Assembly (NCBI GenBank): GCA_016194985.1
Contig: JACQAK010000013.1
Coordinates: forward strand, 101,999 to 165,998
Origin: Bacteroidota bacterium
GTDB lineage: Bacteria > Bacteroidota > Bacteroidia > B-17B0 > Aurantibacillaceae
Reading direction: 5' to 3'
DNA length: 64,000 bases
Shown here: in pieces, positions 1 to 64,000 of the stretch
How the letters are laid out: each line of letters begins with the position of its first letter
Position numbering within the stretch: the stretch's first letter is position 1
Notes under the pieces: model-generated
Database searches by the model: none
What the model saw: the letters and a program-made list of their open reading frames with translations, nothing else
What the model was told of the DNA's origin: nothing
Made by a program: the position numbers and the translations under genes

Positions 1-55
1 TTGTATGGCTAGTTAATTTCGTAATTGATTTCATAATCTCTAATAAATTAGTCGT

Positions 56-811
56 TTATTTCTTTGCTTGATACCTGTAATCCTTCAACTGAAAGGCTTT
101 ATATTTATCTAATAAATTTATTTTCTCTTTATCGTTTAATACAATTAATTTTTCCTGAAATTCAGATTCAGCAATAGTTATTGGCGCTTGGTAATTTGTA
201 AATAAAACTTCTAATCGAGGCTTTACCTTTGTTTTCAAAGGTGCCAAGTATTGACCATCTCCATCATCTTCTTCTATTTGTTCACTGTAATAATATACCA
301 AAGATTCTAGTAACCCTTTATCATTGATTGTAAACTCATAAGCCTCGTATAATTCATTTTTTATAAAATCAATTCTATAACAAACACTCTTACCAATCTT
401 TCTTTTCTTTAAGGCTTTTACATTATCTAACATAACTTCTAAATCTTTTGCATTAGTTAATGCTGGGTTCAACTTTCCCGGATTTAAAACTGTTATAATT
501 TTGTCAAGAGTATCAATAATGATTCTGACTTTTTCATTCTGAATGGTTTTTATGCCTACTACCTCGGTTTTATACTTATTACCTAAACGTTTGTAATAAC
601 CTTCAGAACTTTCAATTATTTCTTTGGATACATAATCTTTATAGGAAGTGTATTTTAATTTAAAAGCATAGTTTTGGGTATTGGTAAACCAAGTCCATGT
701 TTTTTGATAAGATGAAATAACTTCACTTTTAGTCGCAACCTCCCATGTCCCAACTTGAGCACTTGAAATAGTGGAAACAAAAACAAATAGTATGTATACT
801 GCTTTTCTCAA
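56..811 (-). CDS. Secreted protein of unknown function, last gene of the RHS operon
   Basis: The protein is 251 residues long with a clear N-terminal signal peptide (about residues 1-18, cut after SSAQ), so it is exported. The rest is a single beta-rich domain with alternating charged and aromatic strands. It loosely resembles LolA-like lipid-carrier folds found in many small exported Bacteroidota proteins, but no diagnostic motif is visible, so no function is assigned. It starts four bases after the preceding gene ends and closes a run of eight minus-strand genes, so it is probably co-transcribed with the RHS-like gene. Its role there is unknown. Confidence 0.8.
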   Translation of the reverse strand: MRKAVYILFVFVSTISSAQVGTWEVATKSEVISSYQKTWTWFTNTQNYAFKLKYTSYKDYVSKEIIESSEGYYKRLGNKYKTEVVGIKTIQNEKVRIIIDTLDKIITVLNPGKLNPALTNAKDLEVMLDNVKALKKRKIGKSVCYRIDFIKNELYEAYEFTINDKGLLESLVYYYSEQIEEDDGDGQYLAPLKTKVKPRLEVLFTNYQAPITIAESEFQEKLIVLNDKEKINLLDKYKAFQLKDYRYQAKK

Positions 812-815
812 AAAA

Positions 816-2297
816 TTATTTTTTAGTGTTATTTCTATTTTCCTGAATAGTCATTTTCCCTTTTTCTGTTTCTTTTTTCACTCTTATTAATTTACCCTCT
901 TCATCATATTCATAAAGGGTGGCATAGTTTCTTTCGTCTAATTCAGCCACCAATCTCATGGTCACAGGATCATATACGTAAGATTTCATGGAGCCATCAA
1001 ATGGCAAGACACGAACATCATCAAAATAACAATCACCTGTTGAGCAATCTAATTTGATACTTATATTTGTTGCAGAAGCAGGGATTAAGAATTCTCCTTC
1101 TACCCTTTGCCATCCATCAATTATAACACCACTAGCTGTAAATGGACCAACGCTTCCTGAAATCGATGGAAATAAAATTGTAAGACTCGGATTTGTATAA
1201 CTTGTTTTTGATTGAGGTGCATTCTTTTCTTTCACCCACGCACTTACTAAATATTTTTTACCCGGTATGGGTGCAAATGAACTAATACAATCAGTACATG
1301 GGGGAGGAGGTGTTGTATTACATAAATTTGAACACTGATAGACTAAAATTTCAGCGTTAAGCTGAGTTGCTGCGAGGTAAGTATCCGAAACTCTAATATC
1401 AATATAATTTTGCCCCGCTACTAAAATCGAACTACTGCAAGAATTTACTGAGAGTAATAATGGTCCTCCGGTATACATACCACCTGTTGTTCCATAACCG
1501 GGTGACTTAATATCAGTTCCATTTAAACTAACCTGATATACAGCATCATCAGCCCTCAAGTTCATGACTACTTTGTAGGATTTATTCGCAGGTAATGGTG
1601 ATGGGAGATTAAAATAAGTTCGATAAGTTGTTATATAGGGAGCAGGGTCTTGGCTACTGGAAGTAGAATTTAAACTTATAAATCTTGCGTTTCCCGAAGC
1701 ATTTCCATACCACGAACCATTCGGATCAATATCGTATGCCAGTACGCCTGTATAATATGTTTCCGTGCCGGGTATTGGTGTGAAAGTAGGATATGATAAA
1801 AGCTGTTTTTTTGTAACGAACCAATAGGGATCAAAATTTCCGTCATTAGCACTGGTGTATGGAGCATTTGCAACCCTATTAAATCCAGTACTTATATTAC
1901 TATATGTTGGGCAGGATTCACAATTACCAGTTACGGCAACCGTACATGTAGCTGAGGAAGAACAGGCTCCAGGTCCGAGTGTTGATAACGTCAACGTATA
2001 AATTCCATTTGTTGTGTAGGTGTGGTATGTCACTGGGAATATTGAACCTGAAAAAACATTATAAGAATTTACAACTACAGGGCTACCATCTCCATAGTTC
2101 AGGGTTGTAGTATAGGAAAGGTTACCCGAGATTCGAGTAACCGTTTTATAAATAATACATGGCTGTGGAAGTGAGGTAGTACATGTAAAACCTATGATAG
2201 TTGGACACGACTGCGCCTTCAGTTTCCCGCCTAGACAAAGTATTATCCCTATAATAATGAACTGATATCTATACATTTTTATCTTTTTTAAATTCAT
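816..2297 (-). CDS. Secreted protein with PKD-like region and C-terminal RHS/YD module
   Basis: This is a 493-residue exported protein with a signal peptide ending near KAQS (about residue 29). A second Met at residue 8 is an equally good start. A cysteine-rich PKD-like segment covers about 30-130. A beta-sandwich, carbohydrate-binding-like segment lies at about 345-430 (SAWVKE, GWQRVEG, DDVRVLPFD). The last 60 residues read YVYDPVTMRL, then LDERNYATLYEYDEEGKLIR, then KKETEKG. From memory of the family, this tail is the usual C-terminal end of long Bacteroidota RHS-like surface proteins, where it is fused to the large chain; here it is a separate gene two genes downstream. It probably works with the RHS chain encoded upstream, which is inference. 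Confidence 0.8.
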   Translation of the reverse strand: MNLKKIKMYRYQFIIIGIILCLGGKLKAQSCPTIIGFTCTTSLPQPCIIYKTVTRISGNLSYTTTLNYGDGSPVVVNSYNVFSGSIFPVTYHTYTTNGIYTLTLSTLGPGACSSSATCTVAVTGNCESCPTYSNISTGFNRVANAPYTSANDGNFDPYWFVTKKQLLSYPTFTPIPGTETYYTGVLAYDIDPNGSWYGNASGNARFISLNSTSSSQDPAPYITTYRTYFNLPSPLPANKSYKVVMNLRADDAVYQVSLNGTDIKSPGYGTTGGMYTGGPLLLSVNSCSSSILVAGQNYIDIRVSDTYLAATQLNAEILVYQCSNLCNTTPPPPCTDCISSFAPIPGKKYLVSAWVKEKNAPQSKTSYTNPSLTILFPSISGSVGPFTASGVIIDGWQRVEGEFLIPASATNISIKLDCSTGDCYFDDVRVLPFDGSMKSYVYDPVTMRLVAELDERNYATLYEYDEEGKLIRVKKETEKGKMTIQENRNNTKK

Positions 2298-2306
2298 AAA
2301 ATATTT

Positions 2307-2744
2307 TTAGTGTGAAATAGGATTAGTCACAGACTTTACAATGTTTATGTTTGAGGTGTAGTTCAATTTTATTTTCCAACTGTTATTATAGGTAGTTTGA
2401 TCCACAATTTTTGTAAAAAAAATATCATTGCCTAAAATGGTTTTCTTTTCATTTGCGCTAGTCTCTAAATAATTAAAACCACTCGCATGTGCCTTTAAAT
2501 CATAGTTACCAATTTGTAAAACAAGTGCATTGCTTTGATTTAAAATAGACAAATCCAAAGATTTAAGATTTTGCAGTTGTTGAACAGTAATTTTAAATAC
2601 TAACTTGTAATTACTAGGTCCAGATATAGTATCTTGAGCAACTGTTATGGCTGATAGTTGAACAGTCAATGAATCGTTGGCGCTTGTCTGACAAGATAAA
2701 CGATTCACAAAAAACATCACGAGTATTAAACTGATATATTTCAT
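2307..2744 (-). CDS. Small secreted protein of unknown function
   Basis: A 145-residue protein with a signal peptide (about 1-18, ending RLSCQ). A cysteine sits near the cleavage site, so a lipoprotein is possible, though the lipobox is weak. The mature part is one beta-rich domain without recognisable motifs. It lies between the RHS-like chain (gap 21 bases) and the gene for the RHS C-terminal module (gap 9 bases), so it is almost certainly in the same transcript. Position suggests an accessory or assembly subunit of the surface protein; nothing in the sequence proves this. Confidence 0.7.
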   Translation of the reverse strand: MKYISLILVMFFVNRLSCQTSANDSLTVQLSAITVAQDTISGPSNYKLVFKITVQQLQNLKSLDLSILNQSNALVLQIGNYDLKAHASGFNYLETSANEKKTILGNDIFFTKIVDQTTYNNSWKIKLNYTSNINIVKSVTNPISH

Positions 2745-2765
2745 TTTTTACTTTTTATGATTTAA

Positions 2766-5264
2766 TTAAAATTTCACAATTGTTTTTTTAATACAACCTT
2801 TTTCATCTGTCACTGTAAATTCTACACTGCAAGGTCCCGAACTTGTCACTTTTACACCTGTAGCCGTAAGAGTAATTTGTGGATTACTGGATGCTCCTGA
2901 CAAAATACTCCATGTTGTGTTATATGGTGCAGTTCCTCCCGAAAAGTTCACTAACCAAGCTACTGAAGGTGTAGACTGATAATTTTGGAGTAAATTAATA
3001 TTGCATCCTGAAGAATCAATACAACTTAAATTAATTTGTTTGTTAAACAATTTTGGAGAACCCGCAGTTACTTTTAAACTGTATCTTCCTGTATGAGATT
3101 CTGTTTTTGTAGTATCCGTTGAAGCAATTTTAAAGTGGTCATCAATGCAAGGATTAAATCGATAATCTTCAAAACCGTCAAAACCTTGTTCTTTAAATTG
3201 TGAATTAGCCGCAACTGATAGTGCCTGTGTTTGATTATAACCAAAGGTTGCAGAAGAATATCTTCCTAAAGCATCCTTATTTTCAACCTCTTGGCCAAAC
3301 ACATTGAACTCAGTAACTTCACTTACATAAGTCCAGTTGTTACCATCTACTTGCCAATTACCTGAATTTAACTTGTAGTATGGCGTATAAGATTCAAACA
3401 CTCCATCTTTTCTGATATTTGTATTGTTGTTCGTATTGCTTTGACTACGAGTTGTTAAATGGGTGTATGATTTTAATGGTCGCCAAGTACCCTTTATACC
3501 ATTAACAAAAGGATTACTTGTATAAGGAATAATTGTATTTTTAGCAATACAGTCACAATGTGTTTTACGTTTATTCGCAAACTCAACAGCAGACGCTTGT
3601 AACACATTTTGATAGGCATTACTACTAAGTGAAAGCAACGGATTACTTAACGTTGTGATAGTTGCCATATCAGTTGTCAAATTGTTTTTCTTTCCTGAGC
3701 GAATAATTTTTAAATTATAATTGTCATTAGCTACAGAGCTACCATTTTTTAAAATAAATGATATCGTATTTCCAGTAACTCCATCTACCCATGCAACAAC
3801 ATTATTGCTGGGTAATGAACCTTTAAGAGCTACTTCATCTCCTTCTTTAAATAAGTACGCAGATGCTAAAGTAACTGTGCCACCTGAAATATTTACACCA
3901 CTTTGTTCAAAGCCTAAATTCTCATAAGAAGATCCCATCAAATCGTAATACCACCAAGCGGGATATTTAAATGAATAAATGTTGTCATTATAATTAGTAG
4001 TAGTTTGTGTTAGAAGCAAATCTCCAGTTTCAGAATCATATGCCAAATTTTTAGTTGAAACAACAGAACCTAAATCCTTAGCAATCGTTTCTTCTTGAAT
4101 ACCGAAACGCTGAACTACTTTGGTTAAAGTTGCTGAACGGAATCGTGACTTGTCTTTTGCAAAGCCCGGCCATATACCCGGAATAGGAACAGGAACCCCA
4201 TAAATTGGCATTACATCTAGATTTAGTTCAACAGTTGTAGATTTAGTTTCCGTTTTAGACTCTCTAAAATCTCCCACCATATCAAAGAACATTCCGATAT
4301 TTCGTTGATTTATTGTTCCGTTTTTTTCGATGACTTTACAATTATTAGTAAGCTTAAAACTTCCATTTAAATATGGTTCCGATTTATATTTATATTCAAC
4401 ACTTGTAATAGGAACACTTTGTCCTTCCTGATATACCTTTTGAGATTTTGGTTTACCATGCATATCATTTAATTCAATCACAAAGCCTTGGGTAGCTGCA
4501 AAATAATCTCGCACATTTATTTTCAATAATGATCTTAAACTACCCGGACCATCTTTCCCCCTTCTAAATTTAACCTCTGTTCTTTTTGTAATGGTCGGAA
4601 AATCTTTGGCTGTATAAAATTCATGCATTACAATTCCCGTAGCGTGACGTGTAACGTTTGCTCGTTGAATATTTTTCACGCTTACTTGACTATATCCTAT
4701 ACTTGGACTAGGGAAAAATGATTCGCCAAACGGCTCTTCAACATAAGATTGGTCATCAGGAACTAATAATTTCTTAGCATTTACAAAAATCGGTTGTTTA
4801 AAAGGGTTTTCATCTCCGCCTAATTGAGGCTCGTAGGAGGCAACCCCTGACGAACGACCATCAGCTAAATTATAATTGTACTCTTGACCATAGTTAGAAG
4901 TTTCTCCATTTGAAGAGCCTCCTACCATCGTTTGCCAGTTATCAATCATTTCAATTTTCTTAACCCTCAGGCCACCGCCTAATTTATGTCCATCGGGATT
5001 ATTTAGTCTTACCCACGATTTAGCTCCAATAAATTCTTGAGCAACACTATAATATTGAAATAGACTTTGAGTTGGCCCCGTTACAGCATCACGAATATTT
5101 TTTATAAAAGATGAATTAACCAAAGCCGAAACAATAGATCCACTTAGTGTTCCACTAAAACTTCCACTTGTAGCATCCCATACAACTTTAGGTAAATGTA
5201 ATTTACCAAAATTGATACCTGCTTTTACAATTGGATTAACATTACTACCTGTATTATCATCGGT
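2766..5264 (-). CDS. RHS-like surface protein, 3' part (frameshifted)
   Basis: This is the downstream reading frame of the RHS-like gene, about 830 residues, with no start of its own. The open frame runs back past the TTG at 5123 to about 5264, where it overlaps the end of the upstream frame. Adding one A to the AAA run at 5264-5266 joins NINK to TDDNTGSNVNP without loss. It contains beta-rich YD-like segments, an ALGR motif followed by YSSATFGYNQTQA, a FEDYRFNPCIDDHF segment and an HTGRYSLKV segment typical of the C-terminal half of Bacteroidota RHS-like proteins. It ends in a PKD-like domain (about the last 90 residues). It is non-functional as read unless the frameshift is a sequence error. 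Confidence 0.75.
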   Translation of the reverse strand, partial: TDDNTGSNVNPIVKAGINFGKLHLPKVVWDATSGSFSGTLSGSIVSALVNSSFIKNIRDAVTGPTQSLFQYYSVAQEFIGAKSWVRLNNPDGHKLGGGLRVKKIEMIDNWQTMVGGSSNGETSNYGQEYNYNLADGRSSGVASYEPQLGGDENPFKQPIFVNAKKLLVPDDQSYVEEPFGESFFPSPSIGYSQVSVKNIQRANVTRHATGIVMHEFYTAKDFPTITKRTEVKFRRGKDGPGSLRSLLKINVRDYFAATQGFVIELNDMHGKPKSQKVYQEGQSVPITSVEYKYKSEPYLNGSFKLTNNCKVIEKNGTINQRNIGMFFDMVGDFRESKTETKSTTVELNLDVMPIYGVPVPIPGIWPGFAKDKSRFRSATLTKVVQRFGIQEETIAKDLGSVVSTKNLAYDSETGDLLLTQTTTNYNDNIYSFKYPAWWYYDLMGSSYENLGFEQSGVNISGGTVTLASAYLFKEGDEVALKGSLPSNNVVAWVDGVTGNTISFILKNGSSVANDNYNLKIIRSGKKNNLTTDMATITTLSNPLLSLSSNAYQNVLQASAVEFANKRKTHCDCIAKNTIIPYTSNPFVNGIKGTWRPLKSYTHLTTRSQSNTNNNTNIRKDGVFESYTPYYKLNSGNWQVDGNNWTYVSEVTEFNVFGQEVENKDALGRYSSATFGYNQTQALSVAANSQFKEQGFDGFEDYRFNPCIDDHFKIASTDTTKTESHTGRYSLKVTAGSPKLFNKQINLSCIDSSGCNINLLQNYQSTPSVAWLVNFSGGTAPYNTTWSILSGASSNPQITLTATGVKVTSSGPCSVEFTVTDEKGCIKKTIVKF

Positions 5265-8263
5265 TTATTAATATTTCCATTTGGAGCTTTAAATAAAAAA
5301 TAGCCGCCACCATTTGAAAAAGGAACTGTGGTATTACTTTGGTTAACATTAGCGGGAGTAACTAAACTCGTATCACTGACGTAATTAATAATTTTAAACA
5401 TTTGCCCTGCTTGTTTATCCTGTACATAAGCATAATCATCAGATTCGTATGATACTTTAATTGTTCCTCCGGATGGGAGATTAATCTCTTTCAAATTCCA
5501 TACAGATGTATAGACATCTGTTAATGTTCGATCCTGTTCTACGTAAGGATAATCTGAAGGAGGCATAGCCGTTGATCCTATAAAGGAGTTAGCATTTTCA
5601 GATGTACTTGCATTATCACGAACACCAATAGTTGTGGCATTATTAGGTTTATAATTACCCCATCGATCATAGGCTTTAATGTTGTAATTAGGGTTTTCAA
5701 CTGGATTGGTTTCATGGTAGTCAAATACATAAGGACTCATCCTTGCTCTATTTGAATTTTGGTAAGTGAAATATATTTTCTTTAAAGTTAATTTACCTGT
5801 TCCTGGAACTGAAGTATTTGTTATCCCTTTACACAAAGCATAAGTATATTCAAAATGCACACGTTTAAGAGGTGTTTTTAAATCTCTTTTAGAATACATA
5901 CTGATACTATCCAACTTCATTACTTTTGAACTAGAGCTAACACCCCCGTTTTCTCCAACTACTCCTAAACCATCCTGTCTAAAGGACTTATGAAATACGG
6001 CAATATAATTTTTAGTAATTACCGAGTCTAAATAATAAAGATCTTTTGTTCCATATAAGATATTTGCCTTGTCATCCGTATAATCAGATTTTAAGCCTTC
6101 CGAAAAAGTCGCCTTTTGACTTTCAACAGGAGTTCTCCAATTAAAGTTACTTAGTTTAGTATATTTAAATTTAGTGTATCCTCCAAAATCTCCATCACTT
6201 GGGCCTCTAACACCATCTGCGTCAATATAATCCGGAGTTAATACAGAAGTTAATAAATAGGAATGAGCATATGCCGGAGTTGTTGTACGGCTAAAATAAT
6301 TATCTAATCCTTTTGCATTGCTCAAAGAATTGTCAGAACCTCCATAACTTACTAAACCATCAGAAGCAGAGCCTGCTAGAGAAGAATTATTATCGTGATT
6401 TGTAATATCAGTACTACCAACAGAAAACGTAATTTCCTTCTGTGAATTGTTGTATGCTGCAATGCCATAAATGTAACGAGAACCATCTGTTCCTAAAGTA
6501 GTGACTTCTGCGATATGGTGTGGTTGAGCCGAGGTAGATAGTTGACTATTATAACTGTTATCAATTGCAAAATCGTTATATTCATTTGATTTCAAAAAAG
6601 AAATATTTTGTGTTTTTTTATCACGTTTTTTTCTTTTGATAGGGCCTGAATAAGAAAATGTTTGTCCATATTGGTTAACAAAACCGTTTTTCACTGCGTG
6701 GTCAAATTTTCCAAAATTTACATCAAAACGAACAGGGTTATCTCGTCCTGCACTTTCATAAAAAGTAGAATCAGAGTCAACTGTTTTTTCATTTGCTTCT
6801 TTAAAATACACATTTTCAAAATCATTACCATCTCCTTTTGGAGTATGAACTAATGAATACAAAGCCGCATTATCACTTTTCCATTTTCCTGATTGACTTA
6901 ATACATCAATAACAGTTACGTTTGTTCCAACGTGAACATAGCCACCAAAGCCTAACTCAGCAGTTAAAGCATCATTATCATTTGTAGTATAACTAGCTGC
7001 ATCAAAGACATAACCAATGTCGCCACGGAATGGTCTGTAACTTCCTCCTATTCCTTGCCCTGAAACACCGTAAGTATCAAAGGTGAAATTTGTTAATGGT
7101 AAAGCAGGGGTGTTCTCTGTAAACGTTCCGTCTTTTTCTCTATTATAATCCATTAATGCGTTATCATTATACTGACCTTTCTCTGCATATAAATACCCAT
7201 AGGCAGGATTATTAATAGTTGTTTGAGCTAATTCTTGTCCTGAATAAAATCCCGACAAACCAATCTTTCCATGAACGCCCCACAATTCTCCACCAAGAGT
7301 GAAACTTCCTGACATAGAAAAATTTTTCATTGGCATATCTATCTTTGGTGTATAGGTTGGTTGACCAAAATCAAATGTACCGCCTGCACTTTGAGCTCCT
7401 AATGAAGCGGATGAAGCATTTTGTCCTGTTCTAACTGTTTCAGTTGTAGTGGTTGATCCATCTTTATTTTGAGTCACAGTTTTATCTGTTGCCTTTCGAC
7501 TTACAGATGCAGAAGCACTAATAGACAATTGTTTTAAACCTCCTCTTGAATTAAAAGCCGTTCCAATACTTATCCCTAGACTGGTTTCTGTGTTGCCCCC
7601 ACTGCTTATTTTTGCGCTAAAACCCAATGATGGCTGAACGGTTAATCCTTCATCACTGCTGGATGTTAATCCTAATCCAGCATTTAATTTGCCACCACCA
7701 CCAAGGCCAGCGCTAATATTAACGTTAAAACTTTTTATAACAGATGGGCCAGTATAATTATTAAAATTAAAACCATATGAACCACCCAATCCTAATCCAA
7801 TTTTCCCGCTACCAAATAATTCTACACCCACATTTACAGCTACCCCCCAAGTCTTGTTGGGTTTCATGTTAAATTCCTTAGTTACATTTTCTCCGGAAAA
7901 ATCATCAGGGATACCTCGCATATTTCTATTTATTACACCAGGATTAATGTTCCATCCTAAACCTACCCAACTCGCTTCTTGATCTGTATTAACACCTGAA
8001 TGGTACGATATGTTAATTGGGTATCCTTCTACATCCATTAAGGGGAGATTATAATTAAAATCCCCTGAGAACATATCCACCATATCTGATGTTCCAATAG
8101 GCTCAAAAGATTGAACCTCCGGTTGACTTGGACCACCTGTTAAAGCGTATGCACCTGTTGGATAAGAAACCTCAAGGAAAATCAATATAGCCAAAATCAA
8201 AGAAGTTTGCTTTTGTAATTTCCTTTTAATCTTTACCAGTTTACGTTTATTAATTTTTATCAT
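5225..8263 (-). CDS. RHS/SpvB-like surface protein, 5' part (frameshifted)
   Basis: The 1012-residue upstream part carries an N-terminal basic stretch plus hydrophobic segment (about 1-41, ending GAYA) that acts as an export signal. The hallmark N-terminal region of Bacteroidota RHS-like proteins follows at about 60-115: MFSGDFNYNLPLMDVEGYP, then YHSGVNTDQEASWVGLGWN, then RNMRGIPDDF. The rest is Gly/Ser/Thr-rich beta-strand repeats. The reading frame ends with 21 residues (MIIQVVMLIQL at the end) that do not fit, because one A is missing in the AAA run at 5264-5266. The intact chain would be about 1840 residues. It overlaps the upstream lipoprotein gene by four bases (ATGA). It is probably surface exposed; the role is unknown. 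Confidence 0.85.
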   Translation of the reverse strand: MIKINKRKLVKIKRKLQKQTSLILAILIFLEVSYPTGAYALTGGPSQPEVQSFEPIGTSDMVDMFSGDFNYNLPLMDVEGYPINISYHSGVNTDQEASWVGLGWNINPGVINRNMRGIPDDFSGENVTKEFNMKPNKTWGVAVNVGVELFGSGKIGLGLGGSYGFNFNNYTGPSVIKSFNVNISAGLGGGGKLNAGLGLTSSSDEGLTVQPSLGFSAKISSGGNTETSLGISIGTAFNSRGGLKQLSISASASVSRKATDKTVTQNKDGSTTTTETVRTGQNASSASLGAQSAGGTFDFGQPTYTPKIDMPMKNFSMSGSFTLGGELWGVHGKIGLSGFYSGQELAQTTINNPAYGYLYAEKGQYNDNALMDYNREKDGTFTENTPALPLTNFTFDTYGVSGQGIGGSYRPFRGDIGYVFDAASYTTNDNDALTAELGFGGYVHVGTNVTVIDVLSQSGKWKSDNAALYSLVHTPKGDGNDFENVYFKEANEKTVDSDSTFYESAGRDNPVRFDVNFGKFDHAVKNGFVNQYGQTFSYSGPIKRKKRDKKTQNISFLKSNEYNDFAIDNSYNSQLSTSAQPHHIAEVTTLGTDGSRYIYGIAAYNNSQKEITFSVGSTDITNHDNNSSLAGSASDGLVSYGGSDNSLSNAKGLDNYFSRTTTPAYAHSYLLTSVLTPDYIDADGVRGPSDGDFGGYTKFKYTKLSNFNWRTPVESQKATFSEGLKSDYTDDKANILYGTKDLYYLDSVITKNYIAVFHKSFRQDGLGVVGENGGVSSSSKVMKLDSISMYSKRDLKTPLKRVHFEYTYALCKGITNTSVPGTGKLTLKKIYFTYQNSNRARMSPYVFDYHETNPVENPNYNIKAYDRWGNYKPNNATTIGVRDNASTSENANSFIGSTAMPPSDYPYVEQDRTLTDVYTSVWNLKEINLPSGGTIKVSYESDDYAYVQDKQAGQMFKIINYVSDTSLVTPANVNQSNTTVPFSNGGGYFLFKAPNGNINKPMIIQVVMLIQL

Positions 8264-8943
8264 AATCCGCTTATATTGGGTAAGTTAATGAGTTGCTTGT
8301 TTTTATAATTGAATTTCACGAAACCTTTTTCAAATAATTTGTCATTATAAATGATTGTAAACTCGCTGTCTTTATTAAATTTTTTATTATCAAAAGCGAG
8401 CATAACTGTTGAGTATGGGGCGACTTCAAATATCCTTTCAAAGTGAAATAGTCCCGGTAAAAGCGTGTCGTTTCCTTGAACTAGGTATATATCTTTTTGC
8501 ATTTCAAACGAGGTATATTTAACCCTCTCTTCATATTGAGCTGGAGATTGGAGTTTATATTTTAATAATTCACCTGTTCCATCAATAACCTCTAGTCTAA
8601 AGTTAAAGTAACTCATATCATAATAATGATTACAAGCTTCTTGAAATTTAGGAAAATCGTAAGTTTCTGTTCGGAGCTCTAAATACGCCATACATGGGGC
8701 GGGCCTATAAGATAGATCAAATCGTATATCTGCAATATCCTTTGATTTATTGAGTTTGTTATTTTTATCGGCGCACCATGTTACAAACTCCTGAACGGTA
8801 ACCTTTTCTTCGGTGTAATTTTTAAGTTCTACAGTCTCTTCTGATTGCTCGTTTAACTGCTCTTTTATTTCTTTGCCATGACAAGAAACAACAGCTGTAA
8901 TAACGATTGTGAAAAATGAGCCTATTATAAACTGTCTAATCAA
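8260..8943 (-). CDS. Putative lipoprotein in the RHS operon
   Basis: The 227-residue protein has an N-terminal hydrophobic segment followed by a lipobox-like AVVSC at residues 17-21, so it is predicted to be lipid-anchored at Cys21. The next residues (HGKEIKEQLNEQSEE) are a charged linker, then a beta-rich globular domain (about 50-227) without recognised motifs. Its start overlaps the OmpH-like gene upstream and its stop overlaps the RHS-like gene downstream (ATGA), which indicates translational coupling and points to an envelope partner of the RHS chain. Its specific function is unknown. Confidence 0.8.
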   Translation of the reverse strand: MIRQFIIGSFFTIVITAVVSCHGKEIKEQLNEQSEETVELKNYTEEKVTVQEFVTWCADKNNKLNKSKDIADIRFDLSYRPAPCMAYLELRTETYDFPKFQEACNHYYDMSYFNFRLEVIDGTGELLKYKLQSPAQYEERVKYTSFEMQKDIYLVQGNDTLLPGLFHFERIFEVAPYSTVMLAFDNKKFNKDSEFTIIYNDKLFEKGFVKFNYKNKQLINLPNISGL

Positions 8944-9478
8944 TTCCTTTGTATTTATTATTTATATATACAATTATATCTTCAGAAATATTGTACGATT
9001 CCTTAGAATACATTAAACTACCATTACCGTCAGCGCCAAGTATGATGTCGTAATTGTTTTTTTTACCATACTCAATTACATACTGCGTTAATTGAGCTAA
9101 TATTTGATTATCATATTTTTGACTTAATACAGCATTATCTTCTTGATATTGCTTTTTTAATTTTAAAAATTCTTCTCTGTTGTATTCAAACTGGTAAATC
9201 TCATCTTTCGGTATTTCAATCTTTGAATTTTTTCGTTCGTTCAAATGCTTGGACATTAATTTTAAATTAAAAGATAAACTATCAAGAATTTTATCTCTGC
9301 CTTTTTGTGTTTTTTCATATTCTTTCTCTAACTCTTTTTTCATTTGAAACCCATTAAATACTTTTTTAATTTCTATATAGGCCGTTTTAGTATGGTACAT
9401 CCTGTTATATATAAATAAAGCAACAAAGCTGATAAGCCCTGAAATTAGAATTGTTGTAATAAGTGATTTTAGTTTCAT
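8936..9478 (-). CDS. OmpH/Skp-family periplasmic chaperone-like protein
   Basis: The 180-residue protein has one N-terminal membrane or signal segment (about 7-25), a long charged alpha-helical hairpin (about 45-130, rich in Lys/Glu and Leu heptads) and the conserved end of the OmpH/Skp family: YGKKNNYDIILGADGNGSLM, then ISEDIIVYINNKYKG. Skp-like proteins hold unfolded outer-membrane proteins in the periplasm. Here the N-terminus looks uncleaved, so it may be inner-membrane tethered. Encoding it between the barrel/secreted genes and the RHS-like chain, rather than beside bamA/lpxD genes, suggests a dedicated chaperone for this export system (inference). Confidence 0.8.
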   Translation of the reverse strand: MKLKSLITTILISGLISFVALFIYNRMYHTKTAYIEIKKVFNGFQMKKELEKEYEKTQKGRDKILDSLSFNLKLMSKHLNERKNSKIEIPKDEIYQFEYNREEFLKLKKQYQEDNAVLSQKYDNQILAQLTQYVIEYGKKNNYDIILGADGNGSLMYSKESYNISEDIIVYINNKYKGID

Positions 9479-9497
9479 AAATTAAATAAGTATGTTG

Positions 9498-10622
9498 TTA
9501 TGGTAAAAATATTTTTAAGTAAAATGATTCGTTCTTTTCATTCTTTATTTCTAAAGTGTAAAATCCCGAGTTTAGCTTTTTTGCATCTAAGTTTAATTCA
9601 TACCTATTGTCACCGGATACTTTTAACTCAGAAGTTGCGCTAGAAATTCCATTTTTAGTTTTCTCTTTATCTTGCTTAACATCAATGTCAATGGGTTTAG
9701 ATTTGACATCTGTTAAATTGAATTTCAATTGCCCCTGGCTTTTATATTCTTCTAAAAATTTAAAATATACTTTACCATCGTAGGCATTATAATACGATCC
9801 GTCTAATTGATTTTTCAAAGCAACGTATTTTAAGCTTTTTAATTCATTTATGACCTTAGTGTTAAATACCCATGATTCGGTTTTGTTAATAACAACCCCG
9901 TCACTCAATTTTTGAACTTGCCATGCGTATTTAGAACCATCTTTTAATTCTTTAGCATCATAAGGATATTGAACTTGGTGTTCCTTGAGGTAATTTTTAA
10001 CCATAGCTGGTGAATTAATTGTAATTGCCTCTTCAGCGGATTGATCCTTTTTCATTTCGGAAACTATCATTCGATAAAATTCTCCTTGGTTTAATAAAGT
10101 AAACGGTTCGCTGTGTGTCCATGATAAAATAGGGTTCTTTGAATCAACAGTATCACCATCAAGGGGATTAACTAAGTATAAATATTGATTAAAATCAGCT
10201 TCTAATTCATCACAAAAATCATCGACTTTATCCGCCCCATTTTCCACTAAAATAGAACTACATATTTTATATCTTCCACTAGCCAAATTATGAGTTGTTT
10301 TAAGATAATTTGCTTGCGATGAGCTGGAATATTCAACCGATGCAACCCCTCTATTTCCAGAGGTTCCTGAATTTAATCCTTTTGAAAGTTTAAACGGTTG
10401 TGACTTAACGGTTAGTAAAACGACATTACTGGAACTATACAATTGTGTTAAAATTTGAACCTGCTTTTCATTTTCGCCATTCATAATCCCAACATTCAAT
10501 AGTGCTTCCGGAGTTATATTAAATGCCTGCACTGAAATATTAATAATACTTACTTGAGATTTCATTGTAATTTGAAACAGCAAACACAAAAGTATTGTTC
10601 TAAAAAATACTGGAATTTTCAT
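9498..10622 (-). CDS. Secreted protein with Ig/Fn3-like domains (TANFOR-like architecture)
   Basis: The 374-residue protein has a signal peptide (about 1-22, ending MKSQ). The middle (about 150-260) reads LYLVNPLDGDTVDSKNPILS, then later YAWQVQ and ESWVFNT. This is an Fn3/Ig-like strand pattern that I associate with Bacteroidota proteins of the TANFOR type, which lie beside RHS-like genes; that assignment is from memory and moderate. The C-terminal 90 residues form a second beta sandwich ending SGFYTLEIKNEKNESFYLKI. It starts three bases after the barrel gene and precedes the OmpH-like gene by 19 bases. It is probably periplasmic or surface-associated, perhaps in assembly of the RHS chain. 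Confidence 0.75.
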   Translation of the reverse strand: MKIPVFFRTILLCLLFQITMKSQVSIINISVQAFNITPEALLNVGIMNGENEKQVQILTQLYSSSNVVLLTVKSQPFKLSKGLNSGTSGNRGVASVEYSSSSQANYLKTTHNLASGRYKICSSILVENGADKVDDFCDELEADFNQYLYLVNPLDGDTVDSKNPILSWTHSEPFTLLNQGEFYRMIVSEMKKDQSAEEAITINSPAMVKNYLKEHQVQYPYDAKELKDGSKYAWQVQKLSDGVVINKTESWVFNTKVINELKSLKYVALKNQLDGSYYNAYDGKVYFKFLEEYKSQGQLKFNLTDVKSKPIDIDVKQDKEKTKNGISSATSELKVSGDNRYELNLDAKKLNSGFYTLEIKNEKNESFYLKIFLP

Positions 10623-10625
10623 GCG

Positions 10626-13124
10626 TTAAAAATTTAGGATTATTTTTGTACTACAATAATATGGAAATTTTTTTAGATTATTCAAATCGTAGCCATTAAA
10701 TAGGTCTCCAACGATGAATTTCTCAATTTGATTTTCCCAATAGAATGACTTGGAAAGTTTTATATTTGATTTTAGTATAAAGCCGGGATAAAACTGATTG
10801 TTCAATTTATAAGCTGATTTACCGGCTACGGTTATGCTTGATCCATTTTTAAATTGATAGCCAATATCAAGAACACCAAGGAATACATTATTATTTGTTG
10901 AATCTTTGAGATTATTTTTAAACCATGACAAATTTAGTCCAGTCTTAAAACCTCCTTTAAAAGAAATTTGATGGTAGTATGCAAAATTTTGAAAATTGAT
11001 TTGTGTACTATCGGTATTAACAAGATAATAGTTGTATAAGAAATTAAATTGCTTTTGTACATTCCTACTTTTGGGTGTAAAGGTTATAATTCCAGTTGTT
11101 ATAGAATTTTTATTTTGTATATGATAATTATCGCCATTTAAAGTCCTGATTAAAGGGGTATATCCTACACGTAACATCAAACCTCTTCGTATTTTGTACG
11201 AAATAGTATTATTAATACTGTAAAAAGTATTTTTATAATTTAATAATTTTAATAAGTTATCTTCTTCATAACGAAACATACCCGTATATCTTAAAACTTT
11301 ACTCAGAGGTTGATCTAGTTTTACTTCATACCGCATATTATCTGATCTTATAAAACCGATACCAAAACTTTTAAAGAAAGGATCAACCCATCTTACAGAC
11401 AAAGTTAGGTTGGATTTAGTTACTGGTATTTTTGTAGATAATTTTACTAAAAAAGCATAAGATCGAAAATTAGAAAAAATTTCTTTAGCGGCAGTTCTTA
11501 TAACCTCCATATTTAAGTCTGACTCCTGTAAAGACGATTTACCTAGTGCGATATCTAAAAACGTATTTTTAAGCAACTTTTGGCGGATATCAGCTTCAAT
11601 TACTAAATTGGATTCCTTTGGTTTGGATGTGATATCTGTGGAAGTAGGGTTTAAATAAGAGTTTAATCCTTTACCCAGCAAGAAACCAACAAAAAAATGG
11701 TTATTTTCTTTTGTTCCAACTCCAAATTTTAGTGAAAGAATTTTTCTCCCCGCTGATAGATTATTAATATCAAAATAATTGTATGAATTTCTAACATTTT
11801 GCAAAAAACCATCAATATTTTTGTTGTTGTATAACAGAGTGCTTACTGTTGTTCCATAAGTAAAACCAAAAAAGCGATTATTTATTTGATACTCAACATT
11901 GATACCCCTTACTGGAATATTATTTGCAAGGAAAGTTGAATAGTTTGGATAACACAATCCTAAGTCAAATTTTTTAATACCACTTAAAAAATTTTGAATT
12001 TTATTAAAGTAAGGCAATTTAGATAAATAAGGTGCGTACCCCGAATTAGTGAGGGTTTCTAATTCATTAATTTTCGCCTGAGTTTTCTTTGTTGAATCAT
12101 TTAAAAGATCATACTTACTCTTATATGTATCATATAATTTCATTACTGAATCCGATTTGTTTTTATAGTAAATTGCTTTTTGGGCTATTGAGTCAGCTTT
12201 GGAGTAGTATTGATTGTTTTTTAAGGTGTCTTTTTTATTAGCATATTTGTTTAGAAATGAAGAATCGGGGTTATTTGTGTTTAGTTTGGTTTTAGTTGTG
12301 TCTATTTTTAATTTGGGTAATTGTAATGCTTTTACATCGGGTTTATTTATAGTTGTTGTATCAATAGGCCATTTATCCGGACTAATAGAAGATAAGTAAT
12401 CTGTGTATGCCATTTTTTGCATCAATTGTTGCTTTTGAGAATTTAAATCTCCCAATTGATTCTTATATGAATCTAAATTCCCCGTTAACTTATTACTAAG
12501 TTTATCCTTATAGCGATCAGCATTATAGCTAATTCTAAAATAATTATTTAACCCAATTAAATTTTTTTGTGTAGAATAAAAAAATGTAACATCAAGAGGG
12601 ATATTAAATAAATCTAAGCCTAGTCGCCCTTCAGTTTTAATGGCAGATGCAGGCGTAGGCATATTAATAGTATAAGGTAAAAAGCCATAATCATATCCTA
12701 ATGATATATTCCCTGTTGGAAAGACTGTTTTTAGTTTTTTTAAAAGAGAATTTTTATTTGATGAGCTATCTTTACCTGCGTTATGAAAAGGTATTTTTTC
12801 TTTTAAACTGGATTTAAGTGAATCTTTATTTAAATCTTTTTTAAGTCCTGATCGCATTGAACTATCATTTGCAGATAGCTTTTTAGGTAATACGGGAACA
12901 TTGATTTTTTTTGAAAATACATCTTTATTTAAACGATTAGATGCCGTATCGACAGAAAAAACACTTGTTGGTTTTAGATCAATCTTCTTTATAGAATCTG
13001 TTTGTCCATGCATACCTACAACAATAAATTGAACTAATATAAAATAGAATATGTGTGGAATACTAAAATTCAATTTAATAACTATTTCGATTAATAAATG
13101 TACTGAAAAAATACTAATGAACAC
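10626..13124 (-). CDS. Putative outer-membrane beta-barrel protein, first gene of the RHS operon
   Basis: The protein is up to 832 residues. The GTG start at 13124 gives an implausibly long leader; a TTG at 13073 gives a better signal peptide (LNFSIPHIFYFILVQFIVVG, then MHGQ), so I favour the shorter form. After a Ser/Lys/Asp-rich low-complexity stretch come a predicted coiled-coil region (about 215-350, YKNQLGDLNSQKQQLMQKM) and then a long series of alternating amphipathic strands. The chain ends in an aromatic strand (CSTKIILNF), as expected of an outer-membrane barrel. It heads the eight-gene operon, divergent from 13161. A dedicated translocation or anchoring pore for the RHS chain is a plausible but unproven role. 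Confidence 0.75.
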   Translation of the reverse strand: MFISIFSVHLLIEIVIKLNFSIPHIFYFILVQFIVVGMHGQTDSIKKIDLKPTSVFSVDTASNRLNKDVFSKKINVPVLPKKLSANDSSMRSGLKKDLNKDSLKSSLKEKIPFHNAGKDSSSNKNSLLKKLKTVFPTGNISLGYDYGFLPYTINMPTPASAIKTEGRLGLDLFNIPLDVTFFYSTQKNLIGLNNYFRISYNADRYKDKLSNKLTGNLDSYKNQLGDLNSQKQQLMQKMAYTDYLSSISPDKWPIDTTTINKPDVKALQLPKLKIDTTKTKLNTNNPDSSFLNKYANKKDTLKNNQYYSKADSIAQKAIYYKNKSDSVMKLYDTYKSKYDLLNDSTKKTQAKINELETLTNSGYAPYLSKLPYFNKIQNFLSGIKKFDLGLCYPNYSTFLANNIPVRGINVEYQINNRFFGFTYGTTVSTLLYNNKNIDGFLQNVRNSYNYFDINNLSAGRKILSLKFGVGTKENNHFFVGFLLGKGLNSYLNPTSTDITSKPKESNLVIEADIRQKLLKNTFLDIALGKSSLQESDLNMEVIRTAAKEIFSNFRSYAFLVKLSTKIPVTKSNLTLSVRWVDPFFKSFGIGFIRSDNMRYEVKLDQPLSKVLRYTGMFRYEEDNLLKLLNYKNTFYSINNTISYKIRRGLMLRVGYTPLIRTLNGDNYHIQNKNSITTGIITFTPKSRNVQKQFNFLYNYYLVNTDSTQINFQNFAYYHQISFKGGFKTGLNLSWFKNNLKDSTNNNVFLGVLDIGYQFKNGSSITVAGKSAYKLNNQFYPGFILKSNIKLSKSFYWENQIEKFIVGDLFNGYDLNNLKKFPYYCSTKIILNF

Positions 13125-13133
13125 ATTTTATAT

Positions 13134-13141
13134 TAAATTTG
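13134..13141 (+). promoter_or_regulatory. Candidate -7 box (TANNTTTG type)
   Basis: TAAATTTG matches the Bacteroidota -7 consensus TANNTTTG and lies 20 bases before the ATG at 13161. No good -33 TTTG box is visible at the usual spacing, so support is weak. Confidence 0.3.
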
Positions 13142-13160
13142 GGCTATAAAATATATAATC

Positions 13161-13772
13161 ATGAAAAAACAAATCCTATTAATAATATTCGTAACACTAA
13201 CATTTTTTATAAATGCACAAATATTAATCACTGCGGGTAAGCATCAATATGATTTTTTTAAATCCTATGAGGATTATAAAGCTGATAAGGCAGTAGATGG
13301 AATCCAAGTAACTATTTGTAAAGGTTCTAATATTGAATATACTGAAAACGGGGCGAAGAAAAAATCTAAAGCATCTAAACTTCCTTATTCGTGGTTTTGT
13401 AATAGTGAGGGCATGTTGATGAGAGTTTTTGATGGCGATTTATATTACGTAGTTGTAGACGGAGCGGTTTCCTTTTATATTAAGGTAAGTGAAGGGACTA
13501 TTTCAAAACCTGATAATGCTGATTATATAATAAGTGGTGATGTCAGTAACACTTGGCCAAATGAATACTACTCTTTAACTCCTAATGGAACAATAGAAAA
13601 ATTAAAAGACAAAATTTTAGAAGAGTATTTAGAGAAATACAATTTAACATCACAATATGAAAATGATCCGAATTATAAAAGACAGGCTAAAGATTGCGTG
13701 ATGTGTTGGGCAAATAAAAAGACAAATAAAAAAATAAAATATACAAAATTGATTAATGAAAAAATCAAGTAA
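13161..13772 (+). CDS. Secreted protein of unknown function
   Basis: The 203-residue protein has a typical signal peptide (MKKQILLIIFVTLTFFINAQ). The mature part is beta-rich and shows no known motif; late cysteines (CVMC, about residue 175) could bind metal or form a disulphide. It is transcribed divergently from the RHS operon and followed after 63 bases by a secreted T9SS substrate in the same direction. Function unknown. Confidence 0.75.
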   Translation: MKKQILLIIFVTLTFFINAQILITAGKHQYDFFKSYEDYKADKAVDGIQVTICKGSNIEYTENGAKKKSKASKLPYSWFCNSEGMLMRVFDGDLYYVVVDGAVSFYIKVSEGTISKPDNADYIISGDVSNTWPNEYYSLTPNGTIEKLKDKILEEYLEKYNLTSQYENDPNYKRQAKDCVMCWANKKTNKKIKYTKLINEKIK

Positions 13773-13835
13773 TTTTATATTTAGAGAATTTTAAACTATC
13801 GGAAACTTTTTTACATTTATTTAAAATTATACAAC

Positions 13836-14408
13836 ATGAAAAAACAACTACTAATTATTTTTATTGCCTTAAGTTGTGTTGCAATTAAAACAAAAGCACA
13901 AACCGTTACAATTACTCATACTACTACTTTACCATCTTGCCCATCTTGTTGTGATGGTTCTTTTACTGTTACACCTTCGGGATGTAGTGGTTACACGGTT
14001 GACATTATGCCGAATTTCAGTATTGGCGCCCCAACCATAGTGGGGAATGATTGGATTTATGCCAATATATGCGCTGGTACATACTCTATTATTGTTTCAG
14101 CCAATTTACCATGTAGTACAGCTGTTCAAATGTGTAATATGAATTTTATAGCTACAGGAATAGAAAATCAATCGCAGAAAAAAGATGTACCAATTATTTA
14201 TCCTAATCCAATAATTGACCGTTTTACGACAAACATCGAAGGGATTAAGTTAATTGATGTGTCGGATATCTATGGAAGACGTTTTAAATATATTAATACC
14301 CTTGAAAATGAAATTTCATTAAGAGAATTATCAAAAGGAATATATATAATTTCAATTTATAGTGATGAAAATGCTTTAGTTTTGAGAAAAAAAGTAGTGA
14401 AAGAATAA
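13836..14408 (+). CDS. Small T9SS substrate with type A C-terminal sorting domain
   Basis: The 190-residue protein has a signal peptide (MKKQLLIIFIALSCVAIKTKAQ), a short cysteine-rich domain (about 23-105, eight or more cysteines, probably disulphide-bonded) and a C-terminal type IX sorting domain. The hallmarks of the latter are IYPNP at about 119-123, DIYGRR in the middle and SKGIYIISI near the end, followed by VLRKKVVKE. Type A domains direct export across the outer membrane by the T9SS and are normally cleaved off. A strong hairpin terminator follows at 14443. The function of the small cargo domain is unknown. Confidence 0.85.
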   Translation: MKKQLLIIFIALSCVAIKTKAQTVTITHTTTLPSCPSCCDGSFTVTPSGCSGYTVDIMPNFSIGAPTIVGNDWIYANICAGTYSIIVSANLPCSTAVQMCNMNFIATGIENQSQKKDVPIIYPNPIIDRFTTNIEGIKLIDVSDIYGRRFKYINTLENEISLRELSKGIYIISIYSDENALVLRKKVVKE

Positions 14409-14737
14409 TTTGAAATGGTGCCTGTATTTAATAAAGCATCAAAAACTTGTTATTCTCGAATAACAAGTTTTTTTAATTTAAAAAGCAATTTTGTTTCTTT
14501 TATTCAATTCTTTTAATTAGTCCGTAAATACCCCACAATTTATAAAATCGGCAATCAATTCCTTCACAAATTTACTTTAAACATTAAAGATGTGCTTTTG
14601 TATCGTCCTGAAATAAGTTAACATAAATAACAAAAGCCAAAAATTCCATCGGTATAATTATGTATGCCATGAGACATAATTTATTGTAATATTTTTATTC
14701 AAAAAAGAGTTAAATTGCATACCTTTTTAGAATATTT
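14409..14737. other. Intergenic stretch: terminator plus upstream region
   Basis: This 329-base AT-rich gap holds the terminator at 14443-14474. Near 14716 it holds a TACCTTTT sequence about 20 bases before the next ATG, a loose match to the TANNTTTG -7 box. No reading frame or RNA gene is seen. Confidence 0.5.
14443..14474 (+). terminator. Rho-independent terminator
   Basis: AAACTTGTTATTC and GAATAACAAGTTT form a near-perfect 13-bp inverted repeat, followed by a run of T. It lies 35 bases after the T9SS substrate gene and ends its transcript. Confidence 0.8.
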
Positions 14738-15085
14738 ATGGAAAACTTAATCATCAACAGAAAGCAAATTAGTTTAGAAAAAAACAAGGAATTCTCTTTT
14801 AAAATCCCTGTTTTATTTACCCCGATAGAATGTGAATTTATACTTGATAGAACAGACAATGAAACCGATGAAGAAGTTGTTGTGGTGTTTAAATTAAAAT
14901 GCACGAAAAGCGGATCAGAAAGCGAAAATAAACAACTTTCAGTTCAGGTGATTGAAAGAACAACCAGTTCATCACTTAAATACTTGGATTTACAAGGAGA
15001 ATTTTTACTTCTAAGTTGTACTGCAAATAAAAACATACAATTTGCCTTTAGTATCAGAAGAAATTTTTCAAGAACGATTATTTAA
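14738..15085 (+). CDS. Hypothetical protein
   Basis: A 115-residue cytosolic protein with no signal peptide or membrane segment. It is predicted to be mostly beta strand, with an acidic loop (TDNETDEEVVVV) in the middle. No family is recognised. Its stop codon overlaps that of the convergent histidine kinase gene by four bases. Gene status rests on a complete ATG frame and a plausible upstream region. Confidence 0.6.
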   Translation: MENLIINRKQISLEKNKEFSFKIPVLFTPIECEFILDRTDNETDEEVVVVFKLKCTKSGSESENKQLSVQVIERTTSSSLKYLDLQGEFLLLSCTANKNIQFAFSIRRNFSRTII

Positions 15086-15870
15086 ATTTTATTTTTTCTT
15101 TTAAACTCAATGGAAATGGTAGTTCCACTATTTTCATCGCTACGAAGAATAATCAACCCTTTATTTATTTCAACGATTTTTTTTATAATCGCTAAACCTA
15201 ATCCTGTAGTTGGTTCATTTTCAGTCCCCAATCTTTTAGCATTTGAATATGGCAGAAACAATTCTTTTTGCAATGTTGCCGGAATGCCTATCCCCGAATC
15301 CGTAATTTCAATAACAACACTGTTACTTAATGCATGGAGCTTCACTTGTATAAACCCTTTTCGAAGAGTAAACTTTATTGCATTCGAAAGTAAATTATCA
15401 ATAACTCTTTTAATATCATCGGGATTTACAAAACAAAAATTATCTTCGGAAGGTATGGATAGATTTATTTCAATGTCTTTGCTTTTGGCTAATAAATAGT
15501 GAATTTGAGATTGATGTTTTACCAGATCATTTATTGAAATCCATGCACAAGTTTGACTATAATTCTTTTTTTGATTTAGTTTATCATTGAAAATAAAATC
15601 ATTGAGCATATTATTTCCTTGCTCACATACGGTATTGATCATCCTGCTGAATTCATGGAGGTCGGAAGCAGGTTGATGGGCTAATTTTACGGCAAGTAAA
15701 GAATTCAAACCCGAAATTTTTGCGATTAATCCTTTTAAGTCATGCGCTACATGGTAAATACTTAACCCTTCTTTCCTTTCTTCTTTGAAGTGCTCCGTGT
15801 GCGATACTTGTCTTTCAATATCATCGATAGTTTTACTACCTACAGCATTATTGATTTCTTTTTTACTCAT
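15082..15870 (-). CDS. Orphan cytosolic sensor histidine kinase
   Basis: The kinase has 262 residues if translation begins at ATG 15870. The frame stays open upstream to 15966, but those 32 codons fall inside a highly structured sequence and do not look like protein. It shows an H-box variant (YHVAHDLKGL, His about 43), an N-box (NLLSNAIKFT), G1 (DSGIGIP) and G2 (TGLGLAI), so it should bind ATP and autophosphorylate. There is no membrane segment and only a short N-terminal region, so the signal is probably cytosolic or comes from a partner. No response regulator is adjacent. A hairpin (15874-15900) and a folded RNA domain (15924-16037) precede it and may control its translation. Confidence 0.85.
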   Translation of the reverse strand: MSKKEINNAVGSKTIDDIERQVSHTEHFKEERKEGLSIYHVAHDLKGLIAKISGLNSLLAVKLAHQPASDLHEFSRMINTVCEQGNNMLNDFIFNDKLNQKKNYSQTCAWISINDLVKHQSQIHYLLAKSKDIEINLSIPSEDNFCFVNPDDIKRVIDNLLSNAIKFTLRKGFIQVKLHALSNSVVIEITDSGIGIPATLQKELFLPYSNAKRLGTENEPTTGLGLAIIKKIVEINKGLIILRSDENSGTTISIEFKRKNKI

Positions 15871-15873
15871 TTT

Positions 15874-15900
15874 GATTTTTTGGATGAACACCAAAAAATC
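15874..15900 (-). promoter_or_regulatory. Hairpin three bases before the kinase start codon
   Basis: On the minus strand GATTTTTTGG, a 7-base loop and CCAAAAAATC form a perfect 10-bp stem ending three bases before ATG 15870. It would bury the A-rich translation start region. No T run follows, so it does not look like a terminator. It could be the expression platform of the RNA domain just upstream (inference). Confidence 0.5.
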
Positions 15901-15923
15901 AGCGCAGGCTAATTGTAATACTT

Positions 15924-16037
15924 GTATTCTGCGGGAGTCGAAGCCCGTACCTACAAAATAAAACAACGCCCACGCCTTCCCGTGAACGTTACTAAATTCC
16001 CCTGTAGGTATTGTGAATTTTCGACTTTTCAGAATAC
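15924..16037 (-). ncRNA. Candidate structured leader RNA (three-way junction with pseudoknot)
   Basis: Nested perfect complements are visible. P1 pairs 15924-15931 with 16030-16037 (8 bp). P2 pairs 15948-15955 with 16003-16010 (8 bp). P3 pairs 15965-15974 with 15981-15990 (10 bp with two G-U pairs when read on the minus strand, loop GGAAGG). A short hairpin has stem 15932-15935/15944-15947 (CGGG/CCCG) and an 8-base loop. Seven loop bases (UUCGACU) are complementary to AGUCGAA in the junction strand (16020-16026), giving a pseudoknot. Hairpin, P2 and P1 abut without spacers, favouring stacking. The minus orientation is preferred because the kinase gene follows and G-U pairs fit it. I do not recognise the family; tmRNA and tRNA do not fit. 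Confidence 0.55.
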
Positions 16038-16260
16038 AGAATAATTTAAGAAACGCTAATTTTTATATGTTGTGATTAATAGTTATGCCATAGATTTATT
16101 TTTGTTATTGTACACAGCAAATATAAGATTTTTGGGCATAAGTTTCTCGTCCCTCCGAATAACAATTTGAAAAACAATTGTTTAGGGAAGATTAAGAATG
16201 TAATTTTTTAATGAAATTTATCTCCGACTACGTTTTAATTAAATAGAGATAATTTTCATT

Positions 16261-16458
16261 TTATTCCCCCGGTAATCCTAACTTATCAAATATGTATTTT
16301 ACTTGTTTGGGATTGTAATACCAACCATATCGTTTGCCTAAATCTTCTTTGAAAGGCTCCAACCATGTGGTCATAGAGCGTACTCCAATTTTGTACAAGT
16401 CTGCTAATTCTTTTTTCGAATAAGGCTTAATTTCTAACACTTCATTTTTTTCTTTCAT
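16261..16458 (-). CDS. Small helix-turn-helix DNA-binding protein
   Basis: The 65-residue protein carries a helix-turn-helix core (PYSKKELADLYKIGVRSMTT, then WLEPF) followed by YYNPKQVKYIFDKLGLPGE. This layout resembles short DNA-binding proteins common in Bacteroidota phages and integrative elements, which act as excisionase-like or repressor proteins (from memory). It diverges from the small-gene cluster at 16848, with the repeat-rich region between them, so it may bind those repeats. It marks the left side of the recombinase island. Confidence 0.65.
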   Translation of the reverse strand: MKEKNEVLEIKPYSKKELADLYKIGVRSMTTWLEPFKEDLGKRYGWYYNPKQVKYIFDKLGLPGE

Positions 16459-16557
16459 ATCCGGGTAGGACGTTAGAGCTATAAATCCGTTGCGTTTTTT
16501 CTGCTAAATACTGTTAAGGTTTATACCCTTTTCGAGCATCTAAGTTGGTTTTCAGTC

Positions 16558-16656
16558 AACGAGAGTTAACGAAACGCAATAAGAGTGAACGAGAGTGATC
16601 CATTTCAATCGAGTAAGCATATCGATCAATAATATAACATATGAGTTAACGAAACG
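16558..16656. repeat. Direct repeats, possible operator or replication sites
   Basis: GAGTTAACGAAACG occurs at 16563-16576 and again, exactly 80 bases on, at 16643-16656. AACGAGAGT occurs at 16558-16566 and 16588-16596 (30 bases apart). A CAACTT-TCGG-AAGTTG hairpin follows at 16658-16673. The spacings are close to whole helical turns (80 and 30), as for binding sites of one protein. The 16459-16847 gap has no convincing gene. Confidence 0.55.
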
Positions 16657-16729
16657 ACAACTTTCGGAAGTTGCCAAAAAAGAGTAGTTGAGATTTGTAC
16701 CGTAAACTACTATAAGAGCATTTAAAAAA

Positions 16730-16809
16730 TATGCGATAAAATATACTCTTATTGACGATGAAAAATTAAACAAGAATAGAATATGCGGTAAAATATGCGC
16801 TAAATATAC
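16730..16809. repeat. Iteron-like repeats TATGCGnTAAA
   Basis: Three copies of TATGCGnTAAA are seen at about 16730, 16782 and 16794. The first and last extend into the AT-rich ATATAC. They lie directly before the small-gene cluster at 16848 and could be protein-binding sites for its promoter or for replication or excision. Confidence 0.5.
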
Positions 16810-16836
16810 AGTAACTGATTATAAACATGTAAAAAA

Positions 16837-16843
16837 AGGAGGA
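16837..16843 (+). promoter_or_regulatory. Strong Shine-Dalgarno (AAGGAGG)
   Basis: A full AAGGAGG stands four bases before ATG 16848. Almost no other gene in the window has one, which fits foreign origin of the island and fixes the start of this gene. Confidence 0.75.
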
Positions 16844-16847
16844 CAAG

Positions 16848-17270
16848 ATGAGTAATACAACTGAAAACAAAGAGCAAACACAGCAAAACAAAGATAAAAA
16901 AACAGAAGAACCGAAAGATTGGTTGGAACTAATTCAAGATTTTATAAAAAACCCGGTTACAACCGGAATAACAGGACTCGCTGCCGGATATCTTTTAGGA
17001 ACATATAAAGCAAGTAAAGATATAGAAGCCATAAAAGCGGAGCATAAAGAACAAATGAAAGAACAGAATGATTTATTTAAACTCTTAGTAAAAGAAATAA
17101 GAGTTAACAATAAACTTTTGGCTTCAAAACAACACCAAGCATTACTATCCGCTGAAGATGAAAGCGATGATGAAGATGGCAACACACTTGAGATGGTAGA
17201 AGACGCAAAATCCAAAGTATATAATTACAAGCCTAAAACAAAAAAAAGAATATTTGAATTTAAAGCATAG
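16848..17270 (+). CDS. Small single-pass membrane protein of the recombinase island
   Basis: The 140-residue protein has a polar N-terminus (Gln/Lys/Glu-rich), a Gly-rich hydrophobic segment (NPVTTGITGLAAGYLLGTY, about 36-54) that could span the membrane, a Lys/Glu coiled-coil stretch (about 55-95), an acidic patch (AEDESDDEDG) and a basic tail. No family is recognised. The start is fixed by a strong AAGGAGG. The next gene begins 14 bases downstream after a weaker AGGAG, so they form one unit. Function unknown. Confidence 0.7.
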   Translation: MSNTTENKEQTQQNKDKKTEEPKDWLELIQDFIKNPVTTGITGLAAGYLLGTYKASKDIEAIKAEHKEQMKEQNDLFKLLVKEIRVNNKLLASKQHQALLSAEDESDDEDGNTLEMVEDAKSKVYNYKPKTKKRIFEFKA

Positions 17271-17284
17271 GAGAATAAAAGCAA

Positions 17285-17545
17285 ATGAAAACCACAACAG
17301 AAAAACAACACATAAAAATTCCGATTGAATTATTTTTAGATGTCTGCAAAATGATCCGCACTGGAAATTTAAATAATAAAATAACCGGAAGCAATGAAGC
17401 AACAGGAGAAGTGCTATTGGAATTATCCTTTTCAAAAGGAAATAAAATTCAAAATGATGCGCTACAAAACATTTATGAATCTGTGAGTGAATGGAACGAA
17501 CAGCGATATGGAGATGAAAATCCGGATGAGATCGCGCTTAATTAA
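17285..17545 (+). CDS. Hypothetical island protein
   Basis: An 86-residue soluble, acidic protein without signal or membrane segment, predicted mixed alpha/beta, with no known motif. AGGAG lies about 10 bases before the ATG. It sits in the same-direction run of small genes leading to the serine recombinase, so it is probably an accessory gene of the mobile element. Function unknown. Confidence 0.65.
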   Translation: MKTTTEKQHIKIPIELFLDVCKMIRTGNLNNKITGSNEATGEVLLELSFSKGNKIQNDALQNIYESVSEWNEQRYGDENPDEIALN

Positions 17546-17574
17546 TGGAAATAAATATTTTAAAATAAAACAAA

Positions 17575-18306
17575 ATGAACTGTTTATATTGCAATAAACC
17601 CATAGAAGGAAAACGAAACACAAAAAGGTATTGTGGTAATACCTGCAAACAATACGCCTACTTAAAAAGAAGTTTTTCTATTCCTTCAGATAGTCTTTCG
17701 ATATCACTAAGTGAGCCTGAAAATTCATCGAACCCCAAGGAACATTTTCAAAATATAAATAACACTTACAACAAACCAACAGCACAGCATGTATATAGAA
17801 AACAAGTAACTCAACAGGAGTACCAATATATTAATGCTGATATTTTGGATCGGATTCAAGGCGGGTATGTTTCCTTAACTATAACAAGCGATTATTTTAC
17901 AAATCAAAACACTTCTGCATTTGCGTATATCATACCACGGATTCGATGCATTATCGAAAATCTATTTCAGTTAAGTTATAAAAGAAAGCTATATTATAAA
18001 ACAGCCATCACCATTTGTAGAGCTGTTGAAGAAATGCTTTTACCGGAACATATTGGTCAGCTACCTTGTGATTTTCCTTTTTTGGAAGATCTTAAAAAAA
18101 TGCGAGAACAGTTTATTCCGATGGCAAACTATTTAAAAGAGGATAAAGAAGGAGTTAAATTTCGGTTGACAAAGTCTGTAATTGTCAGGTATATTCTTAT
18201 TCTAAACCTTCTCAGAAATTGCACTAAAAAGGAGCCGTTTATGGTATTATTCCCTGAATTATACAAATCCAACACCCCTGCAAAGCCCAACACAGTAGCG
18301 GCTTAG
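17575..18306 (+). CDS. Island protein with N-terminal zinc-finger motif
   Basis: The 243-residue protein begins MNCLYCNKPIEGKRNTKRYC, followed by GNTCKQYAYLK, giving a CxxC-x14-CxxxC zinc-finger pattern within the first 30 residues. A Ser/Asn-rich linker (about 35-75) and a mostly helical domain (about 85-230) follow. It could bind DNA or RNA, but the helical part has no recognised family. It lies between small unknown genes and the recombinase, all on the plus strand, so it probably belongs to the element, perhaps in control of excision or maintenance (inference). Confidence 0.7.
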   Translation: MNCLYCNKPIEGKRNTKRYCGNTCKQYAYLKRSFSIPSDSLSISLSEPENSSNPKEHFQNINNTYNKPTAQHVYRKQVTQQEYQYINADILDRIQGGYVSLTITSDYFTNQNTSAFAYIIPRIRCIIENLFQLSYKRKLYYKTAITICRAVEEMLLPEHIGQLPCDFPFLEDLKKMREQFIPMANYLKEDKEGVKFRLTKSVIVRYILILNLLRNCTKKEPFMVLFPELYKSNTPAKPNTVAA

Positions 18307-18345
18307 CCCGACTTTTATGTGTGGAACTAATTGTTTAACTTAGCT

Positions 18346-18606
18346 ATGAAACACCAAATGAAAGAAAACGAAACAACTGAAATTGAAAATGAGAATAAAA
18401 ATATACTTACGCTTGAAAAGGCAAGAGAACTTTTAGGAGAGAATGATATAAGTGATGAAAAACTGGAGATGATAATTAGTAATATAAAAGTATTTTGTAA
18501 AGTAGCCTATGAAATGTATTGCGAAGAACAGAATAAAAAAATGGATAATGAACAAGATACTATAATTGAACTTCATTCAAATCAAGAATTAAAAGAAGCT
18601 GCATAA
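18346..18606 (+). CDS. Small acidic helical protein
   Basis: About 86 residues if it begins at ATG 18346; an upstream in-frame TTG at 18331 is less likely. It is rich in Glu/Lys/Asn and fully helical in appearance, with no motif recognised. It ends 43 bases before the serine recombinase and may be co-transcribed with it. A small regulator or directionality factor is possible by position only. Confidence 0.55.
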   Translation: MKHQMKENETTEIENENKNILTLEKARELLGENDISDEKLEMIISNIKVFCKVAYEMYCEEQNKKMDNEQDTIIELHSNQELKEAA

Positions 18607-18649
18607 TTAAATAAAAAAAGAATAACAGAAATTAAAAGCAAATAAAAAT

Positions 18650-20215
18650 ATGTCAGACGATAATCAATTATTTAAAATGTTTTCAAAGGGAAAAAAGAAT
18701 ATCCGCTTTGAAAATGACGACTGTGTTATTTACACCCGTGTATCAGGAGCCAAACAATTAGATGGCTTGAGTCTTGAAACTCAACTAAAGGGCAACGAAG
18801 AATATGCCAAGAGACATAAGCTCATCGTGCGTGAACGGTTTGGTGGTACGTATGAAAGTGCTGCTACCGATGAGAGAAAAGAATTTCAACGGATGATTAA
18901 ATACATTAAAACATCAAAGCATAAGATTTCAAAAATACTTGTTTATAGCTTAGAGCGATTTTCACGAAGCGAAAATTCTATTTGGTTAAGTGGTCAGCTA
19001 AGAAAATTGGGGACAGAGATTGTCTCGGTCACACAACCAATTGATACTACAAACCCTGCTGGAATTATGCAACAAAAAATGTTGTTTCTATTTGGAGAAT
19101 TTGATAATCAACTCCGAAGACAAAAAAGTATGGCGGGTGTAAAAGAACGATTACTTAAAGGAGAATGGTGCACGAAGCCTCCCATCGGATATGATATACT
19201 GAGAACCAATGGAGAGAAGAAAATTATTTTAAATGAAAAAAGTAAAATCATTAAAAAGATGTTTGTGTGGAAAGCAGAAGAACGCTTACCTAATGAACAA
19301 ATCAGAAAACGTCTTGCAAATTTAAATTACAATTATGACCTCAGAAGAATCTCTGAAATATTACGAAACCCATTCTATTGTGGCATTATGGTTCACAAGG
19401 CTTTAGAGGGAGATGTATTGGAAGGTAAGCATGAAAAGCTGATCACTAAAAATATGTTTTTGCAAGTCAACGGAATATTAAATGAAAAGAAACTCGGTTT
19501 ACAAACTCGAAAAGAACGAAAAGAAATTGCATTAAAACGTTTTGCACTATGTGAAGCCTGTTATCAACCAATGAGGGGATATATTGCCAATAGCTGTGAT
19601 ACTCCTTATTACAAGTGCAACACACCTAATTGTAAATGCAACCGTAATGCAGATATAGTAAATACCAAATTTGAAAACCTAATAGCAGGCTATAAAACTA
19701 ACGTCATTTACGATAAATTAATTCATCAGCAATTAAAATACACTTTTACCCAAATGAATGCCTCCACCGAGGAGAATCAAGCCTCAGCAAAGGCTAAAAC
19801 AGCCGATTTAAGCCATAATTTGGAGCGTTTGGAGGAACGGTTTATCCTTGAGGAGATAACGGGCGAACTTTACCAAAAATACAAAACCAAGTTTGAAAAG
19901 GAAAGGGACGAAATTGAGCTACAAATCAGTAAAAACAAAATTGAGATGTCGAAGTTGGATGGCTACATCAACTACACGTTGAATCTTTCCCTAAACCTTC
20001 GTAAAATGTGGGCTTCCGGGGATTATACTCAGCGACAGGAACTGCAAAACACCTTCTTTCCCAAAGGAATTACCTATAATCGGCAAAAAGACGAATGTCG
20101 AACTATAGAAACCAACGAATTTTTAGAAGAAGTCTCTGATTTATCAGGGACTTTTGCTACTTTTAGCCCGACTCAATTACAAAACTTTAAACCCAGTCCG
20201 AGTTGGGCAGGCTGA
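18650..20215 (+). CDS. Large serine recombinase (site-specific integrase)
   Basis: The 521-residue enzyme has a resolvase-type catalytic domain (about 24-165) with YTRVS (nucleophile Ser32), LERFSR (Arg103, Arg106) and FGEFDNQLRRQKS. A recombinase domain (about 175-285, KPPIGYD then LRNPFYCG) follows, then a zinc ribbon with Cys301, Cys304, Cys323 and Cys328 or Cys330, a coiled coil (about 365-450) and a short tail. Such enzymes integrate and excise elements at attP/attB sites through a Ser-DNA link. The stop codon lies inside a REP-like palindrome (20213-20254), suggesting an element boundary here or a replaced C-terminal tail. It drives the small island at 16261-20215. Confidence 0.92.
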   Translation: MSDDNQLFKMFSKGKKNIRFENDDCVIYTRVSGAKQLDGLSLETQLKGNEEYAKRHKLIVRERFGGTYESAATDERKEFQRMIKYIKTSKHKISKILVYSLERFSRSENSIWLSGQLRKLGTEIVSVTQPIDTTNPAGIMQQKMLFLFGEFDNQLRRQKSMAGVKERLLKGEWCTKPPIGYDILRTNGEKKIILNEKSKIIKKMFVWKAEERLPNEQIRKRLANLNYNYDLRRISEILRNPFYCGIMVHKALEGDVLEGKHEKLITKNMFLQVNGILNEKKLGLQTRKERKEIALKRFALCEACYQPMRGYIANSCDTPYYKCNTPNCKCNRNADIVNTKFENLIAGYKTNVIYDKLIHQQLKYTFTQMNASTEENQASAKAKTADLSHNLERLEERFILEEITGELYQKYKTKFEKERDEIELQISKNKIEMSKLDGYINYTLNLSLNLRKMWASGDYTQRQELQNTFFPKGITYNRQKDECRTIETNEFLEEVSDLSGTFATFSPTQLQNFKPSPSWAG

Positions 20216-20254
20216 GCGGAGTCGAAGCCTTCATAAACCCTTCGACTCCGCTCA
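20213..20254. repeat. REP-like palindrome
   Basis: TGAGCGGAGTCGAAG (20213-20227) and CTTCGACTCCGCTCA (20240-20254) are perfect inverted repeats around a 12-base loop. The first three bases are the stop codon of the recombinase. It belongs to the same family as the copies at 30333-30440 and 36837-36860 (shared core GAGCG[G/T]AGTCGA). Confidence 0.8.
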
Positions 20255-20323
20255 GGGAGACAAGATTTTCTTTTCTCACATGGCAGACGATTCTATACAC
20301 ATATGGAACAAATTATAAAAAAC

Positions 20324-20397
20324 AAAGAGGTTGTTGAAAAACATATACTATAAAAGTTTTAGTTAAGTCATATTATATTTTTTAGACAACCTCCTTT
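20324..20397. repeat. Imperfect long inverted repeat
   Basis: GAGGTTGTTGAAAAA (from 20327) and TTTTTTAGACAACCTC (to 20393) pair around an AT-rich centre, just before the DUF779 gene. It could be a small degenerate insertion remnant or an attenuator-like hairpin. Confidence 0.45.
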
Positions 20398-20418
20398 ATA
20401 ATCAACATTCAACTCATC

Positions 20419-20799
20419 ATGACAACAGTAAAACGAATTTTAGTAACTCCTGCAGCCAGTGAATTAATTACATTACTAAGAGTAGGATTTGGGGATCTGG
20501 TGTTTCATCAAAGCGGAGGCTGCTGTGATGGCTCTTCTCCCATGTGCTTTCAGAAAGATGAATTCAAGATCGGTAATAGTGATGTTGGGTTAGGTTATGT
20601 AGGTGGGTTCGAATTCTGGATGAGTAAAGATCAATTTGAATACTGGCAACATACCGAATTAACCTTAGATGTGGTGAATGGCAGAGGCGCCAGTTTTTCA
20701 TTGGAAATACCAACCAGTAAACGTTTTCTCATTCGTTCAAGAATATATACTGAAGAAGAAATGAATCATCTGGAACCCTTATTTTATAAAAAAGATTAA
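20419..20799 (+). CDS. DUF779 family protein
   Basis: The 126-residue protein matches the DUF779 family: LVFHQSGGCCDGSSPMC at about residues 29-45, then GYVGGFEFWMS and a C-terminal segment ending FLIRSRIYTEEE. The conserved Cys cluster could bind metal. Members usually lie beside an NAD-dependent aldehyde dehydrogenase gene; none is near here, so this copy is an orphan. The biochemical role of the family is not established. It is convergent with the metallo-hydrolase gene, three bases apart. Confidence 0.85.
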   Translation: MTTVKRILVTPAASELITLLRVGFGDLVFHQSGGCCDGSSPMCFQKDEFKIGNSDVGLGYVGGFEFWMSKDQFEYWQHTELTLDVVNGRGASFSLEIPTSKRFLIRSRIYTEEEMNHLEPLFYKKD

Positions 20800-20802
20800 A
20801 GG

Positions 20803-21840
20803 CTAGACCAATTCCCACCAATTTCTGAATGAGTAACTATCATTCAATACTACCGATTCACCTATCATCGGCGTAACAACCGTGACATTTAATTCTTCTG
20901 CTTTTTTCAAAACACGTTTAATTGGCTCATCCCAATCATGCATGGCCAAAGCAAATTTACCCCAATGAATAGGAAACAACACTTTTGACTTTAAATCAAC
21001 ACTGGCCTGCACGGTCTCTTCCGGCATCATATGAATATGAGGCCACAAAGCATTGTATTGTCCCGATTCCAACAAGGCTATATCAAAAGGTCCGTGCTTT
21101 TCTCCAATCTCTTTAAAGTGTGAATCATATCCTGAATCACCACCTAAATAAATGGATTGTGTTTTTGTTTTTAAAACATACGACGCCCATAACATTTTAG
21201 AACGCACCATTGTTCGTCCTGTATAATGTCTTGCCGGAGCCGCCGTAATCACTACATCATTAAAGAACGTATGAGATTCCCACCAATCCAATTCAGTAAT
21301 TCCTGATTCATGAAAACCCCAGTGTTCTAAATGCGAACCAACACCAAGCGGACAACATACCTGTTTTACTTTAGAATGCAACAATCTCAACGTTTTATAA
21401 TCTAAATGATCGTAATGATCATGAGTCAATAATAACAAATCTATAGGAGGCATATCCTCGGCAGAATATTCATTAGCGCCTTTAAACGCTTTGATCATAA
21501 ACGAAAACGGAGAAGCATTTCCGCTAAATACAGGATCCACTAAAATAGTTTTGCCATTAATTCTTAATAAATAAGACGAGTGCCCAAACCACACAATTGT
21601 TGGTTCATCAGAATGCAGTTCGTTCAAATTGGTCTTAACAAAAGGAAGTGTCTGCTTAGGTTCCGCATTTTTAGACTTGCTCAAAAACTCTTTCCCTGTT
21701 TTAAAAAACGAGCTATCCTTTGATAATTGTTGAGTAGGAGATAAATTTTGAAAGGCATTATGCTTATAGTTAGGCGATTGTTTAATACGCTCTAAGCGTT
21801 TCCCTGAGGGATTTTTACCTAATGATTTTAAAAGTGACAT
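20803..21840 (-). CDS. Metallo-beta-lactamase-fold hydrolase (UlaG/NAPE-PLD-like)
   Basis: The 345-residue protein shows the MBL metal motif THDHYDH (His140, His142, Asp144, His145), preceded by WFGHSSYLLRINGKTILVDP. Later metal ligands lie in APARHYTGR, GGDSGYD and PIHWGKF. The arrangement fits the group containing UlaG and N-acylphosphatidylethanolamine phospholipase D-like proteins, which act on phosphodiester or lactone bonds. A 70-residue N-terminal extension resembles that of the NAPE-PLD type. There is no signal peptide, so it is cytosolic; the substrate is unknown. Repeat-derived sequence separates it from the upstream response regulator gene. Confidence 0.85.
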   Translation of the reverse strand: MSLLKSLGKNPSGKRLERIKQSPNYKHNAFQNLSPTQQLSKDSSFFKTGKEFLSKSKNAEPKQTLPFVKTNLNELHSDEPTIVWFGHSSYLLRINGKTILVDPVFSGNASPFSFMIKAFKGANEYSAEDMPPIDLLLLTHDHYDHLDYKTLRLLHSKVKQVCCPLGVGSHLEHWGFHESGITELDWWESHTFFNDVVITAAPARHYTGRTMVRSKMLWASYVLKTKTQSIYLGGDSGYDSHFKEIGEKHGPFDIALLESGQYNALWPHIHMMPEETVQASVDLKSKVLFPIHWGKFALAMHDWDEPIKRVLKKAEELNVTVVTPMIGESVVLNDSYSFRNWWELV

Positions 21841-21861
21841 GATTTCATTTTATTATATTGT

Positions 21862-21928
21862 TGTCAGTTCGAACGTAGTCAAGCACTAAACTAAATACGA
21901 AGAGCACTTCTCTCCCGATAACTATCGG
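21862..21928. repeat. Degenerate REP-like sequence and hairpin
   Basis: TGTCAGTTCGAACGTAGTCA (from 21862) is a worn copy of the REP-like arm seen at 30333 and 30417. CCGATAACTATCGG (21915-21928) is a short perfect hairpin. The 115-base gap between the regulator and hydrolase genes is made largely of such sequence. Confidence 0.55.
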
Positions 21929-21955
21929 AATACTTAAAGAGACATAAACTGATTA

Positions 21956-22702
21956 TTAAACCCCCAGTGTTTCTTTTAACTTAGAATAGCCTGTGCGGCT
22001 CAACGGAATTTTCTTTCCACTTTTTAAAAGCACCACATAGGTATTCTTTTCCAATGGCTCAATTTTAGTGAGCTGTTGCAAATTGATAATGAACGAACGA
22101 TGTGTTCTGAAAAACAGTGCGGGGTCTAATACCTGCTCATAATAATTCATTGTTTTCTTTTTCAGGTAGTAGGTGTCTTTTGTAAAGATCTTCACATAAT
22201 CGTCATAGGCCTCTATATACATCACATCAGCCATAGGCACGATACGGATATCGCTTCCGTTCTTTACCACGATTCTGTTTTTTTCGTCTGGTTGCTTAGT
22301 CGTGTTTTCCAAAAGTGTTTGAAGATTTTTCTCGGAAGTATGAGTGGTACTATTTTTTGATTTCCATTTTTCAAGAGCTAAATCAAAACGTTCTTTACTA
22401 AAGGGTTTTAATAAATAATCAATGGCGTTGGCTTCAAAGGCTTTAATAGCATACTCGTCAAAGGCTGTTGTGAAAATGACTGAAGGTGTCGTATCCAATA
22501 ATTCCAACATTTCAAAACCATTAATCTTAGGCATTTGTATATCCAAAAAAATCAAATCAGGTTTATGTTGCATGATAGCTTTCACTCCCTGAAATCCATC
22601 ATTACATTCTGCTACAATTTCAATAGATGGGTGTTGCTGAATATATTCAACCACCAAACTGCGAGCTAAAGGCTCATCATCTATAATCACTACTTTACTC
22701 AT
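21956..22702 (-). CDS. LytTR-family response regulator
   Basis: The 248-residue regulator has a receiver domain (about 1-120) with acidic pocket Asp8/Asp9, phosphoacceptor Asp54 (IFLDIQMPK), Thr in FTTAFDEYA and Lys in LLKPF. A LytTR DNA-binding domain follows (about 145-248: VMYIEAYDDYVKIFT, FFRTHRSFIINL, IPLSRTGYSKLK). It overlaps the LytS-type kinase gene by four bases, so the two form a translationally coupled two-component system. It probably controls the membrane-protein genes upstream in the same operon, which is inference. Confidence 0.92.
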   Translation of the reverse strand: MSKVVIIDDEPLARSLVVEYIQQHPSIEIVAECNDGFQGVKAIMQHKPDLIFLDIQMPKINGFEMLELLDTTPSVIFTTAFDEYAIKAFEANAIDYLLKPFSKERFDLALEKWKSKNSTTHTSEKNLQTLLENTTKQPDEKNRIVVKNGSDIRIVPMADVMYIEAYDDYVKIFTKDTYYLKKKTMNYYEQVLDPALFFRTHRSFIINLQQLTKIEPLEKNTYVVLLKSGKKIPLSRTGYSKLKETLGV

Positions 22703-23712
22703 TTTTTTACTTGTGGTATTTTTAAAGAGGTAATAAACAAATTATTGTTTTTCTCGGTGGTCATTAAATCATTGCGGGCATATAATAAAAACAAGCGACG
22801 TTGTACAGAACTCAAACCAAAACCTGTTCCTTCATTAGCCTGTTGTGTATCCGAATCAAACGGATTTCTGACCTGAATATGCAAAAAATTATTCTCCGAA
22901 TGAGCTGAAATACTGATCGTAATATCTTCCACGGTATCATACAAGCCAAATTTAATGGCGTTTTCTACAATCGGTTGTAACAATAAGGGTGGTAAATAAG
23001 CTTCCAGATTTTCCGGCTCAATAGCGATCTCTACCTGCAAGCGATGACCAAATCTAACTTTTTCGATCTCTAAATATAATTTCAAATGCTCCAGTTCTTC
23101 ATGCAACGAAACCGTTTGCTGATCGTCTTTCTTGAGTGTCCCTCTTAAAAAATCAGACAATTGCTGGATCATTTTTCTGGCTTCATTAGGTTTGGTTCCA
23201 GCCAGCGCACTAATCGAATTTAAGCTGTTAAATAAAAAATGTGGTTGTAACTGCTGACGTAATCTGGCCAATTCCGCTTCTTTTACCAATTGTTCAGCAT
23301 CATTACGTCGCTGTTCTTTTTCTTTTTGTTCCTGTATATTATAAAGTAACCAATTGGTAATCGTTAAAAATGTCAATACCAATAAAGAGATGATAGAGCG
23401 TATTGGCATTGATTTTTCCAGAAAATCCACATAATAGTCATCTGCACCTAACAGGTACATGATGATCCATTTAAATGTAATGCTGTATAAAATGGTAATA
23501 CTGATGGCAAATACCAACCGATAGATACGGTTGCTTTTTCCGGGTTGATAGTAGCGGTACAAAATGATGGCTGCAAAACATGCCAACGCCAACAATCCAT
23601 TTGATACTAAAGAATCAATAATAGCAGCATGCCAGTTCAATTCTAAATGATGTAGTACCCAGCTTTGAATAAACGCCCAGAATATCCACCATGCCACATA
23701 CATGACAAGCAT
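22699..23712 (-). CDS. LytS-type sensor histidine kinase
   Basis: The 337-residue kinase has about four membrane segments in the first 130 residues, a short coiled coil (about 128-152) and a His_kinase domain with LQPHFLFNSLNSISAL (phosphorylated His158). An ATPase domain follows with PPLLLQPIVENAIKFG as N-box and GTGFGLSSVQRR as G-box. There is no large extracellular domain, so membrane state may be the signal. It is coupled to the LytTR regulator downstream (ATGA overlap) and follows DUF4288 and LiaF-like genes, which suggests an envelope-stress system. Confidence 0.9.
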   Translation of the reverse strand: MLVMYVAWWIFWAFIQSWVLHHLELNWHAAIIDSLVSNGLLALACFAAIILYRYYQPGKSNRIYRLVFAISITILYSITFKWIIMYLLGADDYYVDFLEKSMPIRSIISLLVLTFLTITNWLLYNIQEQKEKEQRRNDAEQLVKEAELARLRQQLQPHFLFNSLNSISALAGTKPNEARKMIQQLSDFLRGTLKKDDQQTVSLHEELEHLKLYLEIEKVRFGHRLQVEIAIEPENLEAYLPPLLLQPIVENAIKFGLYDTVEDITISISAHSENNFLHIQVRNPFDSDTQQANEGTGFGLSSVQRRLFLLYARNDLMTTEKNNNLFITSLKIPQVKK

Positions 23713-23753
23713 TTTCTTAAATGGATATGTGGTATATGTTTTCAGAAAATTAA

Positions 23754-24101
23754 TTATGCAAAAGTTAAGCTTTTTGCCTGAATTAACATGGCTTTTTGTC
23801 GAACATAATTAATAAATGAATGGCGTTCGGTATTTTCATGTGTAGTTGAATACACTTGTTCTCCGTCTTTTAATGCTTCCAACTCATACACATCCGTGAC
23901 ATCAATAAATTGCCAGTGTACCATTTTACTTTCATTATTAACGAAAACTTCTTCTTCTTTTTTTCCGATTGTTCTGGCTTTTTGAAAAGCCGCTTCCAAA
24001 GTGTAAGCCTCTACAATTCGGATTTGTTCGTCAAATTGATGAGCGTGGTTTCCGTTGTCGATATTGATGTTAAACATCAGTTTTACTAAATAGCGTTTCA
24101 T
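23754..24101 (-). CDS. DUF4288 family protein
   Basis: The 115-residue soluble protein has features of DUF4288: YLVKLMFNI at the start, HQFDEQIRIVEA, a small helix (EAAFQKARTIGKKEEE), then VHWQFIDVTDVYEL and DGEQVYSTTHE. It is a small alpha/beta protein without a known activity. It lies between a LiaF-like membrane protein gene (gap 29) and the LytS gene (gap 41), all on the minus strand, so it is probably co-expressed. Its role in the unit is unknown. Confidence 0.75.
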   Translation of the reverse strand: MKRYLVKLMFNINIDNGNHAHQFDEQIRIVEAYTLEAAFQKARTIGKKEEEVFVNNESKMVHWQFIDVTDVYELEALKDGEQVYSTTHENTERHSFINYVRQKAMLIQAKSLTFA

Positions 24102-24130
24102 ATTCTGTAATCAGATTAGTGGTTAATTTT

Positions 24131-24925
24131 TTAATAACTTTTAATGTCTATTCCTCCCATAAAGGTGGTACCCCTTAAGATTAAAACTTTTTTATCTCCT
24201 GTTGCTGTATTTGGTTGCATAGGCCTTTTATCTTCTATGCTTCCAAATACCGAAACTAATTCAGAATTAATTTCCCAATGTGCAGGTATGATCAATTTAG
24301 TTCCTCCAAATACATTGGTTAAATCCATAGTGGCTGTGCTTTCCATATCTGCCTGAGACAGATTAATTTCGGCGCCGCCAAACACATTTGTAATGTCGGC
24401 ACCTTTAAACTTTTTTGAAAGCACATTCTTTTTTACACCTCCCATAAACGATGTAGATTCAACAAAATCTTCACTTACGGAATCTTCTCTTACATAACAA
24501 TTACCCTGTTGTTCGTATCTGTTAAATCTGTGGTGAGCATACTTCCAATGGCGGTGATTAAATTTTCTACGTGGTTTAAAGATCATCATTAATCCAAAAA
24601 GGATCAGAAGAACAGGCCATAAAAAGGATTTAATATGCATATCCGGATAAAAATCTCCCAATAAAAATATACCCCCTATAGCCACCAGAAAAAACCACCA
24701 GGCATTTCTAAAGTTATGCTTTACACCGGTGATAATACCGATGGCAATTAAAAATGTTTTCCAGGTAAATAACCATTGTGGAATTTCTGCCCCTAATTCC
24801 CTTGCCAAAAAAAGCGATCCGGCAATTACTACCAAAATACCTCCAACGACTTTACCTCGTCTTTGGCTTTTTTCTGTTTGTTTACACATTTCTTCAAAAT
24901 CCATGTGCTCTTGTTGATTTGTCAT
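24131..24925 (-). CDS. LiaF-like membrane protein
   Basis: The 264-residue protein has a hydrophilic N-terminus, four membrane segments (about 27-118: VVGGILVVIAGSLFLA, FLIAIGIITG, WWFFLVAIGGIFLLG, FLWPVLLILFGLMMIF) and a C-terminal beta-helix-like domain with repeated turns FMGGVKKNV, NVFGGAEINL, NVFGGTKLIIP, SVFGSIED and TFMGGIDIKSY. This is the LiaF architecture (N-terminal DUF5668-like, C-terminal LiaF). LiaF proteins modulate LiaRS-type two-component systems that sense cell-wall damage. Here the partners downstream are LytS/LytTR type, a related logic with different parts. Confidence 0.85.
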   Translation of the reverse strand: MTNQQEHMDFEEMCKQTEKSQRRGKVVGGILVVIAGSLFLARELGAEIPQWLFTWKTFLIAIGIITGVKHNFRNAWWFFLVAIGGIFLLGDFYPDMHIKSFLWPVLLILFGLMMIFKPRRKFNHRHWKYAHHRFNRYEQQGNCYVREDSVSEDFVESTSFMGGVKKNVLSKKFKGADITNVFGGAEINLSQADMESTATMDLTNVFGGTKLIIPAHWEINSELVSVFGSIEDKRPMQPNTATGDKKVLILRGTTFMGGIDIKSY

Positions 24926-25199
24926 TGTATTCTTTTTTATTTAATGTTTAATTAATATGACTCTGGTCTTTGGCTTTGTGAGTACTGCACTTTGCCATAA
25001 TTTTATGTAAAAGTATATCAGGAATACCTGTCGTACAATAGCAATTAGGTAAGATTATACAGCCAGTCGGTGAACGGTACCTGGCAGGCGGTAATAAGAA
25101 TACGGAACCCTCTGATTCATCAATTTTTAACTAAAACAGGCTGCTTTTGAAGCTTCGCAATACAATATAATTTGTATTTTTGATAATAATCACAACACT

Positions 25200-26507
25200 A
25201 TGTCTGAATCTAACAAAGACCAACAAATTGAAAGCCTGGAGGAGAAAGTGACTCATCTGAGCCGAATGCTTGTCAAATCATTTGGTTACGCCGATCAGGA
25301 TCCTGATACATTTTTGCAAAATGCCCGCAGAACAACCGAGGCCATTTGTCGCTTTATGTATACCAAGGAACTGGGTGAACCTAAAAGCAAAATGATGCTG
25401 AATGACTATGGCCGTGAATTATTACAAAAAAAGATCATTCCGGATAAAATTGGAATTTTAATAGGCACCATTCAAACCTACGGTAATTACGCCGCACATG
25501 CACAAGATGATTTATCGGAAGCTACCCGCGAATGGATTGCCCCCTGCCAAACAGCATTAGCCAGTTTAACCAATTGGTTCTTTCTGGAATATTTAAAAGG
25601 TAATGTACCTAACGAATTAATTACTCCCGTGCAAAGCTATGCTGAATCAGGCGGTGGCAAAAACACCAACATCGCACAATCAGCTACAGTTACCCAAAAA
25701 AAATCGCCCTTAGTTCCGATTTTAGTAGTGGCTTTAATTATTGTTATTGGAGGCTTTGCCGCTTTCTATTTCTTAAACAATAAATCTAAGGAAGTGGCCT
25801 CCGAACCACAACAATCAACAACGGCTTCAGATAATTCAATTAACCAGCAGGAATCAATCGTTGATCATTTAAACAGTGCTACGCCAAATGCCGACGCCAA
25901 ACGCATTGCGATTTTATATTTTGATAACGGGTCTGATAATACTGAATTATCTCGTTTAAGAAAAGGCTTAGCAGATATGTTGATTTCTGATTTATCTAAA
26001 ATCAAGATGCTAAATGTGATTGAGCGTGCAAGATTAGAAGAAATTTTAAAAGAGCAAAAGTTAAATAATTCCAAAGAGTTCGATCCATCCACCGCCACTA
26101 AAGTTGGTAAGCTTTTAGGCGTTCAATATATTTTAACCGGAGCCTTTTTTGATTTGATGGGAAGCATGCGTATGGACGCCCGCATTATCGACGTAGAAAC
26201 CGGAAAGATTATTAAAAGCGAAGGCATTGACGGACAAACCAACACCTTTTTCGACTTAGAGAAAAAGTTAGTGGTGAAAATTGCAAGTGGCTTAAATGTA
26301 GAATTAAAGGCTGATAATAAAGACCTCTCAGAAACAAAAACATCTTCTTTAAGCTACGAGACCTCTTTGTTATATTCAGATGCTTTAGATAAAATGGATA
26401 AAGGAGAAAATGGGAAGGCTATTGAATTACTAAAAAAAGTACTTCAAAAAAATCCTGATTTTGTTCCGGCTCAACAAGCACTAAGCAAATTAACAGCAAA
26501 GGTATAA
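25200..26507 (+). CDS. DUF4145-like/CsgG-like/TPR membrane protein
   Basis: The 435-residue protein has a helical N-terminal domain (about 20-140: RRTTEAICRFMYTKELG, IGTIQTYGNYAAHAQ) resembling DUF4145. One membrane segment (about 173-195) and an Ala/Ser/Gln linker follow, then a CsgG-like domain (about 235-375: IAILYFDNGS, KGLADMLISDLSKI, VIERARLEEILKEQKL, GVQYILTGAFF, RIIDVETGKI). It ends in a single TPR-like hairpin (about 390-432). The CsgG-like part faces the periplasm if the N-terminus is cytosolic. Its stop overlaps the next start (TAATG), a CsgG-like gene. An envelope-sensing role is inferred. Confidence 0.8.
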   Translation: MSESNKDQQIESLEEKVTHLSRMLVKSFGYADQDPDTFLQNARRTTEAICRFMYTKELGEPKSKMMLNDYGRELLQKKIIPDKIGILIGTIQTYGNYAAHAQDDLSEATREWIAPCQTALASLTNWFFLEYLKGNVPNELITPVQSYAESGGGKNTNIAQSATVTQKKSPLVPILVVALIIVIGGFAAFYFLNNKSKEVASEPQQSTTASDNSINQQESIVDHLNSATPNADAKRIAILYFDNGSDNTELSRLRKGLADMLISDLSKIKMLNVIERARLEEILKEQKLNNSKEFDPSTATKVGKLLGVQYILTGAFFDLMGSMRMDARIIDVETGKIIKSEGIDGQTNTFFDLEKKLVVKIASGLNVELKADNKDLSETKTSSLSYETSLLYSDALDKMDKGENGKAIELLKKVLQKNPDFVPAQQALSKLTAKV

Positions 26508-28027
26508 TGAAAAAAGGGTTCCTGTTTTTAATAGCTATCGTATTTGCATTACACATTCATGCAAAAACAATTGCTATTTCCTATTTTGACAACTCGAGTG
26601 GAGATGCCAAATATAATGCCCTATCCAAAGGTATTGCCGATATGCTCATTACCGATCTATCCAAAGTAAAAGGTGTAACGATTGTAGAGCGTGAAAAACT
26701 GGAAAAACTACTTCAGGAAATTAAATTAGGGCAATCCAAATACTTTGATCAATCCACCGCACAAAAATTAGGTAAAGGCTTAGGTGCACAGAATATTTTA
26801 ACGGGCTCTTTTTACATTTTAGATAATATCATTCGTTTGGATGCTCGTTTAATTGATGTGCAAACAGGTGGTGTTATTTTTGCGGAACAGGTAAGCGGCA
26901 ATAAAAACAATTTTTTTGCGTTGCACCAGCAACTGGCTAATCTGCTAGCCAAAAACATCAACGTACCTTACAGTCCGGATTTAAGTGGGCTTTACAAAGC
27001 TGGTGAGGAAGTAACTTTAAAAGAAGTAGTGAATTATTCAAATGCCTTGGAATTGCAGGATGTGGGCATGAGTAGTGACGCGAAGCAATTACTGGAAAAA
27101 ACCATTAAAGAGAATCCGAAATTTCATTTTGCAAAAAATAAATTAGATGAAATTAAAGAATGGTTAAAGAAAGTAGAACTACAACGCGAACAATTGATTT
27201 TAGAAGAACTTAAGAACACGATTAATAGTCTGGATGCCAATAGTGATAAATTCGGCATGCAGGTTAGTAATATCTGGACAACACTTTTATCGTCCTACAA
27301 ATATAATCAGCTATTATCATTTAATAATTCATTACGTAAAATGAAATTAGATGAAAAGAAAAAAATGTATGGCGAAGCATCTCCTATCACCTTAGGCGAA
27401 ATGATGCTGTTTTATGACTGCACCTCCCTTTCGGCCTTAAAAAAATACGAAGAAGTAATCGATGCCTCAAAACTGTTCATCACCAACTACCCTACCAGCT
27501 TATATTTTCAAAGTGTGAAAATGAACTTGGAACAAGCCATTAAAGAATTGGAACAACGCAGTAATGGTAAAAAAGGCATCGACACCAAATTATCTGCCGA
27601 ATCACTGGACGCTTACATTACTTACCTGAATAAGCTGGAATGGAAATCGAATCTGCAGTTTGTGGATGACAAAGATTACAAACACTATTTACAATTGTAC
27701 AGATCGCAGGTATTAAGTGCCAATACCGAAGTGATCAGGAACTGGGATGAAAGCATTAAGTTTAATGAGTTTACCGAATTTTTTAACGTAGCTAAACAGT
27801 TCAATGATACCAAGACAATGGAAGACATTATAGCAGCTTGCAAAGTGGTGTTTACCGAATCAGACGATCAGGACAGAACCTTTTCTCTGGAAAATAGTTT
27901 AGAAGATTTAAAAACAAAAAACATCGAAAAAGCTGATAAAATAAAAGAACTGGAAACCATTTCCAAAAAAGGGTCCAAAGCCGAATTAGAAAAAATTATT
28001 AAGAAAAGCCGGAGATTATACTTTTAA
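26507..28027 (+). CDS. CsgG-like secreted protein, 5' part (frameshifted)
   Basis: This 506-residue reading frame begins with a signal peptide (about 1-19, ending HIHA) and a CsgG-like domain (about 20-160: IAISYFDNSSGD, KGIADMLITDLSKV, IVEREKLEKLLQEIKLGQ, LGAQNILTGSFY, DARLIDVQTG) closely similar to that of the upstream gene. A helical region with repeat-like hairpins follows. The frame goes off after KIIKK at a run of four A (28004-28007) and stops at 28027. Removing one A continues it as KKAGDYTFKQKDYDKTIREL into the 3' part, giving about 630 residues. It is probably periplasmic or outer-membrane associated. Confidence 0.8.
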   Translation: MKKGFLFLIAIVFALHIHAKTIAISYFDNSSGDAKYNALSKGIADMLITDLSKVKGVTIVEREKLEKLLQEIKLGQSKYFDQSTAQKLGKGLGAQNILTGSFYILDNIIRLDARLIDVQTGGVIFAEQVSGNKNNFFALHQQLANLLAKNINVPYSPDLSGLYKAGEEVTLKEVVNYSNALELQDVGMSSDAKQLLEKTIKENPKFHFAKNKLDEIKEWLKKVELQREQLILEELKNTINSLDANSDKFGMQVSNIWTTLLSSYKYNQLLSFNNSLRKMKLDEKKKMYGEASPITLGEMMLFYDCTSLSALKKYEEVIDASKLFITNYPTSLYFQSVKMNLEQAIKELEQRSNGKKGIDTKLSAESLDAYITYLNKLEWKSNLQFVDDKDYKHYLQLYRSQVLSANTEVIRNWDESIKFNEFTEFFNVAKQFNDTKTMEDIIAACKVVFTESDDQDRTFSLENSLEDLKTKNIEKADKIKELETISKKGSKAELEKIIKKSRRLYF

Positions 28028-28397
28028 ACAAAAAGATTACGACAAAACCATTCGTGAACTGACACAGGATCTCAAGAATTTACAAAACGATTACGCAAAT
28101 TATCTGAAGAATGTAAAAGGTTTGGACCCTATGGTAAATGTATTAGAAAACTATGCCAAGATCTATAACGAAAACCATCAGTATGCTGATGAAGTGTATA
28201 CCAGAAATCAATTATTGGATCTGTTTAAACTGGATAGCGACAAAGAACAATTACAACTGTATTTGTTAACGATGAGTTATTATAACTTGGGTTATTTTGA
28301 TAACGTTAAAAAAACAGCGGGTATTTTAAAAGAAAAATACCCTTCCGGTTCTTATACTGAATCCATTTCATCCATCGTTAGTTATTTGCCACAATAG
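28008..28397 (+). CDS. CsgG-like protein, 3' part (frameshifted, no own start)
   Basis: The second frame of the broken gene reads AGDYTFKQKDYDKTIRELTQ, then a TPR-like helical tail (YADEVYTRNQLLDLF, MSYYNLGYFDNVKKTAGILK) that ends two bases before the SpoIIE-type phosphatase gene. It has no start codon with a plausible leader; TTG 28122 lies in the middle of a helix. It is the C-terminal end of the preceding gene displaced by one base in the A run 28004-28007. Confidence 0.75.
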   Translation, partial: AGDYTFKQKDYDKTIRELTQDLKNLQNDYANYLKNVKGLDPMVNVLENYAKIYNENHQYADEVYTRNQLLDLFKLDSDKEQLQLYLLTMSYYNLGYFDNVKKTAGILKEKYPSGSYTESISSIVSYLPQ

Positions 28398-28399
28398 TT

Positions 28400-30328
28400 A
28401 TGTCAACAAACCACACAACCGCTATAAACGAACTAAACACAAAAGCGTGGGCGTACAGATATATTGACAGGGCAAAAGCCATGACACTTGCTACTGAAGC
28501 AAAATTAACGGCTTTACATAACAATCAACTCACAGACTTTCATTTTGCTCAACTCACTATTGCTCAGTTAGCCTTTTGGAAATCGAGTGAAAGTGAACAA
28601 TTGATCACCGCAAACGAAGCTGTCATCTATTTTGAAAAAGAACAAATCGCTCATGGCATATCACGAGCCAATGCTGTTTGCGCCGGTATGTATGATCAGT
28701 TTGGCCAATACGAAAAGGCCATGCAACATGCTCTAAATGCTGTAAAAGCAAGCGAGTTGATTAATGATGATACTAACAAAGGTGATTGCTATACAACGCT
28801 CGGACAAATTTATTCGCGCATACATGATTACAGCAACGCGATCCAAGCTTTAACAAAAGGCTTACATAGTCGTCAACAAATAAACGATGATAAAGCAATA
28901 GCCTCTTCTTTAAATTTAATAGCACGCAATTATGTGCTAAGTAAAAAGTACGACGACGCTAAAAATTATTATAATCAAAGTTTAGCGATAAGAGAGCGCA
29001 GTAAAGATGAAGATGGAATTCCGTGGACCTATCTTGGCTTAGCCAGCTTATATGCCGAACAGGGAGACTGGAATCTATCTTTAGAGTATTATCAAAAAGC
29101 AGAACGATCCAATGTAAAACACGAACAACGTTTTGATGTGTTGTGCTTGTTAGGTAAAGGAAAAAATCATTTACATCAAAGTAATCTTTCTGAAAGTATT
29201 GCCTGCTTAAATAAAGCCCTAATTATTTCACAGGAATTAAAAATCACGTCCATTCAATCCGAAGTGCATGAGCTATTAGCTCAAGCCTTTGAGAAATCAG
29301 GCGATTTAGAGCAGGCCTTATTTCATTACAAAACATATAATACCTTACGTCAGGAGTTATTAAGCAATGATAAAGTTAACACACTTAAAAATCAACAAAT
29401 TACCTTCTCGGTAGAAGCAGCCGAAAAAGAAGCAGAGATCCATCGCCTGAAACATGTAGAACTTAAAAATGCTTTTGATCAGATTGCTGCACAGCATCAC
29501 CAGTTAGAAGAAAAGAGTAAAGAGATTACCGATAGTATCAGCTATGCCAAACGCATACAGGATGCCTATTTACCGGCAAAAGACTTACTAACTACGATCT
29601 TTCCTCAAGCCTTTTTATTATTTAAACCAAAAGATATTGTGAGTGGTGACTTTTATTGGTTCAGTCAATTAAACTCTACTACTCCATCTCGTATTTTTGC
29701 CGCCGCCGATTGCACAGGGCACGGTGTACCGGGTGCAATTATGAGTGTGATTTGTAGCAATGCCTTAAACGAAGTGGTTGGCAACAAATATATACATCAA
29801 CCTGATTTAATTTTAAATGAAGTGCGCAACTTAGTTACGGCATCCTTTAAGAAGCAAGGAGAAGCCACACAAAAAGACGGGATGGATATTTCGTTGGTGC
29901 GATTAATAGATATGGATGGAAAAACCACTCTACAATATGCCGGCGCTAACAATCCCCTATGGATCGTCAGAAAAGGGCAACCGTCTACTCCATCAGAAAA
30001 TATAATAGCAACAAGCACACATTATTTAATAGAGATCAAAGCTGATAAACAGCCCATTGGCAATTACGAAAAAATGAATCCCTTTACCTTGCATCAAATG
30101 GACTTACAAAGTGGCGATACCATTTATTCTTTCTCCGACGGATATGCCGATCAGTTTGGCGGCACCTTTGGAAAAAAGCTAAAATACAAACCACTGAAAG
30201 ATTTGATCCTTTCTATTCAGGATAAAGATATGAGTGAACAACACACCATTTTATTCAATGCTTACAACGACTGGAAAAGAAATTTCGAACAGATCGATGA
30301 TGTATGTATGATTGGTGTGAGGGTTTAA
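28400..30328 (+). CDS. TPR-containing SpoIIE-type PP2C phosphatase
   Basis: The 642-residue protein has TPR repeats (about 60-330; clear units AYNQFGQYEKAM-like, YSRIHDYSNAIQALTKGL, YVLSKKYDDAKNYYNQSL, YAEQGDWNLSLEYYQKA), a coiled coil (about 330-385) ending SYAKRIQDAYLP, and a SpoIIE domain (about 395-642). The latter has metal-binding motifs KPKDIVSGDFYWF, AAADCTGHGVPGAIMS, KDGMDISLV, QYAGANNPLW and FSDGYADQFGG. It should remove phosphate from Ser/Thr, commonly on anti-sigma-factor antagonists. No signal peptide is present. It follows the CsgG-like genes by two bases, so envelope state may feed into this phosphatase (inference). Confidence 0.88.
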   Translation: MSTNHTTAINELNTKAWAYRYIDRAKAMTLATEAKLTALHNNQLTDFHFAQLTIAQLAFWKSSESEQLITANEAVIYFEKEQIAHGISRANAVCAGMYDQFGQYEKAMQHALNAVKASELINDDTNKGDCYTTLGQIYSRIHDYSNAIQALTKGLHSRQQINDDKAIASSLNLIARNYVLSKKYDDAKNYYNQSLAIRERSKDEDGIPWTYLGLASLYAEQGDWNLSLEYYQKAERSNVKHEQRFDVLCLLGKGKNHLHQSNLSESIACLNKALIISQELKITSIQSEVHELLAQAFEKSGDLEQALFHYKTYNTLRQELLSNDKVNTLKNQQITFSVEAAEKEAEIHRLKHVELKNAFDQIAAQHHQLEEKSKEITDSISYAKRIQDAYLPAKDLLTTIFPQAFLLFKPKDIVSGDFYWFSQLNSTTPSRIFAAADCTGHGVPGAIMSVICSNALNEVVGNKYIHQPDLILNEVRNLVTASFKKQGEATQKDGMDISLVRLIDMDGKTTLQYAGANNPLWIVRKGQPSTPSENIIATSTHYLIEIKADKQPIGNYEKMNPFTLHQMDLQSGDTIYSFSDGYADQFGGTFGKKLKYKPLKDLILSIQDKDMSEQHTILFNAYNDWKRNFEQIDDVCMIGVRV

Positions 30329-30332
30329 ATTT

Positions 30333-30440
30333 TGTCAGTTCGAGCGGAGTCAAAGGCTTTCTAAAATAGTATGTCACTTCGAGCGTAGTCGAGAAGCGTT
30401 CTAAAATTCTTTCTAGTTCTCGACTACGCTCGAACTGACA
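30333..30440. repeat. REP-like cluster (three arms)
   Basis: Three related arms are seen: 30333-30356 (TGTCAGTTCGAGCGGAGTCA start), 30371-30394 (TGTCACTTCGAGCGTAGTCG start) and the inverted copy 30417-30440 (ending CTCGAACTGACA). The last two can pair over 24 bases. They fill the gap between two convergent genes and may end both transcripts. Confidence 0.8.
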
Positions 30441-30448
30441 AGAGCACC

Positions 30449-30994
30449 TTAATTCAACGAAGGATCATAAGAAAAATCCGCGAAGGCTTTATAACCCGGG
30501 TTTATCTTAACAAGCTCCTCACCCCATAATTCATCGGGATGAACACTCATTAATTGGTGGTAATCAACTGTTTTCTCAAACCACATATCATTTTCCAGCT
30601 CACCGGAAAGTTGTTCTTCGCCCCAGCCGCTATAACCAATATAAAAACGGATCTGATGGGAAGACACCTCACCCCTTTCGATTAGTTCTGATAACTCAAA
30701 GAAATTACCTCCCCAATAGATATCACCGGTAATATGCTGACTGTCGCTTATTTTAGAGCCAAGGGTATGCGTGTAAAACAATTGGTTGGGAGACACCGGA
30801 CCGCCCTCAAACAAAGGGAAATTGCCATTCTTTAAATGGGGAAAAATATCACGCAATAATAATCCGTGCGATTTATTGATAATAAAGCCAAGGCTCCCGT
30901 CTGCAGTATGTTCGCAAATATAGATTACCGAGCGTTTAAAATGTCCGTCCTGTAAAAATGGTTTGGCTATTAATATATCTCCTGCCTTTATCAA
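30449..30994 (-). CDS. YqgE/AlgH family protein
   Basis: The 181-residue protein matches YqgE/AlgH from end to end: GDILIAKPFLQDGHFKRSVI at the start, GSLGFIINKS, FEGGPVSPNQLFYTH in the middle, and RFYIGYSGWGEEQLSGEL near the end. It is a cytosolic alpha/beta fold; its activity is not established, and the regulator name algH comes from Pseudomonas. It diverges from pdxH with only 36 bases between the start codons, so the promoters overlap. A REP-like cluster lies downstream. Confidence 0.9.
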   Translation of the reverse strand: MIKAGDILIAKPFLQDGHFKRSVIYICEHTADGSLGFIINKSHGLLLRDIFPHLKNGNFPLFEGGPVSPNQLFYTHTLGSKISDSQHITGDIYWGGNFFELSELIERGEVSSHQIRFYIGYSGWGEEQLSGELENDMWFEKTVDYHQLMSVHPDELWGEELVKINPGYKAFADFSYDPSLN

Positions 30995-31006
30995 GAATAA
31001 ACTCTT

Positions 31007-31014
31007 TATATTTG
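31007..31014 (+). promoter_or_regulatory. Candidate -7 box for pdxH
   Basis: TATATTTG matches TANNTTTG exactly and lies 16 bases before the ATG at 31031, which would leave a leader of about 10 bases. The -33 region lies within the first codons of the divergent YqgE gene and is not a clear TTTG. Confidence 0.4.
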
Positions 31015-31030
31015 TGTAAAATTACAAAAA

Positions 31031-31684
31031 ATGAGTCAGGTAAACCAGCATATTTCTCAGTTACGCGAAGATTTCATGAAAGGTGAATTGAATGAAAGCA
31101 ATTTACATAAAACGCCCGATATGCAATTTGAACAATGGATGAAAGATGCCATTGATGCTAAGGTAAATGAAGTACCTGCCTGCAATTTAGCAACCGTTGA
31201 TAAAAATCATAAGCCATCCGCACGGATTATTTACTTACGCGAATTTGCTAATAATGAATTTTATTTTTATACCAATTACGATTCCCGCAAGGGACAACAG
31301 ATCGCTGAAAACCCTCATGTATGCTTAACTTTTTTTTGGCCCGAATTGGAGCGACAAATTCGTATTGAAGGAATCATAACTCAAAAAGCGGATAAAGAAA
31401 AAAGTGATGCCTATTTTAATGCTCGTCCGAAAGACTCTAAAATAGGCGCCTGGAGCTCTCCACAGAGTAGTGTATTAAACAACCGCGAAGAATTAAATAC
31501 CTTCATTGAAGGCAATAAGACAAAATTCGGTAATCAGGAAATTCCCCGTCCTGAATTTTGGGGCGGCTATATCATTAAAGCCAACTACTACGAATTTTGG
31601 CAAGGACGTAAAAATCGCTTACACGATCGCATTGCTTTTACTTTAGAGAATGGCAATTGGAAGATAGAGAGATTAGCACCATAA
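31031..31684 (+). CDS. pdxH: Pyridoxamine 5'-phosphate oxidase
   Basis: The 217-residue protein has the usual length of PdxH. It oxidises pyridoxamine or pyridoxine 5'-phosphate to pyridoxal 5'-phosphate with FMN and oxygen. Family features are PDMQFEQWMKDAIDA, PSARIIYLREF, FYFYTNYDSRKGQQI (FMN-binding), FFWPELERQIRIEG, ARPKDSKIGAWSSPQS and the C-terminal YYEFWQGRKNRLHDR followed by WKIERLAP. Both substrate-binding Arg positions of the RLHDR end are present. It is cytosolic, probably a single-gene unit ended by the hairpin at 31701. Confidence 0.95.
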   Translation: MSQVNQHISQLREDFMKGELNESNLHKTPDMQFEQWMKDAIDAKVNEVPACNLATVDKNHKPSARIIYLREFANNEFYFYTNYDSRKGQQIAENPHVCLTFFWPELERQIRIEGIITQKADKEKSDAYFNARPKDSKIGAWSSPQSSVLNNREELNTFIEGNKTKFGNQEIPRPEFWGGYIIKANYYEFWQGRKNRLHDRIAFTLENGNWKIERLAP

Positions 31685-31700
31685 ATATTAACTATTTCAG

Positions 31701-31732
31701 GTTTCTTGTTTCAAGTTACCTGAACAAGAAAC
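31701..31732 (+). terminator. Hairpin after pdxH
   Basis: GTTTCTTGTT and AACAAGAAAC form a perfect 10-bp stem with a 12-base loop. No T run follows, so it may be a weak terminator or a control hairpin for the arginase-family gene at 31761. Confidence 0.4.
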
Positions 31733-31760
31733 ATTAAACTTAAAAACCAGAAACATTATT

Positions 31761-32804
31761 ATGAACAAACAAGAAAAAATAAAAAACTTTGATCCAAACA
31801 GCGTAGGAGACGTTAACGCCAATATGTTTGGTTTACCATTTACTACACTGGAATCTGAAACTGTATTAATACCCGTGCCTTGGGAAGTAACCGTAAGCTA
31901 CGGCGGCGGCACCATTGACGGACCACAACAAATATTTGACGCCTCTTTTCAGGTAGATTTATTCGACCCGATTGTGAAAGACGCATGGAAAATGGGGATT
32001 GCCATGGACGATTTTAGCGAAGAGCTAAGAGAGAAAAGCGAGATCTATCGCCCTGTAGCGGAGATTATTATTGACAGACAAAGTAACGGAGAACCATCTT
32101 CGGAAATTGAAGAAATAAAAAACGTCAATAAAGTGTGCGAAGAAATGAACGCCTGGGTGAAAAAACGCGCCCTGCATTTCTTAAAACAAAATAAAAGCGT
32201 TGGTTTAATTGGCGGTGACCACTCTACTCCACTAGGCATGATTGATGCGTTGGGAGAGCACTTTGGAGAATTTGCCATTTTACAAATTGATGCGCATGCC
32301 GATTTACGTGTCGCCTACGAAGGTTTTGAATATTCCCATGCATCTATTATGTACAACGCCTTGAAAAGACATAGCGTACAAAAATTAGTGCAGGTAGGCA
32401 TCAGAGATTATTGTCAGGCTGAGTTGGATATCATTAATAATTCTAACGGCCGTGTGAAAACATTTTTTGACAGAGACATTAAACAACAACAATACAAAGG
32501 CAAAAGCTGGGATACCATTTGCCAGGAAATTGTAGCCGAATTACCACAAAACATTTATTTAAGTTTTGATATTGATGGCCTTGACCCCAAATTATGTCCC
32601 GGTACAGGAACCCCTGTAGCAGGTGGTTTTGAGACCGATCAGGTATTATATTTATTAGAACAGGTTGTCGCTGCAGGTAAAACCTTCATCGCCTTCGACT
32701 TAAATGAAGTGGGTGGCGAAGACGAATGGAATGCCAATGTAGCATCGCGTTTATTATACCGCATTGCTAATTTAGCAGCACATAGCCAAGGGAAGAAACC
32801 ATAG
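31761..32804 (+). CDS. Arginase/agmatinase-family ureohydrolase
   Basis: The 347-residue protein carries all binuclear manganese motifs of the ureohydrolase family: GGDHSTPLG (His154), DAHADLR (Asp177, His179, Asp181) and SFDIDGLDP. These enzymes split guanidino groups from arginine, agmatine or related substrates. Overall it resembles the Bacteroidota agmatinase-family branch (long N-terminal region with VPWEVTVSYGGGT), but the substrate cannot be told from sequence alone. No speA or polyamine genes are nearby. A strong bidirectional terminator follows at 32825. Confidence 0.88.
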   Translation: MNKQEKIKNFDPNSVGDVNANMFGLPFTTLESETVLIPVPWEVTVSYGGGTIDGPQQIFDASFQVDLFDPIVKDAWKMGIAMDDFSEELREKSEIYRPVAEIIIDRQSNGEPSSEIEEIKNVNKVCEEMNAWVKKRALHFLKQNKSVGLIGGDHSTPLGMIDALGEHFGEFAILQIDAHADLRVAYEGFEYSHASIMYNALKRHSVQKLVQVGIRDYCQAELDIINNSNGRVKTFFDRDIKQQQYKGKSWDTICQEIVAELPQNIYLSFDIDGLDPKLCPGTGTPVAGGFETDQVLYLLEQVVAAGKTFIAFDLNEVGGEDEWNANVASRLLYRIANLAAHSQGKKP

Positions 32805-32824
32805 TAGTAACTAAATAAGAATTG

Positions 32825-32854
32825 AAAAAGGCTGAGAGAAATCTCGGCCTTTTT
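32825..32854. terminator. Bidirectional terminator
   Basis: AAAAAGGCTGAGA and TCTCGGCCTTTTT pair around GAAA (one G-T mismatch). A and T runs on both sides serve the convergent genes ending at 32804 and 32858. Confidence 0.85.
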
Positions 32855-32857
32855 ACA

Positions 32858-33118
32858 TTAATTAGCTTGAACAGCTTCAATAAATATATAGTATTCCGTG
32901 GGGGGATATAATTCCATCTCATTTACATATTTTATTAATTCATTATACTGCCTTTGTTCTATTTGATATGGTCTATAGTAATCGGGGTCGTCGTCAAAAT
33001 GCTTAAATAACTTTTTCAATAAATCAAGATTAATTACATCAACATTAATTTCTCGAAAAAATTTCCCACCTTCTTTTTTTTCAAACACGGTAATTAAACG
33101 TTCTATTTTCATCAGCAT
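32858..33118 (-). CDS. Hypothetical protein
   Basis: An 86-residue soluble protein rich in charged and aromatic residues (FFREINVDVINLDLLKKLFK, YYRPYQIEQRQYNELIKYVN), without a recognised family. Its start overlaps the stop of the alpha/beta hydrolase gene (TAATG), so it is translationally coupled to it, and the terminator at 32825 ends the pair. Function unknown. Confidence 0.7.
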   Translation of the reverse strand: MLMKIERLITVFEKKEGGKFFREINVDVINLDLLKKLFKHFDDDPDYYRPYQIEQRQYNELIKYVNEMELYPPTEYYIFIEAVQAN

Positions 33119-33798
33119 TAACTAAATCTCAAAATTATTTGACTCAACAACTCCACATCCACAGTCTCTATAGGATGCTTAGTATCAGGCAACATATACA
33201 TCGCTCCGTTTTTTAATTGCTTATAAACGGCCGTGGTTTCTTCTAAAGTAACCATGGTGTCTTTATCTGCTAAGCCAATGAGTACTTTGTTTTCAATCGT
33301 TGTGTAATCATTTAAGGACAACGTATTTTTGTTACCGAGGCTTATCATCATCTCTGCTGTTTTTTGAAGCAACACTTCCCAATCCCTACCATGTCTTTGT
33401 TTCAGAGCTTCTGCAAACTTCGGCACTTTTTCTATGATGGTTTTTGCATCAAGCATCTTTGCTTCTTTTTGTGCGATCTCAGGACTCCATTCGAACTTGG
33501 TTCCGAGCGTAATAATAGTTCCTAAGACGTTTGGTTGTTGGTGCGCTAAATACAAGGCCACATAGCCACCCATGCTATAGCCAAACACGGTTGGTTTATT
33601 CAAATGGTTGGCTTTAATAAATTGTTCTAACTCTGTAGCAAATTGCTCAATACTAAAATTATCAGCAAAAGGTGTTTGTCCGTGCCCGCTGAAATTCAGT
33701 GTATGAACCTGAAAGCCTTGTTGCTGAAGCTCTTTAGCGAGGGGTTCTAATTGGTCTTTGGCGCCAATAGCACCGTGTAGTAAAATAATATCTTTCAT
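33118..33798 (-). CDS. Alpha/beta hydrolase
   Basis: The 226-residue protein begins with the hydrolase strand IILLHGAIG (oxyanion region) and has the nucleophile elbow GYSMGG (Ser75), an acid in GLADKD (about Asp178 or Asp180) and His208 in DTKHPIE, which together make a complete catalytic triad. The size and lack of a large cap fit small cytosolic esterases of the MhpC/BioH type. The substrate is unknown. It lies between the cation-efflux gene (23 bases upstream) and a coupled small gene. Confidence 0.85.
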   Translation of the reverse strand: MKDIILLHGAIGAKDQLEPLAKELQQQGFQVHTLNFSGHGQTPFADNFSIEQFATELEQFIKANHLNKPTVFGYSMGGYVALYLAHQQPNVLGTIITLGTKFEWSPEIAQKEAKMLDAKTIIEKVPKFAEALKQRHGRDWEVLLQKTAEMMISLGNKNTLSLNDYTTIENKVLIGLADKDTMVTLEETTAVYKQLKNGAMYMLPDTKHPIETVDVELLSQIILRFS

Positions 33799-33821
33799 AT
33801 AAACTATACGCTATACATCAC

Positions 33822-34718
33822 TTAGCATTTATCATGGCAAGCCACGCTTTCTGTTTCAAAGGTTACATGCTGAATGTTGAGATGCTCCAAATCATGTTTT
33901 AACTCATGTTTCAATTCAGCAATTTGCTCTTCTTTTAAATTATTGTCCAGTATTAAATGAGCCGTCATGGCATTTTTAGTGGTGCTCATGGCCCACACAT
34001 GAATGTGATGAATATCTTTTACCCCTTCAGCTTGTACCAACTGTTCTTTTATTTTGTCAATATCAATGCCTGATGGTACCGCATCCAGAGATAATTTCAA
34101 ACTCTCCGTTAACAAACCCCAGGTACTATATAATACTACCACCATGATCAATAAACTGATCAACGGATCGATCCATTTAATACCGGTGTAGGTAATAATA
34201 AATCCGGCGATTACTACTCCCAGTGAAACCGCGGCATCCAACATCAAATGCAAATAAGCCCCTTTTACATTCAGGTCTTTTTCTTTGTCTCTGAAAAATA
34301 ATAAAGCCGATACGGTATTGATCACAATACCAATTCCGGCAACGATGCTGATCACACTACCTTTGGTCTCTTCAGGATTCATAAAACGCTGAATAGCTTC
34401 CCAGCCAATACTTCCTACTGCAATCAATAAGATAACGGCATTCGCCAACGATGCCAGAATGGTACTTTTATGAAAGCCGTAGGTATATCGTGTAGTTGCT
34501 TTTCGTTTCGCTATCTGAAAAGCAAACAACGATAAGCCAAGCGTGGCCACATCACTTAAATTATGCCCTGCATCGGAAAGTAGTGCCAGCGAATTGGTAT
34601 AAAAACCGGTAGCAAATTCGATCACTACAAATCCCAGATTTAACACGATACCCCATATAAAAGCCCTGCTAACAGAAGTTAACTGAGTAGTGTGATGATG
34701 AGCGTGATCGTGTGCCAT
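33822..34718 (-). CDS. Cation diffusion facilitator (zinc efflux, CzcD-like)
   Basis: The protein has 298 residues from the Met at 34718; an in-frame start six codons earlier is possible. It has a His-rich N-terminus (AHDHAHHH), six membrane segments, the metal site LLSDAGHNLSD in TM2 and the matching LMLDAAVSLGVV in TM5. A C-terminal cytoplasmic domain (about 210-298: VKDIHHIHVWAMST) follows. These transporters exchange Zn2+ or related metals for protons at the inner membrane. Zinc is the likeliest substrate given the two Asp and one His seen. Confidence 0.92.
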   Translation of the reverse strand: MAHDHAHHHTTQLTSVSRAFIWGIVLNLGFVVIEFATGFYTNSLALLSDAGHNLSDVATLGLSLFAFQIAKRKATTRYTYGFHKSTILASLANAVILLIAVGSIGWEAIQRFMNPEETKGSVISIVAGIGIVINTVSALLFFRDKEKDLNVKGAYLHLMLDAAVSLGVVIAGFIITYTGIKWIDPLISLLIMVVVLYSTWGLLTESLKLSLDAVPSGIDIDKIKEQLVQAEGVKDIHHIHVWAMSTTKNAMTAHLILDNNLKEEQIAELKHELKHDLEHLNIQHVTFETESVACHDKC

Positions 34719-34799
34719 TACAGTAAAGTTACACAAAAAACAGAAACGGATCTGTTACAAATTTTTAGAACATTTTATAGTAGATTAATGTAAATTTCA

Positions 34800-35023
34800 T
34801 TTGGGCATTTCCGCCAGCTGGCGGACCGGGCTGTCGCTTCAATCTTTTGTTCGTGCCTCACAAAAGGATTTTCGCTTGCATCCCTAATGCAAGTAACCGT
34901 TCTTTCGAAGTTTTGGTGCGTAAGGGATTGAGGCTTTGTCTGAGCTCTTTTTATTTGCGCTGAAAGCCAAATAAAAAAGCGAGTGCCGAAAGCCCGGCCC
35001 GCCAGCTGGCGGATACGCCCAAA
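34800..35023. mobile_element. MITE-like element with terminal inverted repeats
   Basis: The ends read TTTGGGCATTTCCGCCAGCT (from 34800) and, on the other strand, TTTGGGCGTATCCGCCAGCT (from 35023). They match over about 35 bases, each containing the palindrome CCGCCAGCTGGCGG. The 224-bp element has no reading frame. Its right half (about 34918-35023) recurs inverted at 60249-60349. It fills most of the 377-base gap between the transporter and the enoyl-CoA hydratase gene. Confidence 0.65.
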
Positions 35024-35082
35024 TATTTAAAATAAAAATTAAACCCAACCTACATTTTCTAATACCATGTATCCGGAAATAA

Positions 35083-35106
35083 AAAACCCCGAATATATCG
35101 GGGTTT
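35083..35106 (-). terminator. Rho-independent terminator of the PDH operon
   Basis: AAACCCCGA and TCGGGGTTT form a 9-bp stem around ATATA, followed on the minus strand by a T run. It lies eight bases after the enoyl-CoA hydratase family gene. Confidence 0.85.
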
Positions 35107-35113
35107 AAAAATG

Positions 35114-35872
35114 TTAAGCTTTTGCTTTGAATTTATTGATGGCGTTTACCGTAAATTCAGAGAGGACTAATGTTCCGCTCATACCGGCACGTTCAATTAA
35201 TAAGGTGTCCCAGTTTTCTGTGCCTTCCCACATGATCTTTTTCAACATCATCATAGCCTCCGGATTACTGGTCGCTAATTTTCCTGCCAAGGTTGCAATT
35301 TGTTTATCCATATCGGCAGCATTTGCAAATACTTCCGCATACAAGCCTTTTTCTTTAGCCCACTGAGCCGTTTGCCATTCGGTAGCATTGATGGTCAACT
35401 GACAAAAAGCAGAGGTTCCTACTTTACGTTCTACAGCCGGACCAACTACAAAGGGACCAATACCAACGGCTAGTTCAGATAATTTAATAGATGCATCATT
35501 CACCGCAAATGTGTAATCTGCACTGGCAGCAATTCCTACTCCACCGCCAACAGCTTTTCCCTGAACGCGGGCAATCACAAACTTAGGCGCTTTACGCATC
35601 GCATTGATAACCAAAGCAAATCCTGAGAAAAATTTTAAACCTGTATCAATGTCTTTAATAGAAATTAATTCATCAAAGCTGGCGCCCGCACAAAATGTTT
35701 TTTCGCCTTCGCTTTGTAATACGATCACTTTAGCATTATCATCTTTTCCTAATTTCTCGATCTCTGCCGCTAAGTTACGCAATTGCGTTCCCGGCATAGA
35801 GTTACTTTGAGGATGAAAAAATGTAATGGTTCCTATGCCATTTTCAACCGTTGATTTTATTGTTCCTTCCAT
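35114..35872 (-). CDS. Enoyl-CoA hydratase/isomerase family protein
   Basis: The 252-residue crotonase-fold protein has an oxyanion-hole region (KTFCAGASFDEL, about 60-72) and VQGKAVGGGVGIAASADYTF (about 104-123). The positions for catalytic Glu are LSELAVGIGP and the following helix; only the first Glu-type residue is clear, so it could be a hydratase, an isomerase or a relative with another CoA substrate. It follows the E2 gene by 84 bases in the same direction and ends at the shared terminator. Confidence 0.85.
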   Translation of the reverse strand: MEGTIKSTVENGIGTITFFHPQSNSMPGTQLRNLAAEIEKLGKDDNAKVIVLQSEGEKTFCAGASFDELISIKDIDTGLKFFSGFALVINAMRKAPKFVIARVQGKAVGGGVGIAASADYTFAVNDASIKLSELAVGIGPFVVGPAVERKVGTSAFCQLTINATEWQTAQWAKEKGLYAEVFANAADMDKQIATLAGKLATSNPEAMMMLKKIMWEGTENWDTLLIERAGMSGTLVLSEFTVNAINKFKAKA

Positions 35873-35956
35873 TATAAATAGTGTTTAGTATTTAGTGCTA
35901 AGTTATGAGTTGAGTTATTTTCTATTAAAAACTAATCACTCAACACTTAATAACCG

Positions 35957-37552
35957 CTATGCAAGCATCGTTACCGGATTCTCCAAATATGTTTTTAAAG
36001 TTTGTAAAAATGCGGCACCAGTTGCCCCATCTACTGTTCTATGGTCGCATGCCAATGACAACATCATTGTATTTCCCGGAACTACTGCCCCGTTTTTTAC
36101 CACAGGCACCTGACGAATAGCGCCAACAGAAAGAATACATGATGCCGGCAGATTAATGATAGATGTAAAAGATTCTATCCCAAACATGCCAAGATTCGAA
36201 ACAGTGAATGTATTTCCTTCCATCTCTGCAGGCTGCAACTTTTTATCTTTGGCTTTTTTAGCCAATTCCTTAGCATCTGCCGCAATTTGTGTAAATGTTT
36301 TTTGATCGGCAAAGCGAATAACAGGCACTAATAAGCCATCTTCAACTGCAACAGCCATTCCAACATGAATGTGTGAATAGTAACGCACTTTATCTCCCAT
36401 CCATGAGGTATTCACCTGAGGGTGTTTACGCAATGCTACTGCACAGGCTTTAATAACCATATCATTGAAAGATACTTTTGTATCCGGCATTGAATTGATG
36501 GCATTACGTGAAACAATGGCATTATCCATATCCACCTCAATATTCAAATAAAATACCGGGGCGCTTGTTGTAGATTCCAACAAACGACGGGCAATTGTTT
36601 TACGCATTTGTGTTGCCGGAACATCTTCAAATCCTTCTGCACCGGGAACAAATGAACTAACTGTTTTAGAACTGCCGCTTGCAACTGATTGTTGTGGCTT
36701 GTAATTTTCGATATCTGCCTTAGTAACACGTCCGTTATCACCGCTACCGGTTACCTTTGAAATATCGATACCTTTTTCTTTGGCCAGTGCTTTTGCCAAA
36801 GGACTTGCTTTTACTCTTGAATCAGAAGAACTTGACGTCTCGACTACGCTCGAAGTGACAGATGTTTTTTGTTCTGCGACTTCTGCTTTTTGAGAACTAC
36901 CGCCTGTCTTCTGTCCGCTGTTAACTGTCGCCAAAATAGCGTTGATATCTTCTCCCCCTTTTCCTAAAATAGCAATGATAGAATCTACAGGTATACTTTT
37001 CCCTTCTTCAATCCCAATATGAATTAACACACCATCCTGAAATGATTCAAATTCCATGGTTGCTTTATCGGTAGCAATATCTGCCAATAACTCACCGCTC
37101 TTTACTTTATCCCCTACCTTTTTATGCCATTTTTCAATCACCCCTTCTGTCATCGTATCACTTAACTTAGGCATACGAACTACCTCAACACCTGCAGGCA
37201 ATGTTGTCGGAGCAGAATTAGTTGCTGCTGAAGTAACCGTTGGTGCGGGAGTTTCCTGAACCGGCGCTGCTTTCTGCTGGCCGCCTCCTGCAATCAGTGC
37301 GCTAATGTCTTCTCCTTCTTTTCCCAATATAGCAATCACTGAATCTACGGGAACAGCTTGTTTTTCGGGAATACCAATGTGCAATAACACACCATCCTGA
37401 AATGATTCAAATTCCATGGTAGCTTTATCAGTTTCGATATCTGCTAATAAATCTCCGCTTTTAATTTTATCTCCCACTTTTTTGTGCCATTTCGCTACCA
37501 CACCTTCTGTCATGGTATCACTCAATTTGGGCATTCTAACTATTTCAGCCAT
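35957..37552 (-). CDS. Pyruvate dehydrogenase E2 (dihydrolipoyl acetyltransferase)
   Basis: The 531-residue chain has two lipoyl domains (1-80 with lipoyl Lys43; 121-200 with Lys163, both in TDKATMEFES). An Ala/Ser/Thr linker follows, then the E1/E3-binding domain (246-285, RVKASPLAKALAKEKGIDIS) and the catalytic domain (about 310-531) with DHRTVDG (His504, Asp508). It passes acetyl groups from E1 to CoA in the core of the complex. The two lipoyl domains are nearly identical even in DNA (36 bases at 37030 and 37390), indicating recent duplication or conversion. Residues about 232-239 of the linker are encoded by a REP-like repeat. pdhA lies upstream; E1 beta and E3 are not in the window. Confidence 0.95.
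   Translation of the reverse strand: MAEIVRMPKLSDTMTEGVVAKWHKKVGDKIKSGDLLADIETDKATMEFESFQDGVLLHIGIPEKQAVPVDSVIAILGKEGEDISALIAGGGQQKAAPVQETPAPTVTSAATNSAPTTLPAGVEVVRMPKLSDTMTEGVIEKWHKKVGDKVKSGELLADIATDKATMEFESFQDGVLIHIGIEEGKSIPVDSIIAILGKGGEDINAILATVNSGQKTGGSSQKAEVAEQKTSVTSSVVETSSSSDSRVKASPLAKALAKEKGIDISKVTGSGDNGRVTKADIENYKPQQSVASGSSKTVSSFVPGAEGFEDVPATQMRKTIARRLLESTTSAPVFYLNIEVDMDNAIVSRNAINSMPDTKVSFNDMVIKACAVALRKHPQVNTSWMGDKVRYYSHIHVGMAVAVEDGLLVPVIRFADQKTFTQIAADAKELAKKAKDKKLQPAEMEGNTFTVSNLGMFGIESFTSIINLPASCILSVGAIRQVPVVKNGAVVPGNTMMLSLACDHRTVDGATGAAFLQTLKTYLENPVTMLA
36837..36860. repeat. REP-like arm inside the E2 coding sequence
   Basis: The 24 bases match the arm at 30417-30440 with only a few differences (shared core CTCGACTACGCTCGAA). 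In frame it encodes VTSSVVET of the flexible linker, so the insertion is tolerated. It shows that this repeat family moves or spreads into genes. Confidence 0.8.
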
Positions 37553-37618
37553 GTTGTATTTAAATTTTGAATGATGAATTTTAATTAATTCATCGCTTAA
37601 ACTTTTAATAATTTAAAA

Positions 37619-38629
37619 TTACTCTTGAATGTAAGGATAGTTTGGTTCAGCATAAACATCTTTATATAATTCATCTGCTTCCGGATAAGGGCTTTCTTCC
37701 GCAAACTGAACAGATTCATCAACTAAGGCTTTTACTCTTGCTTCTGCTGCTTCTATTCCTGCATCATCGATCCATTTATTCTCGATTAATGTATTTAGTA
37801 CCTTTTGGATCGGATCCTGAGTCTGGTATTCTTTTACCTCATCTTTGGTTCTGTATGTTTGCGCATCACTCATCGAGTGACCTTTATAACGATACGTTTT
37901 CATTTCCAGAAATGTAGGTCCGTCACCACGGCGTGCACGGGCTACCGCTTCTTCCATCGCTTCATGAACAGCTTCTACTGTTAAACCATCAACCGGTTTG
38001 CTTGGCATATCATAAGCCAATCCTAATTTCCAAAGATCATGTACATTACTGGTACGTTCTACTGAAGTTCCCATCGCATACATGTTATTCTCTACAATAA
38101 AAATTACCGGCAATTTCCAGTTCATGGCCATATTAAATGCTTCATGCAATGCCCCCTGACGAACTGCTCCGTCTCCCATCGAACACACGCATACATTATC
38201 ATTGCCCATAAATTTATCCGCAAAAGCAATACCTGCTCCCAAGGGGATCTGTCCGCCAACAATACCATGTCCGCCAACAAAATTGTGTTCTTTACTGAAA
38301 ATATGCATAGAACCACCTTTGCCTTTACAGCAACCGGTCACCTTGGCATACATTTCGGCCATAATGTATTTTGGATGCATTCCCAAACCAATACCATGTG
38401 CATGACAACGGTAAGCGGTGATGTGCTTGTCGTCTTTTTTGGTAGCACTAACCGTACCTGCTACAATAGCTTCCTGACCAATATATAAATGGCAAAAGCC
38501 TTTTATTTTTTGTTGAACATATACTTGTCCGGTTTTCTCTTCAAACTTGCGCATCAATAACATTGACTCATACCATTTAAGGTATTGTTCTTTAGAAAAC
38601 TTGCTCTTTTTTTCAGCTGTTTTAGCCAT
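37619..38629 (-). CDS. pdhA: Pyruvate dehydrogenase E1 component subunit alpha
   Basis: The 336-residue protein has the thiamine-diphosphate motif MGDGAVRQGALHEAF to VENN (about 151-182). It also has the phosphorylation-loop-like region TYRYKGHSMSDAQTYR and conserved AYRCHAHGIGLG and GKGGSMHIF segments. With E1 beta it decarboxylates pyruvate and acetylates the E2 lipoyl groups. Only the alpha subunit is here, directly upstream of E2 (67-base gap). E1 beta must lie elsewhere, a split I recall from other Bacteroidota. Confidence 0.95.
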   Translation of the reverse strand: MAKTAEKKSKFSKEQYLKWYESMLLMRKFEEKTGQVYVQQKIKGFCHLYIGQEAIVAGTVSATKKDDKHITAYRCHAHGIGLGMHPKYIMAEMYAKVTGCCKGKGGSMHIFSKEHNFVGGHGIVGGQIPLGAGIAFADKFMGNDNVCVCSMGDGAVRQGALHEAFNMAMNWKLPVIFIVENNMYAMGTSVERTSNVHDLWKLGLAYDMPSKPVDGLTVEAVHEAMEEAVARARRGDGPTFLEMKTYRYKGHSMSDAQTYRTKDEVKEYQTQDPIQKVLNTLIENKWIDDAGIEAAEARVKALVDESVQFAEESPYPEADELYKDVYAEPNYPYIQE

Positions 38630-38652
38630 AGAAATTACAATTAAATAAGGTA

Positions 38653-38660
38653 CAAAAATA
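38653..38660 (-). promoter_or_regulatory. Candidate -7 box for pdhA
   Basis: TATTTTTG on the minus strand matches TANNTTTG and lies 23 bases before the pdhA start codon. No clear -33 box is visible. Confidence 0.35.
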
Positions 38661-38700
38661 AGAGAAATTGTGATATAGAAAAGCTCTAAAAAAAGCCTGC

Positions 38701-39198
38701 CTACAGGTACTTTTTACTAAACATCAGGGGTAATAAGCTTTCTATACTTTTTGCGATGTAAATCTGACCTTTTTCGCCCGACATGATGATTCTGATAGGT
38801 TTTCCGGACTTATTCTCATACTCCGCAATAGCCTGCCGACAGGCGCCACAGGGAGACAAGGGCTCGTTTACTATTACATTTTTAGACTTTACCGCTACAG
38901 CAATGGTTTTAATGCCAACATTGGGGTATTGTGCTCCCGCGTAGTAAATAGCCACCCTTTCGGCACATAAACCGCTGGGATAAGCTGCATTTTCCTGATT
39001 ATTTCCTCCGATTATCTTACCATTTTCCATCAAAATGGCTGCCCCTACCTGAAAATTGGAATAAGGTGCATAAGCCGATTTTACCATTTTTTGAGCTTCC
39101 AGCAATAACTCAGCATCCTTTTTGGATAGATCTTTTGCTGATTGGTAAACTTCGAATTCGGTTAATATGGTGAGTTTAGAGATTTTAGATTTTGCCAT
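38701..39198 (-). CDS. cdd: Cytidine deaminase
   Basis: The 165-residue enzyme is of the small tetrameric type. The zinc site is Cys78 with catalytic Glu80 (GLCAERVAI) and PCGACRQ (Cys117, Cys120). Substrate loop SAYAPYSNFQVGAA fits the family. It converts cytidine and deoxycytidine to uridine and deoxyuridine in salvage. It has about 25 extra N-terminal residues compared with B. subtilis Cdd. It lies between ruvC and pdhA on the same strand. Confidence 0.93.
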   Translation of the reverse strand: MAKSKISKLTILTEFEVYQSAKDLSKKDAELLLEAQKMVKSAYAPYSNFQVGAAILMENGKIIGGNNQENAAYPSGLCAERVAIYYAGAQYPNVGIKTIAVAVKSKNVIVNEPLSPCGACRQAIAEYENKSGKPIRIIMSGEKGQIYIAKSIESLLPLMFSKKYL

Positions 39199-39257
39199 AT
39201 AAGTGTTTTATAAAATAAATAAGAAAGGTAAGAAAGAAATTGAAGTTCATCAATCTT

Positions 39258-39818
39258 TCAGGCTTTTCTTTTGGGGTTGTCTTTAATAAAAGCATCCCAG
39301 CCGGAATACGATTTTTTAGCTCCGCCGCCTGCTGCCTTGTTTTGAAAATAATGACACACAGCGGCACCCAATGCATCCGTCGCATCCAGATATTTATCGT
39401 CGTTTTTAAAATTCAGTAGATTTTCCAGCATTGCCGCTACCTGCTCTTTAGACGCATTCCCGTTTCCGGTGATCGACATTTTGATTTTTTTAGGGGAATA
39501 CTCCGTCATCGGAATATTTTTAGACAGAGCTGCTGCAATAGCCACGCCCTGAGCTCGTCCCAGCTTTAGCATCGACTGAACATTCTTTCCAAAAAAAGGT
39601 GCTTCAATAGCTAACTCATCGGGTTTATACTCCTCAATTAAACCTACAACGCGCTCAAATATCTTTTTCATTCGATCCGCTTGCTCATCAAATTTATCCA
39701 ATTTAATTACACCTAAAGCAATTAGCGATAGCTTACTGTTTTGAATATGCACCAGACCATAACCCATTACTAATGTTCCAGGGTCAATTCCTAATATGAT
39801 GCGATCGGTAATAGCCAC
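39258..39818 (-). CDS. ruvC: Holliday junction endonuclease RuvC
   Basis: The 186-residue protein starts with ILGIDPGT (Asp12) and has IEAPFFGKN (Glu72) and [13 protein letters not shown] (Asp145, Asp148), the four acidic catalytic residues of RuvC with normal spacing. It cuts Holliday junctions after branch migration by RuvAB. RuvA and RuvB are not in the window. The C-terminal tail ([16 protein letters not shown]) is a Lys-rich extension. It is likely co-transcribed with cdd. Confidence 0.94.
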
Positions 39819-39850
39819 AAATGAAGTTTATAGCCACAAATGTAAAATAA

Positions 39851-39880
39851 AAAGCCCTCCGTTAGTTAACGGAGGGCTTT
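39851..39880 (-). terminator. Rho-independent terminator
   Basis: AAAGCCCTCCGTTA and TAACGGAGGGCTTT pair perfectly over about 14 bp, followed by T residues on the minus strand. It ends the 39897-45857 gene, which stops 17 bases before it. Confidence 0.9.
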
Positions 39881-39896
39881 AATTTATAAAACGGTC

Positions 39897-42800
39897 TTAT
39901 CTGAATAAATTAAGATAGCCTTGTTGCTTATACTCTTTACCATCGAAACCTGTACAATTTAATATAAAAAAATAGGTGCCGTCCGATGCATTTCCTCCAT
40001 CCCAATAACCTGAAGGAGATGTAAATGAATACATTTTTGTGCCCCATCTGTTAAAGATATCACATTGCAGATCTTTGATGCCTGTACTGGTTATTTTAAA
40101 GAGATCATTTTTACCATCGCCATTTGGAGTAAATACGTTAGGAACAATCAATGAAGAGTTTTCCAAAACCTCAATGGATAATGTTGCCGTTCCAGAACAT
40201 AAGCCTGAAAAATCGGTTACTGTTAAAGTCACAACATAAGTTCCCGTAGCATTATATGTATGGTCCGGGTTTGTCAACGCAGAGGTGTTATTATTGGTAT
40301 CACCAAAATTCCAGGAATATGTATTTCCCACACCTGCACTTTGATTACTGAAATTCACGGCCAATGGAGCTGTTCCGGAAGTTGGATTAGCTGTAAAAGC
40401 AGCATTAATACCTCCTGATGTTACAGTTGAGACACCTGTATTTGAGCAACCATTATCATTATCAAAAACCGTTACTGTATATTGGCCAACGGATCCGGCT
40501 ATTGGAGATGATGTATTAGCACCGGATAATAACGTTCCGGTTCCTGATGTTGTCCAGCTATAACTAGCGTTTGATGCTGTTGTACCGGCAGAAAGTGCTA
40601 CTGTGGTGGAGCCGCATGGAATAACCGGATTATTAACCGATACAGAAGGAGGTGTCGTATTAGAACCAACCGTATAGGCAGTTGTTGCTAAACATCCATT
40701 AGATGTGTTCTGAATCGTTACTGAAATAACACCCGGAGCTGAGACATTGGCGTTTTGTGTATTACTTCCGGTAGACCAACTATAAGTAACATTTGAAGAA
40801 GGATTAGTATTAACGGTTAAGCTTACGGTAGGGTTTGCACAATTGATGATTTGAATAGCAGATGCAGGAGTAATAGTAGCTGTTGGAAGTGCTCCACTGG
40901 TTGTTACCACCACACTGGCTATACCCGAACAACCATTATCCGAATTCGTAACTGTCACATCATAATTACCGCCGGCATTTACACTTACGGAAGCATTATT
41001 TGCCGGTGTTGTAATTCCTGACCCTGTCCAACTATACGTATAATTACTTCCGATAGGGCTTGCATTTAATGTGACATTAGGTGATGTGCACGTAATGGTT
41101 GTATTTCCTGTAATAGAAGCGTTAACCGCTGTAGTATTAGTAGGTACCGTTACATTAGAAATAGAAGCACATAAACTATTTGTATTAGTCAGCGTCACTG
41201 TATACACACCTCCCTGATTAACATTAATGGTATTAGTCGTAGACGAACCAACAATTCCGGGCCCTGACCAGTTTACAGAAACAGGTGTCGTAGTTGTAGT
41301 TAAACTAACAGAGACTAATGTATTAGTGCAGGTAATAGAATTAGTGACGGAATTAATCATTAAAGAAGGATTTCCTAAGTTAGGAAATACTTCTACCGTT
41401 GATGTCGTTGTACAACCGGTTGTAGGATGTTGAGCCTCCAATGTATAAATACCAGCAGCGCATGCCGTAGTGGTTAAACTGGTTGCCGAACCACACACAC
41501 CACCTAGCCAGGTAACAGTAGTACCAACCGGAGAAGTAAAGCTTCCTGTTAAGGTTACGGAACTTGACGAACAGGATAACGTTTGGGATAATCCGGCATC
41601 AAGTCCTGAAGGTACAGATACATCCGTATTGGCTAGTGCTGTTGTTGAATAAGTACAATTCGTATTTGGATCTACAACAACTAACGTATAGATCCCTGCT
41701 CCTGAACCGATAGCGTTCTGAGAATTAACACCATTACTAACAGAGCTTCCGAAAGGTGCTGTCCAGGTATAGTTCATTCCGGCCAACGATGAATTCAAAT
41801 CCACGGTAGATGTGATACAGGTAATTAAACCGTTGGTACTGGCTGTAGTTGTTGGAACCGCCGTATTTTGAATAACAACATGGCTTCCTGCAGATGTGCA
41901 GTTTGAGTTTGTATTTGTTACCGTATAGCCAAATGTTCCGCCTTGCGTAACCGTGATCGTTCCTGCTCCATCATCCGAAGCAATACCTGTTCCTGCCCAG
42001 CTATAGGTTACCGGACTGTCGGTTGTAGAGACACTAACAGTAACTAGCGTATTGGTACATGTGATTGTGTTGGTTACTGCGGTTACTGTTACTGATGGCG
42101 CTCCCGGACTAGGAAACACCTGAACCGTAGATGTTGCCGAACATCCATTGGCAGGATCAGTTGCCTGTAAAGTATAAACCCCTGCACCACAGGCAGAAGT
42201 AGTATAATCAGTGGCTACACCACATACACTTGGCCCCGACCACGCCGCTGTTGCTGATGTTGGCGAAGCAATGCTTCCATTTAAGGTTACGGAAACCGAT
42301 GCCCCGCAGGTTAATGTTTGATCCGTTCCGGCGCTAAGACCGCTTGGCGTTGCTGTATTCTGTATAACAGTAGCTGTTGTTGTATAACTACAATTACCTG
42401 CAGGATCCTGAACAGTTAAACTGTATGCTCCCGGCGAAGAAGTAACTGCATTTTGAGAATTTGCTCCACTGGCAATAGAGCCAGCCGAAGGAGCCGTCCA
42501 TGTATAATTCATTCCTGCTAACGACGCATTTAAATTAACAGTCGTTGTTGCACAGGTCAGAACTCCTGATGGGCTTGCCGTAGTGGTTGGTATTGGATTT
42601 ACAGTTACAACTACTGTATTTGTTCCCTGACAGCCAGACACATCACTTCCTGTTACGGTATAAGTTGTTGTAACAGCTGCGCTGGACGTAACCGAAGCGT
42701 TGTTTGAGGCGTTTAACGACCCGGAAGGCGACCATGTATAATTTGTGGCGCCGCTCGCATTTAAGGCCACTGTTGCTCCCTGACAAATAGAAGTGGCGGA

Positions 42801-45800
42801 AGGAGTAATAGAAACCGTTAAACTTCCGTTAACCACTACCTCAACCGTTTTGGTTTGTGTGCCACTACAATTAGGAGATGTGACGGTATAAATGGTAGTA
42901 ACAGTTGGATTAACAGAAATAGATGCTGTGGTATTTGATCCGGTAATTCCGGTTGTTGGCGTCCACGTATAAGTACTTCCTCCTGTAACGGTCAGGGTAC
43001 TGCTTTGTCCTGCACAGATTGTAGATGTAGGAGATACGGTTAATGCAGATGCTGCCGGTAATATCGTTAATGGAACCGCTGCCGAATTTGAACAACCGTC
43101 GCATCTGATCACCGTTAAACTATAAGCAGTAACTACAGAAGGGGTAATGGTTAATGATTGGGAAGTTGCTCCTAATCCTGCAGGAGAAGAACTCCAGTTA
43201 TAATTATAGGTCATAGATTCTGTAAATACAACATCATCAATAGAAGCAGCCGGATTATTAACCGTTGGGCCTCCCACAATAGCAGCACCCGTATTTACCC
43301 ATTGAAATACAATTCTGGCAGTTTGCCCAACATAAGGCGTTAAATTTAACGTTACATTTTGATAAGTGGTTTGTCCTGAATAAGGTCCGCCTAAAAGAAC
43401 ATTTCCTGATCCGGCAGTTATTGCAGTACCGGCAGCAGGAACAAAGGTATTAGGCACCAACCAAACGCTCAGTTCAGCTTGTCCTGCCTGACCACCGCAT
43501 TTCCATTTAAAAGATAAATCAGAGGTACAGAAACTGCTGATAGCATAATCTCTGTAAGCATGATTAGTAGCAGTTTTTGGCGTGATAAAATTTCCAATAT
43601 CATAATTATTATTTCCGGTTGCGGTACCAATATATAAACCTTTAGTACCTGTAGCAAAAGCTGCAGTTCCCCAATACCATTTATTATTTGATCCGTTTAC
43701 AAGTGTAAATCCATTAGCAGATTCAAAATCCTGAGTATTTGTAACATTAGATCCTGTTGGAGCAGCAGTCAGTGTTGCCGTATTTCCCAAACACATGGTT
43801 GAAGGAGTGGCCGTTGCTACCACAACAGGCAGATCTCTTACAGGTATAGTTACTACAGCTGTTCCGGTACAACCCGCTGTTGTGCTGGTTGCCGTATAAG
43901 AAGTTGTTGTATTAGGAGAGACTACTAACGGTGCGTTAGGTGATGTTCCTGTATTCCATGTATAAGCATTCATACCCGGAGGCAGCGATAATGTAGCTGT
44001 TTCACCGGCACATAAAAATGGCTTACTGGCAAGGATGCCAAATGATCCGGCTCCAAATGTAATTTTAATTTGATCGGTAACCGTACAAGCGCCGTGAGGA
44101 CTGGTAACGTTTACCTGATAATAAGTAGCGCCTGTTGATCCATACTGCACAGGAGTTGTAGAATAAGAACTGTTGGTAGCACCGCCAATATTGCTAAATG
44201 TTGGTCCGCCAAAAAAAGGAACCGTTCCTGTTTGTACCTGCCATTGATAAGTTCCGCCACCACTTGCATTCAAGGTTAATGGCAGGCCGGAACACATTAA
44301 AATATCCGGTCCTAAGTTAACCGTTGGTGCTGTTTCATTAAACACAGTTACCACATCTGTTGCCGTACAAGCTCCCTGAGTTACGGTTAATGTATAATTT
44401 GTTGTTTGGGTTGGCGCTACACTTGGTGATGCTCCTGTTGAGCCATCACTCCAATTATAGATACTACCTGCACCTCCACCGGAGCCATTTAATGTTACAC
44501 TGGAGTAATTATATCCAATACCTAAAAAGCCGGGCGACTTGCAGTTATATTTATCCGGACCTGCATTTGCTGTTGGAGCTACCCCGAGTGTTACTACGTA
44601 ATTGACATTCATTGGATTACCACACATATCAGTCATTGACGTTCCTACTCCACTATTCAATACACTTAACGTATAAGACGAAGGAGTTCCGGCAACTGCA
44701 GTTAATGCAGGATTCACCGCAATTTGTACATGATTGGTCTTACCTCCGTTACAGTAATCATTGATCATTGTAAATGTTCTTCCCGGCATTGTAAAGTCAG
44801 TTGCCTGAAGCGTTGTACAATTGATCCATTCCGAAAAATAAACATCCATCACCGTTGTATTGGTACAACCATTTCCTGTTACATATGTAATTGTTGGAGG
44901 AACATTATCGGTGATGGCTACTGACGACGCTTCATTTTTAAATTGTAAAGTATAACCATCATTAGATCCACCATAAAAATTAATACAAATAGCATACTGC
45001 CTTCCAACAGTAACTGTTGGCCTTGTGCATAATAAACTACCTGATGCTCCTTCAGACGCAGATGCCCCGGAAGAACTCGCTCCGGTGTTGCCATGTGTGG
45101 CAGAATAGTTACATAATATTTCTGTTTTTGATCCACATCCACCGGTGATATCCCAAACCACAAAATCATAATCCGTTGAACCGGCCGGAATAATTAAGAA
45201 ATCCAATGGCCCTGTGGCTTGTGGCGTAAATGAATACCATACGGATCCACCTGAACCTGTTCCGCTATAACAACCACCATTGTCATCATTGATAGCACCA
45301 AGATCAACATATTGAGCAGCACTTACAATCACCGTGTTGTTAGCACATAAAGGAATAGCATTGGGGCAATCGCTTTCAGGAGCCGACTGAACCGTTGGGT
45401 TTTTAGTGATCTGACTTGTTTTAAAAACACCTTTCCAGCCTCTTCCGGGTGCATTTGATGGCGAGGCAAGGTATTCAATGGTTATGTTTTTTGCCTTGAA
45501 ATTCCAGGGCTTATCACCTGATTTTAAAACAGCTAATAAATCGCCATTTGTAGAATTACCATCATATATCTTTACCATGGCATCATACGGAATATTAAAA
45601 TCTGTAAAATATAATTCCAAAACGCCTTCTGTTCCAACAAATGTTGTAACCTGATGCTTATTACCTATATTTCCCTGTTCTCCACCATCATCAAAAAAAA
45701 GACCCTTCGACAATTCGATGGTCTTATTATGCTCCATATTATATTTAGCAGTTGGAGCAGATTCGCTTTTTTGTTGTATTACTGTAGAATGATTTTGGGC

Positions 45801-45857
45801 AATAGCCGAAAAACACACAGCAAATAACAGAACGGTCAATAGTTGTGTTAGTTTCAT
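39897..45857 (-). CDS. Giant T9SS type B surface protein with CUB-like, Ig-like and PKD domains
   Basis: The 1986-residue exported protein has a signal peptide (about 1-20), a CUB-like domain (about 45-150: DAMVKIYDGNSTNGD, ITIEYLAS) and a beta-sandwich domain (about 165-310). Many Ig-like SprB/PKD-type repeats of about 80 residues follow (about 430-1800), each with a Cys and a TW or SW core. Residues about 704-882 are a jelly-roll domain inserted into one Ig-like unit. A PKD domain (about 1805-1890, SWNFGD) and the T9SS type B sorting domain (about 1895-1986: NVFTPNGDGKNDLFKI, FNRWGTKMY, DGTYFFIL, YLNLFR) close it. It is probably an adhesin or gliding-related surface protein, by analogy. Confidence 0.92.
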   Translation of the reverse strand: MKLTQLLTVLLFAVCFSAIAQNHSTVIQQKSESAPTAKYNMEHNKTIELSKGLFFDDGGEQGNIGNKHQVTTFVGTEGVLELYFTDFNIPYDAMVKIYDGNSTNGDLLAVLKSGDKPWNFKAKNITIEYLASPSNAPGRGWKGVFKTSQITKNPTVQSAPESDCPNAIPLCANNTVIVSAAQYVDLGAINDDNGGCYSGTGSGGSVWYSFTPQATGPLDFLIIPAGSTDYDFVVWDITGGCGSKTEILCNYSATHGNTGASSSGASASEGASGSLLCTRPTVTVGRQYAICINFYGGSNDGYTLQFKNEASSVAITDNVPPTITYVTGNGCTNTTVMDVYFSEWINCTTLQATDFTMPGRTFTMINDYCNGGKTNHVQIAVNPALTAVAGTPSSYTLSVLNSGVGTSMTDMCGNPMNVNYVVTLGVAPTANAGPDKYNCKSPGFLGIGYNYSSVTLNGSGGGAGSIYNWSDGSTGASPSVAPTQTTNYTLTVTQGACTATDVVTVFNETAPTVNLGPDILMCSGLPLTLNASGGGTYQWQVQTGTVPFFGGPTFSNIGGATNSSYSTTPVQYGSTGATYYQVNVTSPHGACTVTDQIKITFGAGSFGILASKPFLCAGETATLSLPPGMNAYTWNTGTSPNAPLVVSPNTTTSYTATSTTAGCTGTAVVTIPVRDLPVVVATATPSTMCLGNTATLTAAPTGSNVTNTQDFESANGFTLVNGSNNKWYWGTAAFATGTKGLYIGTATGNNNYDIGNFITPKTATNHAYRDYAISSFCTSDLSFKWKCGGQAGQAELSVWLVPNTFVPAAGTAITAGSGNVLLGGPYSGQTTYQNVTLNLTPYVGQTARIVFQWVNTGAAIVGGPTVNNPAASIDDVVFTESMTYNYNWSSSPAGLGATSQSLTITPSVVTAYSLTVIRCDGCSNSAAVPLTILPAASALTVSPTSTICAGQSSTLTVTGGSTYTWTPTTGITGSNTTASISVNPTVTTIYTVTSPNCSGTQTKTVEVVVNGSLTVSITPSATSICQGATVALNASGATNYTWSPSGSLNASNNASVTSSAAVTTTYTVTGSDVSGCQGTNTVVVTVNPIPTTTASPSGVLTCATTTVNLNASLAGMNYTWTAPSAGSIASGANSQNAVTSSPGAYSLTVQDPAGNCSYTTTATVIQNTATPSGLSAGTDQTLTCGASVSVTLNGSIASPTSATAAWSGPSVCGVATDYTTSACGAGVYTLQATDPANGCSATSTVQVFPSPGAPSVTVTAVTNTITCTNTLVTVSVSTTDSPVTYSWAGTGIASDDGAGTITVTQGGTFGYTVTNTNSNCTSAGSHVVIQNTAVPTTTASTNGLITCITSTVDLNSSLAGMNYTWTAPFGSSVSNGVNSQNAIGSGAGIYTLVVVDPNTNCTYSTTALANTDVSVPSGLDAGLSQTLSCSSSSVTLTGSFTSPVGTTVTWLGGVCGSATSLTTTACAAGIYTLEAQHPTTGCTTTSTVEVFPNLGNPSLMINSVTNSITCTNTLVSVSLTTTTTPVSVNWSGPGIVGSSTTNTINVNQGGVYTVTLTNTNSLCASISNVTVPTNTTAVNASITGNTTITCTSPNVTLNASPIGSNYTYSWTGSGITTPANNASVSVNAGGNYDVTVTNSDNGCSGIASVVVTTSGALPTATITPASAIQIINCANPTVSLTVNTNPSSNVTYSWSTGSNTQNANVSAPGVISVTIQNTSNGCLATTAYTVGSNTTPPSVSVNNPVIPCGSTTVALSAGTTASNASYSWTTSGTGTLLSGANTSSPIAGSVGQYTVTVFDNDNGCSNTGVSTVTSGGINAAFTANPTSGTAPLAVNFSNQSAGVGNTYSWNFGDTNNNTSALTNPDHTYNATGTYVVTLTVTDFSGLCSGTATLSIEVLENSSLIVPNVFTPNGDGKNDLFKITSTGIKDLQCDIFNRWGTKMYSFTSPSGYWDGGNASDGTYFFILNCTGFDGKEYKQQGYLNLFR

Positions 45858-45948
45858 TTTTTAGAATTAAATAGTTAATTGAAAAGGGCCACTTCACGAC
45901 CAGTGAAAAGCTCTTCTATCCTGTGAAAATAGGTTTTTATGCATATAA

Positions 45949-45974
45949 AAATAGGAGGGCTGCCCCTCCTATTT
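45949..45974 (-). terminator. Rho-independent terminator
   Basis: AAATAGGAGGG and CCCTCCTATTT form a perfect 11-bp stem with a 4-base loop. On the minus strand TTTTTAT follows. It ends the 45996-50543 gene. Confidence 0.9.
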
Positions 45975-45995
45975 CATATTTTATGTATGCGAAAA

Positions 45996-48900
45996 TTATC
46001 TGAACAGATTCAAATAACCCTGCTGTTTATACTCTTTGCCATCTAACCCGGTACAGGTAATCACATAAAAATAAGTCCCGTCATTGGAGTTTCCTCCATC
46101 CCATACACCACTAACAGATGTAATAGAAAATACTTTCGTGCCCCATCTGTTAAAGATATCGCAATTCAAATCTTTCATCCCTGTACTGGTAATTTTAAAC
46201 ACATCATTCTTACCATCGCCATTTGGTGTAAATACGTTAGGGATTATTAAAGCTGAATTATCAAACACCTCAATCGACAAGGTGGCTGTAGATGAACATA
46301 ACCCGGAAGCATCTGTTACCAGCAATGTAACTACATAATTTCCGGTAGCATTATAAGTATGATCAGGGTTAGTTAATGACGATGTGTTATTGTTATCATC
46401 TCCAAAATTCCATGAGTAGATATTTCCAGTACCCGCAGTTTGATTACTGAAATTAACTAATAATGGTGCTGTTCCGGATGTAGGATTAGCTGTAAATGCT
46501 GCATTAATAGATGTTGTTGTAACATTAATCGTTGTTGTGCTTGAACAACCATTATTATTATCGGTTGCTGTTACGACATATGGTCCCACTGAACCTGCAA
46601 GCGGAGAAGCTGTATTTGCCCCGGATAATAACGTACCTGTTCCTGATGTTGTCCAACCATACGAAACATTTCCTGTTCCTGAAGTTGCATTAAGCGTTAC
46701 CGAAGGGGAACCGCATGGAATAACCATATTTGTTGAAGATACTCCCGGAGCCGTAGTATTGGTTCCCACTGTATATGGAACAGAAACAGCTGTACAACCG
46801 GTTACAGCATCTAAAACCAATACCGTGTATGAATTAGCACTTGTTACAGTTTCTGTACTGTTATTTCCTCCGGTAGACCATGTATATGAATAAACAGGGC
46901 CCGAAGGATTAGGAGTTGCATTTAAAGAGACTGTATGGTTCTGACAAGTTATAAGACTATTTGATGTTGCTGCAGAAATAGATACTGTTGGAGGAATAGC
47001 ACCCGAAGTTACTTGCACTGGTGTTGTTGTGGAGCAGCCATTCGAATTATCAGTAACAGTGACGCCATAACTTCCACCCTGATTAACGGTTACTGTTCCT
47101 GTTCCTTGTCCTGATACAATACCGCTTCCTGTCCAGTTATATGATGCACTGGCACCTGAACTAACCGTAACAGTTGTAGAAAGAACTGCCGTAGAATTAG
47201 CACAGGTCAATGTTTGATTAGGAGATATATTAACAACCGGAACCGCTGTATTTGTAGAAACGACCACCTGAACATTAGCAGAACAATTAGTTAAAGTATT
47301 CGTAACAGTGCATATATAAGTATTAGCCGTATTAAAAGAGACAATGGAACCATTAGCCGATAATGTGGCCGGTGTATTATTCCATGTATACGTTACATCC
47401 GAATTTGGCACACTGGTTACAGTAGCTGAAGGACTAGCATTGTTACAGTCAATTACTAAGGCCGTGGATGTAATACTTGCTAATGGCGCACCGGAGTTAG
47501 GGAAAAGCTGAACTGACGAAACAGCGCTACAACCGTTTGACGGATCAGTGGCTACTAACGTATATACTCCGGCAGCACAGGCATCCGTTGTAATTAAGGT
47601 TGGGGTTCCACATACCGCAGGTCCTGACCAAATATAAGACGCATTTGAAGGAGATGTAATACTACCCGTTAACGTTACGGAAGTAGAATTACAAGATAAT
47701 GTTTGATTATTTCCTGCACTTAATCCAACAGGAGCTACTGTATTTTGTGTCACAGTCACAGAAGTTGTAAAAGAACAGCCATTAGCAGGATCTACAACCG
47801 TTAAACTATAATCTCCTGCTCCGGATGCATTGGTAGATTCTGTATTAGGACTTGTTACACTTCCTCCTGCAGGTGCCGTCCAAGTATAATTCATCCCTGT
47901 TAAAGTTGAATTTAAAGCAACCGTAGTTGTTACACAGGTTAAAGCGCCGGATGAAGTTGCGGTTGTTGTAGGCACAGCCGTATTAGTGGTTACAACAACC
48001 TGAACAGGTGTTGAGCAATTACTAATGGTATTGGTTACTGTGCATATGTATGTATTAGCTGTATTAAAAGAAGCTCCGGAACCATCGGGCGATGTTGATG
48101 CCGGACTGTTGTTCCAGCTATAAATCACGTTTGTATTGGGAGTACTACTAACAGTCACTGATTGAACAGGAGAATTACAATCCAATATCAGGGCAGTGGA
48201 AGAAATAGTTGCTGTTGGCGCACCGGAATTAGGAAACACCTCTACTGTTGATGTTGCTATGCATCCATTCGAAGGATCAGTTGCCGTAAGTGTATAAACA
48301 CCTGCCGCACAGGCTGAAGTGACTGCATTTGTTGTACTTCCGCATACGCCGGAATCCCAGCTAAAAGTAGCATTACCCGGAGTTGATACACTTCCTGTTA
48401 ATGATACAGAGGAAGATGAACAGGTCAATGTTTGATTTGAACCCGCACTCACACCCGTAGGAGTAATTGTATTATCCGTTACAGAAGCGGTTGTTGCATA
48501 TGAACATCCGTTCGACGGATCTATAACGGTTAACGAATATATGCCAATTCCAGAGCCTATGGCATTCTGAGAGTTTACACCACTCGATATATTTCCTGTA
48601 GACGGTGCTGTCCAGGTATAATTCATTCCGCTTAACGAAGAATTTAAATTCACGGTATTAGTAACACAGGTAACAGACCCTGTTACCCCGGCTACTGTTA
48701 CAGGAACCACTGTGTTCTGAGTAACGGAAGTGGTAGTGGAATAAGTACAGCCCGCCGCACTTTGAACGACTAAGGAATAGATCCCGGCAGCTCCGGAAGC
48801 TTCTGTGGTTTGTGAGTTAGCGCTTAAAACACTTCCACCTGAGGGAGCTGTCCATGTATAATTTACTCCTGCCAATGTTGAATTTAAAGCCACGGATAAT

Positions 48901-50543
48901 GTGCTACAGGTTAAAACTCCCGAATTACTGGCTGTTGTAGACGGAATTGCATTTACAGTTACCGTTGACACGTTGGTTGATGAGCAACCGTTGGCTGTTC
49001 CTGTTACTGTATAAAATGCTGTACTGGTTGGATTCGCAGAAACAGTTGAACCCGAAGTACCACTTAAATTCGTGCCGGGTGACCAACTGTAAATAGTGCC
49101 TCCGTTAGCAGTTAAAACAGCTGATGAACCCAAACAAATAGTAGGGCTATTTACCGTAATAACAGGTAACGAACTTACTGTTACGGTTGATGTTTTCGTA
49201 TCCGAACAAAGACCAGATGTTCCCGTTACTGTATATACAGTAAGACTCGTTGGATTAACAGAAACTGTTGAACCCGTTGTAGAACTCAAACCGGCTCCCG
49301 ACCATGAATATGTAGATGCCCCGGAGGCTGTTAATATCGTTGAACCTCCTGAACATATTGTTGGAGAATTAACACTAATCGATAATGGCACAACAGACAT
49401 GGTTAAAGCCACAGTAGCACTCGCTCCACAGTAGCCAAAGGCCGTAGTGGTAATAACTGATGTTGACGAAATATTATTAAAGACAGCCGTATTGGAAGAC
49501 GTTGAAACCGGTGCCGGACTCCAGGCGTAACTGGTTGCTCCGGCAGTAGCTGTTACCGTAAATGTTTGATTAGGGCATATAGTATTTGAAGTTGCGCTCG
49601 ATGTGGTATTTAATGTTTGAACATTTCCCTTAGCAGTAACTGTATAGTCGCACACATTTCCTCCATAACCATCTAACATTAAATAATAATCCTGTCCTGC
49701 AGTTAATCCTGTTAAGCTTAATGTAACAGTTCCGGCTGCCGTTGTTTGATTAAAATTACCTCCCGAAACCGGAGTAAAAGTCGAACAATTGGTAGAAGCA
49801 TATACGGCTCCCTGAATTCCGCTTCCTGTGAATAAGCAATTAGCAGACTGAACCACTAGCGTGGAAGTTGTAGCACTCGACACAAAATTAATCCATGAAT
49901 TATTTTCTATACTTCCTCCAAAACCCGGAGCTGCCTGACCTTCTAGTTGTGCATTATCTTCATTATACCAACCACCTGTATTACCACAATACCCAGCTAA
50001 ATTACATATCTGAGGAGAAGATGAACAATTATCAGCTGCAGGGATGTTTCCATTACAACTAGTAGGAGGGCATCCTATCAATATTGACCAACCGTATACT
50101 TCATTTGGGAAACTGCCTAAGAACTGGCCTTTTGAGCCGTTAGATACAAAGCGGATCGTAATAACTGAACCTGTACTGGTAGCGTTCAATCCAGTAAAGC
50201 AGGTTGTTGTATTCCCTCCGGTCCAGGTAGCTATTAATGGGCTGGCAGCAGACGGACCATCATACACATAAATAAAGTCATCATCCAACACATGCAATGT
50301 TAAATTAGCATTTAGCACCGTTCCGGATCCGGAGACAAATGTATAAGCCCTGTCTATATTTGCACAATAAACGGGCGTCAAAAAGGCTCCTCTTGTACAT
50401 GCCAATTCTACATCCAAAGTGGCTCTGCAGGAAGTAATTGTTTTAGTACTAGCTGTCATTATATAAGACCCATCCTGCGAATAAGCCTTTTCAAGTAAAC
50501 ATGTTACCAGAATTGTTAAAGTAAATAGTAGTTTTTTCATCAT
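45996..50543 (-). CDS. Giant T9SS type B surface protein, paralog
   Basis: The 1515-residue protein has a signal peptide (about 1-22), a CUB-like domain (about 30-155: DFIYVYDGPSAASPLIATW, ITIRFVSNGS), a beta-sandwich domain (about 165-305) and Ig-like repeats (about 310-1330). A PKD domain (about 1335-1420) and a type B sorting domain (about 1425-1515: NVFTPNGDGKNDVFKI, FNRWGTKVF, YLNLFR) close it. Modules of types A (LNSSLSGMNYTWTAP), B (GSNQTLTCSSSSVSLTGS) and C (DCNSPVQSVTV) recur in the same order as in the neighbouring genes. The last 200 residues are nearly identical to those of the downstream paralog, indicating recent duplication. Confidence 0.92.
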   Translation of the reverse strand: MMKKLLFTLTILVTCLLEKAYSQDGSYIMTASTKTITSCRATLDVELACTRGAFLTPVYCANIDRAYTFVSGSGTVLNANLTLHVLDDDFIYVYDGPSAASPLIATWTGGNTTTCFTGLNATSTGSVITIRFVSNGSKGQFLGSFPNEVYGWSILIGCPPTSCNGNIPAADNCSSSPQICNLAGYCGNTGGWYNEDNAQLEGQAAPGFGGSIENNSWINFVSSATTSTLVVQSANCLFTGSGIQGAVYASTNCSTFTPVSGGNFNQTTAAGTVTLSLTGLTAGQDYYLMLDGYGGNVCDYTVTAKGNVQTLNTTSSATSNTICPNQTFTVTATAGATSYAWSPAPVSTSSNTAVFNNISSTSVITTTAFGYCGASATVALTMSVVPLSISVNSPTICSGGSTILTASGASTYSWSGAGLSSTTGSTVSVNPTSLTVYTVTGTSGLCSDTKTSTVTVSSLPVITVNSPTICLGSSAVLTANGGTIYSWSPGTNLSGTSGSTVSANPTSTAFYTVTGTANGCSSTNVSTVTVNAIPSTTASNSGVLTCSTLSVALNSTLAGVNYTWTAPSGGSVLSANSQTTEASGAAGIYSLVVQSAAGCTYSTTTSVTQNTVVPVTVAGVTGSVTCVTNTVNLNSSLSGMNYTWTAPSTGNISSGVNSQNAIGSGIGIYSLTVIDPSNGCSYATTASVTDNTITPTGVSAGSNQTLTCSSSSVSLTGSVSTPGNATFSWDSGVCGSTTNAVTSACAAGVYTLTATDPSNGCIATSTVEVFPNSGAPTATISSTALILDCNSPVQSVTVSSTPNTNVIYSWNNSPASTSPDGSGASFNTANTYICTVTNTISNCSTPVQVVVTTNTAVPTTTATSSGALTCVTTTVALNSTLTGMNYTWTAPAGGSVTSPNTESTNASGAGDYSLTVVDPANGCSFTTSVTVTQNTVAPVGLSAGNNQTLSCNSTSVTLTGSITSPSNASYIWSGPAVCGTPTLITTDACAAGVYTLVATDPSNGCSAVSSVQLFPNSGAPLASITSTALVIDCNNASPSATVTSVPNSDVTYTWNNTPATLSANGSIVSFNTANTYICTVTNTLTNCSANVQVVVSTNTAVPVVNISPNQTLTCANSTAVLSTTVTVSSGASASYNWTGSGIVSGQGTGTVTVNQGGSYGVTVTDNSNGCSTTTPVQVTSGAIPPTVSISAATSNSLITCQNHTVSLNATPNPSGPVYSYTWSTGGNNSTETVTSANSYTVLVLDAVTGCTAVSVPYTVGTNTTAPGVSSTNMVIPCGSPSVTLNATSGTGNVSYGWTTSGTGTLLSGANTASPLAGSVGPYVVTATDNNNGCSSTTTINVTTTSINAAFTANPTSGTAPLLVNFSNQTAGTGNIYSWNFGDDNNNTSSLTNPDHTYNATGNYVVTLLVTDASGLCSSTATLSIEVFDNSALIIPNVFTPNGDGKNDVFKITSTGMKDLNCDIFNRWGTKVFSITSVSGVWDGGNSNDGTYFYVITCTGLDGKEYKQQGYLNLFR

Positions 50544-50567
50544 CTGTTCAATATATAATTAAGACTA

Positions 50568-50990
50568 TTAGTTTTTATTTGGGATTTCTTTATGCATTAC
50601 TTTTTGAGTCATACAGGTATAATAATCCATAGTTTTTATTTTGTTGCCATCAACTATGACATGATCTATAGACAGACTTAATAAATAATCTCTGAAATAA
50701 TAGGGTGTATCTTCTGCTTCCTTGTTGAGTAATAATTTAACGTCGTAACCATCAACTACTTTATTAACAGTTACATCGGTTACATATTTATATTTAAAGG
50801 ATTGTGCTTTAAATTCCTCAATCTGTTTTGAGTTATACGCGTTCGATAATTTAAATACCTGATAATAAGAATTATCTGATGCGCTTTCACGAATGGTGCT
50901 CAGATTAATAATAGCCAATTTTTCCTGAGATATCAGTTTAAAAGCGCTTAAAAACAAACTGCAGAAAATAAAAAAAATAACTTTTTTCAT
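50568..50990 (-). CDS. Small secreted protein of unknown function
   Basis: About 140 residues from the Met at 50990 (an upstream in-frame start adds 18 polar residues and hides the signal peptide). The signal peptide is MKKVIFFIFCSLFLSAFKLIS, followed by a short alpha/beta domain with no recognised motif (KLAIINLSTIRESASDNSYY, DGYDVKLLLNKEAE). It lies between two giant T9SS genes in the same direction, 24 bases upstream of the 1515-residue protein gene. An accessory role is possible by position only. Confidence 0.7.
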   Translation of the reverse strand: MKKVIFFIFCSLFLSAFKLISQEKLAIINLSTIRESASDNSYYQVFKLSNAYNSKQIEEFKAQSFKYKYVTDVTVNKVVDGYDVKLLLNKEAEDTPYYFRDYLLSLSIDHVIVDGNKIKTMDYYTCMTQKVMHKEIPNKN

Positions 50991-51119
50991 AGAATTAGGA
51001 TTAAGTGTGACATACTTTTTTGTACTCGTTATTAAAATTAACAATTTTTTAACAAAAAAAGTGCCCTTTTTTGTTAAAAATTCAGATTTTTTTCAGAATT
51101 CATAATTAAGTCAAAAAAA

Positions 51120-51142
51120 AACAGGGGCATTAAGCCCCTGTT
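51120..51142 (-). terminator. Rho-independent terminator
   Basis: AACAGGGGC and GCCCCTGTT form a 9-bp stem with a 5-base loop and a run of T on the minus strand. It ends the 51167-54560 gene. Confidence 0.9.
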
Positions 51143-51166
51143 GCATATTGATTGATTAGATTTTAC

Positions 51167-54100
51167 TTATTTGAATAAATTCAAATAGCCCTGCTGACTG
51201 TAATCTTTGCCATCCAAGCCGGTGCATTTTAAAATATAAAAATAAGTTCCCGAAGAATGATTTCCTCCATCCCAAAAATCATCAGCCGATTTTATAGTAT
51301 AGACTTTTGTCCCCCATCTGTTAAAAATATCACAAGTTAAATCTTTCATACCCGATGCAATAATTTTAAAATGATCATTGGATCCATCTCCATTAGGTGT
51401 AAAGACATTTGGAACAATCAATACTGAGTTTTCCAACACCGTAATTGTAGTAGTAGCCGACACACTACATACACTAAATGCATCGGTTGCCGTTAATGTT
51501 ACCACATAAACACCGGGCAAATTATATGTATGATCGGGATTTGACAACGTAGAAATATTATTATTTGAATCACCAAAATTCCATGAATATGCGGCTGCAC
51601 CCGTACTTTGATTTGTAAAATTAACAAGTAATGGTGCTGTACCTGATAATGGATTAGCTGTAAAAGCAGCGTTAATAGATAAAGACGTAACATTTGAAGT
51701 TGCCGTATTAACACATCCATTACTATTATCTTTCACCGTAATTACATAGTTACCTGCTGAACTTACTGTAACAGTACCTGTTGTACCGCCTGATACGATT
51801 GTCCCATTTAATGTTGTCCAGCTGTATGTTACATTAGTAGGAGAGGATACAGCTATTATATTAACCGTATTGGAGTTGCAAGGTATGATCGTATTACTTA
51901 CAGTAACAGTTGGCAAGGAATTATTTTGAGTAACTACTACTTGTATTGAAGATGAACAACTGGTTAATGTGTTGGTTACCGTACAAACAAAAGTTCCCGC
52001 CGAATTAAATGAGGCATTGGAAGAGGTTGAACCTGATAATGGTGCAGGGTTCCAGCTATACGTCAGATCGTTTGAAGGGGTAGCTGTTACTGTTGCTGAA
52101 CGTGTTGCATTGTTACAATCCAAGATTAAAGATGAGGATGAAATGCTCAGCAAAGAAGCCCCTGCATTTGGAAACACCTGTACTGTAGATTTAGATGTAC
52201 ATCCATTCGAAGGATCTGTAGCGGTTAATGTATAAATACCAACGGCACAAGCTGATGTTGTAAGTGTGGTTGCAGAACCGCATATACTTGCACCAGTCCA
52301 GTTTTCAGTAGCATTTGTTGGCGTTGCTACACTTCCTGCCAATGACACTGAATTCGACAAGCATGTTAATGTTTGGTTTGGCCCTGCACTTACACCTGTT
52401 GGAGCTACTGTATTTTGTACTACCACTGCTGTTGTTGAATAGGTACATCCATTAGTCGTATTTAGCACGGATAAAGTATATGTACCGCCTGATCCTGAAG
52501 CAGATGTATTTTGAGTATTCGTAGTTGCCAAAACACCTCCGATAGGGGCTGTCCATGTATAACTCATACCCGATAAAGAAGAATTTAATGTCACGCTCGT
52601 ATTTGTGCAGGTTAACATTCCGGCAGCGGTAGCCGTAGTTACGGGCACAATTGTATTACTGGTTACTACTACCTGAACAGGAACTGAACAGTTACTTATT
52701 GTATTTGTAATTGTGCAAATATATGTATTAGCATTTGTAAAGGTAGCAACGCTTCCGTCTGTTGAAACTGTTGCCGGAGGAGTGTTCCATACATAAGTAA
52801 CATCGGTATTAGGCGTACTTGTTACCGTTACTGAACCAACTGAATTATTACAGTCAAGTGCTATAGAGGTAGACGAAATTGTTCCGGTTGGAGCGCCTGC
52901 ATTTGGAAATATTTGAACCGTTGCATTCGCAGAACATCCGTTTGCCGGATCAGTTGCCGTTAGCGTATAAATTCCGGCTGCACAAACAGATGGGGTAAGT
53001 GTAGTAGCCGCCCCACATACATTAGCACCTGTCCAGTTAACCGAAGCATTTGTTGGGGAAGAAACACTTCCCGAAAGCGTTACTGAATTCGACGGACAGG
53101 TTAATGTTTGGCTGGAGCCTGCATTCACTCCTGTTGGAACAGGATTGATAGTAACCGAAGCAATTTGAGTATTAGTACATGTGCCAACACCACCCGTAAC
53201 TGTATAACTTGTTGGAGACACAGGAGAAACAGAAATTGTAGAAGTTGTAGCTCCGGTACTCCAGGTATAAGAAGAGGCTCCGCTGGCTGTTAATACCGTA
53301 GATGCTCCCGGACAAATGGCTGCCGACGTTACAGAAATGGTTGAAGCAGATCCCACGATGATATTTTTATACTCAACAGCCGTACAGCCTAAAGATGATG
53401 TAGCCTGTAAGATTGCTACATATGTACCTGTATTAGGGAATACAACAGTATGAGGGCCAACACCCGTAGCTGTTGTCACAGGGCTTCCTGTTGGGTTAAA
53501 ACTCCAGTCTAAACTACTATAATTTGTAGATGTTGAACCGTCAAAGGTTACGGATTCTCCGGCACAGATAGTCGTATCGGATGCAATGATATTTGGATCA
53601 GGTCCTAAAAACGTACCTGTGCCTCCCCATACAATATTAAATCCAGTGTTTCCATTTGCATTATTAATTAATATGGCATAGCTGGTTCCTGCCACCATAT
53701 TAATTTGCTGGCAATATGCATTTTCGCCCGGATCACAACCCGGATCTTCAGATATATCAGTATCAGTGGCGCTTAATCCTGTAGAACCTGTTGCATTTAA
53801 ACAAGCAGAAGTGTTACAACGTATAATGGTTCTTCCTCCGCAAGGGTTTGTTCCGGATAGTTGATATAGCACATAATCTATATCATTCGAAGGATCTAAA
53901 GGAGTTAAATCAAACAATAGAGTTCCTGATGTGCCACAAGTCCAGGTATACCAAACAGAATTACTTTCTGCATCTGTAAAAATATCACCTGTCATACAGG
54001 AATTTGTTTCGTTGGCTGGTTCGTTGGGATTTGACCCACCGCCTGACAAAGTACTAACACTCAAAGGATTTTTACTGCATAATTTACCGGCTCCACCACA

Positions 54101-54274
54101 ATCTGCGCTAGCCGGTGGCGGTGGCGTGTAGTTATTAACGCATAGCTCAAAAGTTCCAACATTTGCAGCTGTACTACTTATTCTAATAAGATATGTCTGC
54201 CCCAAAACCAAACCGCCTACATATAACTGATTATACCCGCTACCTGCTGTACCATTACTACAGCCTAATTGATT
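51167..54274 (-). CDS. T9SS type B surface protein, 3' part (frameshifted)
   Basis: This is the main reading frame, about 1035 residues, of a third paralog. It begins after the AAA run at 54273-54275, where one A too many breaks the gene; removing it gives GGTIDNQLGCSNG. It contains the end of a first beta-sandwich domain, a second one (about 60-220 of this frame: SNSVWYTWTCG, DIDYVLYQLSG) and a PKD-like domain. Ig-like modules in the order B-C-A-B-C, a PKD domain (YSWNFGD) and the type B sorting domain (NVFTPNGDGSNDHFKI, FNRWGTKVY, YLNLFK) follow. The intact protein would have about 1130 residues and be exported to the cell surface. Confidence 0.88.
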   Translation of the reverse strand, partial: NQLGCSNGTAGSGYNQLYVGGLVLGQTYLIRISSTAANVGTFELCVNNYTPPPPASADCGGAGKLCSKNPLSVSTLSGGGSNPNEPANETNSCMTGDIFTDAESNSVWYTWTCGTSGTLLFDLTPLDPSNDIDYVLYQLSGTNPCGGRTIIRCNTSACLNATGSTGLSATDTDISEDPGCDPGENAYCQQINMVAGTSYAILINNANGNTGFNIVWGGTGTFLGPDPNIIASDTTICAGESVTFDGSTSTNYSSLDWSFNPTGSPVTTATGVGPHTVVFPNTGTYVAILQATSSLGCTAVEYKNIIVGSASTISVTSAAICPGASTVLTASGASSYTWSTGATTSTISVSPVSPTSYTVTGGVGTCTNTQIASVTINPVPTGVNAGSSQTLTCPSNSVTLSGSVSSPTNASVNWTGANVCGAATTLTPSVCAAGIYTLTATDPANGCSANATVQIFPNAGAPTGTISSTSIALDCNNSVGSVTVTSTPNTDVTYVWNTPPATVSTDGSVATFTNANTYICTITNTISNCSVPVQVVVTSNTIVPVTTATAAGMLTCTNTSVTLNSSLSGMSYTWTAPIGGVLATTNTQNTSASGSGGTYTLSVLNTTNGCTYSTTAVVVQNTVAPTGVSAGPNQTLTCLSNSVSLAGSVATPTNATENWTGASICGSATTLTTSACAVGIYTLTATDPSNGCTSKSTVQVFPNAGASLLSISSSSLILDCNNATRSATVTATPSNDLTYSWNPAPLSGSTSSNASFNSAGTFVCTVTNTLTSCSSSIQVVVTQNNSLPTVTVSNTIIPCNSNTVNIIAVSSPTNVTYSWTTLNGTIVSGGTTGTVTVSSAGNYVITVKDNSNGCVNTATSNVTSLSINAAFTANPLSGTAPLLVNFTNQSTGAAAYSWNFGDSNNNISTLSNPDHTYNLPGVYVVTLTATDAFSVCSVSATTTITVLENSVLIVPNVFTPNGDGSNDHFKIIASGMKDLTCDIFNRWGTKVYTIKSADDFWDGGNHSSGTYFYILKCTGLDGKDYSQQGYLNLFK

Positions 54275-54560
54275 TATCAATCGTTCCTCCAAAACCACTT
54301 CCATTAGTAGAGATCAAAACACTTGTTCCCGTAGCTGTAAATGAAAACCAAACATCAGATGTTGAAGCTCCGGTCCAGCAGGAAGCTACACCAAATCCAC
54401 TGGCTGTAGAGCCGGCATTAGTGTAAATAGCCGCGTTCGAACAATAATTAGTAACATTAGTCAATGTTAATGCAGAAGAACAATCGTCTCCTTGCGATAA
54501 AGCAACATTAACAAAACACAAATTGACAAGCAATAGACAGAAAGAGTAGATTTTTTTCAT
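54258..54560 (-). CDS. T9SS type B surface protein, 5' part (frameshifted)
   Basis: The first 96 or so residues of the third paralog: a signal peptide (MKKIYSFCLLLVNLCFVNVA, then LSQ), then the start of a beta-sandwich domain (DDCSSALTLTNVTNYCSNAA, DVWFSFTATGTSVLISTNGS). The frame runs into TAG at 54258 five codons after the AAA run 54273-54275. By itself it would be a short secreted fragment. It is divergent from 54718. Confidence 0.85.
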   Translation of the reverse strand: MKKIYSFCLLLVNLCFVNVALSQGDDCSSALTLTNVTNYCSNAAIYTNAGSTASGFGVASCWTGASTSDVWFSFTATGTSVLISTNGSGFGGTIDKSIRL

Positions 54561-54717
54561 AGTTCACCATATTTGGAAGTGACAATGTATAAAAAAAAAT
54601 TAAGCAAAACGGAAAACCAATTTTTTTTCAGAAATAGAAAAATCATTCCCGGGGTCTAAAAAATTTAGTTTAACAAATAGTTCCAATTTTTTAATACTTT
54701 TAATGTTTTTATAACCC

Positions 54718-55680
54718 TTGATTTTATCCAGAAAAAATACCATTTTTTTAAGCAAATTACTGATTGGTGTCATTAGTTTTTGGATCATTTATTCACGTCT
54801 TAGTCAAATTCCTCAATTAAAAGAGCAATGCCTATTTTGGTTAAACGAACCTCATATGTATGTTGTGTTATTGATCGTATTATGTTTAATGCCTGTAAAT
54901 TGGGGGATCGAAAGTTATAAATGGAACATGATTACTCAACAGGTAGAACAGGTATCTTATGTTACTGCTTTAAAATCCGTTTTTTCAGGTGTGTGTGTAG
55001 GAAATATAGCTCCCGGCAGGGCCATGGAATTTTTAGCCAAAATTATTTTTTTTAAGCCCGAGAACAGGCCAACTATTACCATACTCCATTTTATAAATGG
55101 CATGTTTCAAATGCTGATCACGGTGGTAGTAGGTATCATCTCTATTGCGTTTAAACTTAATCAAAGCAACCAATCTTCCAATTTTATTTATGTTGTTTTA
55201 GCAGGAGGTTTTTGTCTTATTCTGTTTTTCTGCTGGGCTATTTTAAATGTATCATTTATTCAAAAAAAATTAAGATTCATTAAATGGTTCAAAAAAATAG
55301 ATGATGCGGGACATATTCAATTTTCAAAAACACTCCTTCTGAAATTAGTCTCTTTTTCCATCATCCGTTACGTTGTGTTTACATCTCAATTTTATTTAAT
55401 CTATCAGTCATTATCACCACAGCATCATGCTGCACAAACCTTTATGAGCATAGCCGCTTATTTTATGCTTACCAGTCTTATTCCCATGATCAGTATTATA
55501 GAACCAGCCATTAGAGCCGCCATTGCTTTGTTTGTATTTAATAATGCCGACGATAATACAGTAACGGTGGTTTTGGCGTCTACCTTTGTTTGGATCATCA
55601 ATGTAGTTGTACCAAGTGCGGTTGGCTATATGATCATTTTAAGAGAAAAAATAGATTTCAGATCTGCAGGTGCTAATTGA
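54718..55680 (+). CDS. Lysylphosphatidylglycerol synthase/flippase-type membrane protein
   Basis: The 320-residue protein has about eight membrane segments. The pattern (KWNMI, VTALKSVFSGVCVGNIAPGR, then MEFLAK, LTSLIPMISIIEPAIRAAIA) fits the LPG_synthase_TM/UPF0104 family, whose members lie beside glycosyltransferases and may move lipid-linked intermediates. There is no catalytic transferase domain, so it is not an MprF. The start is a TTG; the next Met is after the first membrane segment. It overlaps the glycosyltransferase gene by 11 bases. Confidence 0.8.
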   Translation: MILSRKNTIFLSKLLIGVISFWIIYSRLSQIPQLKEQCLFWLNEPHMYVVLLIVLCLMPVNWGIESYKWNMITQQVEQVSYVTALKSVFSGVCVGNIAPGRAMEFLAKIIFFKPENRPTITILHFINGMFQMLITVVVGIISIAFKLNQSNQSSNFIYVVLAGGFCLILFFCWAILNVSFIQKKLRFIKWFKKIDDAGHIQFSKTLLLKLVSFSIIRYVVFTSQFYLIYQSLSPQHHAAQTFMSIAAYFMLTSLIPMISIIEPAIRAAIALFVFNNADDNTVTVVLASTFVWIINVVVPSAVGYMIILREKIDFRSAGAN

Positions 55681-56800
55681 ACTATACATATTTGCTTTTA
55701 TTATAGTAGCGTACGGAACGTTTACAACACTGGCCGTTATCGGATTTAACAGATTAAATCGTGCTATTAAACCAACGCCATTTGCCGATACTCCATTTAT
55801 CTCTATCGTTATTTCTGCCCGAAATGAAGCCGACACTATTGAACTTTGTCTCAGGCAAATTATAAAGCAGGAGTTTCCTAAAACCGGTTTCGAAGTGATT
55901 CTGGTTGATGATGACTCAAAAGATAGCACCTACGACATTGCATTTCAAACATTAAAAGATTCAGGCTTATCCTATCAACTCATTCAACAAACAGAACATC
56001 ATGGAAAAAAACAAAATCTGGCGTTGGCTATCCAAAAATCAAGAGGCTCTGTGATTATAACCTCCGACGCTGATATTGTGTATCGTTCTGTCAACTGGCT
56101 TTCTACCATTTCTGATTATTTCAAAGTGTATGCTCCCAATTTGCTAATTATGCCTATCGACTTTGAAAGCCGTTCAGGTTTTTTAGAAACGTTTCAAATA
56201 GTAGAAAACATAGCCCTTACCGGAATTACGGCAGGTTATAGTGGATTACAAAAACCCTTTATGTGCAATGGTGCTAACCTGGCCTTTAAAAAAACAGCGT
56301 ACGAACATGTAAATGGCTATGAATCACATCTTCACATCACATCCGGTGAAGACGTTTTTTTACTGGAAGATCTAAAAAAGCTAAATCCTGCAGCCATTCA
56401 TTATGGTGCTATGAGGGATTTGATAATTAAAACAAGGTCTCAAACCACATTCAAATCATTATTTAATCAAAGGGTAAGATGGGCCTATAAAGCAAAATAC
56501 AATACCAATAAGCTCAATTTATTTGCAGGATTTATTGTTATGGCTGCCAATATTTTATTTTTGGCTTTATTAGTCGCAATCCTCAAAAAATCAGTCATTA
56601 TACCTTATTTATCGATTTTTGCACTTGCAAAGTGTGTTTTTGATTTTTTGTTGCTATTTTTAGCTTCAGATTTTTTAGGGCGCGCTAAATTTATTGTGTG
56701 GCTTATCCCTTTTGAATGTGTATATTGGTTATATGCATTTTTAGTGGGAACTGCCTCTTTATTTTTTAAGCCTTACTGGAAAGAAAAAAAAATTAACTAA
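55670..56800 (+). CDS. Family 2 glycosyltransferase, membrane-bound
   Basis: The 376-residue protein starts at a GTG inside the upstream gene. An N-terminal membrane segment (about 2-22) precedes a GT-A domain: VISARNEADTIELC, LVDDDSKDSTYD, TSDADIVY (metal-binding DxD-type), SGEDVFLLEDL and QRVRW, the QxxRW motif of processive-type enzymes. Two or three membrane segments close the chain (about 285-365). It uses a nucleotide-sugar to extend a membrane-linked acceptor on the cytosolic side. Overlap with the flippase-like gene suggests a shared pathway (inference). Confidence 0.88.
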   Translation: MLIELYIFAFIIVAYGTFTTLAVIGFNRLNRAIKPTPFADTPFISIVISARNEADTIELCLRQIIKQEFPKTGFEVILVDDDSKDSTYDIAFQTLKDSGLSYQLIQQTEHHGKKQNLALAIQKSRGSVIITSDADIVYRSVNWLSTISDYFKVYAPNLLIMPIDFESRSGFLETFQIVENIALTGITAGYSGLQKPFMCNGANLAFKKTAYEHVNGYESHLHITSGEDVFLLEDLKKLNPAAIHYGAMRDLIIKTRSQTTFKSLFNQRVRWAYKAKYNTNKLNLFAGFIVMAANILFLALLVAILKKSVIIPYLSIFALAKCVFDFLLLFLASDFLGRAKFIVWLIPFECVYWLYAFLVGTASLFFKPYWKEKKIN

Positions 56801-58060
56801 TTGCTATTTAAAAAACAACATAACGACTATATTTCAGAATCTCTTTCTGTGCAAACATGGCGACGTTTTAAAAGAAACAAGCTGGCTATGTTTGGGTTAT
56901 GCTTAATTGTTATTGCAACTACTATTTCAATTTTAGGTTTTTTAATCACTCCTGATTCGTCGCCTTACGCCAATGACCAAAAGCCTGAATTACATATCAA
57001 AAAACCCGGATTTAACGCGCATATGTTATTAGCCAGAAAAAATGAGCTGTCTCATAAAGCAGGCTGGTTTAATAAAATGATCTTTGGTGAAATAAGTGAT
57101 TACACATACATTCCGGCATATTCATATTCTTTTAAAGGATTTGACATTGTAATTGAAGAGTATACCGGTAACGAACCTAATAATGGAAATAAAGTAGCTT
57201 ATAATTTAGCCGACGTTGTATACGACGTGAACAATAACTATCCTATTAAAAATGACAGCGTCACCAATCAAATTGAATTTTATCAATTAAGCACCGGAGA
57301 GAAATTAAAATTAAGCGCTACTGAATTACAAAAATCCGTTACAGAAAATAATATCAAAGACCGACGTTATATTTTAGGGACAGACCTAGCCGGCCGCGAT
57401 CTTTTAAGCCGTTTAATGATAGGCACGCGTATCTCTTTATCCGTTGGTTTTATCTCTGTTATTATTTCCATTGTGATTGGTATTTTATTAGGCGCTATGG
57501 CCGGATACTTTAGAGGTTGGCTGGACGATGTGATCATGTGGTTGATTAATGTTGTATGGTCTATTCCAACATTATTATTGGTTATTGCTATCACTTTGGT
57601 GTTAGGAAAAGGAATTTTACAGGTGTTTATCGCTGTAGGATTAACCATGTGGGTAGATGTGGCGCGTTTGATCCGTGGTCAAATATTAAGTATTCGTGAA
57701 AAAGAATTTGTAGAAGCCGGCCGGGCTTTAGGATTTAAAAATATGCGCATTATTTTGCGTCATATTTTACCAAATGTAATGGGTCCTGTTATTGTTATTG
57801 CAGCCTCCAATTTTGCAGCGGCTATTTTAACAGAAGCCGGACTTAGCTTTTTAGGAATTGGTGCTCAACCTCCTACGCCATCATGGGGAGAAATGATCAA
57901 TGCGCATAGAGGCTATGTATTGGTAGACGCAGCCTATCTTGCGTTTGTACCCGGTTTGGCTATTATGGTATTGGTATTGGCATTTATGTTGGTAGGAAAC
58001 GGATTAAGAGATGCATTAGATTCCAAATCTTTGGACAGTAAGCCATTGATGGGGCATTAA
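56801..58060 (+). CDS. ABC transporter permease, OppC/DppC type
   Basis: The 419-residue protein starts at TTG right after the glycosyltransferase stop codon. It has an OppC-type N-terminus (WRRFKRNKLAMFGLCLIVIA), a large periplasmic insertion of about 120 residues (about 60-185), then GTDLAGRDLLSRL and five membrane segments. The EAA loop (EAGRALGFKNMRIILRHILP) that contacts the ATPase and LTEAGLSFLGIG follow. It should work in peptide or nickel import with OppB, OppD, OppF and a binding protein, none of which is nearby. Its partners must be encoded elsewhere. Confidence 0.9.
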   Translation: MLFKKQHNDYISESLSVQTWRRFKRNKLAMFGLCLIVIATTISILGFLITPDSSPYANDQKPELHIKKPGFNAHMLLARKNELSHKAGWFNKMIFGEISDYTYIPAYSYSFKGFDIVIEEYTGNEPNNGNKVAYNLADVVYDVNNNYPIKNDSVTNQIEFYQLSTGEKLKLSATELQKSVTENNIKDRRYILGTDLAGRDLLSRLMIGTRISLSVGFISVIISIVIGILLGAMAGYFRGWLDDVIMWLINVVWSIPTLLLVIAITLVLGKGILQVFIAVGLTMWVDVARLIRGQILSIREKEFVEAGRALGFKNMRIILRHILPNVMGPVIVIAASNFAAAILTEAGLSFLGIGAQPPTPSWGEMINAHRGYVLVDAAYLAFVPGLAIMVLVLAFMLVGNGLRDALDSKSLDSKPLMGH

Positions 58061-58157
58061 GAATGATTCGTCATGTTAAAAAAGCATTTTGACGGCTATT
58101 TCTGAAATTAATTATTACTTTTACCAGCTTAAAATTAGCAGATAAAAAAGCATTTTT

Positions 58158-60197
58158 ATGAAAAAACTCATTACTCTTATCTTTATATGTTTAGTAACTA
58201 TTGGCTCTGGCCAGGTAAGCAAGTATTTGAGAAAAGGTTCCAAAGCACTTGAAAAAAACAAACTGGAATCTGCCAGAATCAATTATCAAAAAGCATACGA
58301 CCTTGATAAAACAGCTTACGAAACAAATGCCAGTATGGGTTATTTACTGGCAGAGTTTTATTACAAATATGAAGAAGCCTTACCGTATTTAGAAATTGCC
58401 TATAGCAAAACACCCACGGATACCGTTGCCGATTTGCTGGGTGCACTGGCAAAATGCTATCAATACGTGGGGGAATTTAAAAAAGCATATTCCCTGTTTG
58501 ATAATTTAATTGTAAGAGCCACATTGGATAAAGAACAAGACAAAGCCTACATCATTGATTTGAAAAAGCGCAAAGAAGATTGCTTGTTTGCGGAAAAAAA
58601 CAAAGAGTTAGTTTATGATAAAAATATTTACGTTGGAAACGTAGGTCCAAAAGTAAATACTGATATGCCGGAATATGTACCTGTCATTACCCCAAATAAC
58701 GAATTACTATTTACATCTCGCAGAAAAGATTTCGAGAAAGAAAAAACAAGTAAAATAGATGACAAGTATTTCGAAAATATTTACATCAGTAAAATAGATA
58801 ACAACGGTAAACCACAAACCGCCAAAGTATATACCATACCAAAAGAAATTTTAAAAACAAATCCAAGGAAAAGTCATTTATCCATCATTTCAGCTTCTAC
58901 AGACGGCAATACCATGTTTGTGTTTCAGAAAAATAAAATCCACGAAATTAAAACAGAGGGCAATACAAAAACAGTAAAAGCTTTATCTAAAAATGTGAAT
59001 ATCGATTTTTATCAAAACCATGCCACTATCAGCAAGGATGGGAATACGCTTTTATTTACAAGTGAAGATGACAGAGGAAAAGGTGGGCTTGATATTTATA
59101 AATCTGTAAAAGGCAGTGATGGTGAATGGGGTGTTCCTGAAAATCTAGGATCCACAATAAATACAGAATACGACGAAGATTCTCCTTACTTATCTGATGA
59201 CGGAAAAACATTATACTTTTCATCAAAAGGACACGAAGGCTTTGGAAATTATGATATTTATAAAAGCACATACAGTAATGGTTCTTGGTCTCAACCACAA
59301 AATTTAGCACACCCTATTAACTCTCCGGGCAATGATATTTTTATGATCGAATCCGATCATTTCAATAACGGATATTTATCATCTCACCGACAAGGCGGCA
59401 AAGGTGATATGGATATATACAAAATTACGTATCTCGATAAATTCAAAAAAGAATGTTCGGAGAAAAAAAGTGCTTTGGTTTCTATTAATTCCAAAATAAC
59501 CGATAAAGAAACATTTGCTGTTAATTTCGAAAGTTCTATTCCTTCCAACTTAAACGTGATTGCTTATCAATGGACCTTTAATCAAACCAAATTACCAAAT
59601 GACGCTTCTCAAATTACTCATACCATCTCTTTAACGTCTCCCGGTGATTCTGTATTTGTAAAAGTGATCGCCGGTTGTGATACCTGTATCGAACCTGTTG
59701 TGCTTTGTAACAATCTTATTTACAAAGTACCTGCAGATATGATTGCGGTTACACCCGTTGAAGAAGCTGGTAAAAATCCTTACGATGATAAATTGATTTT
59801 ACCATATTTAAATAAATCAAAACTGGATGCTTTAGGATTAAATATGACGCCTATTTATTTTAATTTGAATAAATCCAACATCAGAGAAGATGCTGTTGCT
59901 ATTTTGAAAAATAACATTGATATATTATCCAAACATCCTGAATTATCCATATTAATCTATGGTTTTGCGGATAGCAGAGGCTCGGAAGCCTATAACCTGC
60001 CTTTATCTAAAAAACGTGCGCAGCATGTGAAAGAGTATTTGGTATCTAAAGGATTGAAAGTAAAACAAATTGAACAAGTGTCTGGCAAAGGCGAAGCTTT
60101 TATTTTAAACAAATGCACAGAGGGTGTAAGTTGTGAAGATGCTGAACATGAAGTAAACCGTAGAGTAGAGTTTATTATTTTTGAAAATAAAAAATAA
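58158..60197 (+). CDS. PorE-like OmpA-family protein (TPR, beta-propeller, PKD-like, OmpA)
   Basis: The 679-residue protein has a signal peptide (about 1-18, ending GSGQ), TPR repeats (about 22-135) and a WD40-like PD40 propeller (about 165-425: PVITPNNELLFTSRRK, ISKDGNTLLFTSEDDRGKGG, LSDDGKTLYFSSKGHEGFGN, GGKGDMDIY). A PKD-like domain (about 440-535) and a C-terminal OmpA domain (about 565-679: IYFNLNKSNIRED, GFADSRGSEAYNLPLSKKRA, EVNRRVEF), which binds peptidoglycan, follow. PorE of the T9SS has the same order but with a carboxypeptidase-regulatory-like domain where this one has the PKD-like part, so it may be a paralog. It has its own 97-base upstream gap. Confidence 0.88.
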   Translation: MKKLITLIFICLVTIGSGQVSKYLRKGSKALEKNKLESARINYQKAYDLDKTAYETNASMGYLLAEFYYKYEEALPYLEIAYSKTPTDTVADLLGALAKCYQYVGEFKKAYSLFDNLIVRATLDKEQDKAYIIDLKKRKEDCLFAEKNKELVYDKNIYVGNVGPKVNTDMPEYVPVITPNNELLFTSRRKDFEKEKTSKIDDKYFENIYISKIDNNGKPQTAKVYTIPKEILKTNPRKSHLSIISASTDGNTMFVFQKNKIHEIKTEGNTKTVKALSKNVNIDFYQNHATISKDGNTLLFTSEDDRGKGGLDIYKSVKGSDGEWGVPENLGSTINTEYDEDSPYLSDDGKTLYFSSKGHEGFGNYDIYKSTYSNGSWSQPQNLAHPINSPGNDIFMIESDHFNNGYLSSHRQGGKGDMDIYKITYLDKFKKECSEKKSALVSINSKITDKETFAVNFESSIPSNLNVIAYQWTFNQTKLPNDASQITHTISLTSPGDSVFVKVIAGCDTCIEPVVLCNNLIYKVPADMIAVTPVEEAGKNPYDDKLILPYLNKSKLDALGLNMTPIYFNLNKSNIREDAVAILKNNIDILSKHPELSILIYGFADSRGSEAYNLPLSKKRAQHVKEYLVSKGLKVKQIEQVSGKGEAFILNKCTEGVSCEDAEHEVNRRVEFIIFENKK

Positions 60198-60248
60198 CTC
60201 ATTTTATGAGAATAATGTAAACTTGTTTTAATCGTTTTTTATTATTTT

Positions 60249-60349
60249 TTTGGGCGTATCCCTTCGGGTCGGGCTTTCGGCACTCGCTTTTTCATTTGTC
60301 CTTCGGAGCAAATAAAAAGAGCTCAAGCAAAGCCTCAATCCCTTACGCA
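60249..60349. repeat. Half copy of the MITE-like element
   Basis: It starts TTTGGGCGTATCC and continues TCGGGCTTTCGGCACTCGCT, then AGAGCTC and CCTCAATCCCTTACGC. This is the inverted equivalent of 34918-35023 with the internal palindrome replaced by CCTTCGGG. Only one terminal repeat is present. It occupies the gap between convergent genes ending at 60197 and 60383. Confidence 0.7.
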
Positions 60350-60382
60350 AATTTTACAATAATATTAAACTAATAAAATCAT

Positions 60383-61162
60383 TTATTTAAACCCTTCAAA
60401 GGCACCCAATCCAAACAAAGAAAAATCGTATTTAATAGGATCTTTTTTATCGAAGCTTCTTAATACAGAGGTAATTTCTTCTACTGCCTGCCAGTCGTTT
60501 TGAGTGCGCTGTAATAAGCCCAGTTTCCGACTTACATTTCCGGTATGCAAATCTAAAGGCAGGCACAATTGATGAGGTTTTATATTGTTCCAGATTCCGA
60601 AATCAACACCGTGTTTATCTTTCCGAACCATCCATCTCAAAAACATGCAAAGCCGTTTGGCGCTTGATTTTGCTGCCGGATTAGAGATATGCTTTTCACT
60701 TCTGGTTTGATGTGCCGTTTTTAAAAACAGTGTTCTAAAATTAGTAATAGCATCTTTGACATCTGTTTCGTTTCCCGAAAGCTTATCAGAAAATGCGGCT
60801 TCCAAACCTCCTTGCTTGAGATAAATATACTTCAAAGAGTTCAAAAAGAAAATGCAATCCGTGGCATTGAATGTACGGTGAACAAAGTCTTCAAAGCGAA
60901 CCGCATCCTTTTTCGTAAAATTCAAAATAAAATCGTGCGGTTCATTATTCATTAACCTCATCCATTTATGGCCGTTGTTGATAATAGAAGTCCGTTGGCC
61001 CCATGCAATAGTTGCCACCAACAATGCAGCAATTTCTATATCTTCTTTTTTGGTAAATTGATGCGGAATGGAAATAGGGTCTGTTTCTATAAAGGCGGAA
61101 TTATTGAAGCGGAGATATTTTTCATCCAGGAGTTCTTTTACTTCTGCAAAATGTGACGCCAT
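60383..61162 (-). CDS. TIGR02757 family protein
   Basis: The 259-residue protein matches TIGR02757 (DUF2400): IEIAALLVATIAWGQRTSII, then AAKSSAKRLCMFLRWMVRKD, DFGIWNNIKPHQLCLPLDLH, and ISRKLGLLQRTQNDW-type and PIKYDFSLFGLGAFEG segments. The family resembles helix-hairpin-helix DNA glycosylases in overall fold (from memory), but the activity is not established. Its start overlaps the stop of the MFS transporter gene by one base. Confidence 0.88.
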   Translation of the reverse strand: MASHFAEVKELLDEKYLRFNNSAFIETDPISIPHQFTKKEDIEIAALLVATIAWGQRTSIINNGHKWMRLMNNEPHDFILNFTKKDAVRFEDFVHRTFNATDCIFFLNSLKYIYLKQGGLEAAFSDKLSGNETDVKDAITNFRTLFLKTAHQTRSEKHISNPAAKSSAKRLCMFLRWMVRKDKHGVDFGIWNNIKPHQLCLPLDLHTGNVSRKLGLLQRTQNDWQAVEEITSVLRSFDKKDPIKYDFSLFGLGAFEGFK

Positions 61163-62415
61163 TATTCCAACTCTTTTAAATCAAGTTTTTTCAATTGAGG
61201 GTTCAGTTTATTAACACCCAATACAACACCAATGGTCATAATTCCACCAAACACGATAGAAGGAACCAATCCCATTAATCGTGCAGCAGCTCCCGACTCG
61301 AAAGCACCGATCTCATTACTGGAGCCAACAAAAATACTGTTTACTGCAGATACACGACCTCTCATATTATCCGGTGTCATTAATTGCAGAATAGTATGTC
61401 TTACCACAACACTCACATTATCAAAAGCACCCGTCAGCAATAACATGGCAAAAGCCATCCAATAATTAGTACATAAAGCAAATAAAATAGTACACACTCC
61501 AAACGCAGCTACGGTCCATAACAGATCAAATCCTGCTCGTTTACCGGGTTGCTTAAATGCCAACACGAAGGATGTTAATACCGCGCCTATAGCGGGTGCT
61601 GTTCTTAATAAACCATAGGCTTCGGGTCCCAGATGCAAAATTTTATCGGTATACGCCGGAATAATGGCTACTGCACCCCCAAACAATACCGCAAACATAT
61701 CCAGCGACAAAGCACTGAAAATCATGTTATTATTAAATACAAATTTCAATCCCGAGCTTAAGCTTTGCAACAGGGTTTCATCTTTTGTTTTTTCAGGAAT
61801 CGGTTTTGATTTTATTACCAGATAAGAAACAACACATCCCAAGAACAATAAACAGTTAACAGCGTAGCACCAATCTGCATGCCTGGCATCATGGTAACCA
61901 TATATTAATCCGGCCAAAACCGGCCCTAAGATGGCCGCCGTGTGCCATACCGTTGTGTTCCATGTAGTAGCCTGAGTATATTGACTTCGATCTACCAACT
62001 GACTCATAAAGGGCTGTGTAGCGGCTGCCAAAAAGGCTCTGATGATCCCAAAAATGAATACTACAGAAAATAAAGCCGATGCACCCAGCAATTTCAGTGA
62101 CGGGAAATACTCGCTACTGAAGGCCCATAAAAACATTGAACCTAATAACAATGCCAAGCAACCAACTATCAGGATCCTTCGTCGGCTCATCACATCAGCA
62201 ATATGCCCTGAAAAGAAGGATGTAATGATAAAAGGGATCACCTCTGACAACCCAATCAACCCTAAGGTAAGCTCATTACGGGAGTGCTCATAATAGATCT
62301 GTAAATAAATGGTACTCATTTGCATTTGAATAGCCAGCGTGACGAAGAATCTGGCGTATATAAACCATTTAAACTCTTTATGTTTAAATATCTGTAGTGA
62401 GGAAGAAAAAGACAT
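61162..62415 (-). CDS. MFS transporter, EntS/DHA3-like
   Basis: About 417 residues and 12 membrane segments, with GHIADVMSRRRIL between TM2 and TM3 as the family signature. The start is taken at the Met three codons inside the longest frame because it begins a typical short N-terminus (MSFSSSLQIFKHKEFKWFIY). The overall pattern is that of the group containing the enterobactin exporter EntS and multidrug exporters. The substrate is unknown. It is divergent from radC and coupled to the TIGR02757 gene. Confidence 0.88.
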   Translation of the reverse strand: MSFSSSLQIFKHKEFKWFIYARFFVTLAIQMQMSTIYLQIYYEHSRNELTLGLIGLSEVIPFIITSFFSGHIADVMSRRRILIVGCLALLLGSMFLWAFSSEYFPSLKLLGASALFSVVFIFGIIRAFLAAATQPFMSQLVDRSQYTQATTWNTTVWHTAAILGPVLAGLIYGYHDARHADWCYAVNCLLFLGCVVSYLVIKSKPIPEKTKDETLLQSLSSGLKFVFNNNMIFSALSLDMFAVLFGGAVAIIPAYTDKILHLGPEAYGLLRTAPAIGAVLTSFVLAFKQPGKRAGFDLLWTVAAFGVCTILFALCTNYWMAFAMLLLTGAFDNVSVVVRHTILQLMTPDNMRGRVSAVNSIFVGSSNEIGAFESGAAARLMGLVPSIVFGGIMTIGVVLGVNKLNPQLKKLDLKELE

Positions 62416-62470
62416 GCTGTACAAAAGTATTATTTTAAATTTTATTAAAAAGCATTAATTTTAAAACATA

Positions 62471-63172
62471 TTGGAAGAATCTCCACATAAACATTTAACC
62501 ATAAAAGCCTGGGCTGAAGATGATCGTCCGCGCGAAAAGCTGGTTGGTAAAGGAAGGCAGGCTCTTTCTGATGCAGAGCTATTGGCAATCCTTTTAGCGT
62601 CCGGTAATAGAAATGAAACGGCTGTGCAATTAGCTCAGCGTATTTTAAAAGAAAATAATAATTCTATCAATGACCTAGCCAAACTTCAGTTAAACGATCT
62701 GAAAAAATACAGAGGTGTTGGAGAGGCAAAAGCAGTAACTATTGCCGCTGCCTTAGAAATAGGACGCCGACGAACAGATGAAGTGATTGATGAAAAAACA
62801 AAAATAACATCTTCTAAAAGCGCCTATAATATTCTAAAATCCAAATTAAGTGATTTACCTCACGAAGAATTTTGGATACTGTTTTTAAACAGAAGCAATA
62901 GTGTCATAAAAACAGAATGCATCAGCAGAGGTGGTATTAGTGGTACGGTAGTGGATATTCGATTAATATTAAAACCCGCCATAGAATGTTTAGCCAGTTC
63001 ATTGGTATTGGCACACAATCACCCTTCCGGAAATTTAAAGCCAAGCGGCGAAGACATTAATTTAACAAAGAAAATAAAAGAAGCCGCGAAATTTTTAGAC
63101 ATCAGTATACAGGATCATTTAATTATAGGCGATCAGGCTTATCTGAGTTTTGCCGACGAAGGAATTTTATAA
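62471..63172 (+). CDS. radC: RadC/MPN-domain DNA repair protein
   Basis: The 233-residue protein has a UPF0758 N-terminal part (LSDAELLAILLASGNRNETA, then a helix-hairpin-helix KYRGVGEAKAVTI, about 80-92) and a C-terminal MPN/JAMM domain with the metal motif AHNHPSGN (His182, His184) and Asp195 (SGED). The start is TTG. The family is named for a historical link to recombinational repair; its true substrate is unsettled. It is followed after eight bases by the epimerase gene. Confidence 0.92.
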   Translation: MEESPHKHLTIKAWAEDDRPREKLVGKGRQALSDAELLAILLASGNRNETAVQLAQRILKENNNSINDLAKLQLNDLKKYRGVGEAKAVTIAAALEIGRRRTDEVIDEKTKITSSKSAYNILKSKLSDLPHEEFWILFLNRSNSVIKTECISRGGISGTVVDIRLILKPAIECLASSLVLAHNHPSGNLKPSGEDINLTKKIKEAAKFLDISIQDHLIIGDQAYLSFADEGIL

Positions 63173-63180
63173 CTAAACAC

Positions 63181-64000
63181 ATGATTAAAATAGTAACCAT
63201 CATTGGTGCAAGACCTCAGATTATCAAAGCTGCTGCGCTTAGCAGAGCAATCAAAAATAACTTCTCTGATTCTATTACTGAAATTATTGTTCATACAGGG
63301 CAGCATTACGATGAAAATATGAGTCAGGTGTTTTTTGATGAACTGGGGATTCCTTCGCCAAATTACAACTTGAATGTAGGAAGCGGAAGTCATGGAAAGC
63401 AAACCGCTACTATGATCACGGGCATTGAAGAAATTCTGCTTCAGGAAAAACCAAATGCCATTGTGCTATATGGTGATACAAACTCAACTTTGGCTGGTGC
63501 TATTGCCGCCAGTAAAATTCATGTGCCTGTTGTGCATATTGAAGCAGGATTACGTTCTTTCAATAAAGCCATGCCCGAGGAAGTAAATCGTATTATGTGC
63601 GATCATGTTTCTACCCTGCTGTTTTCGCCCACCAGGACAGGCTATCAAAATCTGGTGAATGAAGGTTTTAAAACCGGCAACTCCAAACCCTACAACGCCA
63701 ATAATCCAAAAATATATCATAGTGGTGATGTGATGTATGATAATAGTTTACATTTCAGTGAAGTTGCTGAACAAAAAACATCGATTATTACTAAAAACGG
63801 CTTGCAAAAAAACAATTTCATTTTAGCGACGATTCACCGCAATAATAACACAGATGAGCCCGTTAGATTGAATGCTTTATTCAATGCTTTATATAAAATT
63901 AGTGAACAATATCAATTAGATGTATTATTACCATTACATCCACGAACTGCCAAATTACTGGAATTTAATTTAGACCATGAATTGCATCAAAAAATCAAAG
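63181..64000 (+). CDS. wecB: UDP-N-acetylglucosamine 2-epimerase (non-hydrolysing), cut by window end
   Basis: The first 273 codons are seen; the frame is open to the last base. It begins with ATG 63181 eight bases after radC. Motifs: IIGARPQ, HTGQHYDENMSQVF, LYGDTNSTLAGA, HIEAGLRSF, PEEVNR, ATIHRNN and LHPRT, as in WecB/MnaA. It interconverts UDP-GlcNAc and UDP-ManNAc for surface polysaccharide synthesis. Family length is about 360-380 residues, so roughly 100 residues lie beyond the window. Confidence 0.93.
   Translation, partial: MIKIVTIIGARPQIIKAAALSRAIKNNFSDSITEIIVHTGQHYDENMSQVFFDELGIPSPNYNLNVGSGSHGKQTATMITGIEEILLQEKPNAIVLYGDTNSTLAGAIAASKIHVPVVHIEAGLRSFNKAMPEEVNRIMCDHVSTLLFSPTRTGYQNLVNEGFKTGNSKPYNANNPKIYHSGDVMYDNSLHFSEVAEQKTSIITKNGLQKNNFILATIHRNNNTDEPVRLNALFNALYKISEQYQLDVLLPLHPRTAKLLEFNLDHELHQKIK

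Follow-up and report, generated by a model that had tools for sequence, protein, structure and literature searches.

A structured stretch of DNA directly 5' of an orphan histidine kinase gene raises the question of which molecule it encodes and whether this molecule serves the kinase in particular. The window analyzed here, 64,000 nucleotides of a genome of the Aurantibacillaceae (Bacteroidota), carries the kinase gene (262 aa) at positions 15082..15870 of the minus strand, and Pfam recognizes the catalytic domain alone (HATPase_c, 7e-22). A preliminary description had proposed an undescribed leader RNA with riboswitch-like layout, in which the start region of the kinase is masked by a hairpin. 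Our analysis argues for a cis-acting leader RNA that probably works as a riboswitch-like transcription attenuator and stands in front of many genes besides this kinase.

Architecture and strand of the leader element

On the minus strand, covariance model R1 has a match at 15896..16060 which covers the full model (1-164 of 164; 146.8 bits, E 2e-35); the training set of R1 includes the window sequence itself, and homologues were found independently by blastn at E values of 1e-83 to 1e-4. The helices P1, P2, P3 and P4 as well as the pseudoknot lie exactly where the preliminary description had placed them. Helix P1 (9 bp) pairs UGUAUUCUG at 16038-16030 with CAGAAUACA at 15931-15923, P2 is formed by 16010-16000 and 15958-15948, and P4 is a hairpin of 10 bp including G-U (AACGUUCACG 15990-15981, CGUGGGCGUU 15974-15965). 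The short hairpin P3 (4 bp; CGGG-CUUCGACU-CCCG, 15947-15932, with 15947-15944 pairing to 15935-15932) exposes in its loop the 3' strand of the pseudoknot PK1, i.e., UUCGACU at 15942-15936, which matches AGUCGAA at 16026-16020 in seven perfect base pairs.

Further parts had not been part of that description. These are the outer helix P0 (7 bp; AUUAGCG 16060-16054, CGCUGAU 15904-15898), the promoter-like -7 element TATATTTG at 16118..16125 of the minus strand, and an alternative helix T, which pairs GCGUGGGC at 15975-15968 with GCCUGCGC at 15909-15902. The 5' strand of T consists of bases of the P4 3' strand plus G15975, so that P4 and T are mutually exclusive, since both use the same middle strand; the 3' strand of T (15902..15909) in turn overlaps the 3' strand of P0 and is immediately followed by the run UUUUUU at 15893..15898. 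The claimed perfect 10-bp hairpin in front of the kinase is likewise present (GAUUUUUUGG-UGUUCAU-CCAAAAAAUC; 15900-15891 with 15883-15874), three bases 5' of the ATG at 15870, and absorbs the U-run together with part of the P0 strand.

Base-pairing of this regularity had been judged not to arise by chance, which the shuffling experiments bear out. A parser searching for the whole layout (P1, P2, the P3 hairpin and the pseudoknot joining the P3 loop to the P1/P2 junction) scored the window at 71.4, and none of 3,000 dinucleotide shuffles reached this value (mean 40.5, maximum 65.8). The minimum free energy of the minus strand was -59.8 kcal/mol (z -5.6; 0/200 shuffles as stable). Because the plus strand also folds well (z -5.0; again 0/200), the strand was decided from homologues: on the minus strand of 112 members, 155 alignment cells hold G-U and 17 hold A-C, an excess which identifies the RNA of the minus strand as the functional molecule.

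The same strand carries the promoter-like motif. The sequence TAnnTTTG, the flavobacterial -7 promoter consensus (PMC9723704), is present on the RNA strand in the 120 nt preceding P1 in 82 of the 112 members, vs 12 of 112 on the opposite strand. In the order of the window, a start codon follows 7-59 nt 3' of the element on the same strand in 39 of 45 members (28 nt for the window kinase by the same measure), with distances clustering at 7-33 and 44-59 nt. Such distances leave no room for another promoter outside the element, so that the gene must be read through it; at sequence level, the element therefore has the upstream promoter motif and same-strand position 5' of a gene expected of a leader.

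Covariation and spread across Bacteroidota

Homologues were searched at several taxonomic levels, the order-level counts referring to 87 genomes which all belong to the window's own family. Here, blastn found matches in 16 genomes (E 1e-83 to 1e-4, the weakest ones short), some with two copies, and a covariance model built from 15 of these homologues detected the element in 37 of the 87 genomes (E up to 0.1), with up to five copies per genome, nearly all of them full length. A second model from 45 members yielded 56 of 395 phylum-wide genomes, with 7 candidates scored per genome, and 12 of 40 class representatives, with 72 candidates scored per genome. One Bacteroides genome holds 12 copies. 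The exact pattern of one pseudoknot variant was present in at least 118 stretches of the named-genome collection; the matches listed stem almost all from Bacteroidota (e.g., Flavobacterium, Chryseobacterium, Maribacter, Mucilaginibacter, Bacteroides and Parabacteroides), and three of them are metagenome bins labelled otherwise. Among plasmids there was one weak match, in Rhizosphaericola mali, and a phage origin was discarded, as the phage collection gave no match and the pattern occurred in only two viral contigs.

Within the family, the closest comparison is locus L030 of another genus, which has in common with the window a block at 14697..16135 (minus strand; 71% identity over 1.5 kb) that takes in the kinase with its promoter and leader and, convergent to it, a 115-aa ORF; the leader by itself is 92% identical. 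The window's genome contains two clear copies, the second of which (L105, G000:C102:2237-2404) parses into the same layout and precedes a single-domain response regulator. This lone receiver-domain protein could possibly be the partner of the orphan kinase.

The preliminary description had named homologues without compensatory changes in P1, P2, P3 or the pseudoknot as evidence that would speak against a leader; what we found is very strong compensatory change in all four, i.e., the conserved secondary structure of a structured cis-regulatory leader. Members scoring below 55 were excluded from the strand-exchange, covariation, promoter, start-distance and energy tests. In the alignment of 45 members, 92.8% of the cells are paired (70.2% after shuffling), 427 cells show a change on both sides (113 after shuffling), and 35 of 45 pairs are changed on both sides; the covariation score is 0.61, compared to at most 0.12 for slid partners. 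PK1 is paired in 100% of the cells with compensatory change in 7/7 pairs, and its strands occur in 49 distinct pairs among 112 members. All eight scored pairs of P1 covary, and both-sided change was seen in 8/10 pairs of P2 and in 4/7 pairs of P0, in which 88% of the cells are paired.

As this alignment was fitted to a model containing P0, P1, PK1, P2 and P4, the independent checks are P3, which the model lacked, and RNAalifold on an unfitted alignment. P3 pairs in 93% of the cells and covaries in two of three pairs (45 members), and RNAalifold on a plain MAFFT alignment recovered P1, PK1, P2 and P4 with compensatory change in 18 of 38 pairs. In an unfitted exchange test, P0 gave low z values, 2.8 within the order and 1.1 elsewhere in the phylum, and outside the order it is weakly supported. 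Judged by its sequence and covariation, the element belongs to a family of predicted pseudoknotted leader RNAs found throughout the Bacteroidota. The original observation was hence right, and the family spreads much further than had been stated, as reflected by the 37 of 87 family genomes and 12 of 40 class representatives.

Competing helices and probable control of the downstream gene

How could such a leader act on the gene behind it? The exchange test, in which the strands of each sequence were swapped with those of other members (2,000 permutations), was read only for T, P4, P0, PK2 and the controls, since the segments of P1, P2, P3 and PK1 had been picked by complementarity. For helix T, own partners gave a score of 28.9 and those of other members 21.8 (z 20.2; 0/2000 permutations), P4 reached a z of 19.6, and control pairings stayed at 0.1-0.3. 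The mean pairing energy of T is -21.4 kcal/mol with its own partner vs -15.5 kcal/mol with that of another sequence, and in the 45-member alignment, where it was unmodelled, 98.4% of its cells are paired with both-sided change in 4/7 pairs. On average, 94% of the middle-strand bases are common to T and P4. The T hairpin is GC-rich (-31.7 kcal/mol on average when taken alone, -28.5 in the window), and at least four U within 12 nt 3' of T were found in 75% of the members, compared to 11% in nearby windows. By sequence, the element thus combines exclusive helices, one of them in a GC-rich hairpin with U-run, as expected for a transcription attenuator.

The RNA would probably start at the TAnnTTTG promoter just 5' of the element and fold as a three-way domain built from P1, P2/P4 and P3, in which a pseudoknot of 7-8 bp ties the P3 loop to the P1/P2 junction. 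Alternatively, the middle strand closing P4 could bind the 3' end of the element, which would give T, the GC-rich hairpin with its U-run. As long as the pseudoknotted domain holds, T would be blocked and RNA polymerase would continue into the gene; should the domain fail to hold or be invaded, T would form and transcription would stop 7-59 nt before the start codon, or farther upstream at SusC loci. The signal tipping this balance could be a small molecule, an ion, a protein or another RNA, and sensing of a metabolite is possible. In the window, the controlled gene would be the orphan histidine kinase, with the single-domain response regulator as its counterpart behind the second copy of the genome. 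In nested energy models, the fold with a free 3' strand is more stable than the one with forced T in 97 of 112 members (-45.8 vs -41.2 in the window), which makes it uncertain which fold is the default and in which direction the leader would switch. The T loop comprises about 50 nt and contains P3, and loops of this size are unusual for an intrinsic terminator. A terminator scan with a loop limit of 8 consequently picks P4 and the U-rich stretch following it, not T.

A different mode of action was implied by the preliminary description, in which the hairpin in front of the ATG masks the start. The riboswitch-like layout was right, but this hairpin turned out to be a local variant: it has a similar counterpart in L030 and L083, other hairpins take its place in most members, and the covarying switch is mainly T against P4. 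More generally, domain and downstream hairpin might open and close the start region, with T as an alternative fold and not a terminator, and the clustering of start codons at 7-33 and 44-59 nt, the hairpins 5' of the ATG in many members (in the window 3 nt before it) and the pairing PK2 all fit such translational control. PK2, formed by the 3' strand with the region or hairpin before the start codon (e.g., in L097, L099 and L102), shows complementarity above chance (z 7.8) and is moderately supported, and we do not count it as part of the core. Start regions of Bacteroidota lack a Shine-Dalgarno sequence. We nonetheless regard control of translation as unlikely, given the enrichment of the U-run behind T, the position of the SusC starts at least 250 nt away and a downstream hairpin conserved neither in sequence nor in form.

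Somewhat less probable still is that the element is an independent trans-acting sRNA which ends at T and its U-run, its neighbor genes being incidental or partly read through. It has its own promoter and a terminator-like end, and it occurs in several copies per genome, as do the FopS sRNAs of Bacteroides thetaiotaomicron (PMC11697453). In Flavobacteria, moreover, the SusC start lies roughly 250-550 nt beyond the element, which leaves room for a second promoter there and thereby for a short RNA transcribed on its own, and a divergent helix-turn-helix gene accompanies the element. Against this stand the same-strand gene starts 7-59 nt past the element in most members of the window's order and the selection on both P4 and T, as a terminator at the end alone would not need both. 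Control by an upstream peptide from the AUG in AUGUCCCACGCUGAU (MSHADF...) was also considered and discarded, because it is absent from the LamG and kinase groups.

Genes behind the leader and relation to known RNAs

The kinase proved to be one of many genes found behind the leader, and the element is consequently not kinase-specific. In the order, it precedes genes for LamG-type secreted proteins, lipoproteins and a subtilase, restriction-modification genes of types I, III and IIG, and a putative defense gene. Phylum-wide, the 84 first genes scanned included SusC (29), ECF sigma factors (6) and response regulators (5), among others. By sequence reading, several of the 12 copies in the Bacteroides genome stand before DHFR-like enzymes, others before lipoproteins, and further genomes have restriction-modification genes and a response regulator at this place. 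For one copy, a Pfam match bears out the assignment to the DHFR-like family. Such genes recur behind the leader at L301, L305, L306, L307 and L308 of one Bacteroides genome and may possibly hint at its signal. Taken as a whole, the great variety of downstream genes points to no particular ligand.

A short divergent gene lies upstream at 60 of 120 pattern loci (within L142-L248), mostly encoding a helix-turn-helix protein; among the 60 scanned, HTH_26 was found in 39 and HTH_3 in 37 (overlapping sets). These genes are very unlike in sequence, keep a near-constant distance to the leader (about 140-170 nt) and often have SusC/SusD downstream.

In the window, the convergent 115-aa ORF (14738-15085), to which no function was assigned, is conserved next to the kinase in L030. 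On the other side, the leader-kinase block adjoins an element (16261-20215) whose ORFs comprise a DUF4248-like and a zinc-ribbon-like one, small ones and a large serine recombinase, and at the same place L030 has a different set of small ORFs, DUF4248-like ones among them. Directly 3' of the recombinase stop, a perfect 16-bp palindrome is found (20212-20255; CTGAGCGGAGTCGAAG / CTTCGACTCCGCTCAG), whose CTTCGACTCC recurs in the P3 loop, probably by chance. At L097, L099, L112, L115 and L127, an IS1595-like transposase adjoins the leader and small secreted or lipoprotein genes follow, a passenger-gene layout. At L031, L032, L033, L035 and L036, LamG/T9SS secreted genes with the same leader are found at unrelated places, where promoter, leader and both protein termini are about 90% identical and the middle of the gene diverges.

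Surroundings of this kind bear on the alternative, already raised in the preliminary description, that the element is a DNA site: either the terminus of a mobile gene cassette or an end used in recombination or transposition, whose single strand folds. By sequence reading, many loci lie at or in mobile elements with IS1595-like and other transposases, conjugative-element genes or serine recombinases, and near-identical LamG genes with leader at unrelated places would also suit a mobile unit. Yet the strand-specific G-U excess and the promoter on the same strand argue against a DNA site, including an integron attC or a transposon end, and so do the short fixed distance to the start codon and common blocks between loci which reach past the element on both sides, making this reading highly improbable.

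Least probable of all is a guide RNA of the sigma factor and Cas12f/TnpB-like operons which directly follow the element at L177, L185, L209, L210 and L231, as the partner protein was found in none of the 87 order genomes at E 1e-10 (a search without positive control there), at least 34 of which contain the RNA, and as the 3' end is a U-run and not the variable guide that defines such RNAs. In these five loci, the leader is followed by an ECF sigma gene (inspected in L177 and L209, assigned by context in L185, L210 and L231) and a gene of 364-366 aa, with a short divergent gene upstream; the 364-366 aa protein was TnpB/Cas12f-like in the three tested (L177, L209, L210), at scores below the curated cut-off.

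The claim that the element belongs to no described RNA class was upheld within the collections searched. In Rfam 15 (4,227 families including all its riboswitch classes), the element remained unmatched at gathering score in the window and 46 other member loci, where the sole match above this score was a tmRNA elsewhere in L144; sub-threshold matches in the window (isrK, pntA and others) were on the wrong strand or partial and at chance level. Likewise, a tRNA or tmRNA remnant, which the resemblance of the P3 loop to a T-arm had brought up, was dismissed, as neither ARAGORN nor Rfam matched the element and the T-arm-like GGGCUUCGACUCCC varies freely among members. In the open-access papers examined on Bacteroidota RNAs (Flavo-1, Bacteroid-trp, 6S-flavo, FopS), a scope outside of which the 2017 survey of 224 motifs falls, this fold was not found; a prior description outside Rfam is possible.

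The element resembles terminator/antiterminator leaders such as riboswitches and attenuators in its folded 5' domain, its exclusive helices and the GC-rich hairpin with U-run before the gene, but differs in a fold outside all Rfam families and in genes which do not form one pathway. In flavobacteria, the cobalamin riboswitch is the leader of a TonB-dependent transporter gene (PMC9723704) and in this respect comparable, i.e., a leader before outer-membrane transporter genes in the same phylum, whereas no member tested matched the Rfam cobalamin family and the gene set of our element differs. Flavo-1 (RF01705) is also a multi-copy candidate structured RNA of unassigned function, widespread in Flavobacteriaceae, but occurs in sense and antisense positions (PMC9723704), whereas in the order studied the present element has a fixed position ahead of genes; its members gave no cmscan match to Flavo-1 at gathering score or at E up to 1. 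With the FopS/GibS sRNAs of Bacteroides it has in common the phylum, several copies per genome and a link to SusC; FopS sRNAs, however, begin with a single-stranded seed at the 5' end and then form one terminator hairpin (PMC11697453). The present RNA lacks this arrangement: its domain is pseudoknotted, its helices compete, and its genes lie next to it. Bacteroid-trp (RF01692) is an attenuator leader of Bacteroidota as well, but of the leader-peptide type and located before trp genes, in contrast to our element, which contains no conserved open reading frame and has no Rfam match.

A bolder interpretation, which we put forward tentatively, would be a phylum-wide orphan riboswitch class responding to one common signal and gating horizontally carried and surface genes via a pseudoknot-controlled terminator, i.e., restriction-modification systems, sensor kinases and response regulators, SusCD importers, sigma and Cas12f-like operons, DHFR-like enzymes and cargo of mobile elements. 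To our knowledge, no riboswitch class governs that combination of genes. A strongly covarying RNA that roughly one third of the class representatives sampled carry, with up to 12 copies per genome (a small sample, Bacteroides included) and without Rfam family, would constitute a common layer of control on SusCD importers, restriction-modification, two-component proteins and sigma factor plus Cas12f-like operons. With one RNA, many genes and two exclusive helices, it may provide a test bench for a signal broadly used by Bacteroidota, and the element might further serve as a handle for mobile cargo genes.

Follow-up and report, generated by a model that had tools for sequence, protein, structure and literature searches.

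A gene-less inverted-repeat element in a Bacteroidota genome that probably carries paired Flavo-1 repeats preserved as DNA

Positions 34800-35023 of the window, the 64,000-nucleotide stretch of DNA analysed here, hold a sequence with inverted ends and zero ORFs of at least 80 aa, in agreement with a sequence-only reading that had called it a gene-less, MITE-like element with a fold under selection as DNA or as RNA. What kind of element is it, and at which level is its fold preserved? We consider it likely, at a probability of about 0.7, that this is a copy of a ~300-bp MITE, the interior of which consists of paired, older DNA-level Flavo-1 repeats, and that it is not mainly an RNA gene. The host is represented by a 4.2-Mb draft genome of 236 contigs (94% complete).

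The inverted ends are real, and they are not the ends of the element. Two 38-nt arms (34799-34836 and 34987-35024) are 89% complementary, lie 150 nt apart, contain inner palindromes and both include CCGCCAGCTGGCGG. The folding energy of the element is -114.6 kcal/mol, compared with -69.3 +/- 4.4 for shuffles (z = -10.2). TTTGGGC, where target duplications were looked for and none were found, is not the terminus; the element continues for another 30-50 bp outward. Positions 34800-35023 are only the core of a ~300-bp MITE spanning about 34771-35071, bounds taken from an alignment to copies in which target duplications mark the ends. The core contains two folded units of ~92-107 bp each, arranged tail to tail; half of the window element is the natural repeat unit, which occurs singly or as a tail-to-tail pair. 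Unit A matches the unit covariance model (R1) with 106.7 bits (E 1.2e-20). The features are as follows.

34771..35071, no strand: whole MITE, approximate bounds, comprising the outer terminal inverted repeats (TIRs) and ~10 nt beyond
34781..34798, plus strand: left outer TIR core TAGATTAATGTAAATTTC, family consensus TAGAATAATGTAGGTTTATTTTA
34801..34892, plus strand: unit A, a Flavo-1 unit with P1 (GC-N3/N3-GC), P2 hairpin, P3 (GGG/CCC) and P4 hairpin
34810..34825, no strand: perfect palindrome TCCGCCAGCTGGCGGA at the P2 tip of unit A, found again at 34998-35013 with 1 mismatch
34893..34915, no strand: spacer separating both unit tails
34916..35022, minus strand: unit B, inverted, with variant P4 GGCACTCGCTTTTTTATTTG...CAAATAAAAAGAGCTC (R1 match, E 1.6e-7)
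35049..35061, minus strand: right outer TIR core, reading TAGAAAATGTAGG on the minus strand
60207..60232, plus strand: left outer TIR of the second copy, TGAGAATAATGTAAACTTGTTTTAAT
60250..60350, plus strand: single unit B of the second copy, tip CCCTTCGGG, without unit A and right TIR

The division into units is visible in the genome search with the element, which returned 72 pieces in two classes, covering query positions 1 to ~100 and ~118-224; each half of the element is one unit copy. The unit reads 5' TTTGGGCGTG-[P2 hairpin]-YCGGGCTNTC-CGCT-N-CAATC-[P4 hairpin]-GGATTTCCGCT-N-CAATCCCTCACGC 3' and forms four helices: P1 (GC-N3/N3-GC), P2, P3 (GGG-C-T-N/N-A-T-CCC) and P4. A covariance model built from 26 units finds 131 units in the window's genome. 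Neighbors closer than 300 bp exist for 64 of the 128 placed units, and their order is (+,-) in 32 pairs, tandem in 0 and (-,+) in 1, the last lying between two pairs. With three exceptions, pair spacers measure 40-49 nt, or 22-23 nt in the window's subfamily, in which spacers range over 22-28 nt in all; inverted pairs with a mostly fixed spacer are a property of REP/REPIN sequences. The elements are intergenic (overlap with a long ORF in 1 of 57) and enriched in gaps between convergent genes (18 of 57 elements, against 37 of 294 gaps in relatives, p = 0.001), with gene context taken from a simple ORF picker.

The partial copy reported near 60249 is confirmed, down to the exchange of its hairpin tip. 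A copy of the right half of the element lies at 60250-60350 on the opposite strand, with 83-86% identity (query 118-224/248), between the convergent ORFs 58158-60197(+) and 60383-61162(-), and CTTCGG stands where the window element has CCAGCTGG. This copy retains its own outer inverted repeat from about 60198. Both copies bear diverged forms of the ends of the MITE subfamily.

We note a separate behavior of the 16-bp palindrome TCCGCCAGCTGGCGGA. It forms the P2 tip, yet in several copies it replaces parts of other stems, at the P4 arm or the P3/P4 junction; it was seen at 34810-34825 of the window, at 1563-1578 of locus L012, in L028 and in L225 (contig C79). It behaves as if it were a small inserting palindrome in its own right.

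The term MITE-like holds for the subfamily that shares the outer repeats: it has TIRs, target duplications, many dispersed copies, empty sites in relatives and no transposase gene. Upstream of GGGC, AATAATGTAGGTTTATTTT is common to many copies, and the 23-bp outer TIR TAGAATAATGTAGGTTTATTTTA has 40 matches in the genome, compared with 0 for a control. These TIRs pair convergently at distances of 75-368 bp. TIR-bounded elements that bear units are 249-368 bp long, and short forms of 75-120 bp consist of the outer parts without units; the latter look like internal deletions between P2 hairpins. Exact 7-9-bp direct repeats are located 10 nt outside the TIRs in 8 of 17 elements, and 0 of 2000 shuffles were as good (p<1/2000). 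These AT-rich duplications (TTAAGAA, AATTTAAA, TTAAAATA, TTTAAAA, TTTAATTA, ATTCTAAAA, TTTCATA and TAAAATAA) are therefore transposition scars, and they suggest a DDE-type transposase. The sequence-only reading had proposed a search for target duplications; the search succeeded for the subfamily but not for the window copy, whose own duplication is not recognizable. Pairs without this TIR have zero detectable target duplication, and for that reason the case for their mobility consists of presence and absence.

Presence and absence were compared in two congeners (G003 and G004), which have zero units in 793 kb. At ten inserts, including the 60249 copy, the congeners show a short ordinary gap between matched flanks, in intergenic DNA too diverged for the exact empty target to be read. 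At the site of the 60249 copy, the flanks are 42 bp apart in the congener and 189 bp apart in the window. Around 34800, gene order is not conserved in relatives, so the site has no empty counterpart for comparison.

An insertion sequence (IS) with matching ends, which the sequence-only reading had also suggested looking for, did not turn up: no parental IS with GGGATTGTTGTAGAATAATGTAGG-like ends was found in the window's assembly, and the searched GTDB genomes have no exact match to the TIR. The outer TIR is essentially confined to the window's species, and a search of plasmids and phages for the element gave zero matches. Multi-copy IS are often missing from metagenome-assembled genomes (MAGs). 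The gene between distant units in contig C78 was considered as an element gene and rejected, as it is a RidA-like host gene. In genome G016, two contigs (C39 and C47; loci L052 and L034) begin with ~130 bp of identical sequence leading into unit B and a MITE-like TIR. These starts are probably one terminus of a larger element of multiple copies, which may be an autonomous relative; its interior is absent from the G016 assembly. The elements resemble bacterial MITEs in lacking a gene and in having TIRs, target duplications, intergenic spread and internal deletion forms (75-120 bp); they differ in their interior, a pair of copies of a folded repeat that is independent and deeply conserved, and in that the parental IS was not found.

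That repeat is already in Rfam, a point missed by the sequence-only reading. By comparison with the Rfam model, the unit is RF01705 (Flavo-1) on the opposite strand, extended by two helices. With relaxed Rfam thresholds, unit A matches RF01705 with 40.1 bits (E 5.4e-7; gathering score 42), and unit B and the 60249 copy score 17.9 and 19.2 bits. Because unit A misses the gathering score by 2 bits, a scan of the whole window at that cut-off gave no match; of 12 test loci in other genomes, 10 exceed it, and homologous units reach 44-61 bits. Flavo-1 was proposed by comparative prediction and judged "probably" an RNA and not cis-regulatory (Weinberg et al. 2010, PMC2864571), and another paper lists it with the abundant sRNA families of bacteria (PMC9029176). 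In the literature searched, we found no paper calling Flavo-1 a repeat or mobile. A sequence search detects units in 18 of the 41 near genomes, and the covariance model detects them in at least 45 of 297 across the phylum. Among the matches listed in a pattern scan are Flavobacterium, Chryseobacterium, Polaribacter, Cellulophaga, Pedobacter, Ferruginibacter and others, together with repeated occurrences in spirochaete MAGs, which the isolate names place in the termite gut. Several of these spirochaete MAGs (JAISQU, JAISQV, JAISAF, JAISXE and JAIRXO; L314-L338 and others) contain multiple units of the same architecture, with a GC-rich P1.

The Rfam family raises the first alternative, namely that Flavo-1 is a small non-coding RNA and that the paired copies are duplicated RNA genes. 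Strong covariation would be expected of such genes and is found; alignment of the copies shows that the stems are preserved with different loops and do not vary at random. Among 112 copies (alignment A3), 24 of 27 pairs have double changes, amounting to 459 cells compared with at most 60 in slid controls, and the covariation score is 0.401, compared with at most 0.084 when slid. The 97 copies from named records (A5) give 342 double-change cells (at most 94 when slid) and a score of 0.308 (at most 0.072). P1 alone occurs in eight fully matched combinations, including GCGTG/CACGC, GCGTT/AACGC, GCATA/TATGC, GCGAG/CTCGC, GCTTG/CAAGC and GCGCG/CGCGC.

The mismatches tell the two levels apart. In RNA stems, G-U pairs survive and A-C pairs do not, and reading the other strand swaps the two. 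The A-type units have 22 GT and 25 AC among 2415 stem cells, and the units of the named records have 30 and 32 among 2420. The acceptor and T stems of tRNAs at the same loci, a small control of 17 tRNAs, have 18 GT and 0 AC among 204 cells (Fisher p = 3e-5 against the units). The units thus lack the one-stranded tolerance of G-U that marks pairing at the RNA level. Since GT and AC are equally rare, neither strand's RNA is what is kept, and together with the double changes this indicates that base pairing is preserved as DNA. The earlier choice between DNA and RNA is thereby narrowed to DNA.

Other observations also weigh against an RNA gene, in spite of the curated family and its listing as an abundant sRNA. 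There are ~130 copies in the genome and ten empty sites in congeners, and the Rfam model omits P1 and P2, both of which covary. In F. psychrophilum, Flavo-1 matches are placed "indistinctly" in the sense or antisense direction relative to transcripts, and transcription is lacking for many of them (PMC9723704). One trend runs the other way and counts against our DNA-level reading: over the phylum, units that lie between genes of one direction tend weakly to follow those genes (43:24, p = 0.027, the uncorrected outcome of one among three such tests), and they do so on the strand opposite to that of the Rfam model. Taken together, we regard the small-RNA explanation as very unlikely. The data point to a DNA repeat, some of it mobile and some of it in pairs, in contrast to the description of Flavo-1 as an sRNA.

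Covariation shows that the fold is kept, but selection is not the sole way to keep it. During replication, template switching (quasipalindrome correction) could rewrite one arm from the other and generate double changes without selection on the fold. This would fit the large excess of double changes over one-sided ones (459 cells and about 50), the lack of accumulating G-T and A-C intermediates, and tips that change wholesale while the arms stay perfect. Alone, it does not explain the unpaired or mismatched letters that are near-invariant across Bacteroidota and spirochaetes (C.GGG-C-T, AATC, TTCCGCT-N-C and TCCCT). We consider template switching a possible but doubtful explanation on its own. 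The invariant letters, as sequence features, speak for a recognized site, and what keeps the stems may be either selection for a hairpin that binds a protein or copying through template switches. In the unit consensus (A1 and A5), P4 is flanked on both sides by TTCCGCT-N-CAATC in direct orientation, and the resulting internal loop has two-fold symmetry. From its sequence symmetry, this loop could be a dimer site.

Hairpins conserved as DNA are also known from REP, BIME and REPIN sequences, and the units might be sequences of this type belonging to a RAYT transposase. Flavo-1 units are likewise extragenic, high in copy number, present as singles and as inverted pairs of fixed spacing, and without target duplication outside the MITE subfamily, in agreement with the published description of subclass 2.6 (PMC6006769). 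REP sequences are 20-40 bp long, whereas the units are ~95 bp with four helices and no associated RAYT. A RAYT profile gave 0 hits in the window's genome, and Pfam Y1_Tnp found no RAYT there and one subclass 1.2-like gene (L031 1492-1938, contig C57 of G000) with the motif YIKNQEQHH. Subclass 1.2 is reported to be without REPs. G007, a unit-rich genome that is 99% complete, lacks both Y1_Tnp and RAYT, and no RAYT was found within the 1.01 Mb surrounding 173 units. A RAYT gene flanked by the repeat, as in REP/REPIN systems, was not observed; among the checked Y1/RAYT genes of relatives, none is flanked by units except one class 1 gene. A RAYT origin of the units therefore seems unlikely.

In genome G038, the sole detected unit lies ~190 bp from the sole Y1_Tnp gene (L083 1408-1854 and 2035-2149). 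The far side of the gene has no unit, and no other genome showed this arrangement. This single case is about the chance rate, and a RAYT or other Y1 transposase was rejected as a unit neighbor. An IS200/IS605-derived element, which would have subterminal hairpins beside a Y1 transposase and no target duplication, was also rejected, as the MITE subfamily has target duplications and the one Y1 neighbor of a unit, in G038, is chance-like.

Our preferred reading remains a MITE with a DNA-level interior. The element would be a non-autonomous DNA transposon of ~300 bp that moved by its outer repeats, which a DDE-type transposase, since lost or not assembled, may have recognized in trans. Its interior would consist of a folded repeat of ~95 bp, Flavo-1, that is older than the MITE and independent of it, in two copies joined tail to tail; this repeat exists as singles and REPIN-like pairs in Bacteroidota and some spirochaetes. 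Anatomy, covariation and scars are demonstrated, and we infer the partner proteins and the function: the unit may fold into a hairpin where DNA is single-stranded, by extrusion or at a replication fork, and this hairpin may be the site of a spreading protein, or its arms may be rewritten by template switching. Unit orientation has no replication strand bias (12 of 20 in G254 and 11 of 19 in G159, 23 of 39 in total), which counts against our reading, as an element of lagging-strand single-stranded DNA might show one. For the family as a whole, we propose more tentatively, at somewhat less than even odds, that Flavo-1 is a mobile structured DNA repeat of Bacteroidota and spirochaetes, with a four-helix single-strand hairpin recognized by a non-RAYT protein and with spread as REPIN-like pairs and as MITE cargo.

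On these results, what has been taken for an abundant Bacteroidota small RNA may instead be a DNA repeat. If so, Bacteroidota genomes carry a misleading sRNA annotation, and attention should shift to finding a partner that binds or processes DNA. Checking whether G-T and A-C pairs are equally rare offers a simple and general way to tell DNA-level from RNA-level covariation, and it can be used on other "orphan RNA" motifs.
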